This document shows, piece after piece, positions 1 through 64,000 of a stretch of 64,000 nucleotides of DNA (position 1 is its first letter; every line of letters begins with the position of its first letter). The notes beneath the pieces were generated by a model, which saw only the letters and a list, made by a program, of their open reading frames with translations, had not been told where the DNA came from and did no database searches. The DNA is taken from the NCBI GenBank assembly GCA_033485155.1, contig JAWQJJ010000001.1, positions 124,001 through 188,000 on the forward strand. The letters are read 5' to 3'. The stretch comes from Methanomassiliicoccus sp. Its GTDB lineage: Archaea; Thermoplasmatota; Thermoplasmata; Methanomassiliicoccales; Methanomassiliicoccaceae. A program made the translations under genes and the position numbers.

Positions 1-394
1 CGATGTCCTTGGTCTCGGCGAGGTTGATGGACACGATGAGAGCGCTCTTCAGACCATCCAGCAGAGCATTCTCGTCCGAGGTGAGCTTGGGCTCGATGAC
101 CTCGAAGAGATACTCCCCGGCGGTGCCATCGTACTTGATGCGCACAAAGGAGTAGGGCTCCTCGATGGGGATCACCTCCACCTCCTCGACCTCCGGATCG
201 GACAGCTTGGGGATTTCAGTGATGACCGTCGAATCGGTGGCCACCTTGCTGGGCAGCCTGACCCGGACCGGCTTCTTACGAACCTTCTGCAGGAAGGAAA
301 GGTAACGGGAGGTTACCGACAGCTTCGGTTTCTGCTCCGCCTGCTCGTCCTCGAACAGGGGCTCGAGATCATCCTGCTTCATCGCCTCGTCCAT
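1..394 (-). CDS. Type II/IV secretion-type pilus ATPase, second copy (N-terminus only; runs off the window)
   Basis: About 131 N-terminal residues are visible; the rest lies beyond base 1. The stretch VITEIPKLSDPEVEEVEVIP...EPYSF...IEPKLTSDE matches, almost motif for motif, the N-terminal region of the complete ATPase at 2341-4089 (VVTEIPKLDNPALETTEIYP...EPYSY...LEPRLTSDDE), so it is a paralogous GspE/FlaI/TadA-family protein. The Walker motifs are not in the window, so ATPase function is inferred from this similarity. The ATG lies one base after the stop of the upstream platform gene, so it is probably the last visible member of the same operon. Confidence 0.75.
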   Translation of the reverse strand, partial: MDEAMKQDDLEPLFEDEQAEQKPKLSVTSRYLSFLQKVRKKPVRVRLPSKVATDSTVITEIPKLSDPEVEEVEVIPIEEPYSFVRIKYDGTAGEYLFEVIEPKLTSDENALLDGLKSALIVSINLAETKDI

Positions 395-395
395 G

Positions 396-1298
396 TCAGA
401 TCACCCTCGTTCCCACGAGCCCGATGAGCAGCATGATGAAGGCGTGCTTAAGGCCGGACGAGATCTGGCCGTCCCCCAGCACCCCGGCCAATATCCCGTC
501 GCCGAAGGCGTGGATCAGCACCGATATAACGAACACCATCTGGATGGTGGGAATGACGTTGACCTTGATCGTCGCCAGGCCGGAGGTGTCCACTCCCGCC
601 TTCTCCGCCCCCGAGGCCACCTGCTGGCCGGCCTCGGTCATCTTGGGCAGGAAGGTCGAGTTAAGGATGAAGATGGTGGCGATGAACACCGCGAACGCCA
701 CGTAGATGACGACGACATAGGTGGACATTGACAACTTGCGCTCGGCCTGGTTGAGCATGGTCTCCCTGGCATCGTGGGCGACCATGGTCAGCACGTCGGA
801 GACCGAGCCTCCGGCGTCGTTGGCCTTGATGATGATAGAGGTCATCCTCCTCACTAGGGGGGTATCCACTCTCTCCGAGAACAGCCGCATGGCCTCCGAC
901 GCCGGAACTCCCCAATCGATCTGGGCAGCCATCCGTCGGATCTCCGGGGTGAGCTTGCCGTATCGTCCCCGAGAGGAGACCTTGATGGCCTGGGCCAGGG
1001 TCATGCCGAACCGACCGGCCTCCGCGACATCCCTGAGGAACTCCGGAAGGCGGGCCTCAATGTCCCGGATCTTCTTCCTCTGGGCGCTCTTGTAGAACCC
1101 GTAGGGGCCGCTGAAGGCCATGAGGCCTAGGAAGACATAGTCGATCCACTGGAGGGGCGTATCGAGGCCTCCAATGCCGTCCAGGAAGGCCAGGACGAAG
1201 AGGAGGGCAGCCGACGCGCAGCAGATGATGAGGATGGTATGGCTGTAGTCCAGCTTCTTAAGGTCAAGTTGTTCCAGATCTATGATGTCCTCGGCCAT
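396..1298 (-). CDS. Type II secretion F-domain membrane protein (TadC/FlaJ-like pilus platform)
   Basis: 300 residues. Two hydrophobic segments near residues 20-65, a cytoplasmic stretch with the T2SF signature region (RLPEFLRDVAEAGRFGMTLAQAI, about residues 84-106), then hydrophobic segments near 190-215 and two at the C-terminus. This is the layout of the smaller of two platform proteins in archaeal and bacterial Tad systems, which anchor the assembly ATPase and pass pilins out of the membrane. It sits 9 bases after the other platform gene and 1 base before a second ATPase gene, so translation is probably coupled. The exact filament type cannot be told from sequence alone. Confidence 0.8.
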   Translation of the reverse strand: MAEDIIDLEQLDLKKLDYSHTILIICCASAALLFVLAFLDGIGGLDTPLQWIDYVFLGLMAFSGPYGFYKSAQRKKIRDIEARLPEFLRDVAEAGRFGMTLAQAIKVSSRGRYGKLTPEIRRMAAQIDWGVPASEAMRLFSERVDTPLVRRMTSIIIKANDAGGSVSDVLTMVAHDARETMLNQAERKLSMSTYVVVIYVAFAVFIATIFILNSTFLPKMTEAGQQVASGAEKAGVDTSGLATIKVNVIPTIQMVFVISVLIHAFGDGILAGVLGDGQISSGLKHAFIMLLIGLVGTRVI

Positions 1299-1307
1299 TC
1301 CATCACC

Positions 1308-2357
1308 TCAAATCGACGACTCCTTGGTCATGTTCCAGATGAAGAACGTGAACCCGAACTGGGAGATGGGGATCATGAGCCCGACCACGACCTCCAGCAG
1401 GAGGACGGTCATGGACGAATCATTGCCTCCGCCCGGTACGATGGCCATGATCGCCATGATGACCACGAGGAAAAGGGGGAACGCCACCACGACGGTGACG
1501 AAGGTCTCTGCCATCAGGCCCAAGGTCTCCAGCTGGGAGCGCATCTCCAGCTTGCCCTCCTTCTCGAACTGCTCGGCCTTCTGCAGGAAGTACGGCTTCA
1601 GCTGGCCGCCCGAGGTCGAGCTGGTGACCACGCCCTGGAGGAACTCCTGGAACTTGATGGACGGGGTGCGCTGGGCGGCCCGGTTGATCGCGGTGAGGAT
1701 ATCGATGCCCAGCAGCTCGGTGTCTCTGGTGATCCATGCGGCCTCGTTCTTGATCTCACCATAGATGTCCTGCTTGGCCAGTTCCTTGAAGATGACATCG
1801 ACGTTGACGTCGGCGGAGGCCATGGCGGAGATGAAGCTCATAGCCGGGCCGATACGCTTGTTGATGTCCCTGGCCCGAGTCTTGGCCTTGGAACCGGGGA
1901 CGGACATCAGCACGACGTACGCCATTACCGGCGGGATCGCCACTAACAGCATGAAGAATACAAGCACCAGTGCGGCCGAGACATGGAGGAGGGCCAGCAG
2001 GACGCCGCCGAACAGGGCGGCCACCGCCCCGCACACGATGAGCACCAGGACGGCGCTCATCCAGGTATAGGCGACGTACTCCTCGGGCCGCATGCGCATG
2101 TGGGCCTGTTGCAGCTGCAGCTCCAGCTTGGGGTTGGGTTTGGACCGGAGCTTGACCGCCTTGCCCATGATCCTCCAGGCAAACATCTGGAAGGGGGTCA
2201 GGGCGATGTAATCGGGGAGGGCGCCCTCCTGGAGCTTTATCAGGTGGGGCCCTACCTTCTCGGTCGGCTCCTGGGTCTTCTTTGTCTTCATGTAGTTCTT
2301 GTTCTTCTTGGCGTCGAACTGGGTGAAGGAATCGGAGATCTCAGGCATTGGGCGCAC
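1308..2357 (-). CDS. Type II secretion F-domain membrane protein (TadB/FlaJ-like pilus platform)
   Basis: 349 residues. A polar N-terminus of about 110 residues is followed by two membrane segments (about 110-170), a soluble T2SF domain (RDINKRIGPAMSFISAMASADVNVDVIFKELA, about 185-215) and two C-terminal membrane segments. It starts inside the end of the ATPase gene (17-base overlap) and is followed by the second platform gene, giving ATPase-platform-platform order as in Tad loci. Role: inner-membrane platform for assembly of a type IV-like filament; family assignment is from layout and motif, filament identity is inferred. Confidence 0.8.
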   Translation of the reverse strand: MRPMPEISDSFTQFDAKKNKNYMKTKKTQEPTEKVGPHLIKLQEGALPDYIALTPFQMFAWRIMGKAVKLRSKPNPKLELQLQQAHMRMRPEEYVAYTWMSAVLVLIVCGAVAALFGGVLLALLHVSAALVLVFFMLLVAIPPVMAYVVLMSVPGSKAKTRARDINKRIGPAMSFISAMASADVNVDVIFKELAKQDIYGEIKNEAAWITRDTELLGIDILTAINRAAQRTPSIKFQEFLQGVVTSSTSGGQLKPYFLQKAEQFEKEGKLEMRSQLETLGLMAETFVTVVVAFPLFLVVIMAIMAIVPGGGNDSSMTVLLLEVVVGLMIPISQFGFTFFIWNMTKESSI

Positions 2358-4089
2358 CCCCCTCCTGCAGCTCCCGGCGGACCCGCTTGATGGTCTTCTC
2401 CGGGTCCTTGTAGTATTGGTTGATGAGCTCCCAGATCTTGTGGTGATCGGAGAACTCGCGGAACACCATGTATTTGATGAGGTCGACCCGGCGGTCGAAC
2501 TCGTTCATCATTTCCTCATGCGTCAAATTCTTCATTTCCATGATCTTGTCGAACAGGAAGCTGTGGCCCTTGAACACGAAGCGGTCGGCGGCTTGGTCCC
2601 ACTCGTACACCGTGTTGGATATCAGCTCATTGGTGTCTGGCTCGAAGCCGACGATTTCGATGACCTGCTTCATGCGCCGGCAGAGATCCTGCCCCACCCG
2701 GACCTGAGATTGGATGATGACGTTCCTCAGGGCGGTCAGCAGGATACGGGGGCAGTTGATGGGCTGGTTCTCCAGCCTGTTGACCATCGACTGCACCGAG
2801 TCGGCGTGCATGGTGGAGTAAGTGGTATGGCCGGTGGCCATGGCTTGAAACATCGTATAGGTCTCCTTGCCTCGGACCTCACCGACGATGATGTAGTTCG
2901 GCCTCTGACGCAGGGACGCGCGCATGAGGTCGTACATGTCGATCTCGCCCGGCGCTTTGCCGTCTGGTCCGCGCTCGCCGACGCCCGAACGCGTCGTGCC
3001 CGGGATCCAGTTCATGTGCGGGAGGTTGATCTCCCTGGTATCCTCCATCGTGACGATCTTCGCCCCCGGGGGGATGAACAGGGCGATGGAGTTGAGGGTG
3101 GACGTCTTTCCGGAGGCGGTTCCGCCGCAGATGATCATCGACTCCCCGTTCTCCACGCCCAGCCAGAAGTAGGCCACCATCTCCGGGCTGGCGGTCTTGG
3201 TCCTCACCAGGTCCACGGGAGTCCAGGGAGTGTCCTTGAACCGCCGGATGGTGAAGGTCGAGCCCCTGGTGGTGACCTCTCGGGCGTAGGTCGCCTGGAT
3301 ACGGTGGCCCTCGGGGGACGTGCCGTCAAGGATCGGCGAGGACACCGAGATCTGCTTTCCAGATCTCTGCCCCAGCGCGACCACGTAGGAGTTAAGGGCA
3401 TCCTCGTCGTCGAACACCAGGCCGGTCTTGATGCTTCCGTACTTACGGTGGTATACGAACAGCGGGATGCCCACGCCGTCGCAGGAAATGTCCTCGATGT
3501 GATTGTCCCGCATCAGGATGTCCATCTTTCCGTAGCCGACGAAGTCCCTCAGGATGTAGTAGTTTAGCTTCTTCTTCAGAAGGGGGCTGACCTTGACCCC
3601 TCGGCTGCGGATGAACGATTCCACGCTCTCCACCAGGTACTCCCTCTTGTCCAGCACGGTGAGTTTGTCCCACTCGTAGCCCAGGGTGCGGCCGAGGGTG
3701 TCCTTGATCAGCAGCAGGAGCTTCTCGTCGTCGGAGGTGAGCCTGGGCTCGAGCGCCTCCAGGAAGTACTCGCTGGTCTCGTTGTTGTAAGTGATGCGGG
3801 AGTAGCTGTACGGTTCCACGATAGGGTAGATCTCGGTGGTCTCCAGCGCCGGGTTGTCGAGCTTGGGGATCTCGGTGACCACCGACCCGCGGCCCTTGGA
3901 CCACTCGATGCGCTGCTCCACCTCGGCGGTGGACATCCTCACCCGGGAGGCCCGTCCGGGAAGCATACGTCGCAGGAACTTCAGGTACCCGTCGCGCACC
4001 TTGTCCTTGGTGTTGCTGTCCTTAGGGGAGTCGGCCTCAGCAGGCATCAGGCTCTCGGCGTTGGTCTCCTTGGGTTCGGCCTCTTGCAT
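2341..4089 (-). CDS. Type II/IV secretion system ATPase (TadA/FlaI/GspE family)
   Basis: 582 residues, complete. An N-terminal domain of about 150 residues precedes the ATPase core. Walker A is GGTASGKTS near residues 321-330; the Asp box and Walker B region (VTMEDTREINLPHMNW) and the His box (MATGHTTYSTMHADS) follow, as in FlaI/TadA hexameric ATPases. It would drive assembly of the pilin-like protein encoded 9 bases upstream (4099-5055), through the two platform proteins downstream. The paralogous second ATPase starting at 394 implies two motors, or one for extension and one for retraction; which is which cannot be said. Confidence 0.9.
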   Translation of the reverse strand: MQEAEPKETNAESLMPAEADSPKDSNTKDKVRDGYLKFLRRMLPGRASRVRMSTAEVEQRIEWSKGRGSVVTEIPKLDNPALETTEIYPIVEPYSYSRITYNNETSEYFLEALEPRLTSDDEKLLLLIKDTLGRTLGYEWDKLTVLDKREYLVESVESFIRSRGVKVSPLLKKKLNYYILRDFVGYGKMDILMRDNHIEDISCDGVGIPLFVYHRKYGSIKTGLVFDDEDALNSYVVALGQRSGKQISVSSPILDGTSPEGHRIQATYAREVTTRGSTFTIRRFKDTPWTPVDLVRTKTASPEMVAYFWLGVENGESMIICGGTASGKTSTLNSIALFIPPGAKIVTMEDTREINLPHMNWIPGTTRSGVGERGPDGKAPGEIDMYDLMRASLRQRPNYIIVGEVRGKETYTMFQAMATGHTTYSTMHADSVQSMVNRLENQPINCPRILLTALRNVIIQSQVRVGQDLCRRMKQVIEIVGFEPDTNELISNTVYEWDQAADRFVFKGHSFLFDKIMEMKNLTHEEMMNEFDRRVDLIKYMVFREFSDHHKIWELINQYYKDPEKTIKRVRRELQEGGAPNA

Positions 4090-4098
4090 CGTCTCACC

Positions 4099-5055
4099 TC
4101 AGGACGTCAGCATGGTCATACTGACGTAGGCGCGGTTGTAGTACAGTTCATTGCAGTTCTTCAGAGTGAAGGTGAAGGTGGTCAACCCGTTGGTGGACCC
4201 GCTCACCGCCACGGGCTTGGTGAGCACGTAGTCGGTGTTGTTGGTCAGGCCCTTGGTCTTGCACAGCTGGTCGAAGTATGCATACCAGGCGTCACCGTAA
4301 GTGGTGTTGAACCTCAGGCTGAAGGTCTTGGCCCCGGTGCCGATGGAATACTTTTCGGAATCGATGTACACCAGGTTGATGCTGAACCCTACGGTGTCGG
4401 AACCGGTCAGGGACTGGCTGTTGCCTATGAGGTCGATCTGGGTGAACGCGATGTTCAGGGTGTTGTTGCTCTTGGTGATGTCCAGGTTAGGGTACGCCCG
4501 GATGGATTGCCCGTCCTGCTGCTTAAGGATGATGGCACCGTTCTCGTACGCGAGCCACTGCTGGACGTAGTAGCGGTTGGGAGCGTACAGCTCGACCTTG
4601 CCGCCACCGTCGACGACCACCGGCACGGTGAAGGTGGACCCTGTACCGGAGGCGCTGTAATTGAACTGGACATTTATGCCGGACGAGCTGCCCTGGGGAT
4701 TGTAGGTGAGCAGGCCTGCGGTGGGGGAGGCAAAGACCGGCACGCCGGACGCGCCCATGGTCATGGGAGCGTACATGTTGATGGAAGAATCCCCTGTCAC
4801 CAGCTGCTGCGACACCATGCTGTCGACTTTACCCTTCAGCTCTCCGAACTGGTCGACCGAGACGTTCATGTGCGAGCGCTCGTTGTCGAGCATCCACGCC
4901 GGAACGTACGAGTTGACGATTAGAGCCATGAACGCCAGGAAAACGAGCAGCGCCATGATCGTCCCGATGGTGGACGCTACGCCCTGGCGGTCCTTCCGGA
5001 TAAGGGCTGCCCTGCTCGATCTGTTCAGAGCCCTGCTACGCACTGGTACCGCCAT
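4099..5055 (-). CDS. Pilin-like / archaeal type IV filament surface protein
   Basis: 318 residues. A basic N-terminus (RKDRQG) is followed by one long hydrophobic segment beginning VASTIGTIMALLVFLAFMAL, close to the charged-G-hydrophobic pattern of class III (prepilin) signal sequences; cleavage after RQG is a guess. The remainder is Ser/Thr/Gly/Asn-rich and beta-like, typical of extracellular filament subunits or pseudopilins. It is the first gene of the pilus operon, upstream of the ATPase with a 9-base gap. It is longer than most major pilins, so it could be a minor pilin or adhesin subunit. No prepilin peptidase gene is in the window. Confidence 0.65.
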   Translation of the reverse strand: MAVPVRSRALNRSSRAALIRKDRQGVASTIGTIMALLVFLAFMALIVNSYVPAWMLDNERSHMNVSVDQFGELKGKVDSMVSQQLVTGDSSINMYAPMTMGASGVPVFASPTAGLLTYNPQGSSSGINVQFNYSASGTGSTFTVPVVVDGGGKVELYAPNRYYVQQWLAYENGAIILKQQDGQSIRAYPNLDITKSNNTLNIAFTQIDLIGNSQSLTGSDTVGFSINLVYIDSEKYSIGTGAKTFSLRFNTTYGDAWYAYFDQLCKTKGLTNNTDYVLTKPVAVSGSTNGLTTFTFTLKNCNELYYNRAYVSMTMLTS

Positions 5056-5188
5056 AAGGAAATTGCACCTCGATTCGGCGTTGCAAGCATCCGAGGCATC
5101 TTAAAGGCTTCGAGCTGGCTTACTATTATAAATAATAATAATTATCAAATTATGGTTTGGCTGAGGGTTACCCCGTTGATTGGATAAC

Positions 5189-5200
5189 TTTATAATATAT
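5189..5200 (+). promoter_or_regulatory. Archaeal TATA box (box A) for tRNA-Phe
   Basis: TTTATAATATAT lies 23-34 bases upstream of the first base of tRNA-Phe, the usual distance for an archaeal TATA box driving a transcript that starts at or near the tRNA 5' end. Confidence 0.7.
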
Positions 5201-5222
5201 GGGTCGTTTACTCTTCGGCGAC

Positions 5223-5295
5223 GCCGCAGTAACTCAGCTGGGAGAGTGCAAGACTGAAGATCTTGAAGTCGCTGGTTCAAGTCCGGCCTGCGGCA
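5223..5295 (+). tRNA. tRNA-Phe (anticodon GAA)
   Basis: Cloverleaf: acceptor GCCGCAG/CTGCGGC, D stem ACTC/GAGT, anticodon stem CAAGA/TCTTG with loop CTGAAGA (GAA), T stem GCTGG/CCGGC with loop TTCAAGT, discriminator A. No intron; the CCA end is not encoded. Confidence 0.95.
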
Positions 5296-5312
5296 CTCCA
5301 TTTCTCAAATCC

Positions 5313-5330
5313 TGAACGGTCGGCCGTTCA
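5313..5330. repeat. Perfect inverted repeat downstream of tRNA-Phe
   Basis: TGAACGG-TCGG-CCGTTCA forms a 7-bp stem with a 4-base loop, 17 bases after the tRNA and 53 bases before the next ATG. A second short inverted repeat, TAGAA...TTCTA, follows at 5331-5348. It could be an operator for the gene at 5384, a processing signal or a terminator; no T-run follows. Confidence 0.4.
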
Positions 5331-5383
5331 TAGAATGGGCAAGTTCTATTATCGGGACAGGACATAGCTCGGAGGGCAATGAC

Positions 5384-5818
5384 ATGAACCTAGTGGGTTT
5401 CGAGACCAACACCATCGAGGCTAAGCGCTTCTCCAAGCCGGGGGAGCATGTGGCCAACATAAGGATCGATCACAACAGCACCGTTACCCAGATCAACCGC
5501 GCCTCCGACCGGACCGCGTCGGTGGAGTTCCGGTTCACCGTCAACTATGTGGGAATGGGCTTCATCAAGATCGAGGGGAACGTGGTCCTCGAGGGGGAGG
5601 TCGACGCATTGGTCAAGGAATGGACCACCACCTCCTCCATGCCCAACGAGGACGCCAACATCGTCCACAACGTCGTGGTGTCCAATTGCATCCCCATCGC
5701 CCTCCTGATCGCCAGGGACATCCGGCTGCCCCCGCCCTTCCCGCTGCCCCGGATCAATGTGGAGAAGAAGGCCGCTCCGGCGCCCTCCCGATCCTCTCAA
5801 GGACCCGAGTTCGCCTGA
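5384..5818 (+). CDS. Conserved archaeal protein, possibly SecB-like fold
   Basis: 144 residues with no membrane segment. The central part alternates short hydrophobic strands (VEFRFTVNYVGMGFIKIEGNVV) with an acidic linker (EGEVDALVKEW) and then a helix-like stretch ending in LIARDIRLPPPFPLPRINVE. This pattern resembles archaeal proteins of the SecB-like superfamily, but no diagnostic motif confirms it. The last 20 residues are Ala/Pro/Ser-rich and look disordered. It is a stand-alone gene between tRNA-Phe and the convergent KaiC-like gene; function unknown. Confidence 0.6.
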   Translation: MNLVGFETNTIEAKRFSKPGEHVANIRIDHNSTVTQINRASDRTASVEFRFTVNYVGMGFIKIEGNVVLEGEVDALVKEWTTTSSMPNEDANIVHNVVVSNCIPIALLIARDIRLPPPFPLPRINVEKKAAPAPSRSSQGPEFA

Positions 5819-5916
5819 AACCGGAGCGAAGCTCTCGGCGGCCCCACCACCAGCCGCCGGTCCGACGTGGTCCATTGTCCTTGGACCCGTCATTCATGTT
5901 TTTATAATGTGCATTC

Positions 5917-7761
5917 CTATTTAATATGGTCGAGGGCGAACGACCCTATGCTCAACCCGTGCCGGGTGGCGTTGTAGCGGATGTACGACCGCGACTGCAC
6001 ATCGGTGATGCCGCGGACCATGAACAGGGTCCGCAGCTGATCGATCTTGAAATCGATCATGCCGTCCATGATCGACCCAAGCATCTGGATCTCCTGCTCG
6101 CCGTGCATGCCCTTCTCGATGGTGTAGAACGACACAGCGTGATCCCTCTTGCGTCGTCCGCAGAACGGAGTGAGGAAGCGGAAGGTCGAGGCGGGGTCGG
6201 AGTAGGCGATGAGCGTGGACAGTGTACGGAAGGCGAGGCGATAGTACTCGCTCTTCTCCTTGAATGTCTTGGATGCGTCCTCCACCGCGTCCATGATCCG
6301 GTCGTGGGCGGTGGGCTCGTCGATGTAGGTGGTGTACTTGTCGACGGTGGTGTCTCCCATGCCCCTTGAGTACGAGTCGATGTACTTGACCAGGCCCAGG
6401 GCCTCGTAGTCCTCGTACGCCGGCAGCACCAGCTTCATCTCCTCGCGAAGATCGGCGGGGGTCTTGTCGGTCGTCACCCAGATGGCCGGTATCCCCTTCT
6501 TCAGACCCTCGGCTATGAATTGGTCGACCATCGTTTCCTTTCCCACGAACGGCGGGCCGTGCACCAGAACATTGGAGCCGAAGGGAACGCCGCCCAGCAG
6601 CAGGTCGTCCAGGCGGGGGTTGCCGGTCTTGGCCTTGGCCGTCTCGGTCTCGAGGGCGATGTCCTCATCCTTGTGCTTGAGCTCCTCCTCGATGGCCCCC
6701 ATCTCCCGCTTGCGGAGTTCGGCTTCCTTGCCGCGGATGAACTCCTCCTTGGCCTTGAGGTCCCGCTCCTTCTTCTCGACCTCTCCACGTAGCTCCTCCA
6801 GCCGCTTCTTGAGCTCCGCTTCCTCCAGTCCGCCAGCACTCTTCTTGGCCTCCTCCAGGCGGCGCTTCTCCTCCGTCGCCTTCTTCTCCCGGAAGAGCAG
6901 GTCCTCCTCCCTGCGGGAAAGCTCCTGCTCCTTGTAACCGATAATCTCCTTGAGGCCCTTGAGTTCGTCCTCTCTCTCGGTGAGGAGATCCTTCATGCGG
7001 CCGACCGTCTCCTGCAGCTCCAGGATCCGCTTCTCCTTCTCCTGGAATCCTTTAAGTTTCTCACTGATCTCCTTGTTGGCCTCAGGCTTGGACATCTTGG
7101 CCAATTTAAGCTCATCATCGCGGAGCTTGATCTCGATTTCCCGGGTCCGGAGGTCGGCCTCCAGCTGCTGGATGCGGTTCCTCATCTCTTCCTCCCGGGC
7201 TTTGGCCTCAGCCTCTTTCTCGCTCAGCTCGGCCCGGTACCGCTCCACGATGATGCCGCTCTCCGCCCCGTTCATGCCCAGGGCCCGCTCCCTCATCTCC
7301 AAGTCGTTCTCCTTGTCCCGGAGGGTGGCCTCACGGTCCTTCAGCGACTCGGGGGCGCTGGCCACGGCCCGGTCCCTCAGCTCACTGTTGGCCTTGGACA
7401 GCCGGTTCACCTCGGCCTTCAGCCGAACGACCTCCTCACTGACCGCCGATCCCTCCGTCGCGCCTCCCGACGTGGTGAGCTGGCGGAGTTGGGCGATTTC
7501 CGCTTCATACTGGGCTATGCGTTCCTTGAGATCGGGGTCGAGGTCCAGGAGGTCAGGGGTGTCGCTGTAGAAGGTGGTCTGCTGGGAGGGGTCCTCCTCC
7601 AGCCAGGCCATGAGTGTGGACTCGCCGGCCATCCATCGGCGCAGCTCCTCGGCCTCCGTACCGACGGCCTCTTGAGCGGCGGACGTCGCGGGGAGATCGT
7701 CCTCGCCCTGCGGAGGATCCGCTTCCTTGGCCTTCTTTCTGCGAGCCAAATTCGACACCAT
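5917..7761 (-). CDS. Coiled-coil protein with C-terminal KaiC-like (RecA-superfamily) ATPase domain
   Basis: 614 residues. After an acidic N-terminus (1-75), residues about 75-385 are one long Glu/Lys/Arg/Leu heptad region, clearly coiled coil. Residues about 390-614 form a KaiC/RadA-like domain that opens with TGNPRLDDLLLGGVPFGSNVLVHGPPFVGKE; the P-loop near residues 402-411 reads GPPFVGKE, with Glu where Thr or Ser normally follows the lysine. Such KaiC-like proteins are common in archaea, often with signalling or motility links, but the substrate is unknown. The loss of the Thr/Ser may weaken Mg-ATP binding. Convergent with the SecB-like gene; upstream TTGTTAATAG near 7791-7800 is a possible promoter element. 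Confidence 0.8.
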   Translation of the reverse strand: MVSNLARRKKAKEADPPQGEDDLPATSAAQEAVGTEAEELRRWMAGESTLMAWLEEDPSQQTTFYSDTPDLLDLDPDLKERIAQYEAEIAQLRQLTTSGGATEGSAVSEEVVRLKAEVNRLSKANSELRDRAVASAPESLKDREATLRDKENDLEMRERALGMNGAESGIIVERYRAELSEKEAEAKAREEEMRNRIQQLEADLRTREIEIKLRDDELKLAKMSKPEANKEISEKLKGFQEKEKRILELQETVGRMKDLLTEREDELKGLKEIIGYKEQELSRREEDLLFREKKATEEKRRLEEAKKSAGGLEEAELKKRLEELRGEVEKKERDLKAKEEFIRGKEAELRKREMGAIEEELKHKDEDIALETETAKAKTGNPRLDDLLLGGVPFGSNVLVHGPPFVGKETMVDQFIAEGLKKGIPAIWVTTDKTPADLREEMKLVLPAYEDYEALGLVKYIDSYSRGMGDTTVDKYTTYIDEPTAHDRIMDAVEDASKTFKEKSEYYRLAFRTLSTLIAYSDPASTFRFLTPFCGRRKRDHAVSFYTIEKGMHGEQEIQMLGSIMDGMIDFKIDQLRTLFMVRGITDVQSRSYIRYNATRHGLSIGSFALDHIK

Positions 7762-7976
7762 TTATAATAATTGGCGTTGGAACCTATCGTTAGACTATTA
7801 ACAATTTCGCCCGGTAAAATCAAGTACGAAAATGTCAGAAGGGCATTTTTATTGGATATGATTGAATGGTACTTGGACACTAGCCAGATTGCTTCGTTTT
7901 TCGATTATCAGGGAAAAAGAGATATATACCGAAGGGGGCATTCAAATTGAAGGGTCGTTCGACCAGGTGTTCTTCA

Positions 7977-8147
7977 ATGGAAAAGCAGATACACGTCAAG
8001 ATCGACAAGAAGAGCGACTTGACATTGCGTGAGGTGCTCCGTAAAATCGAGGAGATTCAGGCCGAGCACCCCGAGTTAGACGTCTTTTTCGACGGGGACA
8101 TTTATGCTATCTGCAGCCGTCCCCGCAAGAACCCCGAAATGCAGTAG
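7977..8147 (+). CDS. Small conserved-looking protein, function unknown
   Basis: 56 residues from the ATG at 7977 (MEKQIHVKIDKKSDLT). An in-frame ATG-like start 30 bases earlier (7947) would add ten residues that look non-coding. The sequence alternates a basic strand, a helix (LREVLRKIEEIQAEHPEL) and an acidic strand (DVFFDGDIYAI), so a compact alpha/beta fold is likely. TATA-like ATATATACC at 7922-7930 lies about 47 bases upstream. No family recognised. Confidence 0.6.
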   Translation: MEKQIHVKIDKKSDLTLREVLRKIEEIQAEHPELDVFFDGDIYAICSRPRKNPEMQ

Positions 8148-8228
8148 CGACGGCGGACCTTTTTTCAGGCGCTCCGCGAGCCAGCATATCCATCCATCGG
8201 CCTTACATCACGCATTCTCCGAATGCAG

Positions 8229-8348
8229 ATGGCTAAGCTTAATATGGGCGATATCATCACATCAATCACGGCGGGGGTCTATGACCTCGACGGGGCCGCT
8301 GGACGGCCCGTCGACGTTCCCGTCGTAACGACGAGTGGACACCCATGA
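8229..8348 (+). CDS. Candidate 39-codon leader ORF overlapping dys
   Basis: Reads from ATG 8229 (or ATG 8244) to a TGA at 8346-8348 that overlaps the dys start as ATGA. The peptide contains MGDIITSITAGVYDLDG and GRPVDVPVVTTSGHP. The overlap would allow translational coupling. Against it, AGCTTAATATGG around 8236-8247 looks like a TATA box, in which case this stretch would be promoter and untranslated leader. Confidence 0.3.
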   Translation: MAKLNMGDIITSITAGVYDLDGAAGRPVDVPVVTTSGHP

Positions 8349-9367
8349 ACAAGAAGGACCTCCTGAAGAAAGTCGTCAAGCAGGTAGACGCGACCAAGTT
8401 CGATTCCACACCTATAATCGACAGCATGCGCGAGATGTCGTTCACATCCCGTGACACCGCCCGGGCGGCCGATATCTTCAAGCTGATGCTGGAGGACCAC
8501 GATTGCACCACCATCCTGACCCTAGCAGGCAGCACCAGCGCGGGTGGATGCATGAACGTCTACGCCGACATGATCAAGTACAACATGGTGGACGCGGTGG
8601 TGGCCACCGGAGCCTCGATCGTGGACATGGACTTCTTCGAGGCCCTTGGGTTCAAGCACTACCATGGCACCCCGTTCACCGATGATCACATGCTCAGGGA
8701 TAACTACATCGACCGCATCTACGACACCTACATCGACGAGGAGCAGCTCCAGAAGTGCGATTCCACGGTGAAGAAGATCGCCGATGGATTGGACCCCCGC
8801 CCCTACTCCTCCCGGGAGTTCATCCGGGAGATGGGCCGGTGGCTTACCAAGAACGCCAAGAAGAAGAACTCCCTTGTCGAGCTGGCCTACAAGCATGATG
8901 TTCCGGTATTCTGCCCGGCGTTCTCCGACTCCAGCGCAGGTTTCGGCCTGGTGATGCACCAGCACGCCAATCCCAAGGAGCACGTGTCCATCGATTCGGT
9001 GAAGGACTTCTACGAGCTGACCAAGGTCAAGATGGCGGCCAAGACCTCCGGTCTGCTCATGGTGGGGGGAGGCGTTCCCAAGAACTTTGCCCAAGACACC
9101 GTGGTCTGCGCAGAGTGCCTGGGCCGGGATGTGCCGATGCACCAGTACGCCGTCCAGATCACCGTGGCCGACGTCCGCGACGGTGCCTGCTCGTCCTCTA
9201 CTCTCAAGGAAGCATCCTCCTGGGGCAAGGTGCAGACGACCTACGAGCAGATGGTGTACGCCGAGGCCACTACCGTGGTCCCGCTCATCTTCAGCTACGT
9301 GTATCACAACGCCGATCTCAAGTCGCGCAAGCGGTACGCGTGGGCCAAGATGCTCGACCAGGAGTAA
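8345..9367 (+). CDS. dys: Deoxyhypusine synthase
   Basis: 340 residues, near the usual family length. It transfers the aminobutyl group of spermidine, using NAD, to a lysine of translation factor aIF5A, the first step of hypusine formation. Family features seen: the Gly/Ala-rich nucleotide-binding segment (LAGSTSAGGCMNVYADMI and VDAVVATGASIVDMD), the FCPAFSDSSAGFGL stretch, GLLMVGGGVPKNF, and the active-site segment SSWGKVQ with the catalytic lysine at residue 295. The eIF5A gene is not in the window. The start ATG is shared with the end of a short upstream ORF. Some archaeal DHS paralogues lack the lysine; this one keeps it, so activity is expected. Confidence 0.92.
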   Translation: MNKKDLLKKVVKQVDATKFDSTPIIDSMREMSFTSRDTARAADIFKLMLEDHDCTTILTLAGSTSAGGCMNVYADMIKYNMVDAVVATGASIVDMDFFEALGFKHYHGTPFTDDHMLRDNYIDRIYDTYIDEEQLQKCDSTVKKIADGLDPRPYSSREFIREMGRWLTKNAKKKNSLVELAYKHDVPVFCPAFSDSSAGFGLVMHQHANPKEHVSIDSVKDFYELTKVKMAAKTSGLLMVGGGVPKNFAQDTVVCAECLGRDVPMHQYAVQITVADVRDGACSSSTLKEASSWGKVQTTYEQMVYAEATTVVPLIFSYVYHNADLKSRKRYAWAKMLDQE

Positions 9368-9489
9368 AACCGCTCGGGCCCCTGGCCCCGGCCATTATTA
9401 TTTTAATCGTATTATATGCAATTGCATCCCTTCACTGAAGCCTCAAGGTTTAAGGAGGGCCTCTCTCTTCGGACCCCTATCGATGCACC

Positions 9490-10041
9490 ATGTCAAGACT
9501 CGGCCGTCCGACCATCGCGCTGTATAACTCCTACGACCCCAAGAGCTTCCGGGAGGCGCACCGCCGGGCCCTGGCGAGGGCGGGGCCCCTGGCCCTGGCC
9601 TTCGACTTCAACCTTGCTACCTTCGGGTTCCCCTTTCCTCAGGAGCTCACCACTCCTCAGGAGATCGCCGACTGGGTAGCCACCACCACCTCCATCGGGG
9701 AGCATGGCGGCTTCCTCAAGGAGCTGACCTCTAGAGGTCGGTTCCAGACCTTTGAATATCCTAACCGGGGCTTTCCCCCTCAGCTGGGAGAGGTGGTGCT
9801 CACTACCAGGAAGCCGGAACCGGGCAAGAGGGTGACCCTCGACGACGTGGTAAACACGCTCAGGCGAGGGCAGAGCGTGATGGTCGTGTTCGGGCTCGGC
9901 CCCAAGGGCGCTCCTAAGGAGGTCTTCGAGATGACCAGGCAGCATCTGGATATCACCCCTGGAGGGTTCTCGCTGGAGACATGCACGGCCATGGGCGTGG
10001 TCGTGGGGGCCATAGCTTATCGATTGAACGAAGGAAGATAA
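9490..10041 (+). CDS. DUF531-family archaeal protein
   Basis: 183 residues, no membrane segment. The opening (TIALYNSYDPKSFREAHRRALARAGPLALAFDFNLATFGFPFP) and the closing GGFSLETCTAMGVVVGAIAYRLN match what I recall of the archaeal DUF531 family, whose topology suggests a knotted (SPOUT-like) nucleotide-binding fold; no function is established. Possible TATA element GTATTATATGC about 72 bases upstream. It is a single gene between dys and the convergent purM. Confidence 0.65.
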   Translation: MSRLGRPTIALYNSYDPKSFREAHRRALARAGPLALAFDFNLATFGFPFPQELTTPQEIADWVATTTSIGEHGGFLKELTSRGRFQTFEYPNRGFPPQLGEVVLTTRKPEPGKRVTLDDVVNTLRRGQSVMVVFGLGPKGAPKEVFEMTRQHLDITPGGFSLETCTAMGVVVGAIAYRLNEGR

Positions 10042-10179
10042 GCGCCAGTCATACCTTCCCGTCCGCTACTGGGGGCGCCGACCCTTCCATCGAGTCCCGC
10101 CCCCCATCGTTGGTCTAAGGTCCGATGGACAGCTATGGCATTGATGAAGGGCCGCCGGCACGGACACCGTAGGCCGAAG

Positions 10180-11211
10180 TCAATATTTCTCGTACCGCAG
10201 GCCCAGAGAGGGTACCGTCACCCCGCCGCCCTCGACCACCGAACCCACCACCCTGGCGCCCTCGCCGTAGATGGACACCGCCCGACGGGCATCCTCGGGC
10301 GGGCACACCAGGGCGAAGCCCATGCCCATGTTGAAGGTCTGGTACATCTCCGCCGGCTCCACCGAGCCAAGTTCCCCAAGGACCGAGAATACGGGAGGCA
10401 CGGGCATGGGATCGTGGATCGAGATACCCACCCCGTGACGCAGCCGCAGGAAGTTGCGCAAGCCGCCCCCGGTCACGTCGATCATTCCATGCACCTTGCA
10501 CTCCCGCACGATCTCCAGCACCTTTCGGACATAGATCTCGGTCGGGGTGAGGAGCGTCATACCGATGGTCCCCCCGAGCTTGGGGAACTTCTCGTCGAGG
10601 TCCACCTCGCCGCGCTCCAGCACCCTTCGGGCGAGGGTAAGGCCGTTGGAGTGCACGCCCGAGGACGGGAGGCCGACCACAACGTCGCCCGCGGAGACCT
10701 TGGAGCCGTCGATGATGCGGTCCTTGGGCACCATACCCAGGCAGCTGCCGGAGAGGTCGATCTCCTTCATGATTTCCGGCAGCACGGCCACCTCGCCGCC
10801 CACCAGGTCGCAGTTGGCCAGCTCGCACCCCTTGTTCAATCCGATGCCGATCTGCTCCATGAGCGGGGGGTTCGGTTCATCGATGGCCAGGTAGTCAACG
10901 AAGGAGATGGGCTCCGCGCCCACGCATATGGTGTCGTTGACGTTCATGGCCACGCAGTCGATGCCCACCGTGTCCCATTTGTCGAGGGCCTTGGCGAGGA
11001 GCAGCTTGGTCCCCACTCCATCGGTGCACAGCGTGAGCGCCACGTCCCCGAAGTCGATGAGCCCGGTGAACTGGCCGGGAAGATCGATCATCTTGACCTT
11101 CCCCGAGCGGCGGAAGGTCAGCTGCTTCACCAAGGCCTCGATGGCCTGGGACTTGGCGTCGATGTTCACGCCCGCCTGGGCGTAGGTCATGGGCTTTCTG
11201 CTGCAGGACAT
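10180..11211 (-). CDS. purM: Phosphoribosylformylglycinamidine cyclo-ligase (AIR synthetase)
   Basis: 343 residues, full length. It makes aminoimidazole ribotide from FGAM with ATP in de novo purine synthesis. Seen: TYAQAGVNIDAKSQAIEALV at the N-terminus, the DGVGTKLLLA segment, NDTICVGAEPISFVDYLA, LPSSGVHSNGLTLAR and VTGGGLRNFLRL, all typical of PurM. A stand-alone gene, divergent from rlmE, with 93 bases between the two starts. Confidence 0.95.
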   Translation of the reverse strand: MSCSRKPMTYAQAGVNIDAKSQAIEALVKQLTFRRSGKVKMIDLPGQFTGLIDFGDVALTLCTDGVGTKLLLAKALDKWDTVGIDCVAMNVNDTICVGAEPISFVDYLAIDEPNPPLMEQIGIGLNKGCELANCDLVGGEVAVLPEIMKEIDLSGSCLGMVPKDRIIDGSKVSAGDVVVGLPSSGVHSNGLTLARRVLERGEVDLDEKFPKLGGTIGMTLLTPTEIYVRKVLEIVRECKVHGMIDVTGGGLRNFLRLRHGVGISIHDPMPVPPVFSVLGELGSVEPAEMYQTFNMGMGFALVCPPEDARRAVSIYGEGARVVGSVVEGGGVTVPSLGLRYEKY

Positions 11212-11304
11212 GCTGACCGCTACTGTATCCGCTCCTTGGCTTCAAACCTTTCCCGGGACCGACGGAGCATAAACTTTAAGGCCGGGCGGAGAATTGAGCG
11301 AACC

Positions 11305-11943
11305 ATGAGCAAGCGCTGGCTGAACGAGAGGCGGCATGACTTCTACTACCGCAAGGCCAAGCAGCTTAACTATCGCTCGCGGGCATCGTTCAAACTCCAC
11401 CAGATCGATGAGCGCTTCAGTATATTCAAGCCAGGGATGTCAGTGGTCGACCTCGGGGCGGCTCCGGGCGGGTGGCTGCAGATCGCCAAGGAGCGGGTCG
11501 GCCCCCAGGGCAAGGTGGTGGGGGTGGACCTCCAGCACATCGCCCCCCTCGAGGGGGTCTCCACCATCAAGGGGGACCTGACCAAGCCGGAGACCGTGGA
11601 CGAGCTCCGCTCCCTGCTGAACGGCAGCGCCGACGTGGTCATCTCCGATATGTCCCCCAACATCAGCGGCAACTACTCGATCGACCATGCCCGGTCGGTT
11701 GACCTGTGCACCCACGCTCTGCAGTTTGCCCGCCTCACCCTCCATCCAGGAGGCTCGCTGGTCATGAAGATCTTCGAGGGGGACCTGATCAATGAGTTCC
11801 TTAGGGAGGTCCGTAAGAGCTTCGCCTCGGTCCGCCTGCACGCTCCCAAGGCCTCGCGCTCCAGTAGTTCCGAGATCTACATCGTCGCCAAGGGATTCAA
11901 GGGAGGCCCGGGACCGACCAGTGGGCCTGGGCTGACCGATTAA
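11305..11943 (+). CDS. rlmE: 23S rRNA 2'-O-methyltransferase (RlmE/FtsJ family)
   Basis: 212 residues from the ATG at 11305; the reading frame stays open upstream only because it is antisense to purM. SAM motif I is VVDLGAAPGGWLQIA; the RlmE catalytic set is visible as Lys in YRSRASFKL, Asp in VVISDMSP, Lys in LVMKIFEG and Glu near SSEIYIVAKG. The family methylates a conserved uridine of the 23S rRNA A-loop. The C-terminal tail (GPGPTSGPGLTD) is short and disordered. The start fits a short upstream region containing AACTTTAAGG about 33 bases before the ATG. Confidence 0.92.
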   Translation: MSKRWLNERRHDFYYRKAKQLNYRSRASFKLHQIDERFSIFKPGMSVVDLGAAPGGWLQIAKERVGPQGKVVGVDLQHIAPLEGVSTIKGDLTKPETVDELRSLLNGSADVVISDMSPNISGNYSIDHARSVDLCTHALQFARLTLHPGGSLVMKIFEGDLINEFLREVRKSFASVRLHAPKASRSSSSEIYIVAKGFKGGPGPTSGPGLTD

Positions 11944-12170
11944 TATCCGACGTAGTAATCATAATTGATTACCAGGGGTCGCTCCTTTAAGAACCCCCAG
12001 GGCGCTCAAGGTATTAGGGAGCGGGAGAACCCCCCGTATCAATTGCCCCCCAACGAATCCGCGATATATTCTTCGCCGCTCCCATAACTTCCTTTTTCCA
12101 TCCTCTCCGTCACGGCACGCTGGAGCGATTTGAGATATTCTTTAAATTCATCGTCTCCATTTACACGTCG
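11944..12170. other. Intergenic stretch with a possible coding relic on the minus strand
   Basis: Minus strand 12039-12160 reads EFKEYLKSLQRAVTERMEK then GSYGSGEEYIADSL before a stop, which resembles the end of a ribbon-helix-helix (ParD-like) antitoxin. No suitable start codon lies nearby in frame; the only in-frame starts leave fewer than 30 residues. It may be a relic or chance. TTCTTTAAATTCAT at 12138-12151 is a TATA candidate for the gene at 12171. Confidence 0.3.
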
Positions 12171-12404
12171 ATGATCACCTATCTCACAGTCACCTTCAGC
12201 ACTGAGGGGTCCCGTCCTTCCGAGGTCATGGATGCGCTTCACGGCCTGGGGTTCGAGCCGACCACCGGCAGCTATGACTTCATCTATCGATGGGGCAGCA
12301 AGGCGACGGTCGAGGACGCCATATACCTGGCGGACAAGGTGCATCAGACCCTGAAGGGCCGCCAGGTCCTTTTCAAGCTGCAAACGGTCAGCGATTACCT
12401 CTGA
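12171..12404 (+). CDS. Small conserved hypothetical protein
   Basis: 77 residues with a ferredoxin-like alternation: strand (MITYLTVTFSTEG), helix (PSEVMDALHGLGF), strands (TTGSYDFIYRW), helix (TVEDAIYLADKVHQTLKG), strand (VLFKLQTV). No family name recognised. The TATA candidate lies about 20-30 bases before the ATG, so the transcript is probably leaderless. The downstream FAH-family gene starts 9 bases after its stop, so they are co-transcribed. Confidence 0.65.
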   Translation: MITYLTVTFSTEGSRPSEVMDALHGLGFEPTTGSYDFIYRWGSKATVEDAIYLADKVHQTLKGRQVLFKLQTVSDYL

Positions 12405-12413
12405 GGCCGCAGC

Positions 12414-13037
12414 ATGCAGCATGGCAAGATCGTCTGCATCGGTCAGAACTACCGCGCCCATGCCAAGGAAATGGACTCCGTCCCGCCGAAGGAGCCCATG
12501 CTTTTCCTGAAGCCGTCGTCGGCCATCATTGGTGACGGCGAGGTCATCGAGGCCGGGGCGGTGGGGAGGGTGGACCACGAGGTCGAGCTGGCGTTGATCA
12601 TCGGCCGCACCGCCCGGCGGGTGGCAGAGGAGGACGCCCTTTCATACATCTCCCACTTGTCGGTGTTCAACGATGTCACCGCCCGGGACTTGCAGAGCGA
12701 GGCGCGCAGGGCCGGAAACCCCTGGACGCTGTCCAAGGGCATGGACACTTTCGCACCCATGTCCCGCCCGGTGCCAACATCCAGAGTCAGGGACGTGCAT
12801 GACCTGGACCTTGAGCTGAAGGTCAACGGAGAGGTGAGGCAGAGGGGGAATACCAAGGACCTCATCTTCGGGCCGGAGCGGCTGGTGGCTTACATCTCGT
12901 CGTTCATGACCCTGGAGCCGGGGGACATCATCGCCACCGGGACCCCGGAGGGCGTGAGCCCCCTCAATGACAGGGACAGGGTGGAAGCGTCTATACCTGG
13001 CGTCGGCACGGTGAGGAACACCTTCCGGCGGCTCTAA
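12414..13037 (+). CDS. Fumarylacetoacetate hydrolase family protein
   Basis: 207 residues, the length of the short archaeal/bacterial FAH-domain proteins. Motifs: IVCIGQNYRAHAKEM, LFLKPSSAIIG, VDHEVELALIIG with the metal-binding acidic residues, FNDVTARDLQ and IATGTPEGVSPL. Relatives act as acylpyruvate hydrolases, oxaloacetate decarboxylases or oxaloacetate tautomerases; the exact substrate cannot be read from sequence. In tandem with the small gene at 12171. Its TAA overlaps the stop of the convergent lhr gene by 4 bases. Confidence 0.88.
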   Translation: MQHGKIVCIGQNYRAHAKEMDSVPPKEPMLFLKPSSAIIGDGEVIEAGAVGRVDHEVELALIIGRTARRVAEEDALSYISHLSVFNDVTARDLQSEARRAGNPWTLSKGMDTFAPMSRPVPTSRVRDVHDLDLELKVNGEVRQRGNTKDLIFGPERLVAYISSFMTLEPGDIIATGTPEGVSPLNDRDRVEASIPGVGTVRNTFRRL

Positions 13038-15772
13038 TCCCAGAACCTCTTGGTGCGGGCGTAGGTGAGCTCGGCGCTGAGGATGTCCCTGAGGAACTCG
13101 TCCTCATCATCGTAGAACGATGAGAGCACTCGAGCCGCGGTATCCGGGCCGATGCCTCGGCCAGCCAGGGTGACCATGGCCCTCCGCCCGTGCTCCTTGA
13201 CCAGGCTGGCATTCTTGTACATGCGCCTGATCTCCTTGGTCTCCTCCTCGGTGGGCCGGCTCTTCTTGAGCAGTCCGATGTCCTCCTTGTTGTATGGCAG
13301 CAGGGCGGCAATCATCTGCCCGCCGCAGCGCGGGCACACGATGCGCTCTTGGGCATCCTGCGGCTTGAGCCTCCACTGCGCCTGGCAACTAAGGCAGGAC
13401 ATGCTCATGACCTCGGACTCCAGCCTCTTCTTTAGGGCCATGAGGATGCTGTGGTCGGCCCGTTGGGGCATTATGAGCTCGCGGGAGTGCTGTAGTCCCG
13501 CCCGGCCGATGGCAGTCAGGCCCATGACCTTGAGGCCAACCTCCCCGGACTCGATCCGCTTCATCGCCCGCACCGTGCCGTCGATATCGAAATCCTCCCA
13601 CAGGACACGCCGCACCGCCTCCTCGAAAAGAGGCGTTTCCTCGAACGCCTCCGCCAGCCGGGTGAAGTTGACCTGCCGGTAGTCCGCATCCTTCTCTATG
13701 GCTCCGAACTTCTTGGCCACGAAGACGAAGCGGTAGCGAAGGTAAGACGAGGACTTCAGCACAAGGCGGACCAAGGGCTCGACGCCGTCCGATCTGATCG
13801 AACGCAACGTGTCGATGATGATCTGGGGGCTGATGTCCCGGGGCAGCTCGATGACGATTCGATAGGGATCGGTGTGCACTCCCACGCTCTCCCCCAGGCG
13901 GGCAGACAGGAGGACCGACAGTACCTTGGAAACGGTCTCGTTGACTTTGGTCCCGAAGCACATGTTGAGCACCGCCATGCGCTTGCCCATCTCCAAGGTG
14001 ACGAGTTCATCGGACGGTACCGCGCCGTCCTTGTCCTGTTCCCTGAGGTAGTGGTCCAGCTCGCGTACGGCGTCGCGGTCCGCGGCGTATCGGCCGTACT
14101 GCCTTTCCCTCCTCAGCCTCCCGACCTCCTGGGCGATGTCGAACGGCACCGGAAGGTCCTCCCCCGTCCACGAGGGGATAGACCCGATATCCCTCACCTG
14201 CTCCACCAGCAGCTCGTCCTCCCGCACCTCGACGATCCTCCATGTCTTCCCATGGGTGATGAACGCGGCGTAAGGCTCAGCGAAGGATAGCACAAACGAC
14301 TCATCCAGCGTTCCCACGATCCGTCGGGTGGCAATGTCCCGGATGAGGAAGGTCCGCTCGTCCGGGATCATCGACAGGTTGTCGAAGAAGTAGCGCATGC
14401 CCCTGGCGGTCCGACGATACTTGGACTCGTTGTCGAACAGCAGCCCTATGCGCACCAGCTGCTCCAGCACGCCATGGAACTCCTCCCGGGTCAGGTTGCG
14501 GAAGGGGTACGCGCGCTTGATAACCTGGAACGCCAGCTCTTTCTCCACCGGCCCGACCATGGTCATCGCCACCAGCTGGTTCGCCAGCACGGCCATGGGC
14601 CTCTCCCTCACCCGGAGATCCTCCAGCTCTCCTACGGTGGCCTTGCGGGCGATGACCATGCTCTCGGCGATCTCGTCGGGGTTCGACGCCACGATGGCCC
14701 CTTCGGTCCTCTCGCCCACCGCATGGCCGGCCCTCCCCATCCGCTGGATCAGGCGGGCCACCTGCCGGGGGGAGTTGTACTGGATGGCAAAGTCCACCGA
14801 GCCGATGTCGATGCCTAGCTCCAGGGAGGAGGTGCAGATGAGTCCTTTCAGCTTCTCCTGCTTGAACTCCTCCTCCATCTCTACCCGGATCTCCTTGGAC
14901 AGCGAGCCGTGGTGCACTCCGACCTTGAAGTTCTCGTCCCAGATGTGATACCTGGCTGTCAGTGCCTCGGCGGTGTCCCGGGTGTTGACGAACAGCAGGG
15001 TGGAGCGATGTTCCTCGATGAGACCCTTGCACCGGCGCATCCCCGCCACCAGATGGGGATCGCTCTGCAGTCGGCCGGCCATGTCTCGATCGGCATCGGT
15101 GACGGGAGGAGCCTGAACGGTCACCTCCAGCTCCTTGGACACCTGCGCCCGGACGACCCGCACCTCCCTAGCCCCTCCTAGATATCGGGCGACCTCGTCG
15201 ACCGACCCCACGGTGGCCGACAGCCCCACTCTCTGGAAATCCCCGGCGACCTCGGCCAGGCGTTCCAGCGCCACCGCGAGCTGGGCCCCCCGCTCATTAT
15301 TCGCCAGCTCATGGATCTCGTCCACCACCACCCACTTGACCCGGGACAGGTGCTCCCGCAGCCGTTTCCCGGTGAACAGCACCTGCACCGTCTCCGGAGT
15401 CGTGATCAGCACGTCCGGCGGGCTCTTCGACTGGCTCTGACGCTCCGACTGCGAAGTGTCGCCGTGCCGCACCGCCACGTCGAGGTCGAGGGCCTCCCCG
15501 AACTCGGTGAGGCGCTTGAGCATGTCCCGGTTCAAAGCCCGCAAGGGGGTGATGTAGATGCACTTGATCCCCTTTCCCGGCGTGCCCAGGAGGCGGTGGA
15601 AGATAGGGAGCATGGCCGCCTCGGTCTTGCCGATGCCGGTGTGCGCGACCAGGAGAAGATGATTGCCATCGAGGATGAGGGGAATGGCCTCCCGCTGGGG
15701 ACCTGTCGGCTCGTGGATGTCCTTGTCCTGTAGGACCTGCTGGATCCTTTTATCAAGAAGTTCGAATACCAT
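13034..15772 (-). CDS. lhr: Lhr-family DEAD/DEAH-box helicase
   Basis: 912 residues. RecA-like domain 1 has Walker A AHTGIGKTEA (about 43-52), TPLRAL, TTPETVQ and the DEIH box (VVVDEIHEL, about 156). Domain 2 has LFVNTRDTAEAL, GVHHGSLSKE, CTSSLELGIDIGSVD and QRMGRAGH. Then come winged-helix and Lhr-core regions and, near 800-830, a four-cysteine zinc ribbon (CLSC...CPRCGG). Lhr proteins unwind DNA and DNA-RNA hybrids 3' to 5' and act in repair. The C-terminal region after the ribbon (to 912) has a helix-hairpin-helix look (LAGRGIGPDTAARVLSSFY). Confidence 0.93.
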   Translation of the reverse strand: MVFELLDKRIQQVLQDKDIHEPTGPQREAIPLILDGNHLLLVAHTGIGKTEAAMLPIFHRLLGTPGKGIKCIYITPLRALNRDMLKRLTEFGEALDLDVAVRHGDTSQSERQSQSKSPPDVLITTPETVQVLFTGKRLREHLSRVKWVVVDEIHELANNERGAQLAVALERLAEVAGDFQRVGLSATVGSVDEVARYLGGAREVRVVRAQVSKELEVTVQAPPVTDADRDMAGRLQSDPHLVAGMRRCKGLIEEHRSTLLFVNTRDTAEALTARYHIWDENFKVGVHHGSLSKEIRVEMEEEFKQEKLKGLICTSSLELGIDIGSVDFAIQYNSPRQVARLIQRMGRAGHAVGERTEGAIVASNPDEIAESMVIARKATVGELEDLRVRERPMAVLANQLVAMTMVGPVEKELAFQVIKRAYPFRNLTREEFHGVLEQLVRIGLLFDNESKYRRTARGMRYFFDNLSMIPDERTFLIRDIATRRIVGTLDESFVLSFAEPYAAFITHGKTWRIVEVREDELLVEQVRDIGSIPSWTGEDLPVPFDIAQEVGRLRRERQYGRYAADRDAVRELDHYLREQDKDGAVPSDELVTLEMGKRMAVLNMCFGTKVNETVSKVLSVLLSARLGESVGVHTDPYRIVIELPRDISPQIIIDTLRSIRSDGVEPLVRLVLKSSSYLRYRFVFVAKKFGAIEKDADYRQVNFTRLAEAFEETPLFEEAVRRVLWEDFDIDGTVRAMKRIESGEVGLKVMGLTAIGRAGLQHSRELIMPQRADHSILMALKKRLESEVMSMSCLSCQAQWRLKPQDAQERIVCPRCGGQMIAALLPYNKEDIGLLKKSRPTEEETKEIRRMYKNASLVKEHGRRAMVTLAGRGIGPDTAARVLSSFYDDEDEFLRDILSAELTYARTKRFWD

Positions 15773-15803
15773 ATCCAGATGCTGCTTTATCGAACGGATA
15801 TGT

Positions 15804-17561
15804 CTATTTCAACCTGTCGCTTGGTGCTCCGACTGCCTCTTCCTTTCCTCCCTCGCCCATCGGCCGGCGGGCGATATCCAGGGGTGAGCAGATGTTGCCC
15901 AGCACGCCGAGGATCTCCTCGAAACTGAGGATGCCCACGATTCCGGGAGGGCCGGTCACCACTGCCTGGGGGATGCCTCGATCGGTCATCTCGTCCAAGG
16001 CTGCCCGGGCTGTGGTCTCCTGATCCACGATAAGGAAGTCCCGGCTCATGCGGTCCCCGAGCCTCACCCCCGTCCGGGGTTCTGTCTCCAGCAGCCCTCG
16101 GTCGACGATGCCCACAACATTATGCTCATCCATCACTGGGTAGTACTCCTGGGGCTCCACCTCGGCGATGGTGTAGGCCCGCTGGACGGCGTCTGAGGCC
16201 CTGAGTGAGACGGTATTGGTGGCCATGAGGTCCTTGACCTTGATGACGCTGAGATCGTCCATGTTCACCGGGATCCACCCCCGGGTGGTTTGGTTCTCAT
16301 ACATGGCGTAGTTGCCGGTGGCAATGTAACCGACGATGGATGCAATCACCAAAGGAATGAACAGGTGGTAGCCACCCGACATCTCGGACACGATGATGGC
16401 GGCGCCGATTGGGGTCTTGGTCACCCCCGCCGCCATCGCCCCCATCCCCACCACCATGAACAGAGGGACCGGCTGCAGGCTGAGCAGGGAGGCCACCAGG
16501 CCGCCCAGACAGGCCCCGCAAAGCAATGAGGAAGTAAAAACTCCTCCTGAGCCGTAGGACCCCACGGTGATCGAGGTGGCTACGATCTTCATGGGCAGCA
16601 GGATGAGCAAGAAGGTAACCGTGAACCCGCCAAGCAGGATGGTCTGGATCGTGGTCAATCCAAGTCCCATGACCTGGGGGAGGAACACCCCGACCGTGCC
16701 AATCATGATCCCCCCGATGGTGGTCTTCCAGTGCAGCGCTATCTTCGCCACCCGGAACCTGGACCGGATGAATCGCTGGAGGACCACGAACGCAATGCCT
16801 ACAATCCCGGCTAGAAGTCCGATGAGCAGGAAGACGGGAATGTCCTCGAGGACGAAGGTGGTCATGGCTGTGGGCAGGACGAACACTGGCGCCGTGCCGA
16901 TGATGGGCAGGTAAACGATATAGGCGGCCACGCTGGACAGGGAGGCGGGAATGATGGCCCGCCCCTCAAGATCGTTCTTGTATGGAAGTTCGAGAGCGAA
17001 TATGGCGCCCCCGATGGGGGCATGGAACACGGCCGAGGTGCCGGCAGAGATGGAGCATATAACGAAGATCTTGAGATCCTCATGCCTCAGATTCAAGCGG
17101 TTGGCCAGATAGGTGGCGAGGCCGCCGCAGATCTGAGCTATGGGTCCTTCCCGCCCCCCGCTCCCGCCCGAACCGACGGTGAGGGTGGTCACGATAAGCT
17201 TGATCGGCGAGGTCAGCGGGCGTATCTCACCCCCGCGGTAGTTGAGGGCGTCGATGACGCAGCTCATCCCCTGACCGGCCGTTTCCGGGGTGTACCGTTC
17301 CATTATCAGTCCGGCGAGGAGGGCACCGATGGCCGGGGATAAGAGCACAAGATACCAGGGCAGCCCGGGTACGCCATAGGAGATGCTTTTTACCAATTGC
17401 AGCCCGAGCTGCAGCAATAGGCCTCCGAACCCCCCCGCCACTCCGATGAGGACGCTCAGAGGGATCCATTTCCGCAGGTACTTGTTGAGGTCCAGGGAAT
17501 AGTGGGTATGCCGCTGGTGGACCGGAGGGATCCCGCTCACCTGATGGGCCCGGCCAGGCAT
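15804..17561 (-). CDS. ClC-type chloride channel/transporter with C-terminal CBS pair
   Basis: 585 residues. Many membrane helices over about 30-430. The anion-pathway motifs are present: GSGGSGGREGP (131-140) with the gating glutamate at residue 138, and GSYGSGGVFTSSL further on. From about 445 to 560 two CBS domains follow (KVKDLMATNTVSLRASDAVQ; DRMSRDFLIVDQETTARAAL), which in relatives bind adenosine nucleotides. Whether it is a channel or a Cl-/H+ exchanger depends on an internal 'proton glutamate' that I did not identify with confidence. Single gene, 31 bases downstream of lhr's start on the same strand. Confidence 0.9.
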   Translation of the reverse strand: MPGRAHQVSGIPPVHQRHTHYSLDLNKYLRKWIPLSVLIGVAGGFGGLLLQLGLQLVKSISYGVPGLPWYLVLLSPAIGALLAGLIMERYTPETAGQGMSCVIDALNYRGGEIRPLTSPIKLIVTTLTVGSGGSGGREGPIAQICGGLATYLANRLNLRHEDLKIFVICSISAGTSAVFHAPIGGAIFALELPYKNDLEGRAIIPASLSSVAAYIVYLPIIGTAPVFVLPTAMTTFVLEDIPVFLLIGLLAGIVGIAFVVLQRFIRSRFRVAKIALHWKTTIGGIMIGTVGVFLPQVMGLGLTTIQTILLGGFTVTFLLILLPMKIVATSITVGSYGSGGVFTSSLLCGACLGGLVASLLSLQPVPLFMVVGMGAMAAGVTKTPIGAAIIVSEMSGGYHLFIPLVIASIVGYIATGNYAMYENQTTRGWIPVNMDDLSVIKVKDLMATNTVSLRASDAVQRAYTIAEVEPQEYYPVMDEHNVVGIVDRGLLETEPRTGVRLGDRMSRDFLIVDQETTARAALDEMTDRGIPQAVVTGPPGIVGILSFEEILGVLGNICSPLDIARRPMGEGGKEEAVGAPSDRLK

Positions 17562-17693
17562 GGGAATGCGCTTGGCCCTCGGCCCGATACATCAGCAGAG
17601 CGTCCGGTTTGTATCGTTGACCGCTAGGTCGGGCGAAAAGAGGAGCTAGCGGCCGCAAATAAATGAAAAAACGGAAGAGGTTGAGGGGTTTGC

Positions 17694-18977
17694 TCAGGCC
17701 TTCTGAGCTTCGGCCTTGGCCTTTACCGGAGCCTTGGCCGCGCCCTCGGCCCGGGGGGCCTTGGCCGCCGCGGCCTTGCCCTCGACCTTGGCGCCCTCGG
17801 TAGCGGCCGGAGCGGCGTTGGGATCGGTGGCCTCCAGCAGGAGCTCGGAGATGTCAACGACCTTGATCTTGGCCCCGATCTGCTTGGCCCCAGCCTGCAG
17901 GTTGACCACGCAGAATGGGCAGGTGGTCACCAGGATCTCGGCCCCAGTAGCGACGGCCTCCTTGACCCTCTCCGCGGCGATGTTGACGGCCATGTCATTG
18001 AAGGCGCTCTTGAAGCCGCCTCCGGCGCCGCAGCAGCGGGAACCCTTGCGGTTGCGGGGCATCTCCACCAGCTCGATCCCGGGGATCTTCTTGATGACCT
18101 CACGGGGATCCTCGTACACTCCGCTGTGGCGGCCAAGGTGGCAAGGATCGTGGTAAGTGACCTTGGCCTTGATCTCCTTGGTGAACTTGAGCTTCTTCTC
18201 CTTGATCAGCCTGTTCACGTACTGCGAGAAGTGATATACCGGGAAGGTGGGGTTGGCGAAGTACCGGCCGTAGTCGGTAGAGGTGGTCTTGTAGCAACCT
18301 GCGCAGGTGGTGACCATAGCCTTGGCCCCCCTGTTCTCCACTTCCTGGATGTTATGCTGGGCGAACTCTGCGGTCAACCCCGTCTGTCCGGTCCTGAGGG
18401 CGGGAGAGGTGCAGCACCACTCGTCGCCTCCGAGGATGTCGAGCTTCACCCCGGCCCGGTTCAGCACGACGGCTCCGGCCTTGGCGATCTTCTGCATCCT
18501 GTAGGAACCGGTGCACCCGGCGAAGAAGATGATATCCGGACGGGCCTGGTGGGGTATCTCCGCGGGCCACCAGTCGCCCCGCTTCTCAGTCGGCTCGTTG
18601 TAGGGGTTGCGGTTCTCCTTGATGGCCTTGGCCAGCTTGGAGTGTACCGGGAGCGGCCCCTTGCCCTGGTCCACGACCCACTCGCGGACCTTCTCCCAGA
18701 AGTCACCGAACTCGATGTTGACGTGGCAGACGGTCTCGCATTGCGCGCAGCCGGTGCATCGGAACAGCGCCTCCACGAACTCATCGTCGACCTTGACTTT
18801 ACGGCCCAACAAAGTGTCCATGGGTGATCGCTTGGAGATCTGGCTCAGGTAGAATACCTTGCCCCGGGGGGTGATCGATTCCCAAGGGGTCTGCTCATAG
18901 GTGGGGCAGACGCGTACGCAATATCCGCACTGTAGACAAGCGAGAAGTTCCCTGTTGATCTCCGGCATCTTTACCAT
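17694..18977 (-). CDS. HdrD/GlcF-like iron-sulfur oxidoreductase subunit
   Basis: 427 residues. N-terminal bacterial-ferredoxin domain with two 4Fe-4S motifs (CLQCGYCVRVCP, residues 14-25, and CTGCAQCETVCHV, about 76-88), followed by two cysteine-rich CCG domains (GCTGS...CCTSP...CAGCYKT, and PCHLGRHSG...CCGAGGG...CPFC). This is the plan of heterodisulfide reductase HdrD and glycolate/lactate oxidase GlcF/LldF subunits. With no flavoprotein partner adjacent, the electron donor is uncertain. The last 50 residues are an Ala/Lys-rich low-complexity tail, unusual for the family. Confidence 0.88.
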   Translation of the reverse strand: MVKMPEINRELLACLQCGYCVRVCPTYEQTPWESITPRGKVFYLSQISKRSPMDTLLGRKVKVDDEFVEALFRCTGCAQCETVCHVNIEFGDFWEKVREWVVDQGKGPLPVHSKLAKAIKENRNPYNEPTEKRGDWWPAEIPHQARPDIIFFAGCTGSYRMQKIAKAGAVVLNRAGVKLDILGGDEWCCTSPALRTGQTGLTAEFAQHNIQEVENRGAKAMVTTCAGCYKTTSTDYGRYFANPTFPVYHFSQYVNRLIKEKKLKFTKEIKAKVTYHDPCHLGRHSGVYEDPREVIKKIPGIELVEMPRNRKGSRCCGAGGGFKSAFNDMAVNIAAERVKEAVATGAEILVTTCPFCVVNLQAGAKQIGAKIKVVDISELLLEATDPNAAPAATEGAKVEGKAAAAKAPRAEGAAKAPVKAKAEAQKA

Positions 18978-19075
18978 GGGTGCACCTCAGTGAAATGAAG
19001 AGAGCCTTTATCTCCTGTTAAGGGAGGCTTTGGAACGAGTGAATGGAAGAAAACTTCTTATAACTATCGTTGGGG

Positions 19076-19090
19076 CGGGAGCGCCTCCCG
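19076..19090. terminator. GC-rich hairpin between rubrerythrin-like and HdrD-like genes
   Basis: CGGGAG-CGC-CTCCCG, a perfect 6-bp stem. It lies after the stop of the rubrerythrin-like gene and before the HdrD-like start on the same strand, so it may end the first transcript or sit in the second's leader. No T-run on the minus strand directly after it. Confidence 0.3.
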
Positions 19091-19126
19091 AAAGGTGTCC
19101 AGCGTTTCCCGCCATGCGCCTGGCTC

Positions 19127-19672
19127 CTAACCGTCCAGGATGGGGTTGTAGCCATACCAGCTGCCTCCCCGCTTCAGGTATTCGAGGTTCTCCTCCAGGG
19201 TCCGTTGGTGCTCCCTCTCCCATTGGGCCAGCCTCTGCATCAGTATCTTCAGCTCGAGGTCCTGGGTCAGGCTGGCCACCTGCTCGTACATCCGCACCGA
19301 GGCCTTCTCCACTCCGATGGCCATTTCCACCGCCTTCATCTCGTCCTTGGCCGAGAGGCACGCCCCCTCGGGCAGGTCTGGGAACACCTTTCCAGGGACG
19401 ACATTGGCATACTCGGGGTCCGGGCGGATGGTCGTTACATCCTTCCCGGGGAAGATGCGGTCGATCTGCCTGGTCAGCCATGCCCGGTGCTCCTTTTCGT
19501 CCCGGGACAGGCTGCGCAGGATGAGCTTGCCCTCCCTGTCCTTGATGCACTCGCTCATCCGCTGGTAGAACTCCTTGCCGAACGTCTCCACCCTGATTGC
19601 CGCGGCCAGCAGGCCCAACTGCTTGTTGAGGCTCGCCTCATCGCTCTTCCAATCGCTCCGTTCAAAGCGCAT
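19127..19672 (-). CDS. Rubrerythrin-like ferritin-fold diiron protein
   Basis: 181 residues, a four-helix bundle by pattern. Two copies of an E...ExxH-type half-site are visible: AIRVETFGKEFYQ with SRDEKEHRAWL, and AIGVEKASVRMYE with AQWEREHQRTL, giving the carboxylates and histidines of a diiron centre. There is no C-terminal rubredoxin domain, so it is an erythrin-type protein. Probable role in peroxide or oxygen defence. Divergent from the Ehr complex operon, 220 bases apart. Confidence 0.82.
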   Translation of the reverse strand: MRFERSDWKSDEASLNKQLGLLAAAIRVETFGKEFYQRMSECIKDREGKLILRSLSRDEKEHRAWLTRQIDRIFPGKDVTTIRPDPEYANVVPGKVFPDLPEGACLSAKDEMKAVEMAIGVEKASVRMYEQVASLTQDLELKILMQRLAQWEREHQRTLEENLEYLKRGGSWYGYNPILDG

Positions 19673-19707
19673 GCCCGTCTCTCACTATCATCGAACCGCC
19701 ATCGGCC

Positions 19708-19717
19708 GATAAATAGC
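19708..19717 (-). promoter_or_regulatory. TATA box for the rubrerythrin-like gene
   Basis: CTATTTATCG on the minus strand lies 36-45 bases upstream of the ATG at 19672. Confidence 0.45.
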
Positions 19718-19892
19718 TTACCGATGATCGTGCCGCGGTGGGAGGGGAGCGACCCTTGCCAGAGGTTGTCCCAGCGGGGTGAGCCAATGAGGAAACGTTT
19801 AATAAATGCAATAGGTTTGCCGGCCAAAGGGCGGCTTTATCATAGAGGCCGATACGGGATGATGGGATGCTGTACGTCCAGGTGCTGATCTG

Positions 19893-21959
19893 ATGTACGG
19901 TCAGGAGCTCTTTCCTTTGCTCATCGGCGTGTCCCTGTTCGGGGCGCTGCTGGCCATCGGGACTGGGAGATGGGAGAGGGTCTGCCGGACCGCCCCCCTT
20001 ATCGCTGCGGCCGGGGCCTCCCTGATCGGGCTGCTCATCGCCATCGACGTCCTTCTCGGTAGCGGGGAGGTGACCTTTACCATTCCCACCGCTGTGGCCG
20101 CTCTGGGGCACTTCACCTTCTCCGTGGACCGCCTGTCCGCATACTTCATCCTGGCCATCTCCGCCCTGGCGCTGTGCGTCAGCATATATTCCATCGGCTA
20201 CACCCAGGAGTACTCCGGCCGTTACCGCCCGGAGACCATGGGTGCCTTGTTCAATCTATTCCTTCTCAGCCTGTACCTCGTGGTTACCGCCTCCAATGCC
20301 GTGCTGTTCCTCATCATGTGGGAGACCATGTCCCTCACCTCCTACCTCCTGGTGGTGTACGAGAACCGGAACCGGGAGAGCGAGTCCTCCGGCCTTCTAT
20401 ACTTGGTAATGACCCACCTGGGCACCGCCCTCATCACCGTGGCGTTCATCGTCATGTGGCTGTACACTCCGGGAGAGCATTCCTTCGACTTCGAGGCATT
20501 CCGCGAGCTGGGGGCCGGCGGGCTGCTCCCCGAGGCCGCCCGAACCCTGGCCTTCCTCCTCCTGCTCATCGGCTTCGGTACTAAGGCCGGCCTTGTTCCG
20601 CTGCATGTCTGGCTGCCGCAGGCTCACCCTGCCGCCCCCTCTAACGTGTCTGCGATGATGTCCGGAGTGATGGTGAAGACGGCGGTCTACATGCTCATCC
20701 GCTGTTACTTCGACTTCCTGGGCGTCACTAACTCATGGTGGGGGCTGGTCGTTCTCCTGGTCGCCTCCATCTCCGCCCTGGTTGGCGTCCTCTATGCTCT
20801 GATGGAGGAGGACATCAAGCGCGCCCTCGCCTACTCCACGGTGGAGAACATCGGCCTCATCTTCATCGGTCTGGGGGCGGCCATGGTGTTCCAGTCCTAC
20901 TATCTCGCCGATCCGGTGGCCAACGCCCACCTGGCCGACCTGGCCGCGTTGGCGCTGATCGCCGTGCTGTTCCACACCCTTGCCCACTCCCTGTTCAAGG
21001 GCCTGCTGTTCATGGGGGCCGGGTCGGTCATGTACGCTACCCACACTCGGGACCTGGAGGAGATGGGCGGGCTGGCCAAGCGGATGCCATGGACGGGCAT
21101 CCTGTTCTTCGTGGGGGCGCTGTCGATCTCCGCTATCCCTCCGTTCAGTGGCTTCGTGGGCGAGTGGCTCATGTTCCAGTCACTTCTCCTCACGCAGAGC
21201 ATCAGCGACCCCATGGTCAACGTGCTGCTGCCGGTGGCGGTCGCGATCCTCGCCCTGACCGGCGCCTTGGCCGCCGCTTGCTTCGTGCGAATATTCGGTG
21301 CGACCTTCCTCGCCAGGCCCAGGAGCAAGCACGCCGCGGAGGCCCAGGAGGTCCCCCGGACCATGCTGGCGGGGATGGGCATTGCCGCCGGGGCATCGGT
21401 CCTGCTGGGCGTCCTGTCCGTGTTAATCATCCCAACGATCGACAGCGTGACCTCCTCGGTGCTGGGAGTGAGCATCGCATCCAAGCTCGTCAACGGCCTG
21501 GTGCTTATGCCTCCCGCCGGGGAGTTCTCCAGCATGAGCCCCTTGGTGATCGGTGTGCTGCTGTTGTTCGCCGTGCCCTTCGCTCTCATCGTTACCCGCT
21601 ATCTGGGAGGCCGCCACCCGGTGGAGAGGGGTGATACCTGGGACTGCGGGACGCCCCTCAGCTCGAGGACGGAGTACTCCGCCGCCGGCTTCTCCAACCC
21701 CATCAACCGCATCTTCCGCTCCATCTACCGCCCCCACACCGAGGTACGCACCGAGTACACCTCCTCGACCCTCATCAAGAGAAAGATATCGTTCTCCAGC
21801 ACCATCGAACCGGTGTTCGAACGCTACCTTTACGCTCCAGTCGCCGCCCTGGTGATCGCCATCGCCCGGCGCGTTGGAATAATACAGAAGGGTAGCATCC
21901 AAGCGTACCTGGCGTACATCTTCGTCATCCTCCTCGCCCTGCTGGTGGTGTTCCGATGA
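19893..21959 (+). CDS. Ehr complex: HyfB-like proton-pumping membrane subunit
   Basis: 688 residues, first gene of a seven-gene operon. The antiporter-like domain (about 60-420) contains the conserved lysine helix segments FGTKAGLVPLHVWLPQAHPAAPSNVSAMMSGVMVKT and repeats typical of NuoL/HyfB. The C-terminal part carries the HyfB signature DTWDCG near residue 585 and a final membrane helix. In complex-I-like enzymes such subunits move H+ or Na+. A TATA-like TTTAATAAAT at about 19798-19807 lies upstream of the operon. Overlaps the next gene by 4 bases. Confidence 0.9.
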   Translation: MYGQELFPLLIGVSLFGALLAIGTGRWERVCRTAPLIAAAGASLIGLLIAIDVLLGSGEVTFTIPTAVAALGHFTFSVDRLSAYFILAISALALCVSIYSIGYTQEYSGRYRPETMGALFNLFLLSLYLVVTASNAVLFLIMWETMSLTSYLLVVYENRNRESESSGLLYLVMTHLGTALITVAFIVMWLYTPGEHSFDFEAFRELGAGGLLPEAARTLAFLLLLIGFGTKAGLVPLHVWLPQAHPAAPSNVSAMMSGVMVKTAVYMLIRCYFDFLGVTNSWWGLVVLLVASISALVGVLYALMEEDIKRALAYSTVENIGLIFIGLGAAMVFQSYYLADPVANAHLADLAALALIAVLFHTLAHSLFKGLLFMGAGSVMYATHTRDLEEMGGLAKRMPWTGILFFVGALSISAIPPFSGFVGEWLMFQSLLLTQSISDPMVNVLLPVAVAILALTGALAAACFVRIFGATFLARPRSKHAAEAQEVPRTMLAGMGIAAGASVLLGVLSVLIIPTIDSVTSSVLGVSIASKLVNGLVLMPPAGEFSSMSPLVIGVLLLFAVPFALIVTRYLGGRHPVERGDTWDCGTPLSSRTEYSAAGFSNPINRIFRSIYRPHTEVRTEYTSSTLIKRKISFSSTIEPVFERYLYAPVAALVIAIARRVGIIQKGSIQAYLAYIFVILLALLVVFR

Positions 21960-22891
21960 TCCTCGAGGTCGCCCAGTTCCTCCTGGTGCTTGCCATCGCC
22001 CCCCTGGTCACCGGAATCATCCGCAAGGCCAAGGCGCTGATGCAGAGCCGCCGGGGCCCCAGCGTACTCCAGCCCTATCGCGATCTGTGGAAGCTGCTGT
22101 GCAAGGGCTCGGTGGTCTCCAACGATGCCTCCTGGGTGTTCACAATCACCCCTTACGCATGCATCGCTGCGGTCACCGTTGCCGCCTTGTTGGTCCCGGT
22201 GGTCTATGCCGGTACCTTCGGCTTCCTCGGCGACCTAATCGTGCTCATATATCTGCTGGCGATGATGCGGTTCTTCATGGCCCTGGCCGCCCTGGATACC
22301 GGCTCGGCGTTCGGAGGGATGGGCTCCAGCCGGGAAATGTACATCTCCTCGGTGGTCGAGCCGACCATGCTGCTATCCATCTTCGCCATGGCCTTGGTGG
22401 CCGGAACGACCTCCCTGGCTAGCATCGCCGAGCGTATCGCCTCCAGCGGCCTCGACTTGATCTCCCCGGCATTGTTCCTGGCCGCGGCGGCGTTCTTCAT
22501 CGCCACCCTGGCGGAGAACGCCCGAGTTCCCTTCGACAACCCATCTACTCATCTTGAGCTCACAATGATCCACGAGGCCATGCTCCTGGAGTACTCTGGC
22601 AAGCAGCTGGCCCTCATGGAGATGGCCTCCATGACCAAGCTGGTCATCTTCCTGGCCATCATGTCCAACGTTTTCTTCCCGTGGGGCATCGCCACCACCG
22701 ACGACCCCATGGCCATCGCCGTCGGGCTAGCGGTTTTCCTGGGCAAGCTCATCCTCCTCGCGCTCATCATCGCCCTCATCGAGTCCTCCTTCTCCAAGAT
22801 GCGCCTGTTCCGCCTGCCCAACCTATTGACCGTGGCATTCATCCTGGCCCTCCTGGCCGTCATCTCGTTCTACATCTTGGGGGTGCTCTGA
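21956..22891 (+). CDS. Ehr complex: HyfC/NuoH-like membrane subunit
   Basis: 311 residues, about eight membrane helices. Family segments: KAKALMQSRRGPSVLQPYRDLWKLL at the N-terminus and RVPFDNPSTHLELTMIHEAMLLEYSG, the acidic loop of NuoH/HycD that faces the redox module. It connects the peripheral arm to the pumping subunits. ATG overlaps the stop of the preceding gene by 4 bases; its own TGA lies directly against the coding sequence of the next subunit. Confidence 0.92.
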   Translation: MILEVAQFLLVLAIAPLVTGIIRKAKALMQSRRGPSVLQPYRDLWKLLCKGSVVSNDASWVFTITPYACIAAVTVAALLVPVVYAGTFGFLGDLIVLIYLLAMMRFFMALAALDTGSAFGGMGSSREMYISSVVEPTMLLSIFAMALVAGTTSLASIAERIASSGLDLISPALFLAAAAFFIATLAENARVPFDNPSTHLELTMIHEAMLLEYSGKQLALMEMASMTKLVIFLAIMSNVFFPWGIATTDDPMAIAVGLAVFLGKLILLALIIALIESSFSKMRLFRLPNLLTVAFILALLAVISFYILGVL

Positions 22892-23557
22892 ACGGCTTTC
22901 TCCGCGGTCACCATCATCGACGGCCTCGCCGCTGCCATCCTGCTCACTACCTTTATCGGCATCGCCAGCAACCGCATGCTCCCGCTGATCCGCCTGTTCG
23001 CGCTGCAGTCGATTGCCCTGGGGTCCCTGGCCTTCACCGTGGCGTGGGTCACCGGCTCCGGCCACATCTACCTGGTGGCGGTGCTGACGGTGGCCATCAA
23101 GGGAGCGCTCATACCCTGGATGTTGATATACGTCATGAGGCAGATCAAGGTTGAGCGGGAGGTCGAGCCAGTGGTCAGCATCCCCCTCTCCCTGCTACTA
23201 TGTGGCGGTCTGACGGTGGTGGCCTTCTACATCACCCAACCCATCATCTTCACCGGCGGGGCCATCGACACGATCACCAAGAACTGCCTGGCGATCTCCA
23301 TCGCGGTCGTGTTCATCGGTTTCTTCACCATGATCTCGCGCAAGAAAGCCATCACCCAGATCATGGGCCTGCTGACTATGGAGAACGGGCTGTTCCTGGC
23401 CGCCATCTCGGTGACCTACGGTATGCCCTTGATCGTGGAGCTTGGCATATTCTTCGATATCCTGGTGGCGGTGCTTATCATGGGCCTCTTCGCCTTCCGC
23501 ATCAACCGTACCTTCGCCAGCGTTGACACGACCATCCTGAGGAGGCTGCGGGATTGA
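22892..23557 (+). CDS. Ehr complex: HyfE-like membrane subunit (non-canonical start)
   Basis: The coding frame runs from directly after the TGA of the HyfC-like gene to 23557. The first ATG is at 22976, but the 28 codons before it encode a good first membrane helix (TIIDGLAAAILLTTFIGIASNR), which HyfE proteins need. From 22892 the protein would be 221 residues, close to the family's usual length of about 215; from 22976 it would be 193 and lack that helix. The only codons in this stretch that could serve as starts are rare ones (ACG at 22892, ATC or CTG later), so either a non-AUG start coupled to the upstream stop is used or the annotation must accept a shortened protein. The C-terminal part (FTMISRKKAITQIMGLLTMENGLFL) matches HyfE. 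Confidence 0.8.
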   Translation, partial: TAFSAVTIIDGLAAAILLTTFIGIASNRMLPLIRLFALQSIALGSLAFTVAWVTGSGHIYLVAVLTVAIKGALIPWMLIYVMRQIKVEREVEPVVSIPLSLLLCGGLTVVAFYITQPIIFTGGAIDTITKNCLAISIAVVFIGFFTMISRKKAITQIMGLLTMENGLFLAAISVTYGMPLIVELGIFFDILVAVLIMGLFAFRINRTFASVDTTILRRLRD

Positions 23558-25023
23558 TCGAGTTCCTGCTCCTGATGCCGCTGATCGCCGCGGCGTTATG
23601 TTATCCCCTCAAGAAGCGGCGATTCATCGAGACGGCGGCGGTGGCCGGCTCAGCGGTCACCCTGGCGGTGGCATCGTATCTCTCCTATCAGGTGTTCGCA
23701 TTGGGCACCATCGACGAGGGCCTGCTGTACATGGACCCTTTCTCGGCCTACACCCTGATGTTGGTCTCCTTCGTCGGCCTGCTGGCGGTGATTTACTCAC
23801 TATCTTACATCGGCAGGGAGAACGATGAGGGGATAATCACCACCCTGAAGCTCAGGAACTACTACCTGTTCTTCCAGCTGTTCGTCTTCACCATGCTCCT
23901 GGTGTGCGTATCCAATAATCTGGGGATCATGTGGATCGCCATTGAGGGCACCACCCTGGCCTCGGCCTACCTGGTCGGACTGTACGACCGGGAGACCTCC
24001 GTAGAGGCAGCGTGGAAGTACCTGGTCATCTGCTCGGTGGGCATCACCCTCGCCCTCCTGGGTATCATCATGGTCTACGCCTCTTCCATCCAGTGGCTGG
24101 GAGAATCGTCGTCGGGCCTAGATTGGTCCACCCTGATGTCGGTGGCCGGCTCGCTTGACCCCACCCTGCTGAAGATCGCGTTCATCTTCGTTCTGGTGGG
24201 CTACGGGACCAAGGTCGGTCTGGCGCCGATGCACACCTGGTTGCCGGATGCACACTCGCAGGCCCCCACCCCCGTGTCCGCTCTGCTGTCCGGCGTGCTG
24301 CTGAACTGCGCCATGTACGGGATCCTGAGGTTCCACATGATCGTGTCCGCCTCCTCCCTGGGTCCCGGCTTCTCGGGTGGGCTCCTCCTGCTCTTTGGCC
24401 TCATCTCGCTGGGCATCGCCGCGGCGTACATCGTCATGTCCAAGGATTACAAGCGCATGCTGGCGTATTCCTCGATCGAACACATGGGGATCATCGCCGT
24501 CGGCTTCGGTTTCGGCGGTTACTGGGGCATCTTCGGGGCCCTGTTCCACATGCTCAACCACGCGCTGGCCAAGACGCTGATGTTCTTCGGCGCGGGCAAC
24601 ATCCTCCACCGGCTGAGGACCAAGGACATCGATCAGGTCCGGGGGGTCCTAAAGATCCTTCCAGCTACCGGGGTCCTGTTCATCGGCGGCGCGTTGGCGA
24701 TCACCGGATGCCCGCCTTTCTCCCTCTTCCTGAGCGAGTTCATGGTGCTGGTGGGAGGCATCAGTGCGGGCCAGAGCGTCGGCGTGGTGCTATACCTTCT
24801 GCTGTTGGTCATCGTCTTCGCGGCCTTCATGTACCATGTGGGGCGCATGGTGTTCGGTGAGCCGGCCGATGTTGGCGGAGAGGAGGGGGAGAGGAGCTGG
24901 GTGGACACCGCTCTCATGACCGCGCTCCTCCTATCCATCCTGGCGATGGGACTCTATCTCCCGGCGTTCCTCAATGACGCGCTGCAACAGATCATCCAGC
25001 TGTTCCCGGGAGGTAGCTCATGA
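23554..25023 (+). CDS. Ehr complex: HyfF-like proton-pumping membrane subunit
   Basis: 489 residues, start TTG at 23554 overlapping the preceding stop (TTGA). Antiporter-like domain with [36 protein letters not shown] and [15 protein letters not shown], typical of HyfF/NuoN-type subunits. About 13-14 membrane helices. Second potential ion-translocating subunit of this complex, besides the 19893 gene. Confidence 0.9.
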
Positions 25024-26606
25024 GTGAGGACCAGGTGCGGGAGGTGCTCCGCAGGATGCCCGCCTCGGTGATGGTGCGGGTCGACCAGTACGAAGTGAAG
25101 GGAAAGGAGCTGCGAATGGTCGTGAGACCTGATGCTATGGTCCCTCTTGCCCTTCACCTGCGCCAGGAGCACAAGGCGAGGCTGGTGACTCTGCACGCCA
25201 CCGACGACCGGGCTCTTGAGGGGGTCTTCAAGCTCCACCTGCTCATGGTTCCCCTGGGCATGGACGCGTTCGTCTCGGCGACCACCTCTCTCGGGCTGGG
25301 GGAATGGAGGTACGAGTCCCTGACCCCGTCCATCAACGACGCGGACTGGTATGAGCGGGAGATCCAGGACATGTTCGGTCTGATGGCTATCGGCCACCCT
25401 GACCCCCGGCCGCTGGCGCTCCATGAGGACTGGCCGGAGGGCCGGTACCCGCTGCGCAAGGACTTCCCGCTGGAGGAACGTCCTCCACGGGTGAACGGTG
25501 AGTACCATTTCACCAAGGTGGAAGGCGAGGGGGTGTACGAGATTCCGGTAGGGCCGGTGCACGCCGGGGTCATTGAACCAGGACACTTCCGCTTCTCCGT
25601 CGCCGGCGAGCCCATAATCAATCTGGAAGTTCGCCTAGGGTATGTGCACAGAGGGATCGAGAAGCTATCTGAGTCCACTCCCTACACCAAGGGAGTGTAC
25701 CTGGCGGAGCGCATCTCCGGGGACAACTCCATGGCCCACTCCACCGCGTACTGCCAGGCGGTGGAATCCCTCGCCTCCTGCCCGGTGCCGGAGCGGGCGG
25801 AGTACATCAGAACGGTCATGCTGGAGCTGGAGCGGTTATACAACCTGTTGGGAGACATCGCGGGAATCGCCCTGGACACCGCCCTGACCGTCGCCGCGGC
25901 CAACGGGTACGTGCTGAGGGAGAAGGCCATGAACCTCAACGAGTGCCTCACCGGCTCCCGCCTCCTGCGCTCGGTGAACGTGCTGGGCGGGGTGCGCAGA
26001 GACCTTACCTCCAACGATCGGGAGAAGGTCCTTGCTACCATGGTCAAGCTGAAGCTGGAGTTCGAGGACCTGGTGACCCTCATGACAACCTCCCCCTCGA
26101 TGATGGACCGGGTTGAGACCACCGGTGTGCTAACCAGGGAGATGGCCATGGATCTCAATGTGGTAGGCCCGGCGGCCCGGGCCAGTGGGGTGGACCGAGA
26201 CGTGCGGCGGGATCATCCCTACGCCGCCTACGATAGGCTCGACTTCCTTGTGCCTACTCATTCCTCGGGCGATGTCAACGCCCGCATGAGGGTGAAGATG
26301 GGTGAGGTCCGGGAGTCGTTCTCACTTATCGACCAGGCCCTCGACCGCATGCCCCCTGGCCCGATAAGGGGGAAGCTAGGGACAGGATCCCTGGGACAGA
26401 TCGCCTATTCCCTGGTCGAATCGCCGAGGGGGGAGATCGTCCACTGGATGATGGCCGGCCGAGGCTCGCCGGCACGTCACAAGGTGAGGGACGCCTCCTT
26501 CTGCAATTGGCTGGCGATGGAGCAGGCAGTACTGGGCAATATCGTCCCCGATTTCCCGCTCATCAATAAGAGCTTCAACCTGTCCTATTCGGGCAATGAC
26601 CTGTGA
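25020..26606 (+). CDS. Ehr complex: HycE/HyfG-like large subunit with fused NuoC domain, lacking Ni-Fe cysteines
   Basis: 528 residues. Residues 1-150 are a NuoC/30-kDa domain ([24 protein letters not shown]); the rest is a NuoD/hydrogenase large-subunit domain ([34 protein letters not shown]). At the first Ni-Fe site, where hydrogenases have CxxC, it reads [17 protein letters not shown]: both cysteines are gone. The C-terminus ([14 protein letters not shown]) lacks the DPCxxC pair. All four metal ligands are therefore absent, so it cannot hold a Ni-Fe centre. This is the definition of the Ehr class, relatives of group 4 hydrogenases and complex I with unknown substrate. ATG overlaps the preceding stop. 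Confidence 0.92.
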
Positions 26607-26615
26607 GGTGTCACG

Positions 26616-26936
26616 ATGTTCAAGTTCCTAAAGCTCGGGGTGCTCAAGAACGGGGTGCAGACCCGCAACTATCCGCAGGAGCGGAATCCTCCTTTCGACG
26701 CCTTTCTCGGTCTGCCGGCGGTGGATGCGGAAGCGTGCGACCGATGCTCCGACTGCGTCCACACCTGCCCCACCCAGGCCATAACCGTGCTTCCGACTGG
26801 CATCGAGATATCGGCGGAGCGGTGTATCTTCTGCGCGGCGTGCGCCGAGGCCTGCGAAGCCATCACCATGAGCAAACGGTTCGAGCTGGCCTCCCGCTCC
26901 CGGGAGGGCCTGAAGGTGGTGTACCGTCATGGATGA
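26616..26936 (+). CDS. Ehr complex: HyfH/NuoI-like 2x[4Fe-4S] ferredoxin subunit
   Basis: 106 residues. Two complete 4Fe-4S motifs: CDRCSDCVHTCP and CIFCAACAEACE. N-terminal basic stretch (MFKFLKLGVLKNGVQTRNYP) matches the family. It links the small subunit to the electron donor, probably ferredoxin. Good ribosome site GAGGTG lies 8 bases before the ATG; its end overlaps the next start by 8 bases. Confidence 0.92.
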   Translation: MFKFLKLGVLKNGVQTRNYPQERNPPFDAFLGLPAVDAEACDRCSDCVHTCPTQAITVLPTGIEISAERCIFCAACAEACEAITMSKRFELASRSREGLKVVYRHG

Positions 26937-27390
26937 GGCGACCGAGAGGCTAGGAGAGGAATTGAAGGCCAGGATCATGAAGGCCTTCGGCCGCTCCCTC
27001 TCCATTCGGGAGGTCGACGCTGGCTCCTGCAACGGCTGTGAGGTCGAGGTCAACGCCCTCACCAACGCCATCCACGACGTGGAGCGCTTCGGTCTGCACA
27101 TCGTGGCCTCCCCCCGCCACGCGGACATGCTGTTGGTCACCGGGCCGGTGACCCGTGGCATGTTGCCCGCCCTGCTGCAAACCTACAAGGCGACGCCTTC
27201 CCCTAAGATGGTGGTAGCCATGGGCTCCTGCGCCATATCCGGAGGCATCTTCTGCGGCACCTACGCCACCCTCGACGGCGTGGACAAGATATTGCCGGTG
27301 GACGTGTACATACCAGGTTGTCCCCCTCGCCCCCAGGCGATCATCCAGGGAATATTACTGGCAGTGGAACGGTGGGAAGCTAAGGCGTGA
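26929..27390 (+). CDS. Ehr complex: HyfI/NuoB-like small subunit
   Basis: 153 residues. The cluster N2-type cysteines are intact: GSCNGCEVEV, GSCAISGG and PGCPPRP. It therefore still binds the proximal 4Fe-4S cluster even though the partner large subunit has lost its Ni-Fe ligands, so the complex can still pass electrons to something other than protons at a Ni-Fe site. Last gene of the operon; its TGA touches the stop of the convergent stress-protein gene. Confidence 0.93.
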   Translation: MDEATERLGEELKARIMKAFGRSLSIREVDAGSCNGCEVEVNALTNAIHDVERFGLHIVASPRHADMLLVTGPVTRGMLPALLQTYKATPSPKMVVAMGSCAISGGIFCGTYATLDGVDKILPVDVYIPGCPPRPQAIIQGILLAVERWEAKA

Positions 27391-27819
27391 TCACTTCACG
27401 ACGATGACGGTGCAGCCGGAGTTGCGCACCACGTACTCGGAAACCGAGCCGATAAGGACCCGATCCAGCACCGTTTTCCCCGAAGTGCCCACGATGATGG
27501 CCCCAGCCTTGACCCGCTCCGCGGTGGAGACGATGTTCTGGTATGGCGAACCCCCCTCCAGCAAGGTAGTCACGTCCAGGTCCCTGTCCCCCGCCTGGCG
27601 CTTGAGGTCCGACAGGACCCTCATCCCTTCCTTGATGAGGTTCGACCGGTCCTCATCGTTCTTGGTGCTGACCACATACAAGATGAAGAGCTTCGACGAG
27701 GTCAGCTTGGCCATCTCCATGGCGAAGGCGATGGCCTTGGCCGAGTGAGGTTTCCCGTCCGTGGCCAAGAGCAGGTTCCTTCCCTGCACCTGCCCCTCCG
27801 AGGTTGAGGGCTCCTCCAT
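27391..27819 (-). CDS. Universal stress protein (UspA family)
   Basis: 142 residues. Rossmann-like Usp fold: NLLLATDGKPHSAKAIAFAMEMAK at the N-terminus and the ATP-binding motif GTSGKTVLDRVLIGSVSEYVV at the C-terminus, so it is of the nucleotide-binding type. It lies between the two hydrogenase-like operons, with its stop directly against that of the Ehr small subunit and its start 122 bases from the Ech operon. A regulatory link to these complexes is possible but is only inferred from position. Confidence 0.9.
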   Translation of the reverse strand: MEEPSTSEGQVQGRNLLLATDGKPHSAKAIAFAMEMAKLTSSKLFILYVVSTKNDEDRSNLIKEGMRVLSDLKRQAGDRDLDVTTLLEGGSPYQNIVSTAERVKAGAIIVGTSGKTVLDRVLIGSVSEYVVRNSGCTVIVVK

Positions 27820-27906
27820 GGCGGCGACATAGGTGAACTGGGTAAAAAGCCATCGTTCAGCAACCTAGGGCCCAAAGAACACCCAGGCCGCGGACGGACA
27901 TCATAG

Positions 27907-27920
27907 GGTATAATTACATA
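27907..27920 (+). promoter_or_regulatory. TATA box for the Ech operon
   Basis: GGTATAATTACATA lies 22-35 bases upstream of the ATG at 27942, so the operon transcript is probably leaderless or nearly so. Confidence 0.6.
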
Positions 27921-27941
27921 AGAATGGGATAGAGTGGCCGG

Positions 27942-29819
27942 ATGAGCACGGGAGAGCTGCTTGCGGTCCTTCTTTTCCTTATCCCAGTCATAGGCGCGGC
28001 GGTCGTCCTCATCGTCCGGCGCCGGGGAGCCATCGTCTGGACTGTGGTCTTTGTGTCCGCTATCCTGGTCTTGGCGTCCATCGGCCTCCTGGCATACATG
28101 GCGTCCACCTCGTTCGAGGTACTGGCCATCGGATCGGAGGACCTTTATCCCATGGGTCCGGCGATGATAATCATCGGTGTGGCGCTCGCGGGGCTGTTCA
28201 TCGTCATCGGCTGGAGGATCAGGAGCCCCTTCATTGTCACTGTGGCCACCATAAATCTGGTGCTGGACCTGGGATTGGAGTCCTGGACGGACTTCCGGGA
28301 GGCGGCTCCGGCAGTGCTGATCGACAACCTGGCGCTCATCCTGATCCTCATCACCTCTGTGGTAGGATCGATCATCGCCATCTATGCCCTTCGCTACATG
28401 AGGGACGATACTCACCAGCCCCGGTTCTTCGCCGTCACCCTGCTCTTCCTGGGAAGCATGAACGGGGCGGTTCTGTGCAACGACATGCTGTGGTTGGTCC
28501 TGTTCTGGGACGTCACCACCCTGTGCTCATTCCTGCTCATAGGCCATACCGGCACGGAGGAGGCCCAGAAGGCGGCCAGGAGAGCGTTGGGGATCACCCT
28601 GGCGGGAGCCACCGCGCTGATCGTCGGAGCGATGCTGGCATTCTACTACTACGGTACCCAGTCGGTGCAGGAGGTCCCCCTGGCTGGCCTCGACGGCTTG
28701 GCCCTGATGCCCCTCGCCCTCATGGCGGTGGCGGCGTTCACCAAGTCCGCTCAGCTCCCCTTCCAGTCTTGGCTTCTGGGAGCTATGGTCGCCCCCACCC
28801 CGGTTTCCGCGCTGCTACACAGCGCCACCATGGTCAACCTGGGAGTATATCTCCTCCTCAGATTATCGCCCAGCATCGTGGAGGCCACCGCCATAAACTG
28901 GCTGGTGGCGCTGGTCGGCGGGGCCAGTTTCCTCGCCTCCTCGATATTGGCCATGACCCAGAGCAATGCCAAGCGGGTGCTGGCCTGGTCCACTGTTGGC
29001 AACCTCGGACTGATCACCATGTGCGTGGGGGTATCGACTCCCCTGGCCATCACCGCGGGGGTCATCTTGCTGTTCTACCACTCCATCTCCAAGGCCCTCA
29101 TGTTCCTGTCCGTGGGGGCGGCCAAGGAGAGCCTGGGGAGCGAGGACATCGAGGACATGCAGGGGATGTGGGTAACCATGCCCTTCGTCTCCGCCGCCAT
29201 CTTCATCGGGGTCGTGACCATCGTGCTGCCCCCCTTTGGGATGTTCGCCTCCAAGTGGATTATCAGCTCCGCGGCCACCGCGTTCCCGCTTCTCATCTTC
29301 CTGCTGGGGGTGGGCTTCGCGAGCATAGTGGTCTATTACTTCAAGTGGATCGGCAACATCCTCTCTGCGGTACCGGCCCGGCAGACGGGGCTCCGACGGG
29401 ACCCCCTGGCCCCGAATTACAAGTGGACTCTGGGGGCTCTCATGGTCGGGGCGGTGGGCTTGTCGGCCCTCATCGGCCCGGTGGTGCGGTTCCTGGTGGA
29501 GCCGTTCATCGAGCGCTATTTTACCCTGCCGGTGGGGACCAATGATCTGAACCTGTTCACCGCCTCTGGTGAGTTCCCGGTGTTCATCTTCCTGTTGCTC
29601 ACCGGCATCATCTTCGTAGGCCTCAGTCTCCTTATCCATCCCGGGGCCGAGGAGATCTCCAAGCCCTACGCTAGCGGAGAGGATTTCGTGTTCGAGTCGC
29701 GGGGCAGTTACTTCTTCGGCGAAGCCTCGGTGCGCCAAGGCATCGCCCTATCCGAGGGCACAGGCATCCTGCTGGTCGCCCTCCTCCTGGCTATTCCGTT
29801 GTTGCTGGAGGTGGCGTGA
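27942..29819 (+). CDS. echA: Ech hydrogenase subunit A (NuoL-like membrane subunit)
   Basis: 625 residues, about 16 membrane helices. Contains the antiporter-like lysine segments [39 protein letters not shown] and AKRVLAWSTVGNLGLI. This is the ion-translocating subunit of the energy-converting hydrogenase. First of six tightly packed genes in the order A-B-C-D-E-F known from methanogen Ech operons. Overlaps the next gene at its stop. Confidence 0.9.
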   Translation: MSTGELLAVLLFLIPVIGAAVVLIVRRRGAIVWTVVFVSAILVLASIGLLAYMASTSFEVLAIGSEDLYPMGPAMIIIGVALAGLFIVIGWRIRSPFIVTVATINLVLDLGLESWTDFREAAPAVLIDNLALILILITSVVGSIIAIYALRYMRDDTHQPRFFAVTLLFLGSMNGAVLCNDMLWLVLFWDVTTLCSFLLIGHTGTEEAQKAARRALGITLAGATALIVGAMLAFYYYGTQSVQEVPLAGLDGLALMPLALMAVAAFTKSAQLPFQSWLLGAMVAPTPVSALLHSATMVNLGVYLLLRLSPSIVEATAINWLVALVGGASFLASSILAMTQSNAKRVLAWSTVGNLGLITMCVGVSTPLAITAGVILLFYHSISKALMFLSVGAAKESLGSEDIEDMQGMWVTMPFVSAAIFIGVVTIVLPPFGMFASKWIISSAATAFPLLIFLLGVGFASIVVYYFKWIGNILSAVPARQTGLRRDPLAPNYKWTLGALMVGAVGLSALIGPVVRFLVEPFIERYFTLPVGTNDLNLFTASGEFPVFIFLLLTGIIFVGLSLLIHPGAEEISKPYASGEDFVFESRGSYFFGEASVRQGIALSEGTGILLVALLLAIPLLLEVA

Positions 29820-30682
29820 TGGAGGTGATCACCTACATCCTGCAGTTGCTGATCATCATCCTCGCCCCCCTGGCGGTAGGCCTAGGGGCCGGTATCGATA
29901 GGAAGATCACGGCCCGTATGCAGAATCGCCTGGGGCCGCCGGTGGTGCAGCCGTTCTACGACATCGGGAAACTGCTGGCCAAGCGCCCAATGTTGCTTAG
30001 CCGCCTCCAGGTGGTATTCGCCGGGGCCGCCCTGCTGTTCCACGCCGCCGCCCTGGCACTGTTCGTGGCGGGAGGCGATCTTATCGTGGCCTTCTTCGTC
30101 TCCGGGACGGGGTCGATCTGTCTGGTGATGGGGGCGTTCTCCGCCCGCTCCCCCTATTCCTACATCGGGGGGCAGAGGGAGCTGCTGGCGATCCTGGCCT
30201 ATGAGCCGGTACTCTTCCTCGTGGTGCTGGCCATCGGCCTGGAGACCTCCTTCCTGGTCAGCGGGATAGGAGGCGGGTTGCTCATCGCGCTACCACTGGT
30301 CCTCCTCGCCCTGATACCGGTGCTGGTCATCCTGCTGGAGAAATCGCCCTTCGACGTGCCCACCGCTCACCAGGAGATAATGTCCGGGCCGTACGTGGAG
30401 TACTCAGGCCCCTACCTGGCGATAATGGAGGTGGCAAGGTGGTTCCAGCTGGCATTCGTCTTCGGCCTGGTGACCCTGTTCTTCTGGAGCGCCGACCCGG
30501 TTGTGTCGGCCGGAGGAAAGCTGGCCCTGGCCTTCGCGGTGTTGTTCGTCACCATCATCATCGACAACATCACAGCCCGGCTGACCCGCGGGAGGATGGT
30601 CCGGTTCATGCTGACGGTGGGCGTAGGTCTGGTGGCGATCAACCTACTGGTCCTCTTCGTGATCGGACAGGGGGCGATATGA
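29819..30682 (+). CDS. echB: Ech hydrogenase subunit B (NuoH-like membrane subunit)
   Basis: 287 residues from the ATG at 29819; a GTG at 29816 is the alternative. Segments KITARMQNRLGPPVVQPFYDIGKLL and SPFDVPTAHQEIMSGPYVEYSG identify the NuoH/EchB family. It anchors the soluble hydrogenase module to the membrane. Confidence 0.92.
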   Translation: MEVITYILQLLIIILAPLAVGLGAGIDRKITARMQNRLGPPVVQPFYDIGKLLAKRPMLLSRLQVVFAGAALLFHAAALALFVAGGDLIVAFFVSGTGSICLVMGAFSARSPYSYIGGQRELLAILAYEPVLFLVVLAIGLETSFLVSGIGGGLLIALPLVLLALIPVLVILLEKSPFDVPTAHQEIMSGPYVEYSGPYLAIMEVARWFQLAFVFGLVTLFFWSADPVVSAGGKLALAFAVLFVTIIIDNITARLTRGRMVRFMLTVGVGLVAINLLVLFVIGQGAI

Positions 30683-31134
30683 TGACGTTGGAAGAAAAGA
30701 TGCGGATGAGATCGCCGTGGATCATGCATTTCGATACCGGTTCGTGCAACGGGTGCGACCTGGAGGTTTGGGCTCTGCTCACGCCGCGCTATGACGTGGA
30801 AAGGTTCGGGGCGGTCAACCGGGCCAACCCCAAGCAGGCCGATGTCCTCCTCGTCACCGGTCCCGTGACCAAGCGGTGCGAGGACCGGCTGAGGAACCTG
30901 TACGAGCAGACGCCCGAGCCCAAGCTGGTCATCGCCTGCGGGGACTGCGCATCCACTGGCGCGCCTTTCCACAACTGCTACAACGTCAACGGAGGCGTGG
31001 ACAAGGTGATTCCAGTGGACGTCTATGTGCCGGGGTGCGCCTGCCGGCCGGAGGCTCTCATCGACGCCCTAGTGTTGGGACTGTCGATGTGGAGGGAGAA
31101 AGTTCAGAAGATGGTCGGGGAGGAGGGGCGATGA
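30679..31134 (+). CDS. echC: Ech hydrogenase small subunit C
   Basis: 151 residues from the ATG at 30679, which overlaps the echB stop as ATGA (a second ATG follows directly). Cysteine motifs GSCNGCDLEV, ACGDCASTG and PGCACRPE bind the proximal 4Fe-4S cluster that feeds the Ni-Fe site of the large subunit. Overlaps echD by 4 bases. Confidence 0.93.
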   Translation: MMTLEEKMRMRSPWIMHFDTGSCNGCDLEVWALLTPRYDVERFGAVNRANPKQADVLLVTGPVTKRCEDRLRNLYEQTPEPKLVIACGDCASTGAPFHNCYNVNGGVDKVIPVDVYVPGCACRPEALIDALVLGLSMWREKVQKMVGEEGR

Positions 31135-31514
31135 CCGAGGCTGCCCCGCCGGACTTTGACCGTGAGGCCTACCGGGGGCTGCGGAAGATGGTCGGCCAGA
31201 TGATAGATTCCGGGGCTCGGATGATCGCCATCGTGGCCAGGGAGAGGGATGATGGAGTCATGGAGCTTATCTACGTGTTCGACCGGGACAGGAGACTGGC
31301 CGATCTCCGCTTCCTCATCCTCCCGGAGTGGGAGATCGACTCGGTGGCAGACCTGTACAAGGGCGCCTTGACCCTGGAGAGGGAGATCGTCGATCTCTTC
31401 GGCCTCAGGATCAAGGGGGTCCGCCCTGGCCTGTTCCTGGTGGAGGGCAAGAGCCCGGTGGCCCCCCTGCGCAAGAGGAAGGCCCCGGCGCCCGGAGGGG
31501 ATGCCGATGGGTAA
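31131..31514 (+). CDS. echD: Ech hydrogenase subunit D (NuoC-like)
   Basis: 127 residues. Weakly conserved 30-kDa-type domain with YKGALTLEREIVDLFGLRIKG, matching the ReIxDlFGl core of NuoC proteins. In Ech it is a separate gene, in contrast to the NuoC fusion in the neighbouring Ehr large subunit. The basic, Pro/Ala-rich C-terminus overlaps the start of echE by 14 bases. Confidence 0.85.
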   Translation: MTEAAPPDFDREAYRGLRKMVGQMIDSGARMIAIVARERDDGVMELIYVFDRDRRLADLRFLILPEWEIDSVADLYKGALTLEREIVDLFGLRIKGVRPGLFLVEGKSPVAPLRKRKAPAPGGDADG

Positions 31515-32583
31515 GGCGACAACGATCCCGTTCGGGCCGCAGCACGCCGCTTTCCTCGAGCCGCTCAACGTCAAGCTCACGTTGGACGAGGAGACAGTGG
31601 TGGGGGCGGAGCTGAACCAGGGATACAATCACCGGGGGATGGAGTACGCCCTCTCCCTCGATTACAAGAAGTCCCAGTATCTGGCCGAGAGGGTGTGTGG
31701 GATTTGCTCCTACCATCATTCCTCGGCGTATTGTCAGGGCGTGGAAGCGATCTACGGCCTAGACGTCCCGGCACGGGCCAAGCTCATCCGCACCATCATG
31801 ATGGAGTGCCAGCGCCTGACCTCCCACCTCCTGGCGCTTGGCCATATCGCCGAAGCCGTGGGGTACGAGAACCTGTTCATGCAGTGCTTCCGGGAACGGG
31901 AGTACGTGATGATGCTGGTCAATCGCATCTCGGGTAACCGCGTCCATTACTCCATGAACGTGGTAGGTGGGGTCAAGAGGGATTTGGATGGGGAGAGGGT
32001 CAGGGATATTCAGGCGACAATGCGGGAGCTGCGTCCCCGCCTGGAGGAGCTACAGCGGGTGTTCGGACGGGATGGCACTCTGTCCAAGCGCACCCGGGGA
32101 GTGGGCAAACTGTCGAAGCGAGAGGCCAATGAATGGGGTACCGTCGGCCCAGTGGCACGGGCCTCGGGTATCGACCGGGACATCCGTCAGGACGGGTTCG
32201 CCGCGTACTCTCTACTCAGGTTCGCCCCGGTAGTCCGGGAAGAGGGGGACTGCTACGCCCGAATGATGGTGCGCATGGACGAGTGCCTGCGGGCGGTGGA
32301 TATAATCGAGCAGAGCCTCCCCCTGCTGGAGGATGGGCCGGTGGCGGTCCAGGTCAAGGGTCACCCCAAGGGTGAGTCCTTCTCCCGGGTGGAGGCTCCC
32401 CGGGGCGAGCTGATGTACTACATCAATGCCAAGGGTACGCTGGCGCTAGAGCGCATCAAGCTCAGGACCCCCGCGCTGATGAACGTGGCGTCGTTGCTGG
32501 CCATGCTGCCCGGATGCCAACTTGCGGACGTGCCCACGATCACGGTGTCGGTGGACCCCTGTATCTGTTGTACGGATCGGTGA
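31501..32583 (+). CDS. echE: Ech hydrogenase Ni-Fe large subunit E
   Basis: 360 residues from ATG 31501 (ATG 31507 is equally possible). Both Ni-Fe cysteine pairs are intact: ERVCGICSYHHSSAYC (Cys66 and Cys69) and DPCICC at the very end (Cys354 and Cys357). Only three residues (TDR) follow the last cysteine, so there is no C-terminal extension to be removed by a maturation protease, as known for Ech-type large subunits. This is therefore an active-looking H2-evolving or H2-oxidising subunit. Confidence 0.95.
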   Translation: MPMGKATTIPFGPQHAAFLEPLNVKLTLDEETVVGAELNQGYNHRGMEYALSLDYKKSQYLAERVCGICSYHHSSAYCQGVEAIYGLDVPARAKLIRTIMMECQRLTSHLLALGHIAEAVGYENLFMQCFREREYVMMLVNRISGNRVHYSMNVVGGVKRDLDGERVRDIQATMRELRPRLEELQRVFGRDGTLSKRTRGVGKLSKREANEWGTVGPVARASGIDRDIRQDGFAAYSLLRFAPVVREEGDCYARMMVRMDECLRAVDIIEQSLPLLEDGPVAVQVKGHPKGESFSRVEAPRGELMYYINAKGTLALERIKLRTPALMNVASLLAMLPGCQLADVPTITVSVDPCICCTDR

Positions 32584-32587
32584 TCCC

Positions 32588-32977
32588 ATGTCCATGCTGT
32601 CCTCTTCGCTCAAGAACTTGTTCCGCCGGCCGTTCACCACGCGGTACCCCAACGAGCCGGCGTCGATCCCCCCGGGCAACCGGGGGCGGGTACTCTATGA
32701 TATGTCCAAGTGCATCTTCTGCCGTAAGTGCGAGAGGAGCTGTCCCACCAACGCCATCATCACCAACAAGGACGCCAAGACTCAGACTGTGATACGGCAC
32801 CGGTGCATCTCTTGCAACACCTGCGTGGAGGTCTGCCCTACGCAGACCATCTCCATGGCCGAGGAGTACTCCAAGCCGGACACCGCACCCACCGTCAACG
32901 TGTTCTCGGTCGACCTCCCCCGGCACGAGTACCGGGTTGAACACCTTCCACGCTACGAGGGTCACAAGAAGGAGTAG
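32588..32977 (+). CDS. echF: Ech hydrogenase ferredoxin subunit F
   Basis: 129 residues from the ATG at 32588, 4 bases after the echE stop. Two 4Fe-4S motifs: CIFCRKCERSCP and CISCNTCVEVCP. It carries electrons between soluble ferredoxin and the small subunit. Last gene of the Ech operon. Confidence 0.93.
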   Translation: MSMLSSSLKNLFRRPFTTRYPNEPASIPPGNRGRVLYDMSKCIFCRKCERSCPTNAIITNKDAKTQTVIRHRCISCNTCVEVCPTQTISMAEEYSKPDTAPTVNVFSVDLPRHEYRVEHLPRYEGHKKE

Positions 32978-33046
32978 GCGTGGCAAAAAGGATTATCTTC
33001 CCTCCCCTCCCATGAATGAGTGGGGATAACCATCGGAGCAAGCTTG

Positions 33047-33442
33047 ATGGCAGAGGACATAGCGGTCCGAGAGCTGGACGGCCGGTCGCTCCAGGAGCTA
33101 TTGGCCAGCACCGACAAGCTCGTGGTCGCGGAGTTCTACATGGATGGATGTAGCGCCTGCCGGTCCATGGCTCCGGTCTTCGACGACCTGGCCAGGGAGC
33201 TTTCCGAGGGGGCGGTCTTCGTGAGGGTCGACGCCCGCCCCAATCTGGACACCGCGCTACAGTACGGGGTGGTAGCCACGCCGACCTTCTTGCTGTTCTG
33301 CCGGGGTCTGTTCCTGGCGGACGTCGTCGGGATCATGGACCTGGACGGTCTGCGGAAGGTCATCGGGGACATGCTCAGGCACCGCTCGGAATGCGCCGGC
33401 GGCCCGATGGTCCCCCCTTTCGAGACCGACGGTTACCGCTGA
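33047..33442 (+). CDS. Thioredoxin-like protein
   Basis: 131 residues from the ATG at 33047; a GTG at 33020 would add nine residues. Thioredoxin fold with active site CSAC (EFYMDGCSACRSMAPVFDDLA) and the cis-proline segment VVATPTFLLF. CxAC active sites are less usual than CGPC, so redox partners are uncertain. 69 bases after the Ech operon on the same strand; co-transcription is possible. Confidence 0.85.
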   Translation: MAEDIAVRELDGRSLQELLASTDKLVVAEFYMDGCSACRSMAPVFDDLARELSEGAVFVRVDARPNLDTALQYGVVATPTFLLFCRGLFLADVVGIMDLDGLRKVIGDMLRHRSECAGGPMVPPFETDGYR

Positions 33443-33479
33443 GCGGTCGCGGCACCACCCGGCCAATGATTTCCCACCA

Positions 33480-33530
33480 TGATTATAATAAAATGATAAA
33501 TAATATTATACTATCTTTATATTTATTACC
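33480..33530. promoter_or_regulatory. AT-rich promoter region before the DNA methyltransferase gene
   Basis: A run of TATA-like sequence (ATTATAATAAAATGAT, ATAATATTATACTATC, TTTATATTTATTACC) in an otherwise GC-rich region. Several possible box A sites; a transcript start near 33560 would leave a short leader before the GTG at 33593. Confidence 0.4.
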
Positions 33531-33592
33531 TGGCTTCGGCCCAAAAGGCTTAACTTGGGCTCACTTCCAATGTATAGGCCACGAGGTCTTAA

Positions 33593-34678
33593 GTGGGATC
33601 GAACGTCAGTTCGGACTACAGCAATAGGCGGTATCTCTCCGCCGGCGAGGCCGCCCGGTACCTGGGTACCACTGTCCGGCAGCTCCACCGCTTGGTGCGT
33701 GAGGACAAGGTCCCGGTGACAATCTCGGGCAGCGGCCAACAGAGGTTCGACCTAGCTTCGCTGGGTGAGCTCGCCGGAGGTACGGTGACCACTACGGAGC
33801 CGTTCGGGCCGGTAAGGGTGGGGGTCCGCGGGACCTGCCAGGAGGTGATGTGCTCGACCGCGATGGACATGAAGGAGGTAGAGGACGGCAGCATCAACCT
33901 GGCGATCACCTCCCCCCCTTACTTCAACACCAAGATGTATTCCCGTGACCCCCTGCCGGGAGACCTGGGGGATGTCCACTCGGTCGACGAGTGGTTCACC
34001 CTGATCGGGAAGGTGTGGGCCGAGGTCCTGCGTGTCCTGCAGCCGGGGCGGAAGCTATTCATCAACATCATGAACCTCCCGGTCCGCCTGGAGGATGGGA
34101 GTTTCCGGACCCTCAATCTTGTCGGGCGCACCGTGCAGGTGTGCGAAGACCTCGGGTTCATCTTCAAACGGGACATAGTCTGGCAGAAGACCAACGGAGT
34201 GAGGGCCCCCTTCGGCACATACCCCTTCCCCGGAGGGATACTCATCAACAATATGCACGAGTTCATCCTGGAACTGGAGAAGCCCAGTTCGCGGGTGGAG
34301 CGGGCGCGCAAGTATGCCCACGTTTCCCCAGAGGACCGCGAGCGGTCCCGGCTGGACAAGGAATTCTGGCTGTCGATCAAGAACAGCGACGTGTGGCTGA
34401 TCGCACCGCAGGGTAGCGGGGACCGAAGGGCGCATGTGGCTCCCTTCCCGGTGGAGCTCCCGACCCGGCTCATCAAAGCCTATAGTTATTACGGGGAAAG
34501 GGTCCTCGACCCCTTCCTGGGATCAGGGACCACTCTGCGGGCCGCGGCGCTGGCCTCCCGCCATGGGATCGGCTTCGAGATTAACCCCTCAATCGCCGCC
34601 GAGGCTCTGGCATCCCTGCGCTCCCTGGCCACGGAACAAGGACCGCCTAATGGGGCCGTCCCCCCGGGAGGAGCCTAA
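33593..34678 (+). CDS. Orphan DNA methyltransferase with N-terminal HTH
   Basis: 361 residues, start GTG. Residues about 8-60 are an excisionase/MerR-type helix-turn-helix (YLSAGEAARYLGTTVRQLHRLVREDKVP). The methyltransferase domain has motif IV SPPY (107-110) before motif I (DPFLGSGTTLRAA), the beta-class order; SPPY most often goes with N4-cytosine methylation, so m4C is predicted. There is no restriction endonuclease next to it, so it looks like a regulatory or orphan enzyme. The HTH may add its own DNA specificity. Confidence 0.88.
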   Translation: MGSNVSSDYSNRRYLSAGEAARYLGTTVRQLHRLVREDKVPVTISGSGQQRFDLASLGELAGGTVTTTEPFGPVRVGVRGTCQEVMCSTAMDMKEVEDGSINLAITSPPYFNTKMYSRDPLPGDLGDVHSVDEWFTLIGKVWAEVLRVLQPGRKLFINIMNLPVRLEDGSFRTLNLVGRTVQVCEDLGFIFKRDIVWQKTNGVRAPFGTYPFPGGILINNMHEFILELEKPSSRVERARKYAHVSPEDRERSRLDKEFWLSIKNSDVWLIAPQGSGDRRAHVAPFPVELPTRLIKAYSYYGERVLDPFLGSGTTLRAAALASRHGIGFEINPSIAAEALASLRSLATEQGPPNGAVPPGGA

Positions 34679-34680
34679 GC

Positions 34681-36021
34681 ATGCCTGGACATAAGGGCTC
34701 GCCCTGGCCGGAGGAATATCCCCGGTCCCGGCTTCCGGTAGCCCTGTCTGAGGGCCTGGAGGCTGACGTGGCCATCGTGGGCGGGGGAATATCAGGCCTG
34801 GCCACCGCGTTCTACCTGGTGGCGCGCACCGACCTGCGAGTGGTTGTGCTAGAGTCCGGACTTGTGGGCCATGGGGCGTCCGGCAATAACGGCGGTCAGG
34901 CGGTGGAGGGCTCGGAGACGGGGCTGCGGGAGAGCGCCTTGAGAGTGGGCGAGGAACGGGCGGTCCGGGGTTTCCGGGAAATGACCGCCGCACGGGGGGC
35001 CCTAGACTCCGTGCTGAGTACGATCGGCGCCAACTCTCTGCTCACCGAGGTGGTGGGCCGCTTGGGCCTCGCGGAGACGGATGATGTCGAATGGTGGGCA
35101 TCGGAACTCGAGGAACGTAGGCGGACGGGACTGGATGTGGGCAAGGTGCACGTGGCCGAGGATGCCCCGGTAGGCCTCCTGGGAGACGCCCCTCGGACGC
35201 CCCGAGCCATGTTGGCCCGGCAGATGTGGTCCAGGGATCGTCGGTACCTCGCATCGGTGGAGGTGAAGGTCGGCCTGGTCAATACCTGCGCCTTGGTAGA
35301 GGTCCTGACCTCCCACCTCCTGTCCCAGCCCGATCGGTTCAGGATCTTCGAGGCCTCCCCCGTCGACCTGGTCCGCCTGAGCGAGGAGGATGCCACCCTC
35401 AGGTGCAACGGGCACATAATCCTTGCCGACGCGGTGGTCATGTGCACCAACGGATATGCTATGCCGCAGATCGAGGCTTGCTCGCCCAGCATCCTGGGTG
35501 GCCGGGTCCGGGGGGTAGTTGGGTACATGGTAGGTAGCGAGGGCGGGTCCGGTCCCGAGGGGGCCAGGGCTTATTTTCCCGGCGGAAATGAGTATTACTA
35601 TCTGGCCCGTCGGCGGTTCCGGGAGGGGTGGCTGACAGCGGCGGGAGGGCCGGAGGGCCCCATCACCGGGACGTACGACCCGGGCATCGTGTATCATAGG
35701 GGAGCATACGAACGGTTGGAAGAATTCCTCTCGTTGACGATGGACGGCTACGCCGGTCCTTCGAGCAGGCGGTGGCAGGGGCTTATGGGCTATACCCCCA
35801 CCGGAGCCAGGGTGGTAGGGCAGGACCCGCGACTGTCCCCCTTATACTATAATCTAGGGTGCAACGGAATAGGCATACTTTCGGCGGTGGCCGGGGCCCG
35901 CCGGCTCGCTGATCTGATGGAAGGCGAGGATGTGGAGCCCAGCCTGTTCGATCCCGAGATACTGTCCTCACTGGATCCCAGGTTCAGGGAGATCAGTCCC
36001 GTCCAGGGGCATCGTCCTTGA
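34681..36021 (+). CDS. FAD-dependent oxidoreductase (DAO family)
   Basis: 446 residues. N-terminal dinucleotide motif VAIVGGGISGLATAFYL and the GHGASGNNGGQ segment place it with the glycine/D-amino-acid oxidase (DAO) group, related to gamma-glutamylputrescine oxidase-type proteins. Second FAD segment LMGYTPTGARVVGQDPRL. Substrate unknown. Starts 2 bases after the methyltransferase stop, so they are co-transcribed; its end overlaps a convergent small membrane protein by 29 bases. Confidence 0.82.
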   Translation: MPGHKGSPWPEEYPRSRLPVALSEGLEADVAIVGGGISGLATAFYLVARTDLRVVVLESGLVGHGASGNNGGQAVEGSETGLRESALRVGEERAVRGFREMTAARGALDSVLSTIGANSLLTEVVGRLGLAETDDVEWWASELEERRRTGLDVGKVHVAEDAPVGLLGDAPRTPRAMLARQMWSRDRRYLASVEVKVGLVNTCALVEVLTSHLLSQPDRFRIFEASPVDLVRLSEEDATLRCNGHIILADAVVMCTNGYAMPQIEACSPSILGGRVRGVVGYMVGSEGGSGPEGARAYFPGGNEYYYLARRRFREGWLTAAGGPEGPITGTYDPGIVYHRGAYERLEEFLSLTMDGYAGPSSRRWQGLMGYTPTGARVVGQDPRLSPLYYNLGCNGIGILSAVAGARRLADLMEGEDVEPSLFDPEILSSLDPRFREISPVQGHRP

Positions 36022-36289
36022 AGAGGATCACAAGCCCTACCGTCATTATGCCGAGATCCGCCACGACTGCTAGTGACAGGCCTAGGCTGAGGGGCTGGAG
36101 CACGACCGTACCGGTAGGAGACATGGCATTGGTCCCTGCTTGCTCCTTCATGACCGCGTGGTCGGGGTTTGAGCTCATCATGAACATGGCTGCGGCTCCC
36201 ACAGCGATGATGGCGAGAATGCAGACAGTGTTGAAAATTCGGGGGTTCAACGCCCCCTCCATCATTCCATGATATAAGAACGTGGCCAC
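35993..36289 (-). CDS. Small two-helix membrane protein, unknown
   Basis: 98 residues with two hydrophobic helices (VCILAIIAVGAAAMFMM and LGLSLAVVADLGIMTVGLVIL) joined by a polar loop, and a charged end. The hydrophobic layout supports it as real rather than an antisense artefact. Convergent overlap with the FAD oxidoreductase gene. No family recognised. Confidence 0.5.
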   Translation of the reverse strand: MATFLYHGMMEGALNPRIFNTVCILAIIAVGAAAMFMMSSNPDHAVMKEQAGTNAMSPTGTVVLQPLSLGLSLAVVADLGIMTVGLVILFKDDAPGRD

Positions 36290-36337
36290 CTGGTTCTCAT
36301 CGATGGAATGTACCCGGCCTCTCCCGATGGCAAGGCC

Positions 36338-36673
36338 TCAGGACCTGGAGGGGTCGTGCGATGCCCATGCGGCATACCCTCCGTCCAGGACATAGATCTC
36401 GCGGAACCCCTGGGCGCACAGGACCTCAGCACAGCGCCGGCTGCGGTTCGTCGTCCGACAGTACAGGACCACCGGGCGGACCTTGTCCAACCCAGCCTGC
36501 CATCGGGTCACCTCGGACAACGGGCGGTTGGTGGCCAGAGGAATGTGCCCAGCCTCGAACTCATGCTTCTCCCTCACGTCCAGGAGGGAGCAGCAGCCGT
36601 CCCGGATAGCCGCCTCGAGGCCCTTAAGCTGGCCCTGGGAAAGAAAGGTCACCGTGCTCATAAGGATGCTCAC
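36338..36673 (-). CDS. Rhodanese-domain sulfurtransferase
   Basis: 111 residues, a single rhodanese domain. LLDVREKHEFEAGHIPLA and the active-site loop YCRTTNRS with the catalytic cysteine, then YVLDGGYAAW. Persulfide transfer role by family. Single gene 64 bases after the small ATPase gene on the same strand. Confidence 0.9.
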   Translation of the reverse strand: MSILMSTVTFLSQGQLKGLEAAIRDGCCSLLDVREKHEFEAGHIPLATNRPLSEVTRWQAGLDKVRPVVLYCRTTNRSRRCAEVLCAQGFREIYVLDGGYAAWASHDPSRS

Positions 36674-36713
36674 GAGCGGCGAAGCACATGTACTTTCTCC
36701 CTATCTCACGGCC

Positions 36714-37607
36714 TCAACCTCTGATCTCCAGCTCTTTGTCCACCCTGCCCGTAGCTCGGAGCGCCTCGATGTCCTGAGGGTCGGATAGTAGGAGGACCAC
36801 CTGCTTCTTCGGTAGGGAATCCAGGAGATTGGCGAAAATACGTCCCCGGTCCCCGCCGCTGACTCCCTGAAGGGGGTCGTCGAGGAAGATGGGGCAGATC
36901 CCAGCGCTCTCCCTGGCGAAGGCCAAGGCATGGCTGAGCACGGCCAGCCGAACTTCATCAGGGGACAAGCCCCCCTCTACTGAGACTTCCGGTCGCCCCC
37001 CTGCATCGTAGCCAAGGGCTCTCACCGGCGCGTCCGGGCACAGCTCCAAGAATAGACCGGTGGCCTCCATGGAGCATCTTATGCTGAGGTCGCTGGTGCA
37101 CCACGTGTCGCTGCATTGGATGGCTCTCTCCGGCCCGCTGGCGCCTCCTGCCACCACGCGGGCCAGGGAAGCCCCGCTGATTAGGTTGGAATGGACGCAA
37201 GCCTCGGGAAACAGCCGCTCTGCCTCATCTGCGAACTCCTCGGCGTCATCGCCTTCCCCGGCCACCTTTCCGCCGGCGCCGGTCAGTCTCCATCCCCATC
37301 CCTGCCGCTTCACCTCATCCTCAACCATGGAATAGAGGGCGAAGCGCTCCAGTCGCTCCCCGTTGATGAAGGTCATTGCCACCCTGACCTCGGCCATCCC
37401 CATGCCCAGGGCTTCGGCGTTGGGAACCTGCCCCGGTTCAGCCACCAGCTCGGTACCTAGGAGGCACCAGGAGATGGCCTCGAGGATGGTGGTCTTGCCC
37501 ATCCCCGGAGGCATGTGGACCAGGTTGACCCCGGGGTCTAGAGGCAATTCGATCTCGCCGGCGTAACGTCGGTAGTTGGTGAGGGCAAGGGAGCGGAGCT
37601 TGGCCAT
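36714..37607 (-). CDS. Coil-less SMC/RecF-like ATPase
   Basis: 297 residues. N-terminal half: LRSLALTNYRRYAGEIELPL, Walker A PPGMGKTT (about 33-40). C-terminal half: a degenerate ABC signature (GGLSPDEVRLAVLSHALAFA) and Walker B PIFLDDPLQGV. This is the Rad50/SMC head, but the two halves are joined by about 150 residues with no coiled coil. Such small heads occur in defence and repair proteins; function unknown. The divergent gene at 37934 shares the intergenic region. Confidence 0.72.
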   Translation of the reverse strand: MAKLRSLALTNYRRYAGEIELPLDPGVNLVHMPPGMGKTTILEAISWCLLGTELVAEPGQVPNAEALGMGMAEVRVAMTFINGERLERFALYSMVEDEVKRQGWGWRLTGAGGKVAGEGDDAEEFADEAERLFPEACVHSNLISGASLARVVAGGASGPERAIQCSDTWCTSDLSIRCSMEATGLFLELCPDAPVRALGYDAGGRPEVSVEGGLSPDEVRLAVLSHALAFARESAGICPIFLDDPLQGVSGGDRGRIFANLLDSLPKKQVVLLLSDPQDIEALRATGRVDKELEIRG

Positions 37608-37933
37608 TGCCCGTACTATGCTCGACTGTGATTAATAGGTTCAGTTCGGAAGAGCAATGCATTCTCCACGATCTTCCTGAGAGCATCCTCCGCTGTCGCT
37701 GATCGGGCGGTATTCTATCCGCACCGAAACGGTAGGGGTGAGTTACCGCCGCCCCGGGCTGCACAGGATAATCCAAACGCTTCGTCCACGGTCTCGAAAT
37801 GGCAGGGGCGGAGATCCTCTCCGCTACTGGATGGCGGGTCATTCATAGCTATTGCGAGGGCGGACGTAGTCCAAACACTCTGATTTAAATAATCAGAAGG
37901 TTCTGGCGATATCAGGATAGCGGAGATTTTGAC
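37608..37933. other. 326-base divergent intergenic region
   Basis: Carries the promoter palindrome described separately. On the minus strand 37715-37846 is a possible 43-residue ORF starting MNDPPSSSGEDLRPCHFETV; without any homologue in view it is not called as a gene. Otherwise nothing recognised. Confidence 0.35.
37880..37896. promoter_or_regulatory. Palindrome containing a TATA box
   Basis: CTGATTTAAATAATCAG has 6-base inverted arms (CTGATT/AATCAG) around a TTTAAAT centre, 37 bases before the ATG at 37934. It could serve as box A in either direction, or be bound by a dimeric regulator that blocks it. Confidence 0.45.
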
Positions 37934-39361
37934 ATGGACGAGAAGCGCATCGAGGATAGGCAACTCGCCTTCCTGGTCGATGGAGACAATGCCCAGGCAA
38001 CCATGATCGAGGAGATGTTGGCGGAAGCCTCCAAGTACGGCTCGGTCATCATAAGAAGGGTCTACGGCAACTGGACCGCCGGAGGGCAGGTCAACTCTTG
38101 GAAGACCAAGCTGAAGGAGTACGCTCTCTCCCCTTACCAGCAGTTCCCCAACATATCAAATCGGTACGTAACCAAGAATGCCACCGACATCGCCCTGATC
38201 ATCGATGCTATGGACATACTCCACGATGGCATCGTCAAGGGGTTCGTCATCGTTTCCAGCGATTCGGACTACACCTCGTTGGCGATCAAGATACGTGAGC
38301 ATGGTCTCTTCGTAATCGGTATCGGGAAGAAGGAGACCCACGATTCCTTCCGGCGAGCGTGCGACGTGTTCGTCTCCACCGAGAACCTCGGGAAGGAGGA
38401 TGAAGAGGAGAAGGAGGCCCCCAAGGCTCCCAAGGGACAGACCCGGCCGCGGAAGACACCGCGCGATGCCATGGACATACTGAACCGGGCGTTCGACTAC
38501 GCGGTCAATGATGACGGTCGCGCCCTCAACGGGGATATCGGGGCGGCCCTGCGTCGGCTGGACCCGGCGTTCGATACCAGGACCTACGGAAAAGCCTCGC
38601 TGCTGAACCTCATCGACGAGCTGGATGACGTTTTCGAGGTGGAGCGGGCGAACCATGGAGCGATCTATGTGCGCCGCAAGAGCGAGAATCGCACAATTCC
38701 CCCGGCGGAAGAGCAGAGGGCACCTGAGCAGGAGAAGAAGGAGGCCCCCTGCAGCCGCACGGTGAACGACGCCCTGCCTCTCCTGATGGAGGCATACCGC
38801 ATCGTAGACAAGAACAGCGATGGGACGGCAGACACCTTCAGGATGTTCAAGGCGGCCAAGAAGGTGGACCCCACCTTCGACAGCGCCAACTATGGTAAGG
38901 AGAAAATCTCCCACCTATTGGAGGCCCTCCCGGACCACTTCGCCCTGGTGCGCCGTGGTAAGAGCATGCTGGTCCGCCGGGTGGAGCGGGCGGAGGAAGA
39001 GATCGAGGCCGAGGCTCCCGTGGAGGAGAAGACCGAGGATAAGGCCCCGGCCGAGCCCGAGGTACCGGAAGCGGCGGACCTGTTGCCGCCCCGCAGTTCC
39101 ATTGACCTGCTCAAGGTGGTCACCGCGGCGTTCGACAGGGTGGTTAAGGATGACGGTCTGGCCTACCTTCCCCAGCTAAGCAAGGAGGTTAAGCGCGAAG
39201 ACCCCGATCTGGACTTCAAGACTTACGGAAAGGCCGGCCTCAGGGAGTACCTGGAGGAGTTCGATGACGTCTTCACCCTCCACAAAAAGGGCCGCAATGT
39301 CTATGTAAGCAAGAGGAAGGGAAAGCGGCCGTCACAGCACATCAGCGAGCTGGTGAAGTAG
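37934..39361 (+). CDS. NYN-domain protein with three OST-HTH/LOTUS domains
   Basis: 475 residues. Residues 1-155 are a NYN (LabA/DUF88, PIN-like) domain with acidic residues in AFLVDGDNAQ, DIALIIDAMD and VSSDSDYTSLA, typical of metal-dependent RNases. After a charged linker come three repeats of about 70 residues, near 178-250, 283-350 and 395-465, each with ...DPxFDxxxYGKxxLxxLxExxDxF...VRR/K, the OST-HTH (LOTUS) pattern. LOTUS domains bind RNA, including G-quadruplexes, in known cases. Single gene under its own promoter. A role in RNA decay or silencing is inferred from the domains. Confidence 0.87.
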   Translation: MDEKRIEDRQLAFLVDGDNAQATMIEEMLAEASKYGSVIIRRVYGNWTAGGQVNSWKTKLKEYALSPYQQFPNISNRYVTKNATDIALIIDAMDILHDGIVKGFVIVSSDSDYTSLAIKIREHGLFVIGIGKKETHDSFRRACDVFVSTENLGKEDEEEKEAPKAPKGQTRPRKTPRDAMDILNRAFDYAVNDDGRALNGDIGAALRRLDPAFDTRTYGKASLLNLIDELDDVFEVERANHGAIYVRRKSENRTIPPAEEQRAPEQEKKEAPCSRTVNDALPLLMEAYRIVDKNSDGTADTFRMFKAAKKVDPTFDSANYGKEKISHLLEALPDHFALVRRGKSMLVRRVERAEEEIEAEAPVEEKTEDKAPAEPEVPEAADLLPPRSSIDLLKVVTAAFDRVVKDDGLAYLPQLSKEVKREDPDLDFKTYGKAGLREYLEEFDDVFTLHKKGRNVYVSKRKGKRPSQHISELVK

Positions 39362-39478
39362 CGAGGACTGCAACCTCCCTCCCGGGGAGGACCTTGCCAT
39401 CGGCCGGGGTCCCACCCGGCCGCTCTGTTTTGCACCACGCTCGGGCCGCAGTATCGACCGGGGAGCGGGTCGACCCGC

Positions 39479-39922
39479 TCACCGTATGAATAGATTCACT
39501 GCCCAATTGACCCCCGCTACCACCAGCACGGAGGCCAGGAAGATCCCCATGTTCTCGTAGAAGCTGAAGTCGCCGGCGTAGAAGAATAGCCAGATTACCA
39601 GGAAGGTGAGCCAGATGATGACTGAGAGGCCCCCGACACCCGACTTCAGGCGGGCGTACCGGGGATACGGTATGTATCCGGGACCTTGCTGGGGCATGGG
39701 GTGGGGGAATTTCAGGGCCCAGGTGACCCAGGTGACCAGTAGAATGGCCATCAGGACCAGGAGAGACGTGAGGAACACCGCCACGTTCTGAGCGAATCCC
39801 AGCTGGGAGGTGAGGAAGAACAGCCACAGGACCAGGAACACCAGCCACCCGAAGATCGTCACTATGGACAGAACGGCCCTCCACATCAGCCCTCCTTCCC
39901 TGGTCTCCCAATGGTTCGTCAT
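39479..39922 (-). CDS. Four-helix membrane protein with internal duplication
   Basis: 147 residues. Two copies of a two-helix unit: LVFLVLWLFFLTSQLGFAQNVAVFL then TFLVIWLFFYAGDFSFYENMGIFLA, each followed by a second helix. No family name. 51 bases downstream of the MFS gene on the same strand. Confidence 0.65.
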   Translation of the reverse strand: MTNHWETREGGLMWRAVLSIVTIFGWLVFLVLWLFFLTSQLGFAQNVAVFLTSLLVLMAILLVTWVTWALKFPHPMPQQGPGYIPYPRYARLKSGVGGLSVIIWLTFLVIWLFFYAGDFSFYENMGIFLASVLVVAGVNWAVNLFIR

Positions 39923-39973
39923 CTGATCGCCTTGACAATATGACCGAATTTGAGCTTATTAGACTTTGGATGG

Positions 39974-41212
39974 TCAATCGCCGGGCTCCATTCCCCGGAA
40001 GATCAGAAAAAACAATGCGACGGAGATCGCGTAGAACAGGGTGGCGAGGTAGAAGGGCTCGGCATACAGCCCCATGCCCAGCAGGAAGCCCCCGACCACC
40101 GTAGTCACGCTGTTGGGAAGCCTCCACACGATCGAATTGATGGCGCTGGCCAGCCCCCTCTCCTCCTTGGTGACGATGCCCATGAGGAAGGAGTCGGAGA
40201 GCGGGTTCGACATGTTCATTAGCATGGCTCGGACGACATACAATCCGCCGGCGGTGGCCGGGTCGGGGGCGAAGGCCAGGGCCAGCATGAAGACGGTGGA
40301 CGATCCTTGACAGAGGGCTATCGCCTTCACCGTCCCGAAACGCCGAGCGAGGCCGGTGCTGGCGATGGAGGCGAAGCCCATGGTCAGGCTGGCCAGAGCC
40401 AAGAGGGGGCCGCTGAGGTTGTCGGCCACTCCGTACCTCAGGAACAGCCAGGTGGGGATTAGGGGGATGATGAAACCCGCCCCCAGGCCGATGATCGAAT
40501 TCAGGGCGGAGAACTTCAGCATGGGCCCCAGGTTCCGCCCCTTCCTCAGGGCCATCCGCTCTCCCGGGGACTCCCGGTACTCCCTCAGGAGACGGGCGAG
40601 GCTGAGCGGGGTGATGAGCGCGACCAGGGCGATGATGACGAAGAAAACTTCGTGCACTCTCGTGACGGTCCAGCCCCCCAGTCCAGCGATGAAGGGGAAT
40701 GTATAGGGCAGGGCGTAACCGGCGCCGGCGCCGGCCGCGGTAACGATGAACGAGAGGGTGAACGCCTCCTTTCTGCCCTCCCCCGACGCCATGTCGGCGA
40801 TGAGGGCGTTCCAGGTGGTCATGAAAGCTCCCTCCGCGGCGCCGGCAATGACCGAGGCTAGCATGAGGAAGGCGACCTCGGAGGTCATGGCATATATGAG
40901 GAGGGCTGGAGGCATCCCCATGACCCCCAGTATCAGGATCTGCTTGCGGCCCACCCGGTCGGCCAGCACCCCCAGCGGAATGGCTACCAGTATGAAAACC
41001 ACCCCGTTGATGGCGAGGAGAAGCCCGACTGATCCGGAGGACACCCCGATCTGGGGCAGGTACGCAGAGGTTGCCACCCAGAAATAGCCCGTGGCCAGGG
41101 AGGAGAAGGACATCAGCAGGATGAGCCATCCCACCCTCCTCGGCACCGAACCGAAGACGCTGGACGCATCCCGACCGAACATGGCACGACCCGGCGGCGC
41201 ATCGGCCACCAT
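39974..41212 (-). CDS. MFS transporter
   Basis: 412 residues, about twelve membrane helices. Major facilitator signature GVLADRVGRKQILILGV (loop 2-3) with a weaker copy (GLARRFGTVKAIAL) in the second half. Substrate cannot be assigned; the general drug/sugar-type MFS pattern is all that is visible. Confidence 0.85.
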   Translation of the reverse strand: MVADAPPGRAMFGRDASSVFGSVPRRVGWLILLMSFSSLATGYFWVATSAYLPQIGVSSGSVGLLLAINGVVFILVAIPLGVLADRVGRKQILILGVMGMPPALLIYAMTSEVAFLMLASVIAGAAEGAFMTTWNALIADMASGEGRKEAFTLSFIVTAAGAGAGYALPYTFPFIAGLGGWTVTRVHEVFFVIIALVALITPLSLARLLREYRESPGERMALRKGRNLGPMLKFSALNSIIGLGAGFIIPLIPTWLFLRYGVADNLSGPLLALASLTMGFASIASTGLARRFGTVKAIALCQGSSTVFMLALAFAPDPATAGGLYVVRAMLMNMSNPLSDSFLMGIVTKEERGLASAINSIVWRLPNSVTTVVGGFLLGMGLYAEPFYLATLFYAISVALFFLIFRGMEPGD

Positions 41213-41269
41213 CGATTAAAAGGTGTGGTGTCTTCCTCCCGCCGCCGATAACACCTCTGCGGCCACAGC

Positions 41270-42301
41270 CTACGGTTCCCTCGCTTCCCGTAGGGCCTTC
41301 CACCGGCGGACCTCAAGGTTGTGCTCATGCACCAAGTTCTGGGCACGGTATAAGGTCACGAGCCGGCGGTGGGCGTCCCGGTCCTCGGGCGTCTGCTCGA
41401 CCAAGATCTCCAGCTCCCCGATTGCCGCCATGATGAGCCCCTTCGACTCGTACAGTTCAGCCTTCCGCCGCAGGGCGTGGGGGAGGCGAGGGTCAAGGGC
41501 GAGGGCCCGCTCATACCGTGTTAACGCCTCGTCCGTCCTGCCCTGGGAGGCGCATTCCTCCGCCCGGCGGAGGTTGGCCTCCAGGCAGGAGGCGGGGTCG
41601 GGGACGGGGAGGGCGCCCTCGTCCAGCACTTCCAGCAGATGCTCCAGTTCGGTCATGCTTCCCCCGGTGGTCTCAGACAGGCGGAGCATGGCCGCGGCGT
41701 ACTCGGCGTAGTCATGGGAAGGGTCGAGGTCCGAGACCTCCCCCCGGGAACGCAGGAAAACCATCGCCTGGCGATTGGCCAGCGGCCAGGAAAGGGGGTC
41801 CTGGATGTGCCAGAGACAAGCCGCCAGCTCGGGCCACCGCTCCGGCCGGGCCTTTGATCTCTCCAGGCTCCCGCCTGACACCGCTCTCTCCATCGCCTCC
41901 TCCAGGTCCATAAGCGACCCTTTGGCCGCTCCCGGGTCGTCGGGCAGGGCGGCAGCCCGACGCAGGGCCGGCTCCAGGTCGTCGAGGGGAACACCGAGCG
42001 CCAGATCGCTGAGCGTTGAGGTGACCGAGCGGGGCGGGAAGACCAGGCCGCTCTCCGCCGACGCCCCGTCCATCCGATACTTCAAGGTCCCGAAGTTCCA
42101 CCTGCCCCCCAGGAAGCCTTCCACGGTATCCTGGAGGGAGCGCACGGCGGTCCTTCTGGCCTCATCTTCGTCCATTCGGTCAAGGGCCTGTTCGCTGTCA
42201 AGATAGGCGAAGTACGCGCACCGCCACCATGCCGTTCCCTGGTCCACGGTCCCCACAGCCCCGCTTCCCTCATAATAGCTTTCGGAAGTTACCCATGCCA
42301 T
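41270..42301 (-). CDS. TPR-containing protein
   Basis: 343 residues, soluble. The C-terminal 110 residues hold two to three TPR units (ANLRRAEECASQGRTDEALTRYERALALDPRLPHALRRKAELYESKG). The N-terminal 220 residues show no recognisable domain. Its start lies inside the end of the upstream gene (32-base overlap with 42270-42668), so they form one transcript. Confidence 0.7.
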   Translation of the reverse strand: MAWVTSESYYEGSGAVGTVDQGTAWWRCAYFAYLDSEQALDRMDEDEARRTAVRSLQDTVEGFLGGRWNFGTLKYRMDGASAESGLVFPPRSVTSTLSDLALGVPLDDLEPALRRAAALPDDPGAAKGSLMDLEEAMERAVSGGSLERSKARPERWPELAACLWHIQDPLSWPLANRQAMVFLRSRGEVSDLDPSHDYAEYAAAMLRLSETTGGSMTELEHLLEVLDEGALPVPDPASCLEANLRRAEECASQGRTDEALTRYERALALDPRLPHALRRKAELYESKGLIMAAIGELEILVEQTPEDRDAHRRLVTLYRAQNLVHEHNLEVRRWKALREAREP

Positions 42302-42668
42302 CGTACAGGTAACCGGCGAAGGTGAATTCCCGGGTCGCCCCGCCTTTTACGATCCTTCCCCTCAGGTCGCCGAGGATGGTGACAGCGATAGCTGGGGTGT
42401 AGTCGCTCTCCGGCAGCGCGATGCTGACCGTGCCGAACTCGTTGGCCGCGAACACGTAGTCCTCCATGTTGGCATGCACCGCGGCGGTCTGGGAGGTCTC
42501 GATGAACTCGAAGGCGGTGACCTTACCATCCCTCTCCGCCTTGACCACCGCCCGAGGGGACTGATCATCGAGCGCGTAGTTAGCCTTGACCGCGGAATCC
42601 TGCCTCTGGACCTGTTGGGCTCTCCGGCCGGCCACGGTGTCCAGGAACGCCTTGACCTCCTGCTTCAT
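42270..42668 (-). CDS. Hypothetical protein, unknown
   Basis: 132 residues, mixed alpha/beta, no membrane segment and no motif recognised. Features: VKAERDGKVTAFEFIETSQTAAVHANMEDYVFAANEFGTVSIALPE. Overlaps the TPR protein gene, suggesting a joint role. Confidence 0.6.
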   Translation of the reverse strand: MKQEVKAFLDTVAGRRAQQVQRQDSAVKANYALDDQSPRAVVKAERDGKVTAFEFIETSQTAAVHANMEDYVFAANEFGTVSIALPESDYTPAIAVTILGDLRGRIVKGGATREFTFAGYLYDGMGNFRKLL

Positions 42669-42766
42669 GAAACCTTATCGGTGCACCGGTCAAAAGGGTT
42701 TCCTGTCTCCCAGGCGTCAGGTCCATTGAACGCGGACCGGGGGACTTCGTGCAGGACAGACAGCTG

Positions 42767-43591
42767 TCACGGTATGTCCGCGGGGTTCCAGGTGGTGTGA
42801 TAGTCCTCGTTGAAGGAATCCATCCGGGCCTCGTCTTCGGCCGATATCTCGAAGTCGAAGACCGCGGCATTCTCCCTCATGCGTTCCACTTTGGCGCTTT
42901 TCGGGATGACCACCATGTCCTTCTGGAGGACCCAGCGTATGAGCATCTGGGCCGGCGTTCTTCCATATTCGCGGGCCAACGCCACTAGCCGGGGGTCGTC
43001 GAGCCTCTTCCCCCTGGTCAGCGGACTGTAGGCTTCCAGCACGATGCCCTTGGAGCGACAGTAGGACAGCAGCTCCTCCTGATACAGGAAGGGGGAGAAC
43101 TCCACCTGATCGACCGCAGGCACGGTTGACGAGCGGGCGATCGTTCCGTCCAGGTGCCGGGAAAGATAGTTGCTGACCCCTATAGCTCGGGCCTTTCCCT
43201 CGTCCAGCAGCCTTTCCATCGCCCTCCAGGCCTCCTCCCGATCGCCCTTTGGCCAGTGCACGAGGTACAGGTCCACGTAATCCATGCCAAGGGCCTTCAG
43301 GCTCCGGTCGCAGGCGGCCAGTGCCTCCTTGTACCCGTTGTCGGTGTGCCACAGTTTGGTGGTGACGAAGACCTCTTCCCGGGGCAACTTGCTGTCACGT
43401 ATGGCTCGACCCACCCCCGCCTCATTTTGATAGTAAGCTGCCGTGTCTATGTGCCGGTAGCCGACTTCCAGGGCCTGGGACACGACATTGTACGCTTCCT
43501 TATTGGTAACTTTGAAGACTCCGAGGCCAAGGGCCGGCATCTCGACGCCATTATTCAAGGGTATCGTGCTGGAGAACGACAGCTCCGCCAT
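42767..43591 (-). CDS. Aldo/keto reductase
   Basis: 274 residues from the ATG at 43591 (an upstream in-frame ATG at 43633 adds 14 unlikely residues). AKR barrel with catalytic residues in IDTAAYYQNE (Tyr), VTTKLW (Lys) and LYLVHWPKGD (His), plus GVSNYLSRHLD and IPKSAKVERM for NADPH binding. Close in pattern to 2,5-didehydrogluconate reductase-type AKRs; real substrate unknown. Confidence 0.93.
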   Translation of the reverse strand: MAELSFSSTIPLNNGVEMPALGLGVFKVTNKEAYNVVSQALEVGYRHIDTAAYYQNEAGVGRAIRDSKLPREEVFVTTKLWHTDNGYKEALAACDRSLKALGMDYVDLYLVHWPKGDREEAWRAMERLLDEGKARAIGVSNYLSRHLDGTIARSSTVPAVDQVEFSPFLYQEELLSYCRSKGIVLEAYSPLTRGKRLDDPRLVALAREYGRTPAQMLIRWVLQKDMVVIPKSAKVERMRENAAVFDFEISAEDEARMDSFNEDYHTTWNPADIP

Positions 43592-43657
43592 GAATGGGAG
43601 ATGGCGCACCACGGCATAAAAGAACATCGGCAAGAAAAAAGGAAGGGGTTAAGGGGT

Positions 43658-44698
43658 TTAGGCAGGCACTGGTAATGGTACGTTGATTACCTCGCCGGAG
43701 ACCGGATCCGTATACGTCATGGTGAAGTTCGCCCGATCGCCGGTCGCATCGAAGTATGCCAGGAACTGGGTGGTTCCGCCCAGCGGGGTCAGTTGCTGGC
43801 TGTTGAAGGCGGTGGCGGTATCGTTCACGGCAAACTCATCGACCGTGTTGTTGATCACGAAGCCGCTGGCATAGACCGTATAACGGATGTTCCAGTTGTT
43901 GGTGACGTTGATCAGGACACGGTACCATTCGCCGGTCCCGTTGCTGTACTGCTCGATGCTGTTAGCATGGATCGACAGCGAACCCTTGATCGGCACGTAC
44001 ATCGGACCGGCTACAGTGGGCTCGGAGAGAGTCGCGTTGTTGTTAAGGTCGAACGCCTGGAAGGTCAGGGTGAAGTTACCGATATAGTTGAGAGTAACAT
44101 CGAAGGTCCTGACGTCGGTGGCGTTGCCGTTGGTCCTGAAGGCTCCAAGATCACCGCTGATGACGATGTAGTTCGTGTACTGTCCGACCCTGGTGGCGGT
44201 GGTCCAGTCGAGCACTCTCCCAGTCTCATTGGTCACCATCAGGTTCTGGGGGTCGATCTCGTCAACGGGGTCAGTGAGCTCGGCAAACATCCGGATGAGC
44301 ACGTCCCCACTATACCCGTTGGCGGGGGTGCTGGCTATCTGGAAGTGATAGCTCTGGCTACGGTTGTAGGTGTAGTCTGCCACGCCCTTGCCGGGGTAGG
44401 TCACAGCCAGGGATACCTTGGGCTCGGCAGAGCCTAGGCTCGCTGGGAAGGTGATATTCAGGGTCCTAGCCCCGAGGTCGATGGTGTTCGGGGTCGTGTT
44501 GTTGGTAGGATTGGTGTTGTTATTTGTGTTATTATTGTTGTTATTATTGTTATTGTTATTGTCATCATCTTTGCCGTCGTCCTTCCCGCTCGAGCTGGGG
44601 GTGTTCATGCTGAGAACCACGAAGGCTCCAGCGACCAAAAGTACAATGACTACGGCGATCGCAGCGATCACAGTCTTCTTCATGACATCACTCGCCAT
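43658..44698 (-). CDS. Asn-rich secreted surface protein, copy 1
   Basis: 346 residues. N-terminal membrane anchor (AAIAVVIVLLVAGAFVVLSM) followed by a DDGKDD linker and a run of 11 consecutive Asn, then a beta-rich domain with many N-x-S/T sequons (archaeal N-glycosylation sites). About 270 residues align with the neighbour at 44915-45871 (for example NWNIRYTVYASGFVINN versus NWNIRYDVDATYLVLSN), so the two are a tandem duplication. Probably cell-surface or lipid-anchored; function unknown. Confidence 0.78.
   Translation of the reverse strand: MASDVMKKTVIAAIAVVIVLLVAGAFVVLSMNTPSSSGKDDGKDDDNNNNNNNNNNNTNNNTNPTNNTTPNTIDLGARTLNITFPASLGSAEPKVSLAVTYPGKGVADYTYNRSQSYHFQIASTPANGYSGDVLIRMFAELTDPVDEIDPQNLMVTNETGRVLDWTTATRVGQYTNYIVISGDLGAFRTNGNATDVRTFDVTLNYIGNFTLTFQAFDLNNNATLSEPTVAGPMYVPIKGSLSIHANSIEQYSNGTGEWYRVLINVTNNWNIRYTVYASGFVINNTVDEFAVNDTATAFNSQQLTPLGGTTQFLAYFDATGDRANFTMTYTDPVSGEVINVPLPVPA
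44528..44560 (-). repeat. Asn-codon microsatellite (AAT/AAC x11)
   Basis: Thirty-three bases of only AAT and AAC codons inside the surface-protein gene, encoding the 11-Asn linker. Mixed codons lower slippage but not to zero. Confidence 0.9.
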
Positions 44699-44730
44699 TG
44701 TTTAGATTTAGAATGATTAATTTTGAGCTG

Positions 44731-44740
44731 GAATATAAAG
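44731..44740 (-). promoter_or_regulatory. TATA box for surface protein copy 1
   Basis: CTTTATATTC on the minus strand lies 33-42 bases upstream of the ATG at 44698. Confidence 0.55.
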
Positions 44741-44914
44741 ATGTAGTAGCTGGGAATCAAACATCGGAAAATGAAAAATATATATGGTAACTATTATGGA
44801 AATTGAATGCTGGAATTTCCGAATTGACCGCCGAACCAAGGCTCAGCAGGAGATTCTCAATATCGCAATAGATAATATAAAATAAAGAAAGGTTTGAAAG
44901 GGAGTTTCACTGCC

Positions 44915-45871
44915 TTATGTGGTGTTGTTCCCCAGGGGGACCGACATCACCTCTCCGGTGTTACCGTCCCGATACTGGAGGACGAAACTCGTGCGGTCCT
45001 GGTTGGTGAAGTCGAAGAACGCCTGGAATTGGGTGGACTGCGATGGCGCCAGGCTCTGGGACCTGAAGACCATGGCGGTGGTGTTAGCCGCGTTCTCCGT
45101 GGTGGAATTGCTCAGGACCAAGTAGGTGGCATCCACATCATAACGGATGTTCCAGTTGTTGGTGATGTTCATTAGAATGACATAGTAGGTCCCGTTCACG
45201 GTCGTTTTCCACTCGCCGACATTGAGAGCCTTGACGACCAGGTGACCGGTCACCGGCACATACAGCGGCGTTGCCGATACGGCGTCCGAGATGGCCTTCC
45301 CAGTGTTCAGGTCAAAAGCCTGGATGAACAGGGTGAAGTTACCGGTGCCGTTGAACATCACGTCGATGGTACGATACGAGGTAGTTCCGTTGGTCTTCCA
45401 GGAGACGATGTCGCCGCTTATCTCATTGTACAGTGTGTGCGCACCGTTCTTGGTGGCGAAGCTCCACTGGACCTGGTTGCCCTTGAAATCTTTGACCACG
45501 AGGTTGCTGGTCCCGATCTCCCCGGATTTCTCGGCGAACATCTTGATCAGGACGTTCCCCGTGTATCCACTGGCGGGTGAGGCGGTGATGTTGAACTGAT
45601 AGTTCTTGCTCCAGTTGTAGGAGTACCCGCTTTCACCCTTGCCGGGATAGTCCATGGACAACGCCATCTTCCTGTTATCCGCTGAGATCTCAACGGGGAA
45701 GGACACCGCCAGGGTCTTGTTCGCAGAGTCCACGGCATCGGTCTGAGTGTTATTGTCACCTCCCTTGCCGCTCTGGTTGTCGGACCCATTACCCATGCTC
45801 ACAACAACATATGCTCCAGCTACCAATAGTACGGCTGCCACCGCAACCGCCGCGATTGTCATTTTGTTCAT
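44915..45871 (-). CDS. Secreted surface protein, copy 2 (paralogue of 43658-44698)
   Basis: 318 residues. N-terminal anchor (TIAAVAVAAVLLVAGAYVVVSM), polar linker, then the same beta-rich, sequon-containing domain as the downstream copy. Lacks the long Asn run. The 216-base AT-rich gap between the copies holds the copy 1 promoter, so each gene is separately transcribed. Confidence 0.78.
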   Translation of the reverse strand: MNKMTIAAVAVAAVLLVAGAYVVVSMGNGSDNQSGKGGDNNTQTDAVDSANKTLAVSFPVEISADNRKMALSMDYPGKGESGYSYNWSKNYQFNITASPASGYTGNVLIKMFAEKSGEIGTSNLVVKDFKGNQVQWSFATKNGAHTLYNEISGDIVSWKTNGTTSYRTIDVMFNGTGNFTLFIQAFDLNTGKAISDAVSATPLYVPVTGHLVVKALNVGEWKTTVNGTYYVILMNITNNWNIRYDVDATYLVLSNSTTENAANTTAMVFRSQSLAPSQSTQFQAFFDFTNQDRTSFVLQYRDGNTGEVMSVPLGNNTT

Positions 45872-46114
45872 TTTCCCGATCCCCTATGTGATTCGACAGT
45901 GTGTATTTGGAGGCGGACATATTAAGAGTTAGGGCTCCAACATCGACATCTGGAACCAGAAGGGGGAGCCGTCTTAACGAACGGAAGCCCGAGGGCGGAC
46001 CGACCTCTGGACAGCCATAGAATGCCCGGCCAGAGGTGCCAGGGCGCGGGGTTGCAGGGGGCACGATAGCTATGTCAGTAACTAAAAATATACCTAAGAT
46101 AACATCTGAGATGC

Positions 46115-46774
46115 ATGTTATCCGTCTCTTTCGACCAGGTTATGGCCATTCTGGGGTATGCGGTCCTCATCGTCGTATTGGCATTGGCGACCCTGGCCCT
46201 GATCATGCTGGTCGTGACGGTCATATCTATGCGCCGGGGACGGTTCTATCTGCCCACGCTCCTGAGGCCAGGGCTCATCATCATGGAGGGGCTGGCTAAA
46301 ATCCTCTGGAGTGTCAGCAAGGTCGATGACCGGGAGATTCTTTCATTCTCCATACGGCTGCACAATCAGCTCAACCGGGAGAGGTTCAGCAAGTTGCCGA
46401 TGGAGGACCGCATGATCTTTCTCCCTCAGTGCCTGAGGTCCATCGATTGTCCTTCCAGCCTTTCCATCGAAGGCTTGGTCTGTAAGCGCTGCATGCGTTG
46501 CGAGATCGGCAAGGGGATCGACGAGCTGGAGAGCGCCGGTTGCCGGGTGTCCATCGTGCCTGGTTCCACCTTCGTGAAGCGCCTAGTCAAGAAGTACCGA
46601 CCCAAAGGCATAGTGGGGGTCGGTTGCCTTATGGAAGTCAAGGAGGGGCTGGAGATGACCGACCAGATGGACCTCCCGGCGATGGGAGTGGTCACCTTGA
46701 GGGATGGGTGTGTCGAGACCGCGGTGGACTGGCCCACCCTCCTGGAGGTGGCCACCATCCGCCCGGGACAGTGA
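46115..46774 (+). CDS. DUF116-family protein
   Basis: 219 residues. One N-terminal membrane helix or pair (ILGYAVLIVVLALATLALIMLVVTVI), then a cysteine-rich domain FLPQCLRSIDC...GLVCKRCMRCEIGKGI...VGVGCLMEVKEG, the DUF116 pattern, probably metal- or Fe-S-binding. Function unknown. TATA-like AAAAATATACC about 22-32 bases before the ATG, so leaderless. Confidence 0.85.
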   Translation: MLSVSFDQVMAILGYAVLIVVLALATLALIMLVVTVISMRRGRFYLPTLLRPGLIIMEGLAKILWSVSKVDDREILSFSIRLHNQLNRERFSKLPMEDRMIFLPQCLRSIDCPSSLSIEGLVCKRCMRCEIGKGIDELESAGCRVSIVPGSTFVKRLVKKYRPKGIVGVGCLMEVKEGLEMTDQMDLPAMGVVTLRDGCVETAVDWPTLLEVATIRPGQ

Positions 46775-46839
46775 CCGACCGAAGTCCGTTGGCCGCCGGC
46801 ATCGTTCAATTGAAGTAGCCAGCCGCGCATGGGGAACAC

Positions 46840-47337
46840 ATGGGCGATACCGATAAGCGGTTCAGCGAGACCCTCGTCGGCGATGTGTTCGATCTGATCG
46901 TCAAGAGACCGACCACGGTGATCGGGGATAGCACGATCAGCGATGTGATCGAGGGTATGCTTGGCAATCCCGTCTCCAGAAAGGTCTATGTCGTGGACGA
47001 GCAGGAAAAGCTCCTGGGTATGGTCACCACCGACACCGTGCTCAGGCTTATCGGCTATCGCACGGGGGTGCGAGAGCTGGGAGCCATGTCGTTCTATCGC
47101 TTCCTGCGGGACATGTTCAAGGAGAAGGTATCCTCGTTCATGGCGCCGACCCTCTCGGTGACCAAGGAGGACAACCTGAAAAAGGCGCTGGACCTCATGC
47201 TCAAGGAGCACGTCAACGACCTCCCGGTGATCGACGCAGAGGGTCGCATCATCGGCGAGCTGATCAGCCTCGAACTGTTCCTCAAGGGAAGGGAACTGTT
47301 CGTCAATGACGGCAAGGCCCAGGACGTCGTTTCATGA
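46840..47337 (+). CDS. CBS-pair protein
   Basis: 165 residues, two CBS domains and little else (VIEGMLGNPVSRKVYVVDEQEKLLGMVT and ALDLMLKEHVNDLPVIDAEGRIIGELI). Such proteins sense adenosine nucleotides. It overlaps the start of the MscS gene by 4 bases, so it may regulate that channel. Confidence 0.9.
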   Translation: MGDTDKRFSETLVGDVFDLIVKRPTTVIGDSTISDVIEGMLGNPVSRKVYVVDEQEKLLGMVTTDTVLRLIGYRTGVRELGAMSFYRFLRDMFKEKVSSFMAPTLSVTKEDNLKKALDLMLKEHVNDLPVIDAEGRIIGELISLELFLKGRELFVNDGKAQDVVS

Positions 47338-48212
47338 GCTGGCTGGATTACCCGATCTGGGACGGCATCACGTTAGGTAAGTTGCTGGCCTTCACCATAT
47401 TGCTGGTGGCAGCTACTGTGATCGGGAAACTGATCAGCAATCTTATCCGTAACAGGCTAGACGGGCGGATGGGCCGCAGGACCTCCAAAAAGGTGGCCCG
47501 ATTCTCCTTCTATGTCATCATGGGCGCCGCCGTGCTCATCGGCTTCAGCCAAGTGCTGAGGATGGATTTCAGCGGGCTGATAATATCCCTGGGGCTGGTG
47601 GGGGTGGCTATCGCCTTCGCCTCCCAGCAGATAATATCCAACATGCTCTCCGGTCTGATGATCTCGATCATCCGCCCCATCGAGCTGGAGGACTGGGTGG
47701 AGGTCGGGCTGGCCCCTACCACGGGGGTTTGCCGGGTTAAGGACATTAACCTCATGACCACCGTACTTAGGGACGTCGACGGCAGGATCATCATCGTCCC
47801 CAACTCCGAGATCGTCAACGGCAAGATCATCAACTACACTCAGGCAGGCTTTGTGGCCGCCTCCATCGATCTGTGGTTCTATTCCACCAGCTCAATCGAG
47901 GCGGTAAGGAGAATCGTGCTGGAGGAGGCGGATAGGGATCCCCACATACTGCCGAACGTGGATGAGGAGGAACGTCGGGTCGTGCTGAAGGTCTTCGAGC
48001 GGCCTGCTATCCGCAATCTCTTTGGGTCGTCCCCCAACCTCAGCACCCTCAACCCCAGGGTCAACATCCTGGACCTCAGGGAAGGTAAGGTCAAGGTAAA
48101 CATCCGCATCTGGATCAGGGAAGTGAACAGGCGGGACGAGATAATCTCGGGGTTCTTCGAGGCGATCAGGGAGCGGTTCAAGGGAGAGGGCATATCCCTG
48201 TGCAACCCTTGA
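47334..48212 (+). CDS. Small-conductance mechanosensitive channel (MscS family), first copy
   Basis: 292 residues. Membrane helices near 15-35, 60-80 and 90-115; the pore helix segment is LVGVAIAFASQQIISNMLSGLMISI, and the beta domain follows (PIELEDWVEVG, VPNSEIVNGKIINYTQ). Releases solutes on osmotic down-shock. Translationally coupled to the upstream CBS protein. Confidence 0.92.
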   Translation: MSWLDYPIWDGITLGKLLAFTILLVAATVIGKLISNLIRNRLDGRMGRRTSKKVARFSFYVIMGAAVLIGFSQVLRMDFSGLIISLGLVGVAIAFASQQIISNMLSGLMISIIRPIELEDWVEVGLAPTTGVCRVKDINLMTTVLRDVDGRIIIVPNSEIVNGKIINYTQAGFVAASIDLWFYSTSSIEAVRRIVLEEADRDPHILPNVDEEERRVVLKVFERPAIRNLFGSSPNLSTLNPRVNILDLREGKVKVNIRIWIREVNRRDEIISGFFEAIRERFKGEGISLCNP

Positions 48213-48464
48213 CCAAGGATCTCGGGGGCCGGAGCTATTATTCCAGGGTCGATGTACTTAGTCCCTCGGCACGTCCCGTAATGCTGCTGATGGCCTCGGT
48301 CGCCAAGTGCTGGAGCCGAGGGAGTCCGTAGGGTGAGGTTCTCGTCCGTACGACGGCCCGCTTTTATTTTCCGAATACCGCTAGCGGTAATGAGAATGGT
48401 ACGCCCGATGGCGTTCGCCGATCGATGCATGGAAAGCATGCTAGAAACGATTGATAAGACTTAA

Positions 48465-48481
48465 GATATCTAACAGATATC
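48465..48481. promoter_or_regulatory. GATATC pair before the winged-helix gene
   Basis: GATATC-TAACA-GATATC: two 6-base palindromes, 11 bases centre to centre (one helical turn), ending 10 bases before the ATG at 48492 and next to a TATA-like ACTTAAGATATC. Possible autoregulatory operator. Confidence 0.4.
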
Positions 48482-48491
48482 GTAGTGCAAG

Positions 48492-48782
48492 ATGACTGAA
48501 GATGTAGATGTAAACGTCTTGGACATCGATCACGTGTTCTCAATCCTGAAGTATCTGGATTCCAGGAAGGGAGAGGACGTCCTGGCAAGCGAACTGAGGG
48601 AGGTGATGCCGAACTATGGACGGATGATGCTCATTGTTCGACAGCTGGAGAACAAGAACCTCATCGAGATCCGGATGGAGACCCGGCCCCGGAAGCGTTA
48701 CATCCTTTCCCTCACCGATAAGGGTCGGACGGTGGTCAGGAAGCTGCTTGCCCTGGACCGCCTGATCGCTTCCTGGCAGTGA
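48492..48782 (+). CDS. Winged-helix transcriptional regulator
   Basis: 96 residues. Helix-turn-helix plus wing: ILKYLDSRKGEDVLASELREVMPNYGRMMLIVRQLENKNLIEIRMETRPRKRYILSLTDKGRTVV, the PadR/MarR-like archaeal pattern. Likely controls nearby stress genes or itself; the GATATC pair sits at its promoter. Confidence 0.8.
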   Translation: MTEDVDVNVLDIDHVFSILKYLDSRKGEDVLASELREVMPNYGRMMLIVRQLENKNLIEIRMETRPRKRYILSLTDKGRTVVRKLLALDRLIASWQ

Positions 48783-48924
48783 TGCAGGGGCAAATCTCGC
48801 TCCAGCTGACGAACCAGGCTCAGCGCTGGGACGGCGGTGCGCCCCTCTCGAGGTGATTCATGGGCCGGCCCGAAGACGTCAGCCCGATCCACCGCTGATG
48901 CTCTGTTCAGGTGACGGCGGCGGT

Positions 48925-49341
48925 TCAGTCCTCCCTCTTGCTCCCATGGGAGTGCTCGCCGCCTTTCCTCTTGGCCTCGACCGGCTGGGCTTCTGCCCCT
49001 TTGTGGCCGGCTGCCGTACGCTTCTCCCTGGTGAGCTCACCCATCGATCCCGAGCTACGCTCAGGTCCCATGTGGGAGTGCTCGCCGCCCCTGACCTTGG
49101 CCTCATGTGGCTCGGCTTTGGCGCCTAGCTTGCCGATCTCACTATAGAACTCCCGCCCCCTCTCCTCGGCTACAGTCTCTCCGCCCTTCTTTCCGATCGC
49201 CCTAAAGAACTCGGGCCCCCGCTCCTCGGCGACCTTCTCTCCTCCGAGTCGGCCGGCCTCCTGCCGGGACATCCCACGGCGTTCCTCGCCACCCTTGCGG
49301 CCAGCCTCTGACCTCTTCTCATGTGTGGTCTTCTCTGTCAT
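48925..49341 (-). CDS. KGG/LEA-like 20-residue-repeat stress protein, copy 1
   Basis: 138 residues, very hydrophilic (Lys/Glu/Gly/Arg). Units of 20 residues with the pattern KGGETVAEERGREFYSEIGK. The same period and GG...G.E...EIG motif are seen in plant group 1 LEA (Em) proteins and bacterial GsiB, linked to desiccation and general stress. The C-terminal part (GEHSHMGP, GEHSHGSK) has His-containing repeats. Paralogue at 52740-53201. Confidence 0.82.
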   Translation of the reverse strand: MTEKTTHEKRSEAGRKGGEERRGMSRQEAGRLGGEKVAEERGPEFFRAIGKKGGETVAEERGREFYSEIGKLGAKAEPHEAKVRGGEHSHMGPERSSGSMGELTREKRTAAGHKGAEAQPVEAKRKGGEHSHGSKRED

Positions 49342-49673
49342 TTTTATCTCTCCTCACCAGTCGATGGCTGGGTATTATTCTGACGTTCAAGCTGGTAGTA
49401 TTAATCCATTGACCGCAAAATGGTCGACCTAGGGAGCAGGGAATGCATAATTGGATGGTGGCTAGCCTATGGAACCAGCCTGGGAGCCTTAAAATCTGAT
49501 CGGGGGCATTATCGAGGGGCTTGGTGAGGGCTCACGGCTGACCCCGAACGTCATCGGTGAGATCGTCGGTGATCTGGAAAACGGTATTCGCCCGGAGCGG
49601 TGACGGTTAACCCATTACTTCCAGGATCATGTTGGGGATAGATATTAACGAGGCAGGATGGCTATTTTGACAG
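49342..49673. other. 332-base intergenic region with a possible coding relic
   Basis: On the plus strand, 49493-49603 reads, between two stops, LIGGIIEGLGEGSRLTPN then VIGEIVGDLENGIRPER, which looks protein-like but has no good start. Otherwise AT-rich promoter sequence for the divergent KGG gene and the MscS gene (ATAGATATTAACG at 49638-49650). Confidence 0.3.
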
Positions 49674-50609
49674 GTGATCAGGAAGCTCATCGTCCTGGCC
49701 GGTCTGATCGCGATCGGTGTTGCCTTCTGGATCATCAATCCGACCGGACGGCTCGTGCTCTCCTACTCGTTCTTCGCTCTGGCCCTCGTCTACTTTCTGT
49801 TCTCCATAATCTTTCAGGGGATTATTTCCCGGCGGGTCAAGGATCGCAAGACCCGCTACAGCCTGAGCAAGGCGCTGACCGTCCTGTACGTATTCATCTT
49901 CGTGGGCACGGTGGCCGTGCTCTGGATCGAGCAGCCGGAGACCCTCGCCGTCTCCATCGGTCTCATCGGGGCCGCCGCGGCTTTCGTGCTTCAGGACTTC
50001 GTCCGTAACTTCGTCGGCGGCCTGGCCATCCTGGCTAACGATATCTACAGCGTCGGTGACCGGATTGAGGTCGAGGAGTGGTTGGGCGATGTGGTGGACA
50101 TCGGTTTGCTTTACACCACCTTGCTGGAGATGCGGGCATGGATCGGCGGGGACCAGACCACCGGCCGTCTGGTGACCATCCCCAACAGCATGGCCACGTC
50201 GGGCATCGTGAGCAATTACACCAAAGATTTCCCTTTCCTGTGGGATGAGGTCAAGTTTCCCATCTCCCAGGACAGCGACATCCCCTACGCGATGGAGCGG
50301 TTCAAGGCCATTGCCTATGAGGTCACCGATGAACAGGCTAGGGCCGCCGAGGAGGCTTTGACCGAGGTTGTCATGGAGAAGTATTATCTCACCCAGAGGG
50401 AGGTCAGGCCCTCGGCCTATATGTCGTTCAATGACGATTGGGTTGACATCTTCGTTCGGTACGTGACCCGGGTCCACGACCGCCGGGAGGTTCGCAGCAA
50501 AATGCTCCAGCTCATGCTGGCGGAGATCCGTCTGTCGGAGCGGATCAAGATCGGGTCGGATGCCACAGGAATTGACATGTTTCCGGAGATCACCGTCGTC
50601 CACAAGTAG
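49674..50609 (+). CDS. Mechanosensitive channel (MscS family), second copy
   Basis: 311 residues, start GTG. Three to four N-terminal helices, pore helix SIGLIGAAAAFVLQDFVRNFVGGLAIL, and the beta domain with DRIEVEEWLGDVVDIG and VTIPNSMATSGIVSNYT. Only loosely similar to the first MscS copy. The long C-terminal region (210-311) differs from standard MscS. Confidence 0.9.
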   Translation: MIRKLIVLAGLIAIGVAFWIINPTGRLVLSYSFFALALVYFLFSIIFQGIISRRVKDRKTRYSLSKALTVLYVFIFVGTVAVLWIEQPETLAVSIGLIGAAAAFVLQDFVRNFVGGLAILANDIYSVGDRIEVEEWLGDVVDIGLLYTTLLEMRAWIGGDQTTGRLVTIPNSMATSGIVSNYTKDFPFLWDEVKFPISQDSDIPYAMERFKAIAYEVTDEQARAAEEALTEVVMEKYYLTQREVRPSAYMSFNDDWVDIFVRYVTRVHDRREVRSKMLQLMLAEIRLSERIKIGSDATGIDMFPEITVVHK

Positions 50610-50659
50610 GGAGGAATGTTCTTGTGCGCAATCCCAACGCCCCTGGATGAGCATTATGT

Positions 50660-52534
50660 ATGATGGGTGACAATTTGGACCTCGGTGGGTCGATGGAGGA
50701 GAGGACGTCTAGACCGCAGGTTCCGCCGGGCAGGTTTGAGCGGATCGTCGAGATGGCCAACGAGGGCATCTGGACATTGGATGCAGCCGGCCGGACCGAC
50801 TACATTAACGAGCGGGGAGCGGCCATCCTCGGTTACTCCCCGGAGGAGATGCTCGGCCGTCCGCCCACCGACTTCGCGCCTCTCGAGCTCAGAGCAGTGT
50901 GGAATATGGTGGACGGTCGACCGGGCGCGGGCGTCGTGAGAGGTGTAGAGCTCCCGATGCAGCATAAGAATGGCCGCATGGTGTGGGTCTCGGCGTCGAT
51001 GCAACCGCTGTTTGACTCGTACGGTAACGACGACGGTGCTCTGGCGACATTCTCGGACATCACCGAGCGGAAGAAGGTGGAGGATGAGCTGAGTATGAGC
51101 GAATTCCATCTTGCACGGGCTCAGCAGATGGCCCATCTCGGCAGCTGGGAATGGGACATTCCCCTCGATCGGCAGTTCTGGTCGGACGAGGTGTACAGGA
51201 TAATGGGGATGCAGCCCCGGGAGATCAAGCCGAAGTACAAGGACTTCCTGGACTTCGTCCACCCTTCGGAACGGGCACGAGTCGAGTCGGCGATCACCAG
51301 CGCCCTGGACCACTCAATCTATGACGTGGAGTACCGATATCTGACGAGGGCCGGGAAAGAAGGCTATGCTCACAGCCAGGGGGCGGTAACCTTCGATGAT
51401 AAGGGAAAACCGGTGAAGATGGACGGCACGATCCAGGACGTCACCAATCGCCGCATGGCGGAGGAGGCGCTCAAGGATAGCGAACGGCGGCTGGGCCTGG
51501 CTCTATCAGCAGGGAAGCTGGCGACTTGGGACTGGCGGTTCACCAGCAGAGAGGTGGTATGGAACGATGAGCTCTACCGTCTGATGGGCTACGATGCCGA
51601 AGAGGTCAAACCCGGTCTCCAGGCTTTTTTGGACCGAGTACATCCAGAGGATCGAGCCGATGTGGAGGCGGCGGTACGATCAGCGGCCGAGGATCAAAAC
51701 GATTATAATTTGGAGTTTCGCGCCCTCTGGCCCAGCGGTACTCTAAGATGGATCGAGGCCCGGGGCCGGACCGAGCGGGATGAGCCGGGGCGGCTGTCCC
51801 GATCCTACGGGGTGATGATCGATGTCACTGATCGAAAGATGGTGGAGCAGGAGCTGAGGCGATCCAACAACGAGCTGCAGGAGTTCGCGTACATCGCATC
51901 GCACGACCTTCAGGAACCTCTGAGAATGATCACCTCTTTCCTCTCGCTGCTGGACCAGAGGTACGGCGAAAGGCTCGACCCCCAGGCCAGATCGTACGTG
52001 GACCTAGCGGTCGATGGTGCACAGAGGATGAAGCAGCTCATCGAGGACCTGCTGACCTACTCCCGGGTGGAGACCAGAGGAAAGGAGTTCTCCCCCGTTG
52101 ACATGAACAAAGTAGCTCAGTTGGTATTGAGCGAGCTGAAACTGTCGATTATTGAGGCCGAAGCCAAGGTTCAGGTCGACCCTCTGCCTACGGTCATGGC
52201 CGACAGGACGCAGATGAGCCAGTTGATCTCAAACATGATCTCTAACGCCATCAAGTTCCGCAGCTCCGAGCCGCCGAGGATAACGCTCTCCGCCCGACCC
52301 CAGGGGGGCGAATGGACCTTCGAGGTCAAGGATAACGGCATCGGCATCGATCCGAGGTACCATGAGTACGTGTTCAAGATGTTCCATCGTCTGCACACTC
52401 GGGAGGAGTATCCCGGCACCGGGATCGGCTTGGCCATAGCCCGGAAGATTGTGGAGCGGCACGGCGGACGAATGGGGGTGGAGTCAGAGCCGGGAAAAGG
52501 GTCGACATTCTTCTTCACCCTTCCTCGGAGTTGA
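50660..52534 (+). CDS. PAS-domain sensor histidine kinase
   Basis: 624 residues, no membrane helices, so cytoplasmic. Three PAS domains (about 24-140, 150-270, 275-395) end with PAC-type SDITERKK, IQDVTNRR and VIDVTDRK-like segments. HisKA domain with the phosphorylated His at residue 415 (IASHDLQEPLRMI), then HATPase with N box (NMISNAIKF), G1 (DNGIGID) and G2 (GTGIGLAIA). No response regulator gene is nearby. The signal is unknown; context (MscS and LEA-like neighbours) suggests osmotic or drying stress, which is inference. Confidence 0.92.
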   Translation: MMGDNLDLGGSMEERTSRPQVPPGRFERIVEMANEGIWTLDAAGRTDYINERGAAILGYSPEEMLGRPPTDFAPLELRAVWNMVDGRPGAGVVRGVELPMQHKNGRMVWVSASMQPLFDSYGNDDGALATFSDITERKKVEDELSMSEFHLARAQQMAHLGSWEWDIPLDRQFWSDEVYRIMGMQPREIKPKYKDFLDFVHPSERARVESAITSALDHSIYDVEYRYLTRAGKEGYAHSQGAVTFDDKGKPVKMDGTIQDVTNRRMAEEALKDSERRLGLALSAGKLATWDWRFTSREVVWNDELYRLMGYDAEEVKPGLQAFLDRVHPEDRADVEAAVRSAAEDQNDYNLEFRALWPSGTLRWIEARGRTERDEPGRLSRSYGVMIDVTDRKMVEQELRRSNNELQEFAYIASHDLQEPLRMITSFLSLLDQRYGERLDPQARSYVDLAVDGAQRMKQLIEDLLTYSRVETRGKEFSPVDMNKVAQLVLSELKLSIIEAEAKVQVDPLPTVMADRTQMSQLISNMISNAIKFRSSEPPRITLSARPQGGEWTFEVKDNGIGIDPRYHEYVFKMFHRLHTREEYPGTGIGLAIARKIVERHGGRMGVESEPGKGSTFFFTLPRS

Positions 52535-52739
52535 GACGGCCCACGGTCATCATCGGCGAATGCGTACGCTGCAGGAGGAGCGGCCAGGCAGCCTATGGGC
52601 GGTGGGCGACCAGCGGGAAGGAGGCATATGACAGCTCTGCACCATCCTTCCCTTTCCCCCGTTGTAGCAACGGTAAACGGTTTAATATTGTGCAATAAAA
52701 AGGCCCAGTTAGCCCTGAATTGGGTAACGAGGTGAAAAC

Positions 52740-53201
52740 ATGGCTGAGAAGAAGCGTTCCAAGAGGGGAGAGATGACCACGGCCGAGGCCGGCCGCAAGG
52801 GCGGCGAGAGGACATCCCAAACCCACGGAAAGGAATTTTACCAGGAGATTGGTCAGAAGGGCGGCGAGAAGGTTGCCGAGGAGCGGGGCTCAGAGTTCTA
52901 CCGGGAGATTGGTCAGAAGGGCGGCGAGAAGACCGCCGAGACCCACGGCAAAGAATTTTACCAGGAGATCGGCAGGAAGGGGGGAGAGACAGTATCTGAG
53001 GAGCGAGGCCCTGAGTTCTACAAGGAGATTGGCTCCAAAGGTGCAGAGGCCGAGCCGCGCGAGGCTAAAGTAAAGGGCGGGGAGCACTCCCATGGTGGAG
53101 GACGGAGTTCGGGTTCCGAGGGAAGGGAGAGTGGGTCCACCCACGAAAAGCTATCAGAGGCCGGCCGCAAGGGCGGCAAGCAGTCGCACAAGAACGACTG
53201 A
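52740..53201 (+). CDS. KGG/LEA-like 20-residue-repeat stress protein, copy 2
   Basis: 153 residues. Four consecutive 20-residue units, for example KGGEKVAEERGSEFYREIGQ, then a linker with EPREAKVKGGEHSH and a closing AGRKGGKQSHKND. DNA repeats are imperfect 60-mers. Very hydrophilic and disordered. Opposite strand to copy 1, with an MscS gene and the histidine kinase between them. TTTAATATTG at 52681-52690 is a TATA candidate. Confidence 0.85.
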   Translation: MAEKKRSKRGEMTTAEAGRKGGERTSQTHGKEFYQEIGQKGGEKVAEERGSEFYREIGQKGGEKTAETHGKEFYQEIGRKGGETVSEERGPEFYKEIGSKGAEAEPREAKVKGGEHSHGGGRSSGSEGRESGSTHEKLSEAGRKGGKQSHKND

Positions 53202-53368
53202 GCATGCCCAGAGCTGCACAACCATTCCCTCGCTAGGATATGTAACGATTGACCGTTTCCTTCAGGACGACGACGCGGGTACCCCTTGGCGAGATGAAAG
53301 GTTCAAGGCCCTGCTGCCGGCTGCGGGGTTCTGGAGGAAACGACGAGACGCCGATGAGGGTCACGAGG

Positions 53369-53914
53369 TCATTCCTTGGCACCGTCTCCAAAATTCCTGT
53401 TGAAGAGCTCCATGCCCTCCTGGACACATTTCAGCCCGGCCTCCTTTCCGTCCCAGCCCAGGACCTCGGTGTTCTTCTCCTCTTCGAGGCGCTTGTAGGT
53501 CCGGAAGAACTCCGCGATCTCCTCCAGGTAGTGCTTGGGAAGGTCGTGAAGATCGTAGTACTCTCGATTGCGGGGATCCCTGGTCGCGGCGCACAGAACC
53601 TTGTCATCGGGCCCGTGCTCGTCTCGCAATCGAAGGAGGCCTATCGGCCTGGCCTCTATGACGCACCGGGGGAAGGTAGGTTCGGACAGGACGACCATGG
53701 CGTCGAGGGCGTCGCCATCCTCGTAATAGGTCCGGGGAATCATGCCGTACTCCAGGGGAAAGATGACGCTCGAGTGGAGCACCCTATCAAGGACGACAGC
53801 GTCGAACTGCTTGGAGACCTCGCACTTGTTCTTGCTGCCCTTGGGGGTCTCGATGATGACGTTGATGATATTAGGGGGGTCACGGCCAACGGGTAAACTC
53901 TTCCATAGGGTCAT
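53369..53914 (-). CDS. ppa: Inorganic pyrophosphatase (family I)
   Basis: 181 residues from the ATG at 53914 (MTLWKSLPVG...); an upstream ATG at 53965 adds 17 unlikely residues. Family motifs: IIETPKGSKNKCE, FPLEYGMIPRTYYEDGDALDAMVV with the metal-binding aspartates, and PKHYLEEIAEFFRTYKRLEE. Hydrolyses PPi to drive biosynthesis. The canonical DGDPLD is here DGDALD. Confidence 0.95.
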   Translation of the reverse strand: MTLWKSLPVGRDPPNIINVIIETPKGSKNKCEVSKQFDAVVLDRVLHSSVIFPLEYGMIPRTYYEDGDALDAMVVLSEPTFPRCVIEARPIGLLRLRDEHGPDDKVLCAATRDPRNREYYDLHDLPKHYLEEIAEFFRTYKRLEEEKNTEVLGWDGKEAGLKCVQEGMELFNRNFGDGAKE

Positions 53915-54131
53915 TCTCTCACCACTGGGTGGCAGGCCCCTCTCCCCTTTTGAACTTATCCTCATGGCTCGACGTCCTTGTTATCAATAGGCCTCCGGAC
54001 CTCCGCTCAATGACTAGCTCATTGGACAGTCCACAGTCTCGCCGGATCGCCGTAAGTACACCATGACTCCCGCTGTCTGATGGTGCAAAGTTGAAGGACG
54101 GTGATGGCCGCTATCGCGGCACGTGGTCAAT

Positions 54132-54443
54132 ATGGTCAGTGCAAGAATCGCCTGCTGGAAGTTCAAGCCGGGAATGAGGAACGAAGGGGTAAAGAGAATG
54201 AACACCCACCTCGATGAGCTGAAAGCCCAGAACGGTTTCACGGGGGTTATTTCCCTGCTATCGGTGAAGAGTCCAGATAGGGTAACGGTCATCAGCTTCT
54301 GGAACTCCTCGGAGGCCATGGGAGCCAATCAGGACGGCCTTTTCCAGAAGATCAGCGGCGAGCTCACGGATATTTTGGTCGGACCGCCCCAGGTCGCCAA
54401 CCAGACCGTCGGTATCGCGGAGATGGCGAAGATATATGCCTGA
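54132..54443 (+). CDS. ABM-type dimeric alpha/beta-barrel protein
   Basis: 103 residues from ATG 54132. Antibiotic-biosynthesis-monooxygenase-like fold: ARIACWKFKPGMRNEG, VISLLSVKSPDRVTVISFWNSSEAMGA. Activity unknown. Confidence 0.6.
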   Translation: MVSARIACWKFKPGMRNEGVKRMNTHLDELKAQNGFTGVISLLSVKSPDRVTVISFWNSSEAMGANQDGLFQKISGELTDILVGPPQVANQTVGIAEMAKIYA

Positions 54444-54581
54444 CACCTCTGCCTTGAACAGGGCCTCGGTGGACTGTGAGCGAAGGATCGGTATCGATGC
54501 CTTTGACCGTCTACGAGCAACGATGCCAGCCGGTGCTTCGCATGATCCTTGGTAGACGATGGCCGGTTGAGGTCCAAGGTC

Positions 54582-54932
54582 TCATAACAGTCCTCTGTCC
54601 GCGCTCAGGTGGAGGACTATCCCCTCAGAGTCCATATGGGTGACCGTGAAGTCGACCCCGCTCACGGTCAAGGTCTCGTTCCATATGATGACGGAGAAGT
54701 ACTCCTGCCCGCCCACCACTATGGTCAGGCCATAATAATATTCATCGCCCTGTTCGAGGATGAGGTCAAACTCCTTATCGCCGATCCTGGTGGTCAACGG
54801 GTGAGATCCATCATTAAAGTCTAAGCGCACATCCTTCTCTTCCACCTGCTTTTGTGACAGAAGCATGGCGAGCACCACCGTAGAGATCAAAATCGCCGCA
54901 ATCATGATCGCGATCGTCCGCCTTTGGACCAT
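54582..54932 (-). CDS. Small membrane-anchored protein, unknown
   Basis: 116 residues from the ATG at 54932 (MVQRRTIAIM). One N-terminal helix (IAIMIAAILISTVVLAMLL) and an exported beta-rich domain. Upstream in-frame ATG at 55055 would add a Cys/Asn-rich segment without coding character. Confidence 0.55.
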   Translation of the reverse strand: MVQRRTIAIMIAAILISTVVLAMLLSQKQVEEKDVRLDFNDGSHPLTTRIGDKEFDLILEQGDEYYYGLTIVVGGQEYFSVIIWNETLTVSGVDFTVTHMDSEGIVLHLSADRGLL

Positions 54933-55093
54933 AGTGAGACATGTCCGCTCCTGAATATAAGGTGGGGGGATTTGGTACGTTACGTTCAGTCCGTTGCAAT
55001 TACCGCCGTTCACAGTAGAATCAAATGAAACCAAGTTTTCGGCAGGAGCTCCCATTGAAGATCAATTACTAGGTTCCGCTCAATGAAAATCCA

Positions 55094-55127
55094 CACAATC
55101 TGGAAATGTTTAAAGGTGGGCCCGGTC
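55094..55127. repeat. Left direct repeat (possible attL) of the island
   Basis: Aligns without gaps to 59954-59987 at 28 of 34 positions, with a perfect 12-base core GTGGGCCCGGTC (55116-55127). That core equals the last ten bases of tRNA-Met plus the base after it and one more, as expected of a displaced tRNA 3' end. Confidence 0.65.
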
Positions 55128-55458
55128 AAATTCTGTCAATGCCTATCCAGGTGGTCTTGTTCGGGGGTCAATAACGGCACATCATACAGTGAGCGATCTA
55201 ATAGGCGGAACCCTCTTTTTCTTAATTTGATGGGTTAAGCCGAGATCAAACACTCATGAGCAAGATGAAGGAGAATGGACTTCGATTACCAGGCAACGCC
55301 ACAGGTTAGTTGCCGATTGGGTTCGTTATTCGCTTAGGATGTCCTTTAATTTGTAAAATCCACATAAAATGGTGCCGTGTTAAATCCATGACTTAAACGT
55401 GGTAATGGATACCAATCAAGTAATAGGGTTCCGATCAGTCAATTGAACGATGAATTAG

Positions 55459-56160
55459 CTATGTCGTCAATTTATAGACGAAATATACCCACCCTTTTCT
55501 GCTCTGTTTCATCACTTGCCTTCGTCTGAACCCGTTCTTACTAATCAGATGCCTAAAGAATACTATATCTCCAGAAGTCCCGAAATGCACCAAAACTCTT
55601 CCGTCGTCTCTCAGGTACTCTTTCACATTTTCGAAAAAATGGATCATAGTGCCATAACATGGGTCCGCGCTGCACATCTCCCAATAATCCCGAGGTTCAG
55701 TCCATCGGAACGGAGGGTCGAAAGTGATCAGATCGAACCGTCCCTTGACGTTTTCGAACAAGTTGCTTTTAATCACCTTAACCCGTGAAGACAGATGGTT
55801 CGATAGGACATTTTGCTGGGCACACTTTACCGCAAATGGGTTCACGTCTACAGCGAAGACGTTTATTGATTTGGTAGCTGCCATCACAGCCTGAACGCCG
55901 CACCCCGTGCCCACGTCCAGTACTCGGTCCCCTACCTTCACATCATTTATCGCCGCTTTGGCGAGTAGGTTGTACTCGTAGGGAACAGGGGCGAAAACGC
56001 TGGACGGCATCACGAACTTCATACCTCGAATGATCGTCGAGGTAGGTTTTCTCTCCGTTGAGTGTTCAAGACACACCTTGTCCTGCCACTCAAGCCTACG
56101 TTTGACTTCTACTTCAGAAATCATAGGTTGGTATGACAAGACAACACTTTGGCTCTTCAA
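55459..56160 (-). CDS. Class I SAM-dependent methyltransferase (MTS/PrmC-like)
   Basis: 233 residues. Motif I VLDVGTGCGVQAVMAA, VFAVDVNPFAVKCAQ, and the catalytic-type FDPPFRW in place of NPPY. The N-terminus (VFAPVPYEYNLLAKAAI) resembles the opening of HemK/Mtase-small proteins. Target unknown (protein Gln, RNA or DNA). Lower GC than its neighbours outside the island. Confidence 0.78.
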   Translation of the reverse strand: MKSQSVVLSYQPMISEVEVKRRLEWQDKVCLEHSTERKPTSTIIRGMKFVMPSSVFAPVPYEYNLLAKAAINDVKVGDRVLDVGTGCGVQAVMAATKSINVFAVDVNPFAVKCAQQNVLSNHLSSRVKVIKSNLFENVKGRFDLITFDPPFRWTEPRDYWEMCSADPCYGTMIHFFENVKEYLRDDGRVLVHFGTSGDIVFFRHLISKNGFRRRQVMKQSRKGWVYFVYKLTT

Positions 56161-56303
56161 ATCAATATTTTCTTGAATCCGATAACGCTAATGAATAAAT
56201 AAAAATGGTGATGGCCTGAGGAAAAGGTTCACGATGACAAGAAGGTGTTAACCAGATTCTGGAGAGACAAAGCAACCCTTATCGAACGGTTGACGCTAAG
56301 ACT

Positions 56304-56612
56304 GTGGATGCTATGCTTCATAATCAAGCAGGGTTCTGCCGGCATACAACTCAAGGACGTGTGGAAAAACAGTATGACTGGCTGAGCAAGAATGTCAGGA
56401 ACGCATCCGCACTAGATGCAATTCCCTATGGTGACAGGGCAGCCATCAGGACGCTTGGCGATATCGCATCTGGTTTGTCAGAAAGTATCCCAATGGTCTA
56501 AAAGGGCAATGCCATAGCCTGGATGATATTCCATCCGACTGGTGGCCTAAACCTGAGTATGGAGAGCCTGATGAAAATAGCAGAGACACAAGCAGCAAAT
56601 TGCCTTGATACC
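56304..56612 (+). pseudogene. Probable degraded coding sequence, unknown
   Basis: 56304-56501 encodes DYDWLSKN-like text (EKQYDWLSKNVRNASALD) and the following +1-shifted frame from about 56445 gives YRIWFVRKYPNGLKGQCHSL and DDIPSDWWPKPEYGEPD before a stop at 56608. The two parts read as one protein broken by a frameshift. Family not recognised. The rest of 56161-56872 shows nothing else I can name. Confidence 0.35.
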
Positions 56613-56815
56613 AATAACAATCTAGTCTTAATGGCCCGTTCCCTGAAATTTTCCAGAAAGTGCGGGTTCCTGATCCAGTATCCTCGATTTCAATCTTAAT
56701 TTGCGGAAAAATGCACCGGAGCTTCAAACTCTTTCTTTTTCATTATTTTTCTCTATGGTTCAGGTTTCAAAATAGGACGAACAAGAAGGTTTACTCGTTG
56801 GATACTATTTAGTAA

Positions 56816-56828
56816 TCTATATATAAAT
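56816..56828 (+). promoter_or_regulatory. TATA box for the BspA-like gene
   Basis: AT-rich run CTATATATAAATT, about 45-57 bases before the ATG. A purine-rich GGGGGAAG lies 8-15 bases before the ATG as a possible ribosome site. Confidence 0.5.
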
Positions 56829-56872
56829 TATACATTATACAATCTAACAACTTTACGTGGGGGAAGTAAGTC

Positions 56873-58717
56873 ATGTACTGCAAGTTGTTATCCATACTGC
56901 TCACCTTACTGTGCATATCAATCACCTATGCTTCATTCATTGAAACCGTATCGGCCGAAAGTGGTGGAGATTTTCGGTATGCGCTCATCGACAATGGGGA
57001 CGCGGTGGAGATAACAGGTTATCTAGGACCTGGCGGAGCGGTGGTCATACCCTCTGCGATCGATGGTAAACCTGTTAGGAGTATAGGTGAGAAGGCTTTC
57101 TCTGGTAGCTCGCTAATCTCGCTCGTGATTTACGATTGCAACATAACTGTAGGAAACTGCACTTTCTCTGATAGCAACTCATTGCAATATGTCACTATTC
57201 AGAATAGCGCTGTGACCTTTGGGAATTTTACATTCTCTTCGTGTTCCTCCCTTATATCGGTCAGCATACAGAAAAGCGAAGTCAATCTCGGAGACTGGAC
57301 CTTCGTCGATTGTGAGTCCCTGGTTTCCATGAGCATGATGAACAGCAAGATACACATCGGCCTGTGTGATTTCCAATTTTGCACCTCCCTAGCTTCGATA
57401 ACAATCCCGGAGAGCGTCACCAGCCTTGGTGAGGGTGCCTTTTCGTGGTGTAGCTCTCTAAAATCAATCACCATCCCCGCCAACGTTACCAATATTGGAC
57501 CAGGTGCTCTCTCAGGATGTAGCGCGCTTGATTCAATATCAGTCGATCCAGATAATCAATACTACGCTAGTGTGGATGGTGTTCTTTATGATAAAACATT
57601 AACAAAACTAATCCAATACCCATCAGGTAAGAAGGGCGACTTTGTAATTCCCAGCAATGTCACATTTATTGTCGATCAAGCGTTACGCGGTAGCACGGGC
57701 TTGACCTCTGTGACCATCCCCTCTTCTTTAACTGCCATAAATGACTTCGAATTTTCTGATTGTACATCTCTAACTTCGATTGTCATCCCTTCCAGCATTA
57801 CTCACATCGGAGGATGGGCATTCAATCATTGTAGATCTTTGACGTCGATAACCATTCCCGATGGAGTCACCAGCATTAGCGACATGACATTTTGTGATTG
57901 TTCCGCCCTCACCCAATTGACCTTACCGGCCAATGCCACCAGCATAGGGGTTCAATCGTTCTGGGGCTGCTCAGCACTAACATTAATAGAAATCCCAAAC
58001 AGCGTCACCAGCATTGGAAGAGGCGCTTTCGCGGACTGTAGCAATCTCGAATTCATCCTCCTCCCTGAGCATCTTGACATGATTCAGGCCATTACTTTCG
58101 CAGAGTGCACATCTCTCACATCAATCATAATACCAGGCAGCGTTAAGAACATCGCATATTCAGCATTTGGTGGCTGTTCGTCTCTCACCTCAATCATTTT
58201 TGATGGTAATGCACCGGACTGCTGGTCATGGGGGAATAGCTGGGTTGAAGGATGCAGTGATGATTTGACGATCTATTATGGTGAGAATGCAACGGGATTC
58301 AGTACTCCGATGTGGGGCACCGTACCCGCATATCCTGTACCGACCCAAGAATCCCCATCAAATCTTTCAGTTGCCTGTGAAGGTACAGATGCTAAATTAT
58401 CTTGGGAAGCGCCTAGTAGTAAGACTAGTTGCACTATCGAGTACTATATCATCTACCAAGATGGCGTGGATGTAAAACACGTGAGAGGTACATCAGCCAC
58501 CATCACTAACCTTACAACCGGAAGGATGTACTCGTTCTCAGTAGCTGCTCATAACCCATCGGGCAATGGCAATACCACTCAAGCGTTTGAATTATTGATT
58601 GGAGGGGGCACCAAATCAGACATCACAATGCCAGCCACAACCACTACAGTGGTGATTGTAGCACCGCTGGCTGTAGCGTTGCTGGTCATCTTATTGGTAA
58701 TGATAAGGCGGAAATGA
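56873..58717 (+). CDS. BspA-type leucine-rich-repeat surface protein with Fn3 domain
   Basis: 614 residues. Signal peptide (LLSILLTLLCISITYASF), then about 16 LRR_5/BspA repeats of about 23 residues (SLTSITIPDGVTSISDMTFCDCSAL), a fibronectin type III domain (about 500-585) and a C-terminal membrane anchor (VVIVAPLAVALLVILLVMI). Adhesin-like architecture common in host- or sediment-associated microbes. Codon use and GC are unlike the flanking genome, which fits transfer. Confidence 0.88.
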   Translation: MYCKLLSILLTLLCISITYASFIETVSAESGGDFRYALIDNGDAVEITGYLGPGGAVVIPSAIDGKPVRSIGEKAFSGSSLISLVIYDCNITVGNCTFSDSNSLQYVTIQNSAVTFGNFTFSSCSSLISVSIQKSEVNLGDWTFVDCESLVSMSMMNSKIHIGLCDFQFCTSLASITIPESVTSLGEGAFSWCSSLKSITIPANVTNIGPGALSGCSALDSISVDPDNQYYASVDGVLYDKTLTKLIQYPSGKKGDFVIPSNVTFIVDQALRGSTGLTSVTIPSSLTAINDFEFSDCTSLTSIVIPSSITHIGGWAFNHCRSLTSITIPDGVTSISDMTFCDCSALTQLTLPANATSIGVQSFWGCSALTLIEIPNSVTSIGRGAFADCSNLEFILLPEHLDMIQAITFAECTSLTSIIIPGSVKNIAYSAFGGCSSLTSIIFDGNAPDCWSWGNSWVEGCSDDLTIYYGENATGFSTPMWGTVPAYPVPTQESPSNLSVACEGTDAKLSWEAPSSKTSCTIEYYIIYQDGVDVKHVRGTSATITNLTTGRMYSFSVAAHNPSGNGNTTQAFELLIGGGTKSDITMPATTTTVVIVAPLAVALLVILLVMIRRK

Positions 58718-59352
58718 TTGGATTGTTTATCTGATTTAACGGGGGACCGGTCGGATTTGATTCGATACCGAGCCAGATAGATAATAATTTCAATAACGAG
58801 GAATCGTGCATTGATGCCTGCCGGACAAACCTCTTCAAATTTCTTTTTTCTAAATACTACCAACATCACCAATTTATTAAGCCGCTATGTTTCGCCCAGT
58901 AACAATCGCCTTCGCTCGGCCATCTTGTAGCCAGCGCCTACTATCAGTTAAGGGATTTACATCGGACTTAATGCCTATCGGTTCTCTCCCTCATGCCACA
59001 AGATTCGACCCTCTTTCAGAGAGGTATAAGGCCTTAAGGAGGATTTCTATCAAGAACTGGGTAATAATATCGATATCCTCTTCTATAGCGTCAATAGCTA
59101 CAAGAACTATCTAAAAGATTAAAAGGTCCAGGGAAAGAAGAACCATCTGGTTATGCCGATGCCACGGTTTCTTTGGGTGTTAAGGATATTCGAGGATGGA
59201 AAGCCTACCCACGACATAGTATACGATGCGACTGCCCCCTCCCGAGACATATTGTGTGAAATCACCTACACTTAGCTGGTCAAAACCAAGCTGGGCAGTT
59301 CAAGGCACCATCGGCCTCATAATTCAATCCAATGGCATTAATATTTTAGTTC
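58718..59352. other. AT-rich stretch with coding relics
   Basis: Broken open frames such as DFYQELGNNIDILFYSVN (plus strand, about 59041-59112) and LRIFEDGKPTHDIVYDATAP (59154-59274), without starts or family. Probably remnants of genes of the island; no intact gene supported. Confidence 0.3.
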
Positions 59353-59887
59353 ATGTCACAATCCTCCGCCTGCATTCCGTCTGACCGGGACACCTTCCGC
59401 TTCTTCGGATGCGATAACGGCGTTCTTACGGCCATGTATGAGTACGAGGAGGCGGTGAAAGAAGGCTTCCAGCCTGACGAACTCAAGTTTGAGGGCACCG
59501 ATCTGGAGCGCAAAGTGGCGGTCAAGGGCACTCAGAGGCATCGTCCGGGAGTTCATGGACCACCGTCTGATGAACGCTACCGGCACATTGCCGGCGAAGA
59601 CCATCATCTTCACTATGGCCAAGGGCCATATCAAGAGTCATTGGGAAGCGTTCGAACACTTGTACCTGCAGTACCGTGGGGAACTGGCCCGCATGATCGT
59701 GTCCGAGGACTCCCGGGCGACCGACCTCCTGCATGCTTACGAGCACGAATCGATGCCCCGTATCTCCATCTCCATGGACATGCTGGACACCGGCATCGAT
59801 GTGCCGGAGGTGTGTAACTTCGTCTTCGCCAAGCCGGTGTTCTCTAAGATCGAGGGATCGAGCGCTTCGTCGCCGGACGGCAGCTAG
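59353..59887 (+). pseudogene. hsdR: Frameshifted fragment of type I restriction enzyme R subunit (HsdR)
   Basis: Frame 1 (59353 on) gives MYEYEEAVKEGFQPDELKFE; a +1 shift near 59525-59540 continues as GIVREFMDHRLM, then TIIFTMAKGHIKSHWEAFEH, ARMIVSEDSRATDLLHAYEH and ISMDMLDTGIDVPEVCNFVF, which is the second RecA-like helicase part of HsdR proteins. Motif I (Walker A), nuclease and C-terminal parts are missing, so it is a dead fragment. Confidence 0.72.
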
Positions 59888-59953
59888 AGGGCGTTTGGAA
59901 GGAGCGCCCGGTGGCAACGTATCACGAGACCCCCGTTATTGACAAAAAATATC

Positions 59954-59987
59954 CACCATCTGGATATGCATAGAAGTGGGCCCGGTC
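59954..59987. repeat. Right direct repeat (possible attR), overlapping the tRNA-Met 3' end
   Basis: Partner of 55094-55127. The perfect 12-base core is 59976-59987 and includes the discriminator and 3' acceptor strand of tRNA-Met. Confidence 0.65.
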
Positions 59988-60075
59988 GGATTTGAACCGA
60001 CGACCATCGGGTATCTCAGGTCCCACAGGGGAACACCTATGAGCCTGACGCTCCACCGGACTAAGCTACGGGCCC
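59977..60075 (-). tRNA. tRNA-Met (elongator, CAT) with a 25-nt intron
   Basis: Acceptor GGGCCCG/CGGGCCC, D stem GCTT/GAGC, T stem GTCGG/CCGAC, discriminator A. Exon 1 is 60075-60038 ending in loop CTCATA; the intron is 60037-60013; exon 2 is 60012-59977. The intron site is 37/38: CTCA pairs with TGAG in the intron as the 4-bp central helix, with bulges TAG and ATA. The anticodon stem TCAGG/CCCGA then has one A-C mismatch (29:41). The alternative (perfect TCAGG/CCTGA stem) would need a 14-base variable loop. Confidence 0.8.
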
Positions 60076-60100
60076 GTGCAATCGAGGTTAAACGACCCCC

Positions 60101-60114
60101 CGAATAAATACTTT
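60101..60114 (-). promoter_or_regulatory. TATA box for tRNA-Met
   Basis: AAAGTATTTATTCG on the minus strand, 26-39 bases upstream of the tRNA 5' end. Confidence 0.65.
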
Positions 60115-60160
60115 GCCAACTTGGAACAGTATCCCAGGTCCTTTGAAAAATCCTCAGGCC

Positions 60161-60166
60161 TATATA
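60161..60166 (+). promoter_or_regulatory. TATA box for msrA
   Basis: TATATA, 32-37 bases upstream of the ATG at 60198. Confidence 0.5.
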
Positions 60167-60197
60167 CTCGCTAGACCTAGATAGCACCGGTGTTCCA

Positions 60198-60674
60198 ATG
60201 GCAGAAGAGAAGGCTACTTTCGGGGCAGGATGTTTCTGGGGGGTGCAGGCGGAGTTCGACAAGGTGGAGGGGGTGCTCTCCACCCAGGTCGGTTTCATGG
60301 GCGGAACCAAGGAAAATCCAAGCTACCGTGACGTGTGCGGTCACCGGACCGGTCATGCCGAGGTCGTGGAGGTGACCTTCGATCCCTCCAAAGTATCCTA
60401 TGATCATCTACTGGATGTGTTCTGGAACATCCATGATCCAACCACTCTGAACCGCCAGGGACCTGATGTCGGCGACCAGTACCGTTCGGCCATCTTCTAC
60501 CACTCGCCGGAGCAGCAGGCTGCGGCCGAGCGCTCCAAAGCCGGGCAGGAGGAGGCAGGAAGGTTCAGGCGCCCAATCGTTACCCAAATCGTGCCAGCGA
60601 CCACCTTCTGGCGGGCCGAGGAGTATCACCAGAAGTACCTGCAGAAGCATGGGGCGGCTTCCTGTCACATCTGA
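60198..60674 (+). CDS. msrA: Peptide methionine-S-sulfoxide reductase A
   Basis: 158 residues. Catalytic segment [12 protein letters not shown] with the active cysteine, [27 protein letters not shown], and EEYHQKYL near the end, all MsrA hallmarks. Repairs oxidised methionine with thioredoxin. Starts the small cluster 60198-62995. Confidence 0.95.
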
Positions 60675-60734
60675 ACCAGCCCCTCTCGCGGGCCATGGTG
60701 CCTTGGTAAATCTCCTGTTCGAATAAGAGGGCAA

Positions 60735-61283
60735 ATGACCGAAGTCATCGACTATGAGGTGGTACGGACCTTTGACCAGGTGGAGATCCGAAGGTATCCG
60801 TCGATCCTCCTGGCCACCGTTAGGGGTCAGTCTGACGACTCGGCGTTCTCTATCCTCTTCGACTATATTTCCGGTAACAACCGGTCGGGGGAGAACATGT
60901 CCATGACCGCTCCGGTGGTATCCACAAGGTCGGGCACAAGGATGGGCATGACCGCTCCGGTGATAAGCGACGAGTCCACCTTCTCCTTCGTCCTTCCATT
61001 GCGGTTCGACCTGAGGACAGCTCCCCGTCCGGCCGATGCCCGGATCGAACTGGTATCGGTCCCGCCCCGTCATGTCGCTGTCCTACGGTTCAGCGGACGG
61101 GCCCACCTGCGAGAGATAATGGAGAAAGAGCGCGAGCTCCTAGATTGGCTGAACAGGCGTGCCATCAGGGTCAAGGGCCCCCCGTTCCTCATGCGCTACA
61201 ACAGCCCCTTTGCTCCCGGATTCATGCGTCGCAACGAGATCGGTGCGGAGATCTTCGACGAGGACATCAGCGGGGTGGTATGA
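60735..61283 (+). CDS. SOUL-family heme-binding protein
   Basis: 182 residues. SOUL features: YEVVRTFDQVEIRRYPSILLATV, MSMTAPVVSTRSG, MRYNSPFAPGFMRRNEI. Family members bind heme or porphyrin. Its TGA overlaps the next ATG, so it is in an operon with 61280-62269. Confidence 0.9.
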   Translation: MTEVIDYEVVRTFDQVEIRRYPSILLATVRGQSDDSAFSILFDYISGNNRSGENMSMTAPVVSTRSGTRMGMTAPVISDESTFSFVLPLRFDLRTAPRPADARIELVSVPPRHVAVLRFSGRAHLREIMEKERELLDWLNRRAIRVKGPPFLMRYNSPFAPGFMRRNEIGAEIFDEDISGVV

Positions 61284-62269
61284 TGGCCTCGCCCAGATCG
61301 TTCCCCCGGCCCCGCCTGGGGATCAGCCGGTGCATCGAGTTCGATCACTGCCGCTACAACGGCGATATGATCTCCTCGGAGTTCGTCCGCCGCCTCATGG
61401 ATCACGCCGACCTCGTACCGGTCTGCCCGGAGGTGGCCATAGAGCTGGGGGTGCCCCGGGATCCCATCCGCATCGTCCTCCGGGGCGGGGAGAGGCATCT
61501 TGTCCAGCCATCCACTGGACGGGATCTCACCTCGCCCATGGCCTCCTTCACCACGGAGTTCCTGGACCGTCTGGGAGTAGTGGACGGTTTCATCCTTAAG
61601 AGCCGCTCTCCGTCCTGCGGGGCGCGGGACGTGCGGGCCTACCCGGATCGCCAGGGGGCGGTGCCCCAGGACCGCGGTGCAGGCATGTTCGGGCAGGAGG
61701 TCCTCCGCCGCCTGGACGGCCTCGCGGTGGAGGACGAGGCCCGGCTGCGTAACATCAAGCTCGGCGAGCACTTCCTGACTCGGGCATTCACCCTTCGCTC
61801 CTTCCGAGAACTGAACGACGAGAGCGAAATGTCCGATCTCATCGATTTTCACTCCCGCCACAAGCTCCTCCTGATGATGTACAACCAGACCGAGCTTCGC
61901 CGTCTCGGCAGGGTGGTGGCCAACCGCTCCGGCAACGAGATGGGCTCCCTTCTGGACGAATACCGAGATCATCTGCGGAAGGCCTTGACGAGGCCGCCAG
62001 GGTGCACCAGCCCGATCAATGTCCTCAGCCACGCCTTCGGATATGTCTCCGAGCGGCTGAGGAAGGATGAGAGGGACCTGTTCCTCCAGAACTTGGACAT
62101 GTATCGCGAGGCCAGGGTCCCCCTCAGCGTGTGTCTCAGCCTCATGCGATCCTACATCATTCGCTTTGACGTCGAGTATCTCGCTGCCCAGGCGTTCTTC
62201 GAGCCCTTTCCCCCCGGAATACTCTCGGTAGGGGTCACCGACTCCTGCGAGTGGCGGGAGATGGCCTGA
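61280..62269 (+). CDS. DUF523/DUF1722 fusion protein
   Basis: 329 residues from ATG 61280. N-terminal DUF523 part (GISRCIEFDHCRYNGDM, VPVCPEVAIELGVPRDPI, LKSRSPSCGARDV, with conserved cysteines) and C-terminal DUF1722 (YbgA-like) part (FHSRHKLLLMMYNQTELRRLGRVVANR, VPLSVCLSLMRSYIIRF). Common in bacteria and archaea; proposed thiouridine-related role for DUF523 in other lineages, not shown here. Confidence 0.88.
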   Translation: MMASPRSFPRPRLGISRCIEFDHCRYNGDMISSEFVRRLMDHADLVPVCPEVAIELGVPRDPIRIVLRGGERHLVQPSTGRDLTSPMASFTTEFLDRLGVVDGFILKSRSPSCGARDVRAYPDRQGAVPQDRGAGMFGQEVLRRLDGLAVEDEARLRNIKLGEHFLTRAFTLRSFRELNDESEMSDLIDFHSRHKLLLMMYNQTELRRLGRVVANRSGNEMGSLLDEYRDHLRKALTRPPGCTSPINVLSHAFGYVSERLRKDERDLFLQNLDMYREARVPLSVCLSLMRSYIIRFDVEYLAAQAFFEPFPPGILSVGVTDSCEWREMA

Positions 62270-62374
62270 CCCCCCTACCCGAAAGCTGGATGGGGGAGGC
62301 ACGATTATGCGGAAGAAAGGTTATGGCCGCGGACCTCCATGTCCTAAAGGCCGCCTGGCCGGCGGTGACCGACG

Positions 62375-62995
62375 GTGCAAAGCATGTCGACCAACGCAGA
62401 TCTGCAAAAGCTGTGCCAGCTGGCCGTATCTAAGGGGGCCAGCGCCGCCAAGCCCATGAGCGCACGCGGAGTGATTATTGACCCACGGGTGAGACTCAAG
62501 TGCATGGTGCCGACCTGCAACAACTATGGTTGGAACCTGATGTGCCCGCCCAATGTCATGCCCATCGACCAGTTCATCGAAGTTCTCAGGCAATACGACC
62601 ATGCCCTTCTCATCCAGTATCCCATCCCTCTGGACCGGGAGCTGATCAAGGCACAGGAAGGCAGAAGGCTGGAGCACATCATGGAGAAGGGAGACTACGC
62701 GGAGAGGTTGAACAGGAGCGAGGTCGAGTTCACCGAACTCCTCGGCGAGGTGGAGAAGGAGGCCTTGGCCATGGGCCATAGGTTCGCCACCGCGCTCTCC
62801 GGGGGGGCCTGCCATTTGTGCCATGAATGCGTGGGCCAGAGATCCGGGGAGAAGTGTCGCCATCCCTTCCGGTCCCGCCCCTCCATGGAGGCCATGAGCA
62901 TTGACGTCCTGCTCACGGCCCAGAACGCCGGCCTGCCCTTCGAGATGCCTCCTCGTGACCGACCAGTGTGGAACGGCCTGGTGCTCGTAGACTGA
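62375..62995 (+). CDS. DUF2284 metal-binding protein
   Basis: 206 residues. Cysteine motifs CMVPTCNNYGWNLMCPPN and CHLCHECVGQRSGEKCRHPFRSRPSMEAMSIDV match the DUF2284 family, likely Fe-S or zinc. Function unknown. Ends 70 bases before tRNA-Asn's 3' end. Confidence 0.88.
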   Translation: MQSMSTNADLQKLCQLAVSKGASAAKPMSARGVIIDPRVRLKCMVPTCNNYGWNLMCPPNVMPIDQFIEVLRQYDHALLIQYPIPLDRELIKAQEGRRLEHIMEKGDYAERLNRSEVEFTELLGEVEKEALAMGHRFATALSGGACHLCHECVGQRSGEKCRHPFRSRPSMEAMSIDVLLTAQNAGLPFEMPPRDRPVWNGLVLVD

Positions 62996-63065
62996 GCGGC
63001 GCACCGGGTGAACAGCCGGTGTGGCGGAACGCCCTTGCGGTCAATGATGATAGAAGAAAAGTGAG

Positions 63066-63160
63066 CGCCGTCGAACGGGCTCGAACCGTTGACCTTGTGA
63101 TGACCGTTCCCCTGGTCGGGGATTAACAGTCACACGCTCTACCAGCTGAGCTACGACGGC
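63066..63160 (-). tRNA. tRNA-Asn (GTT) with a 22-nt intron
   Basis: Acceptor GCCGTCG/CGACGGC, D stem GCTC/GAGC, anticodon stem TGTGA/TCACA, loop CTGTTAA after splicing, T stem AACGG/CCGTT, discriminator G. Exon 1 63160-63124, intron 63123-63102, exon 2 63101-63066. A textbook bulge-helix-bulge: CTGT/ACGG central helix with 3-base bulges TAA and TCA, and an inner TCCCC/GGGGA hairpin. CCA not encoded. Confidence 0.93.
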
Positions 63161-63184
63161 TTGTAGGCATGTGAATTACCCACT

Positions 63185-63196
63185 GGTATTAATCAA
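63185..63196 (-). promoter_or_regulatory. TATA box for tRNA-Asn
   Basis: TTGATTAATACC on the minus strand, 25-36 bases upstream of the tRNA 5' end. Confidence 0.65.
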
Positions 63197-63203
63197 TTTC
63201 GCT

Positions 63204-63512
63204 TCATCCTAGCTGGGACTTCAACTCCTTGACCGTCTTTTCCATGTCGTCCAGGATGACCTTCAGCTGGTCCATGAAGACCTTGAGCTTGTCAGTGGTC
63301 ACGGCGCCCTCGGGGGAGGGCTTGATCAAGCCCTCCTGCTCCAGGATGCGCAGTGAGTACCGGACCTTGTGCTGTGGATAGACCAGGAGCTCAGAGAGGC
63401 GAATGATGCCAATGGGCTCGTTGTCCATGATGGCCTTGAGCATCTGGACATGTCTCTGGAGAAGTTCGATCTCGCTCTCGATCTTGTTGGTCAGAACACT
63501 GTTGCCCTTCAT
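63204..63512 (-). CDS. Archaeal winged-helix regulator with coiled coil
   Basis: 102 residues. LQRHVQMLKAIMDNEPIGIIRLSELLVYPQHKVRYSLRILEQEGLIKPSPEGAV forms a winged helix; the C-terminal LKVFMDQLKVILDDMEKTVKELKSQL is a short coiled coil for dimerisation. Pattern known from predicted archaeal transcription regulators; targets unknown. Confidence 0.78.
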   Translation of the reverse strand: MKGNSVLTNKIESEIELLQRHVQMLKAIMDNEPIGIIRLSELLVYPQHKVRYSLRILEQEGLIKPSPEGAVTTDKLKVFMDQLKVILDDMEKTVKELKSQLG

Positions 63513-63670
63513 TCAGCCCCTCCGACGATTGTGCCGTGATAACAATGGTGCATATATGAGCATTGCCAGGTCGTTCGTCTGACCGGTTCGAGGCCATCCC
63601 TCGCAATGCTTGAAGCAACTATCCTCTCGTCTGAAATATCACCTGCAAGAATCATCGTGCAGGTGCGACC

Positions 63671-63889
63671 ATGGCGGATTTGGACATAGGCAAGTGTCAA
63701 GCCTGCGGAAGGAAGATAACCAAGGAGCGTTCGACGGACCCCGGGGCGCCCAATGTAGGGTACGAATGCTCTAAATGTCACCAGTGGGTGTGCGGCGACT
63801 GCACTGATTGGAACGTTTCGGAGAAGAACAACTGGGTGTGCTCCCGTTGCGCGGGCCGGACCGCGCCCCACAAGTGCGGGTGCGATTGA
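63671..63889 (+). CDS. Small double zinc-ribbon protein
   Basis: 72 residues with CxxC pairs CQACG, CSKCHQWVCGDC and CSRCAG plus a final HKCGC, enough for two zinc sites. Function unknown. Followed by T-rich TTATTTTTCC at 63911-63920, a likely terminator. Confidence 0.7.
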   Translation: MADLDIGKCQACGRKITKERSTDPGAPNVGYECSKCHQWVCGDCTDWNVSEKNNWVCSRCAGRTAPHKCGCD

Positions 63890-63910
63890 TATTCCGGTGA
63901 AATCCCTTCC

Positions 63911-64000
63911 TTATTTTTCCTCGGGTGGCTCAGGGTCCAGGCATCGAAGATCATCCTTTCCCCGAGGCCCCTCCCCCTCCCGATCGCCCGCCCCCGAAGC
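63911..64000 (-). CDS. Possible C-terminal end of a gene entering from the right edge
   Basis: Minus frame open from the edge to a TAA at 63911: GKDDLRCLDPEPPEEK at the end. Short, low-complexity before that (DREGEGPRG). It could be a real acidic tail or chance beside the terminator. Confidence 0.25.
   Translation of the reverse strand, partial: ASGAGDREGEGPRGKDDLRCLDPEPPEEK

Follow-up and report, generated by a model that had tools for sequence, protein, structure and literature searches.

The 64,000-nucleotide stretch of a Methanomassiliicoccus genome analysed here (the window) carries at positions 19893–27390 a complete and maintained set of seven ehr genes, which encode an energy-converting-hydrogenase-related (Ehr) complex with its entire electron-transfer wire. 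The large subunit has lost every Ni-Fe ligand and possesses a pocket signature, newly described here, which is common to all Ehr large subunits except one intermediate. Judged from its sequence, the complex is somewhat more probably than otherwise a ferredoxin-driven ion pump which would reduce an acceptor other than a quinone within this metal-free pocket.

Organization and identity of the ehr locus

The seven genes lie on a single strand with ends that mostly overlap or nearly abut, and their products match the hydrogenase-4 B, NuoH-like, HyfE, HyfF, NuoC+NuoD fusion, HyfH/NuoI-like and NuoB families. On the forward strand, ehrA (19893–21959) encodes a HyfB-like large antiporter-type pump subunit of 688 aa (NCBIfam hydrogenase 4 subunit B, 705 bits, over the cut-off), ehrB (21956–22891) a NuoH/HyfC-like membrane anchor of 311 aa (PF00146, E-value 5e-47) and ehrC (22976–23557) a HyfE-like membrane subunit of 193 aa as called (NCBIfam hydrogenase 4 membrane subunit). 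The call of ehrC is probably about 28 codons short, with the true start at about 22892, because homologous-looking in-frame residues extend upstream, where no standard start codon is present. These are followed by ehrD (23554–25023), encoding a HyfF-like antiporter-type pump subunit of 489 aa (HyfF families, up to 525 bits), and ehrL (25020–26606), encoding the large subunit of 528 aa, a HycE/HyfG-like NuoC+NuoD fusion without Ni-Fe ligands whose best PDB match is 7z0s_E (E-value 1e-90). The last two genes are ehrF (26616–26936), for a HyfH/NuoI-like subunit of 106 aa with two 4Fe-4S motifs (Fer4 families), and ehrS (26929–27390), for a NuoB/HyfI-like proximal-cluster subunit of 153 aa (PF01058). 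A loop in EhrB (THLELTMIHEAMLLEYSG) was considered as a mark of Ehr and rejected, as this insertion is common to Ehr and to the sister sequences that keep the Ni-Fe cysteines.

The initial annotation of this region as a seven-gene Ehr complex was borne out by families, gene order and strand, and the assignment to Ehr is made because subunits, gene order, absent ligands, tree and structure agree. The cluster holds homologues of NuoB, C, D, H and I together with two antiporter-like subunits, and its large subunit is related to those of group 4 hydrogenases but is without the Ni-Fe cysteines. In the phylogenetic tree, EhrL grouped with sequences of taxa reported to bear Ehr (Nitrospira, ammonia-oxidising archaea and CPR), with a weakly supported branch (60/74) between Ehr and the cysteine-keeping sister clade. 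Ehr is a known kind of complex found in many phyla; it was reported in the Methanomassiliicoccales in 2018 (Speth and Orphan, PMC6147122), and the earlier literature includes Marreiros et al. (2013), taken here as presented in papers citing it. The complex itself is thus not new to this order, and the initial annotation's word "undescribed", which it used of what the complex reduces, stands for the function alone. No demonstrated function was found in the literature consulted for any Ehr complex. Ehr was detected in 39 of 61 genomes of the order. In subunit set, gene order, absent Ni-Fe cysteines and pocket signature the complex is like the known Ehr complexes without substantive difference, EhrF and EhrS being encoded by separate genes here and fused in several other lineages.

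The large subunit pocket and the conserved wire and pumps

Alignment with HycE and MbhL confirmed that neither CxxC nor DPCxxC is left in EhrL, all four Ni-Fe cysteines being replaced (C to S233, C to N236, C to S522 and C to G525), so that the two CxxC motifs that bind Ni-Fe in group 4 [NiFe] hydrogenases are missing. The former N-terminal motif reads ERISGDN (residues 230–236, positions 25707–25727, forward strand), including S233, G234 and D235, where the counterpart in HycE and MbhL is [D/E]RVCGIC or similar. At the former C-terminal DPCxxC site (26565–26603, forward strand) the protein stops, and the peptide extension is absent. The loss is not considered an artefact, because the same kind of replacement recurs in 28 relatives within the order and in a broad phylum sample, and because ehrL is under purifying selection (dN/dS of 0.17 against the nearest relative). 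An AlphaFold model of EhrL (pLDDT 90) matched HycE of formate hydrogenlyase (7z0s_E) with a TM-score of 0.94, which is the closest structural match.

With the hydrogenase-4/formate hydrogenlyase-type group 4 enzymes and the cysteine-keeping sisters, Ehr shares gene order and the residues E186, H189 and R470, and it differs from them by the loss of the four ligands and the presence of D235 and D286. Both aspartates belong to the pocket signature, which is conserved across phyla, and are absent from the 16 cysteine-keeping sisters. Position 286 (25875–25877, forward strand) is Asp in 66 of the 67 complete rows without C233 and Gly in all 16 cysteine-keeping rows; in a HMMER alignment to 2fug_4 it falls on Asp139 of Nqo4 of complex I. 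Glu186 (25575–25577, forward strand), the equivalent of the proton-transfer glutamate E21 of MbhL, is kept in 67/67 and 16/16 of these rows, respectively. Complex I (NuoD) and the Fpo-like complex resemble Ehr in fold, in lacking a Ni-Fe site and in this Asp139 equivalent. However, the quinone residues His38 and Tyr87 of Nqo4, characteristic of quinone reductases of that type, align with I185 and G234 in EhrL, which is nearer to hydrogenases in sequence and structure.

The membrane-bound sulfane reductase MBS of Pyrococcus (formerly Mbx) is likewise complex-I-like and has lost hydrogenase function. It keeps two of the four large-subunit cysteines, has a three-cysteine proximal cluster and lacks E21 (PMC7684303), whereas Ehr has lost all four cysteines and retains the E21 equivalent and four cluster cysteines. 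These lie at positions 34, 37, 101 and 131 of EhrS, the small subunit, whose retention of cluster cysteines the initial annotation had noted, and have the CxxC spacing of the MBH and FHL type and not the shortened motif of MBS (PMC7684303); the best PDB matches of EhrS were MbhJ (6cfw_J) and HycG (7z0s_G). EhrF has two complete four-cysteine motifs, its eight cysteines aligning with HyfH, HycF and NuoI. Both pumping subunits also proved intact, EhrA and EhrD retaining the antiporter Glu/Lys/Glu series: EhrA has equivalents of E144, K234, K265 and E407 of NuoM, and EhrD has the pump residues E, K, H and E, with N at K265 as in HyfF of E. coli.

Proposed function and competing explanations

In the ferredoxin-driven scheme favoured above, reduced ferredoxin, which in such methanogens comes from the MvhADG-HdrABC bifurcating system, would donate electrons to EhrF, from whose clusters they would pass to the proximal cluster of EhrS. 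The pocket, made up of S233-G234-D235, D286, E186 and the SYSGND terminus, would then be where a small acceptor takes up electrons and protons, and the energy of this reduction would drive ion export by EhrB, EhrA and EhrD. Donor and direction are both inferred, and the complex may instead work backwards, using the ion gradient to reduce ferredoxin. That ferredoxin feeds in at the HyfH-like subunit, as initially annotated, is reasonable for the host but does not hold in general, as several Ehr lineages are without it: no EhrF-type subunit was found in Ehr loci of Nitrospirota, Chloroflexota and candidate phyla. The acceptor is predicted to be something other than protons, because the metal site is absent, and probably also other than a quinone bound in the manner of complex I. 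It should be noted against the ferredoxin-driven pump that Ehr was not detected in 22 of the order's 61 genomes.

It is conceivable, though unlikely, that the pocket has no redox role and that ligand binding, hydration or protonation is coupled, in either direction, to antiporter-type ion movement, with a dispensable Fe-S wire. When the genomes of eight candidate-phyla-type loci were searched, all eight had [DT][AC]DD where EhrS otherwise carries its four cluster cysteines, and the stretches examined contained no ferredoxin-type motif. These genomes thus have no recognisable redox centre and an unchanged pocket, retaining H181, E186, H189, S233, G234, D235, D286, E467, R470, W497, S522 and D527; the EhrA pump residues were kept in five of five checked. 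Since the pocket is kept after the loss of every recognised redox centre, its conserved role may not be reduction, and the complete absence of EhrF from Nitrospirota operons points the same way. However, the organism of the window keeps the whole wire of 12 cysteines, which would be unexpected if electrons were needless there, and the cluster-free clade may have acquired a new function. The broader proposal that Ehr is at heart no oxidoreductase, its pocket coupling a non-redox event to complex-I-type pumps and its wire being an ancestral or regulatory input, is judged rather unlikely.

Upstream of ehrA and divergent from it, outside the Ehr complex, lie genes for an HdrD-like protein with a 4Fe-4S and two CCG domains (17694–18977, reverse strand; CCG 8e-40) and, paired with it, a rubrerythrin-like protein (19127–19672, reverse strand; PF02915). 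This divergent pair adjoins ehr in two families. It is doubtful that Ehr and this HdrD together pass electrons from ferredoxin to CoM-S-S-CoB, a reaction that has been suggested for the order's Fpo-like complex. In M. luminyensis the HdrD assigned to this reaction is WP_019178460 and echA1 is WP_019178471 (PMC7374477, PMC4153887), and this numbering, with HdrD just ahead of echA1, would fit the same locus. However, almost every genome of the order, those without Ehr included, has an orthologue (54–100% identity), and HdrD is therefore not Ehr-specific and was rejected as a dedicated Ehr partner. It also stands beside Ech without Ehr in one genome (G007) and away from Ehr in family f2, and bacterial Ehr loci have no recurring HdrD-like partner. 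Clustering of flanking genes found no gene constantly travelling with Ehr across phyla, the widest cluster covering 13 loci. SulP transporters were seen near or inside three Ehr operons (L150, L118 and L111), too few for inference. A universal stress protein gene adjoins ehrS (27391–27819, reverse strand; PF00582), a neighbour kept in the loci of the order examined, including family f2, and in Methanoperedens relatives.

Reduction of a lipid-soluble quinone or phenazine-like carrier is improbable. Many other Ehr hosts are quinone users, D286 aligns with the quinone-site Asp139 of complex I, and a survey of the host genome by targeted stretches and family searches detected a UbiA-UbiE-UbiD cluster (TIGR01475, TIGR01934 and TIGR03701 over cut-offs). 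However, UbiD occurs in just 8 of the 61 genomes of the order, compared with 39 for Ehr, and a quinone is unlikely as general acceptor in this order because 32 of the 39 Ehr genomes, single-contig genomes included, are without quinone-type UbiD/UbiA genes. Family searches also found neither an HdrE/NarI-type cytochrome b nor MqnA/D. With His38 and Tyr87 not conserved, the quinone and methanophenazine acceptors named in the initial annotation are not favoured.

That EhrL is a residual or unrecognised hydrogenase, a sequencing error or a decaying gene is scarcely credible, as hydrogenase homology alone speaks for it, against the replacements in dozens more Ehr rows across phyla, the purifying selection and the adjoining genuine, separate Ech [NiFe] hydrogenase operon echA-F (27942–32977, forward strand) with intact CGIC and DPCICC.

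Significance

Ehr is widespread in bacteria and archaea, including nitrifiers and methanogens. The pocket signature, the evidence against a general need for one quinone-type pathway in this order and the relatives without a recognisable redox centre sharpen the "unknown acceptor" of this complex into testable alternatives, and the findings are relevant to the coupling between the cytoplasmic arm of complex I and its ion pumps.

The Ehr operon and its large subunit

The seven co-directional genes at 19893–27390 (ehrA-B-C-D-L-F-S), the ends of which mostly overlap or nearly abut in the window gene calls, matched families of hydrogenase-4/formate hydrogenlyase and complex I in family searches. 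It is near certain that they encode a genuine, conserved and already known type of complex, the energy-converting-hydrogenase-related (Ehr) complex. As mcrA was found in the same genome, the host is a methanogen. Alignments of the large subunit EhrL (25020–26606) found all four Ni-Fe cysteines replaced, a loss shared with 28 relatives within the order Methanomassiliicoccales (one of which ends before the C-terminal motif), which bears out the initial annotation of a seven-gene complex with a ligand-free large subunit. The large-subunit gene is maintained, as its dN/dS of 0.17 against the nearest relative indicates. When EhrL was modelled with AlphaFold (pLDDT 90), the model was most similar to HycE of formate hydrogenlyase (TM 0.94), followed by NuoCD of complex I (TM 0.89). 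It should also be noted that the HyfE-like gene ehrC probably starts further upstream, within 22892–22976, with a non-standard start codon.

The small subunit had also been described as keeping its cluster cysteines and both pumping subunits as intact, and this was confirmed: the four cysteines of the EhrS cluster are present, their CxxC spaced as in HyfI, HycG and MbhJ, and pump residues are retained in both antiporter-like subunits, EhrA and EhrD. This EhrS differs from the small subunit of the membrane-bound sulfane reductase (MBS), which has a shortened motif and a three-cysteine proximal cluster (PMC7684303). EhrF contains two four-cysteine motifs.

The large-subunit tree that had been proposed was built and placed the window Ehr inside a single clade of the order's Ehr (support 100/98). 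One change suffices on this tree between Ehr and the rows keeping the Ni-Fe cysteines; however, the branch separating them is weak (60/74), so a single origin of the cysteine loss is not proven. Ehr has been reported in this order (PMC6147122), Nitrospirales (PMC12342949), comammox (PMC10284858) and ammonia-oxidising archaea (PMC10432482), with Geobacter subunits showing higher abundance with formate (PMC7894505); all five studies left its function open.

Neighbouring genes

In families f1 and f3 of the order, HdrD and rubrerythrin genes lie divergently upstream of ehr, with a universal stress protein gene downstream. The HdrD/rubrerythrin-like pair (17694–19672 in the window) is also conserved in the Ehr-less family f6. 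The stress protein gene (27391–27819), next to ehrS, is a conserved feature in different families of the order; f2 loci and Methanoperedens relatives also have such a gene adjoining ehrS. Past ehr lies a genuine Ech operon (motifs CGIC and DPCICC). HdrD was rejected as a dedicated Ehr partner, an orthologue being present in nearly all 61 genomes searched, Ehr-less ones included; in genome G007, HdrD adjoins Ech with no Ehr there. In a review, HdrD of M. luminyensis (WP_019178460) and the Fpo-like complex are together assigned a ferredoxin:heterodisulfide reaction (PMC7374477), and the accession spacing of this HdrD to echA1 suggests that it occupies the same locus in that species.

Loss of redox motifs in other lineages

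Among the operons read, those of Nitrospirota, Chloroflexota (non-hydrogenase type), Methylomirabilota and Myxococcota lack a ferredoxin-type motif; in Verrucomicrobiota and ammonia-oxidising archaea a degenerate version is present, fused to EhrS. In eight genomes from a candidate-phyla-type clade (loci L109, L139, L147 and L151 and the genomes of L138, L116, L158 and L159; EhrS at L175–L180, L182 and L185), [DT][AC]DD replaces the four cluster cysteines of EhrS, and no ferredoxin-type motif was present in the stretches read. This EhrS was the only NuoB-family protein found in four of the eight genomes. The EhrL pocket signature is unaltered in all eight except for G525A in L139, and the five EhrA proteins checked retain their pump residues; EhrD pumps vary in some of the genomes. 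This cluster-free Ehr has no recognisable redox centre, but its EhrL pocket is intact. Those four members that the tree includes group together as a clade nested within Ehr, so the cluster loss looks derived. A study of the CPR noted the missing large-subunit cysteines and does not mention the EhrS loss (PMC7304191), of which a targeted literature search found no report.

Other operons showed additional features, namely a gene between ehrL and ehrS for a SulP-type transporter that contains STAS and EIIA domains (L150:6939–9140) and a tandem pair of HyfF-like pump genes in some Verrucomicrobiota/Nitrospirota (L104, L117, L097, L121 and L149).

The EhrL pocket and the electron acceptor

The pocket was compared in complete rows from the collection scan together with the window, 67 lacking and 16 keeping the cysteine at column 233 (EhrL numbering). 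D235 and D286 occur in 66 of the 67, whereas the 16 Cys-keeping sisters have A/V at 235 and G at 286. The exception, Anaerospora hongkongensis (L152), is intermediate, with S, C, S and C at ligand positions 233, 236, 522 and 525 together with V235 and G286; two of its four cysteines are thus serine and both Ehr aspartates are absent. In the alignment, D286 falls at Asp139 of T. thermophilus Nqo4, a quinone-site residue that is ion-paired with His38 (PMC5552823). However, Ehr differs from this complex I subunit in having I185 at His38 and G234 at Tyr87. E186, aligned with the proton glutamate E21 of MbhL, is kept in Ehr but absent from MBS, the large subunit of which has two cysteines remaining (PMC7684303). 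The ligand loss, the replacement of His38 and Tyr87, the two aspartates and the retained glutamate together set the pocket apart from the hydrogenase, complex I and MBS sites.

Quinones had been named among the acceptors to be tested, and a quinone is not favoured as acceptor. In its favour, the genome carries a UbiA-UbiE-UbiD cluster (L172:6014–11942; contig C3, approximately 76513–82441) adjoining an SsuA/NMT1-type ABC importer, possibly for salvage of an aromatic precursor of a quinone-like lipid. Neither an HdrE/NarI-type cytochrome b nor MqnA/D was found in this genome. UbiD is present in eight of the 61 genomes of the order, with UbiA above cut-off in the same eight. Ehr is present in 39 of the 61 genomes, a total that includes one in which ehrA is cut by the contig end; some of the 61 are incomplete. 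Against a quinone, besides the replaced His38 and Tyr87, quinone-type genes are absent from 32 of these 39, including the single-contig G023, G027 and G041; a quinone made by the UbiA/UbiD route is therefore not a general requirement for Ehr in the order, and other lipid carriers may serve. The most likely mechanism, slightly favoured here, would be ferredoxin-driven pumping with a non-quinone acceptor.
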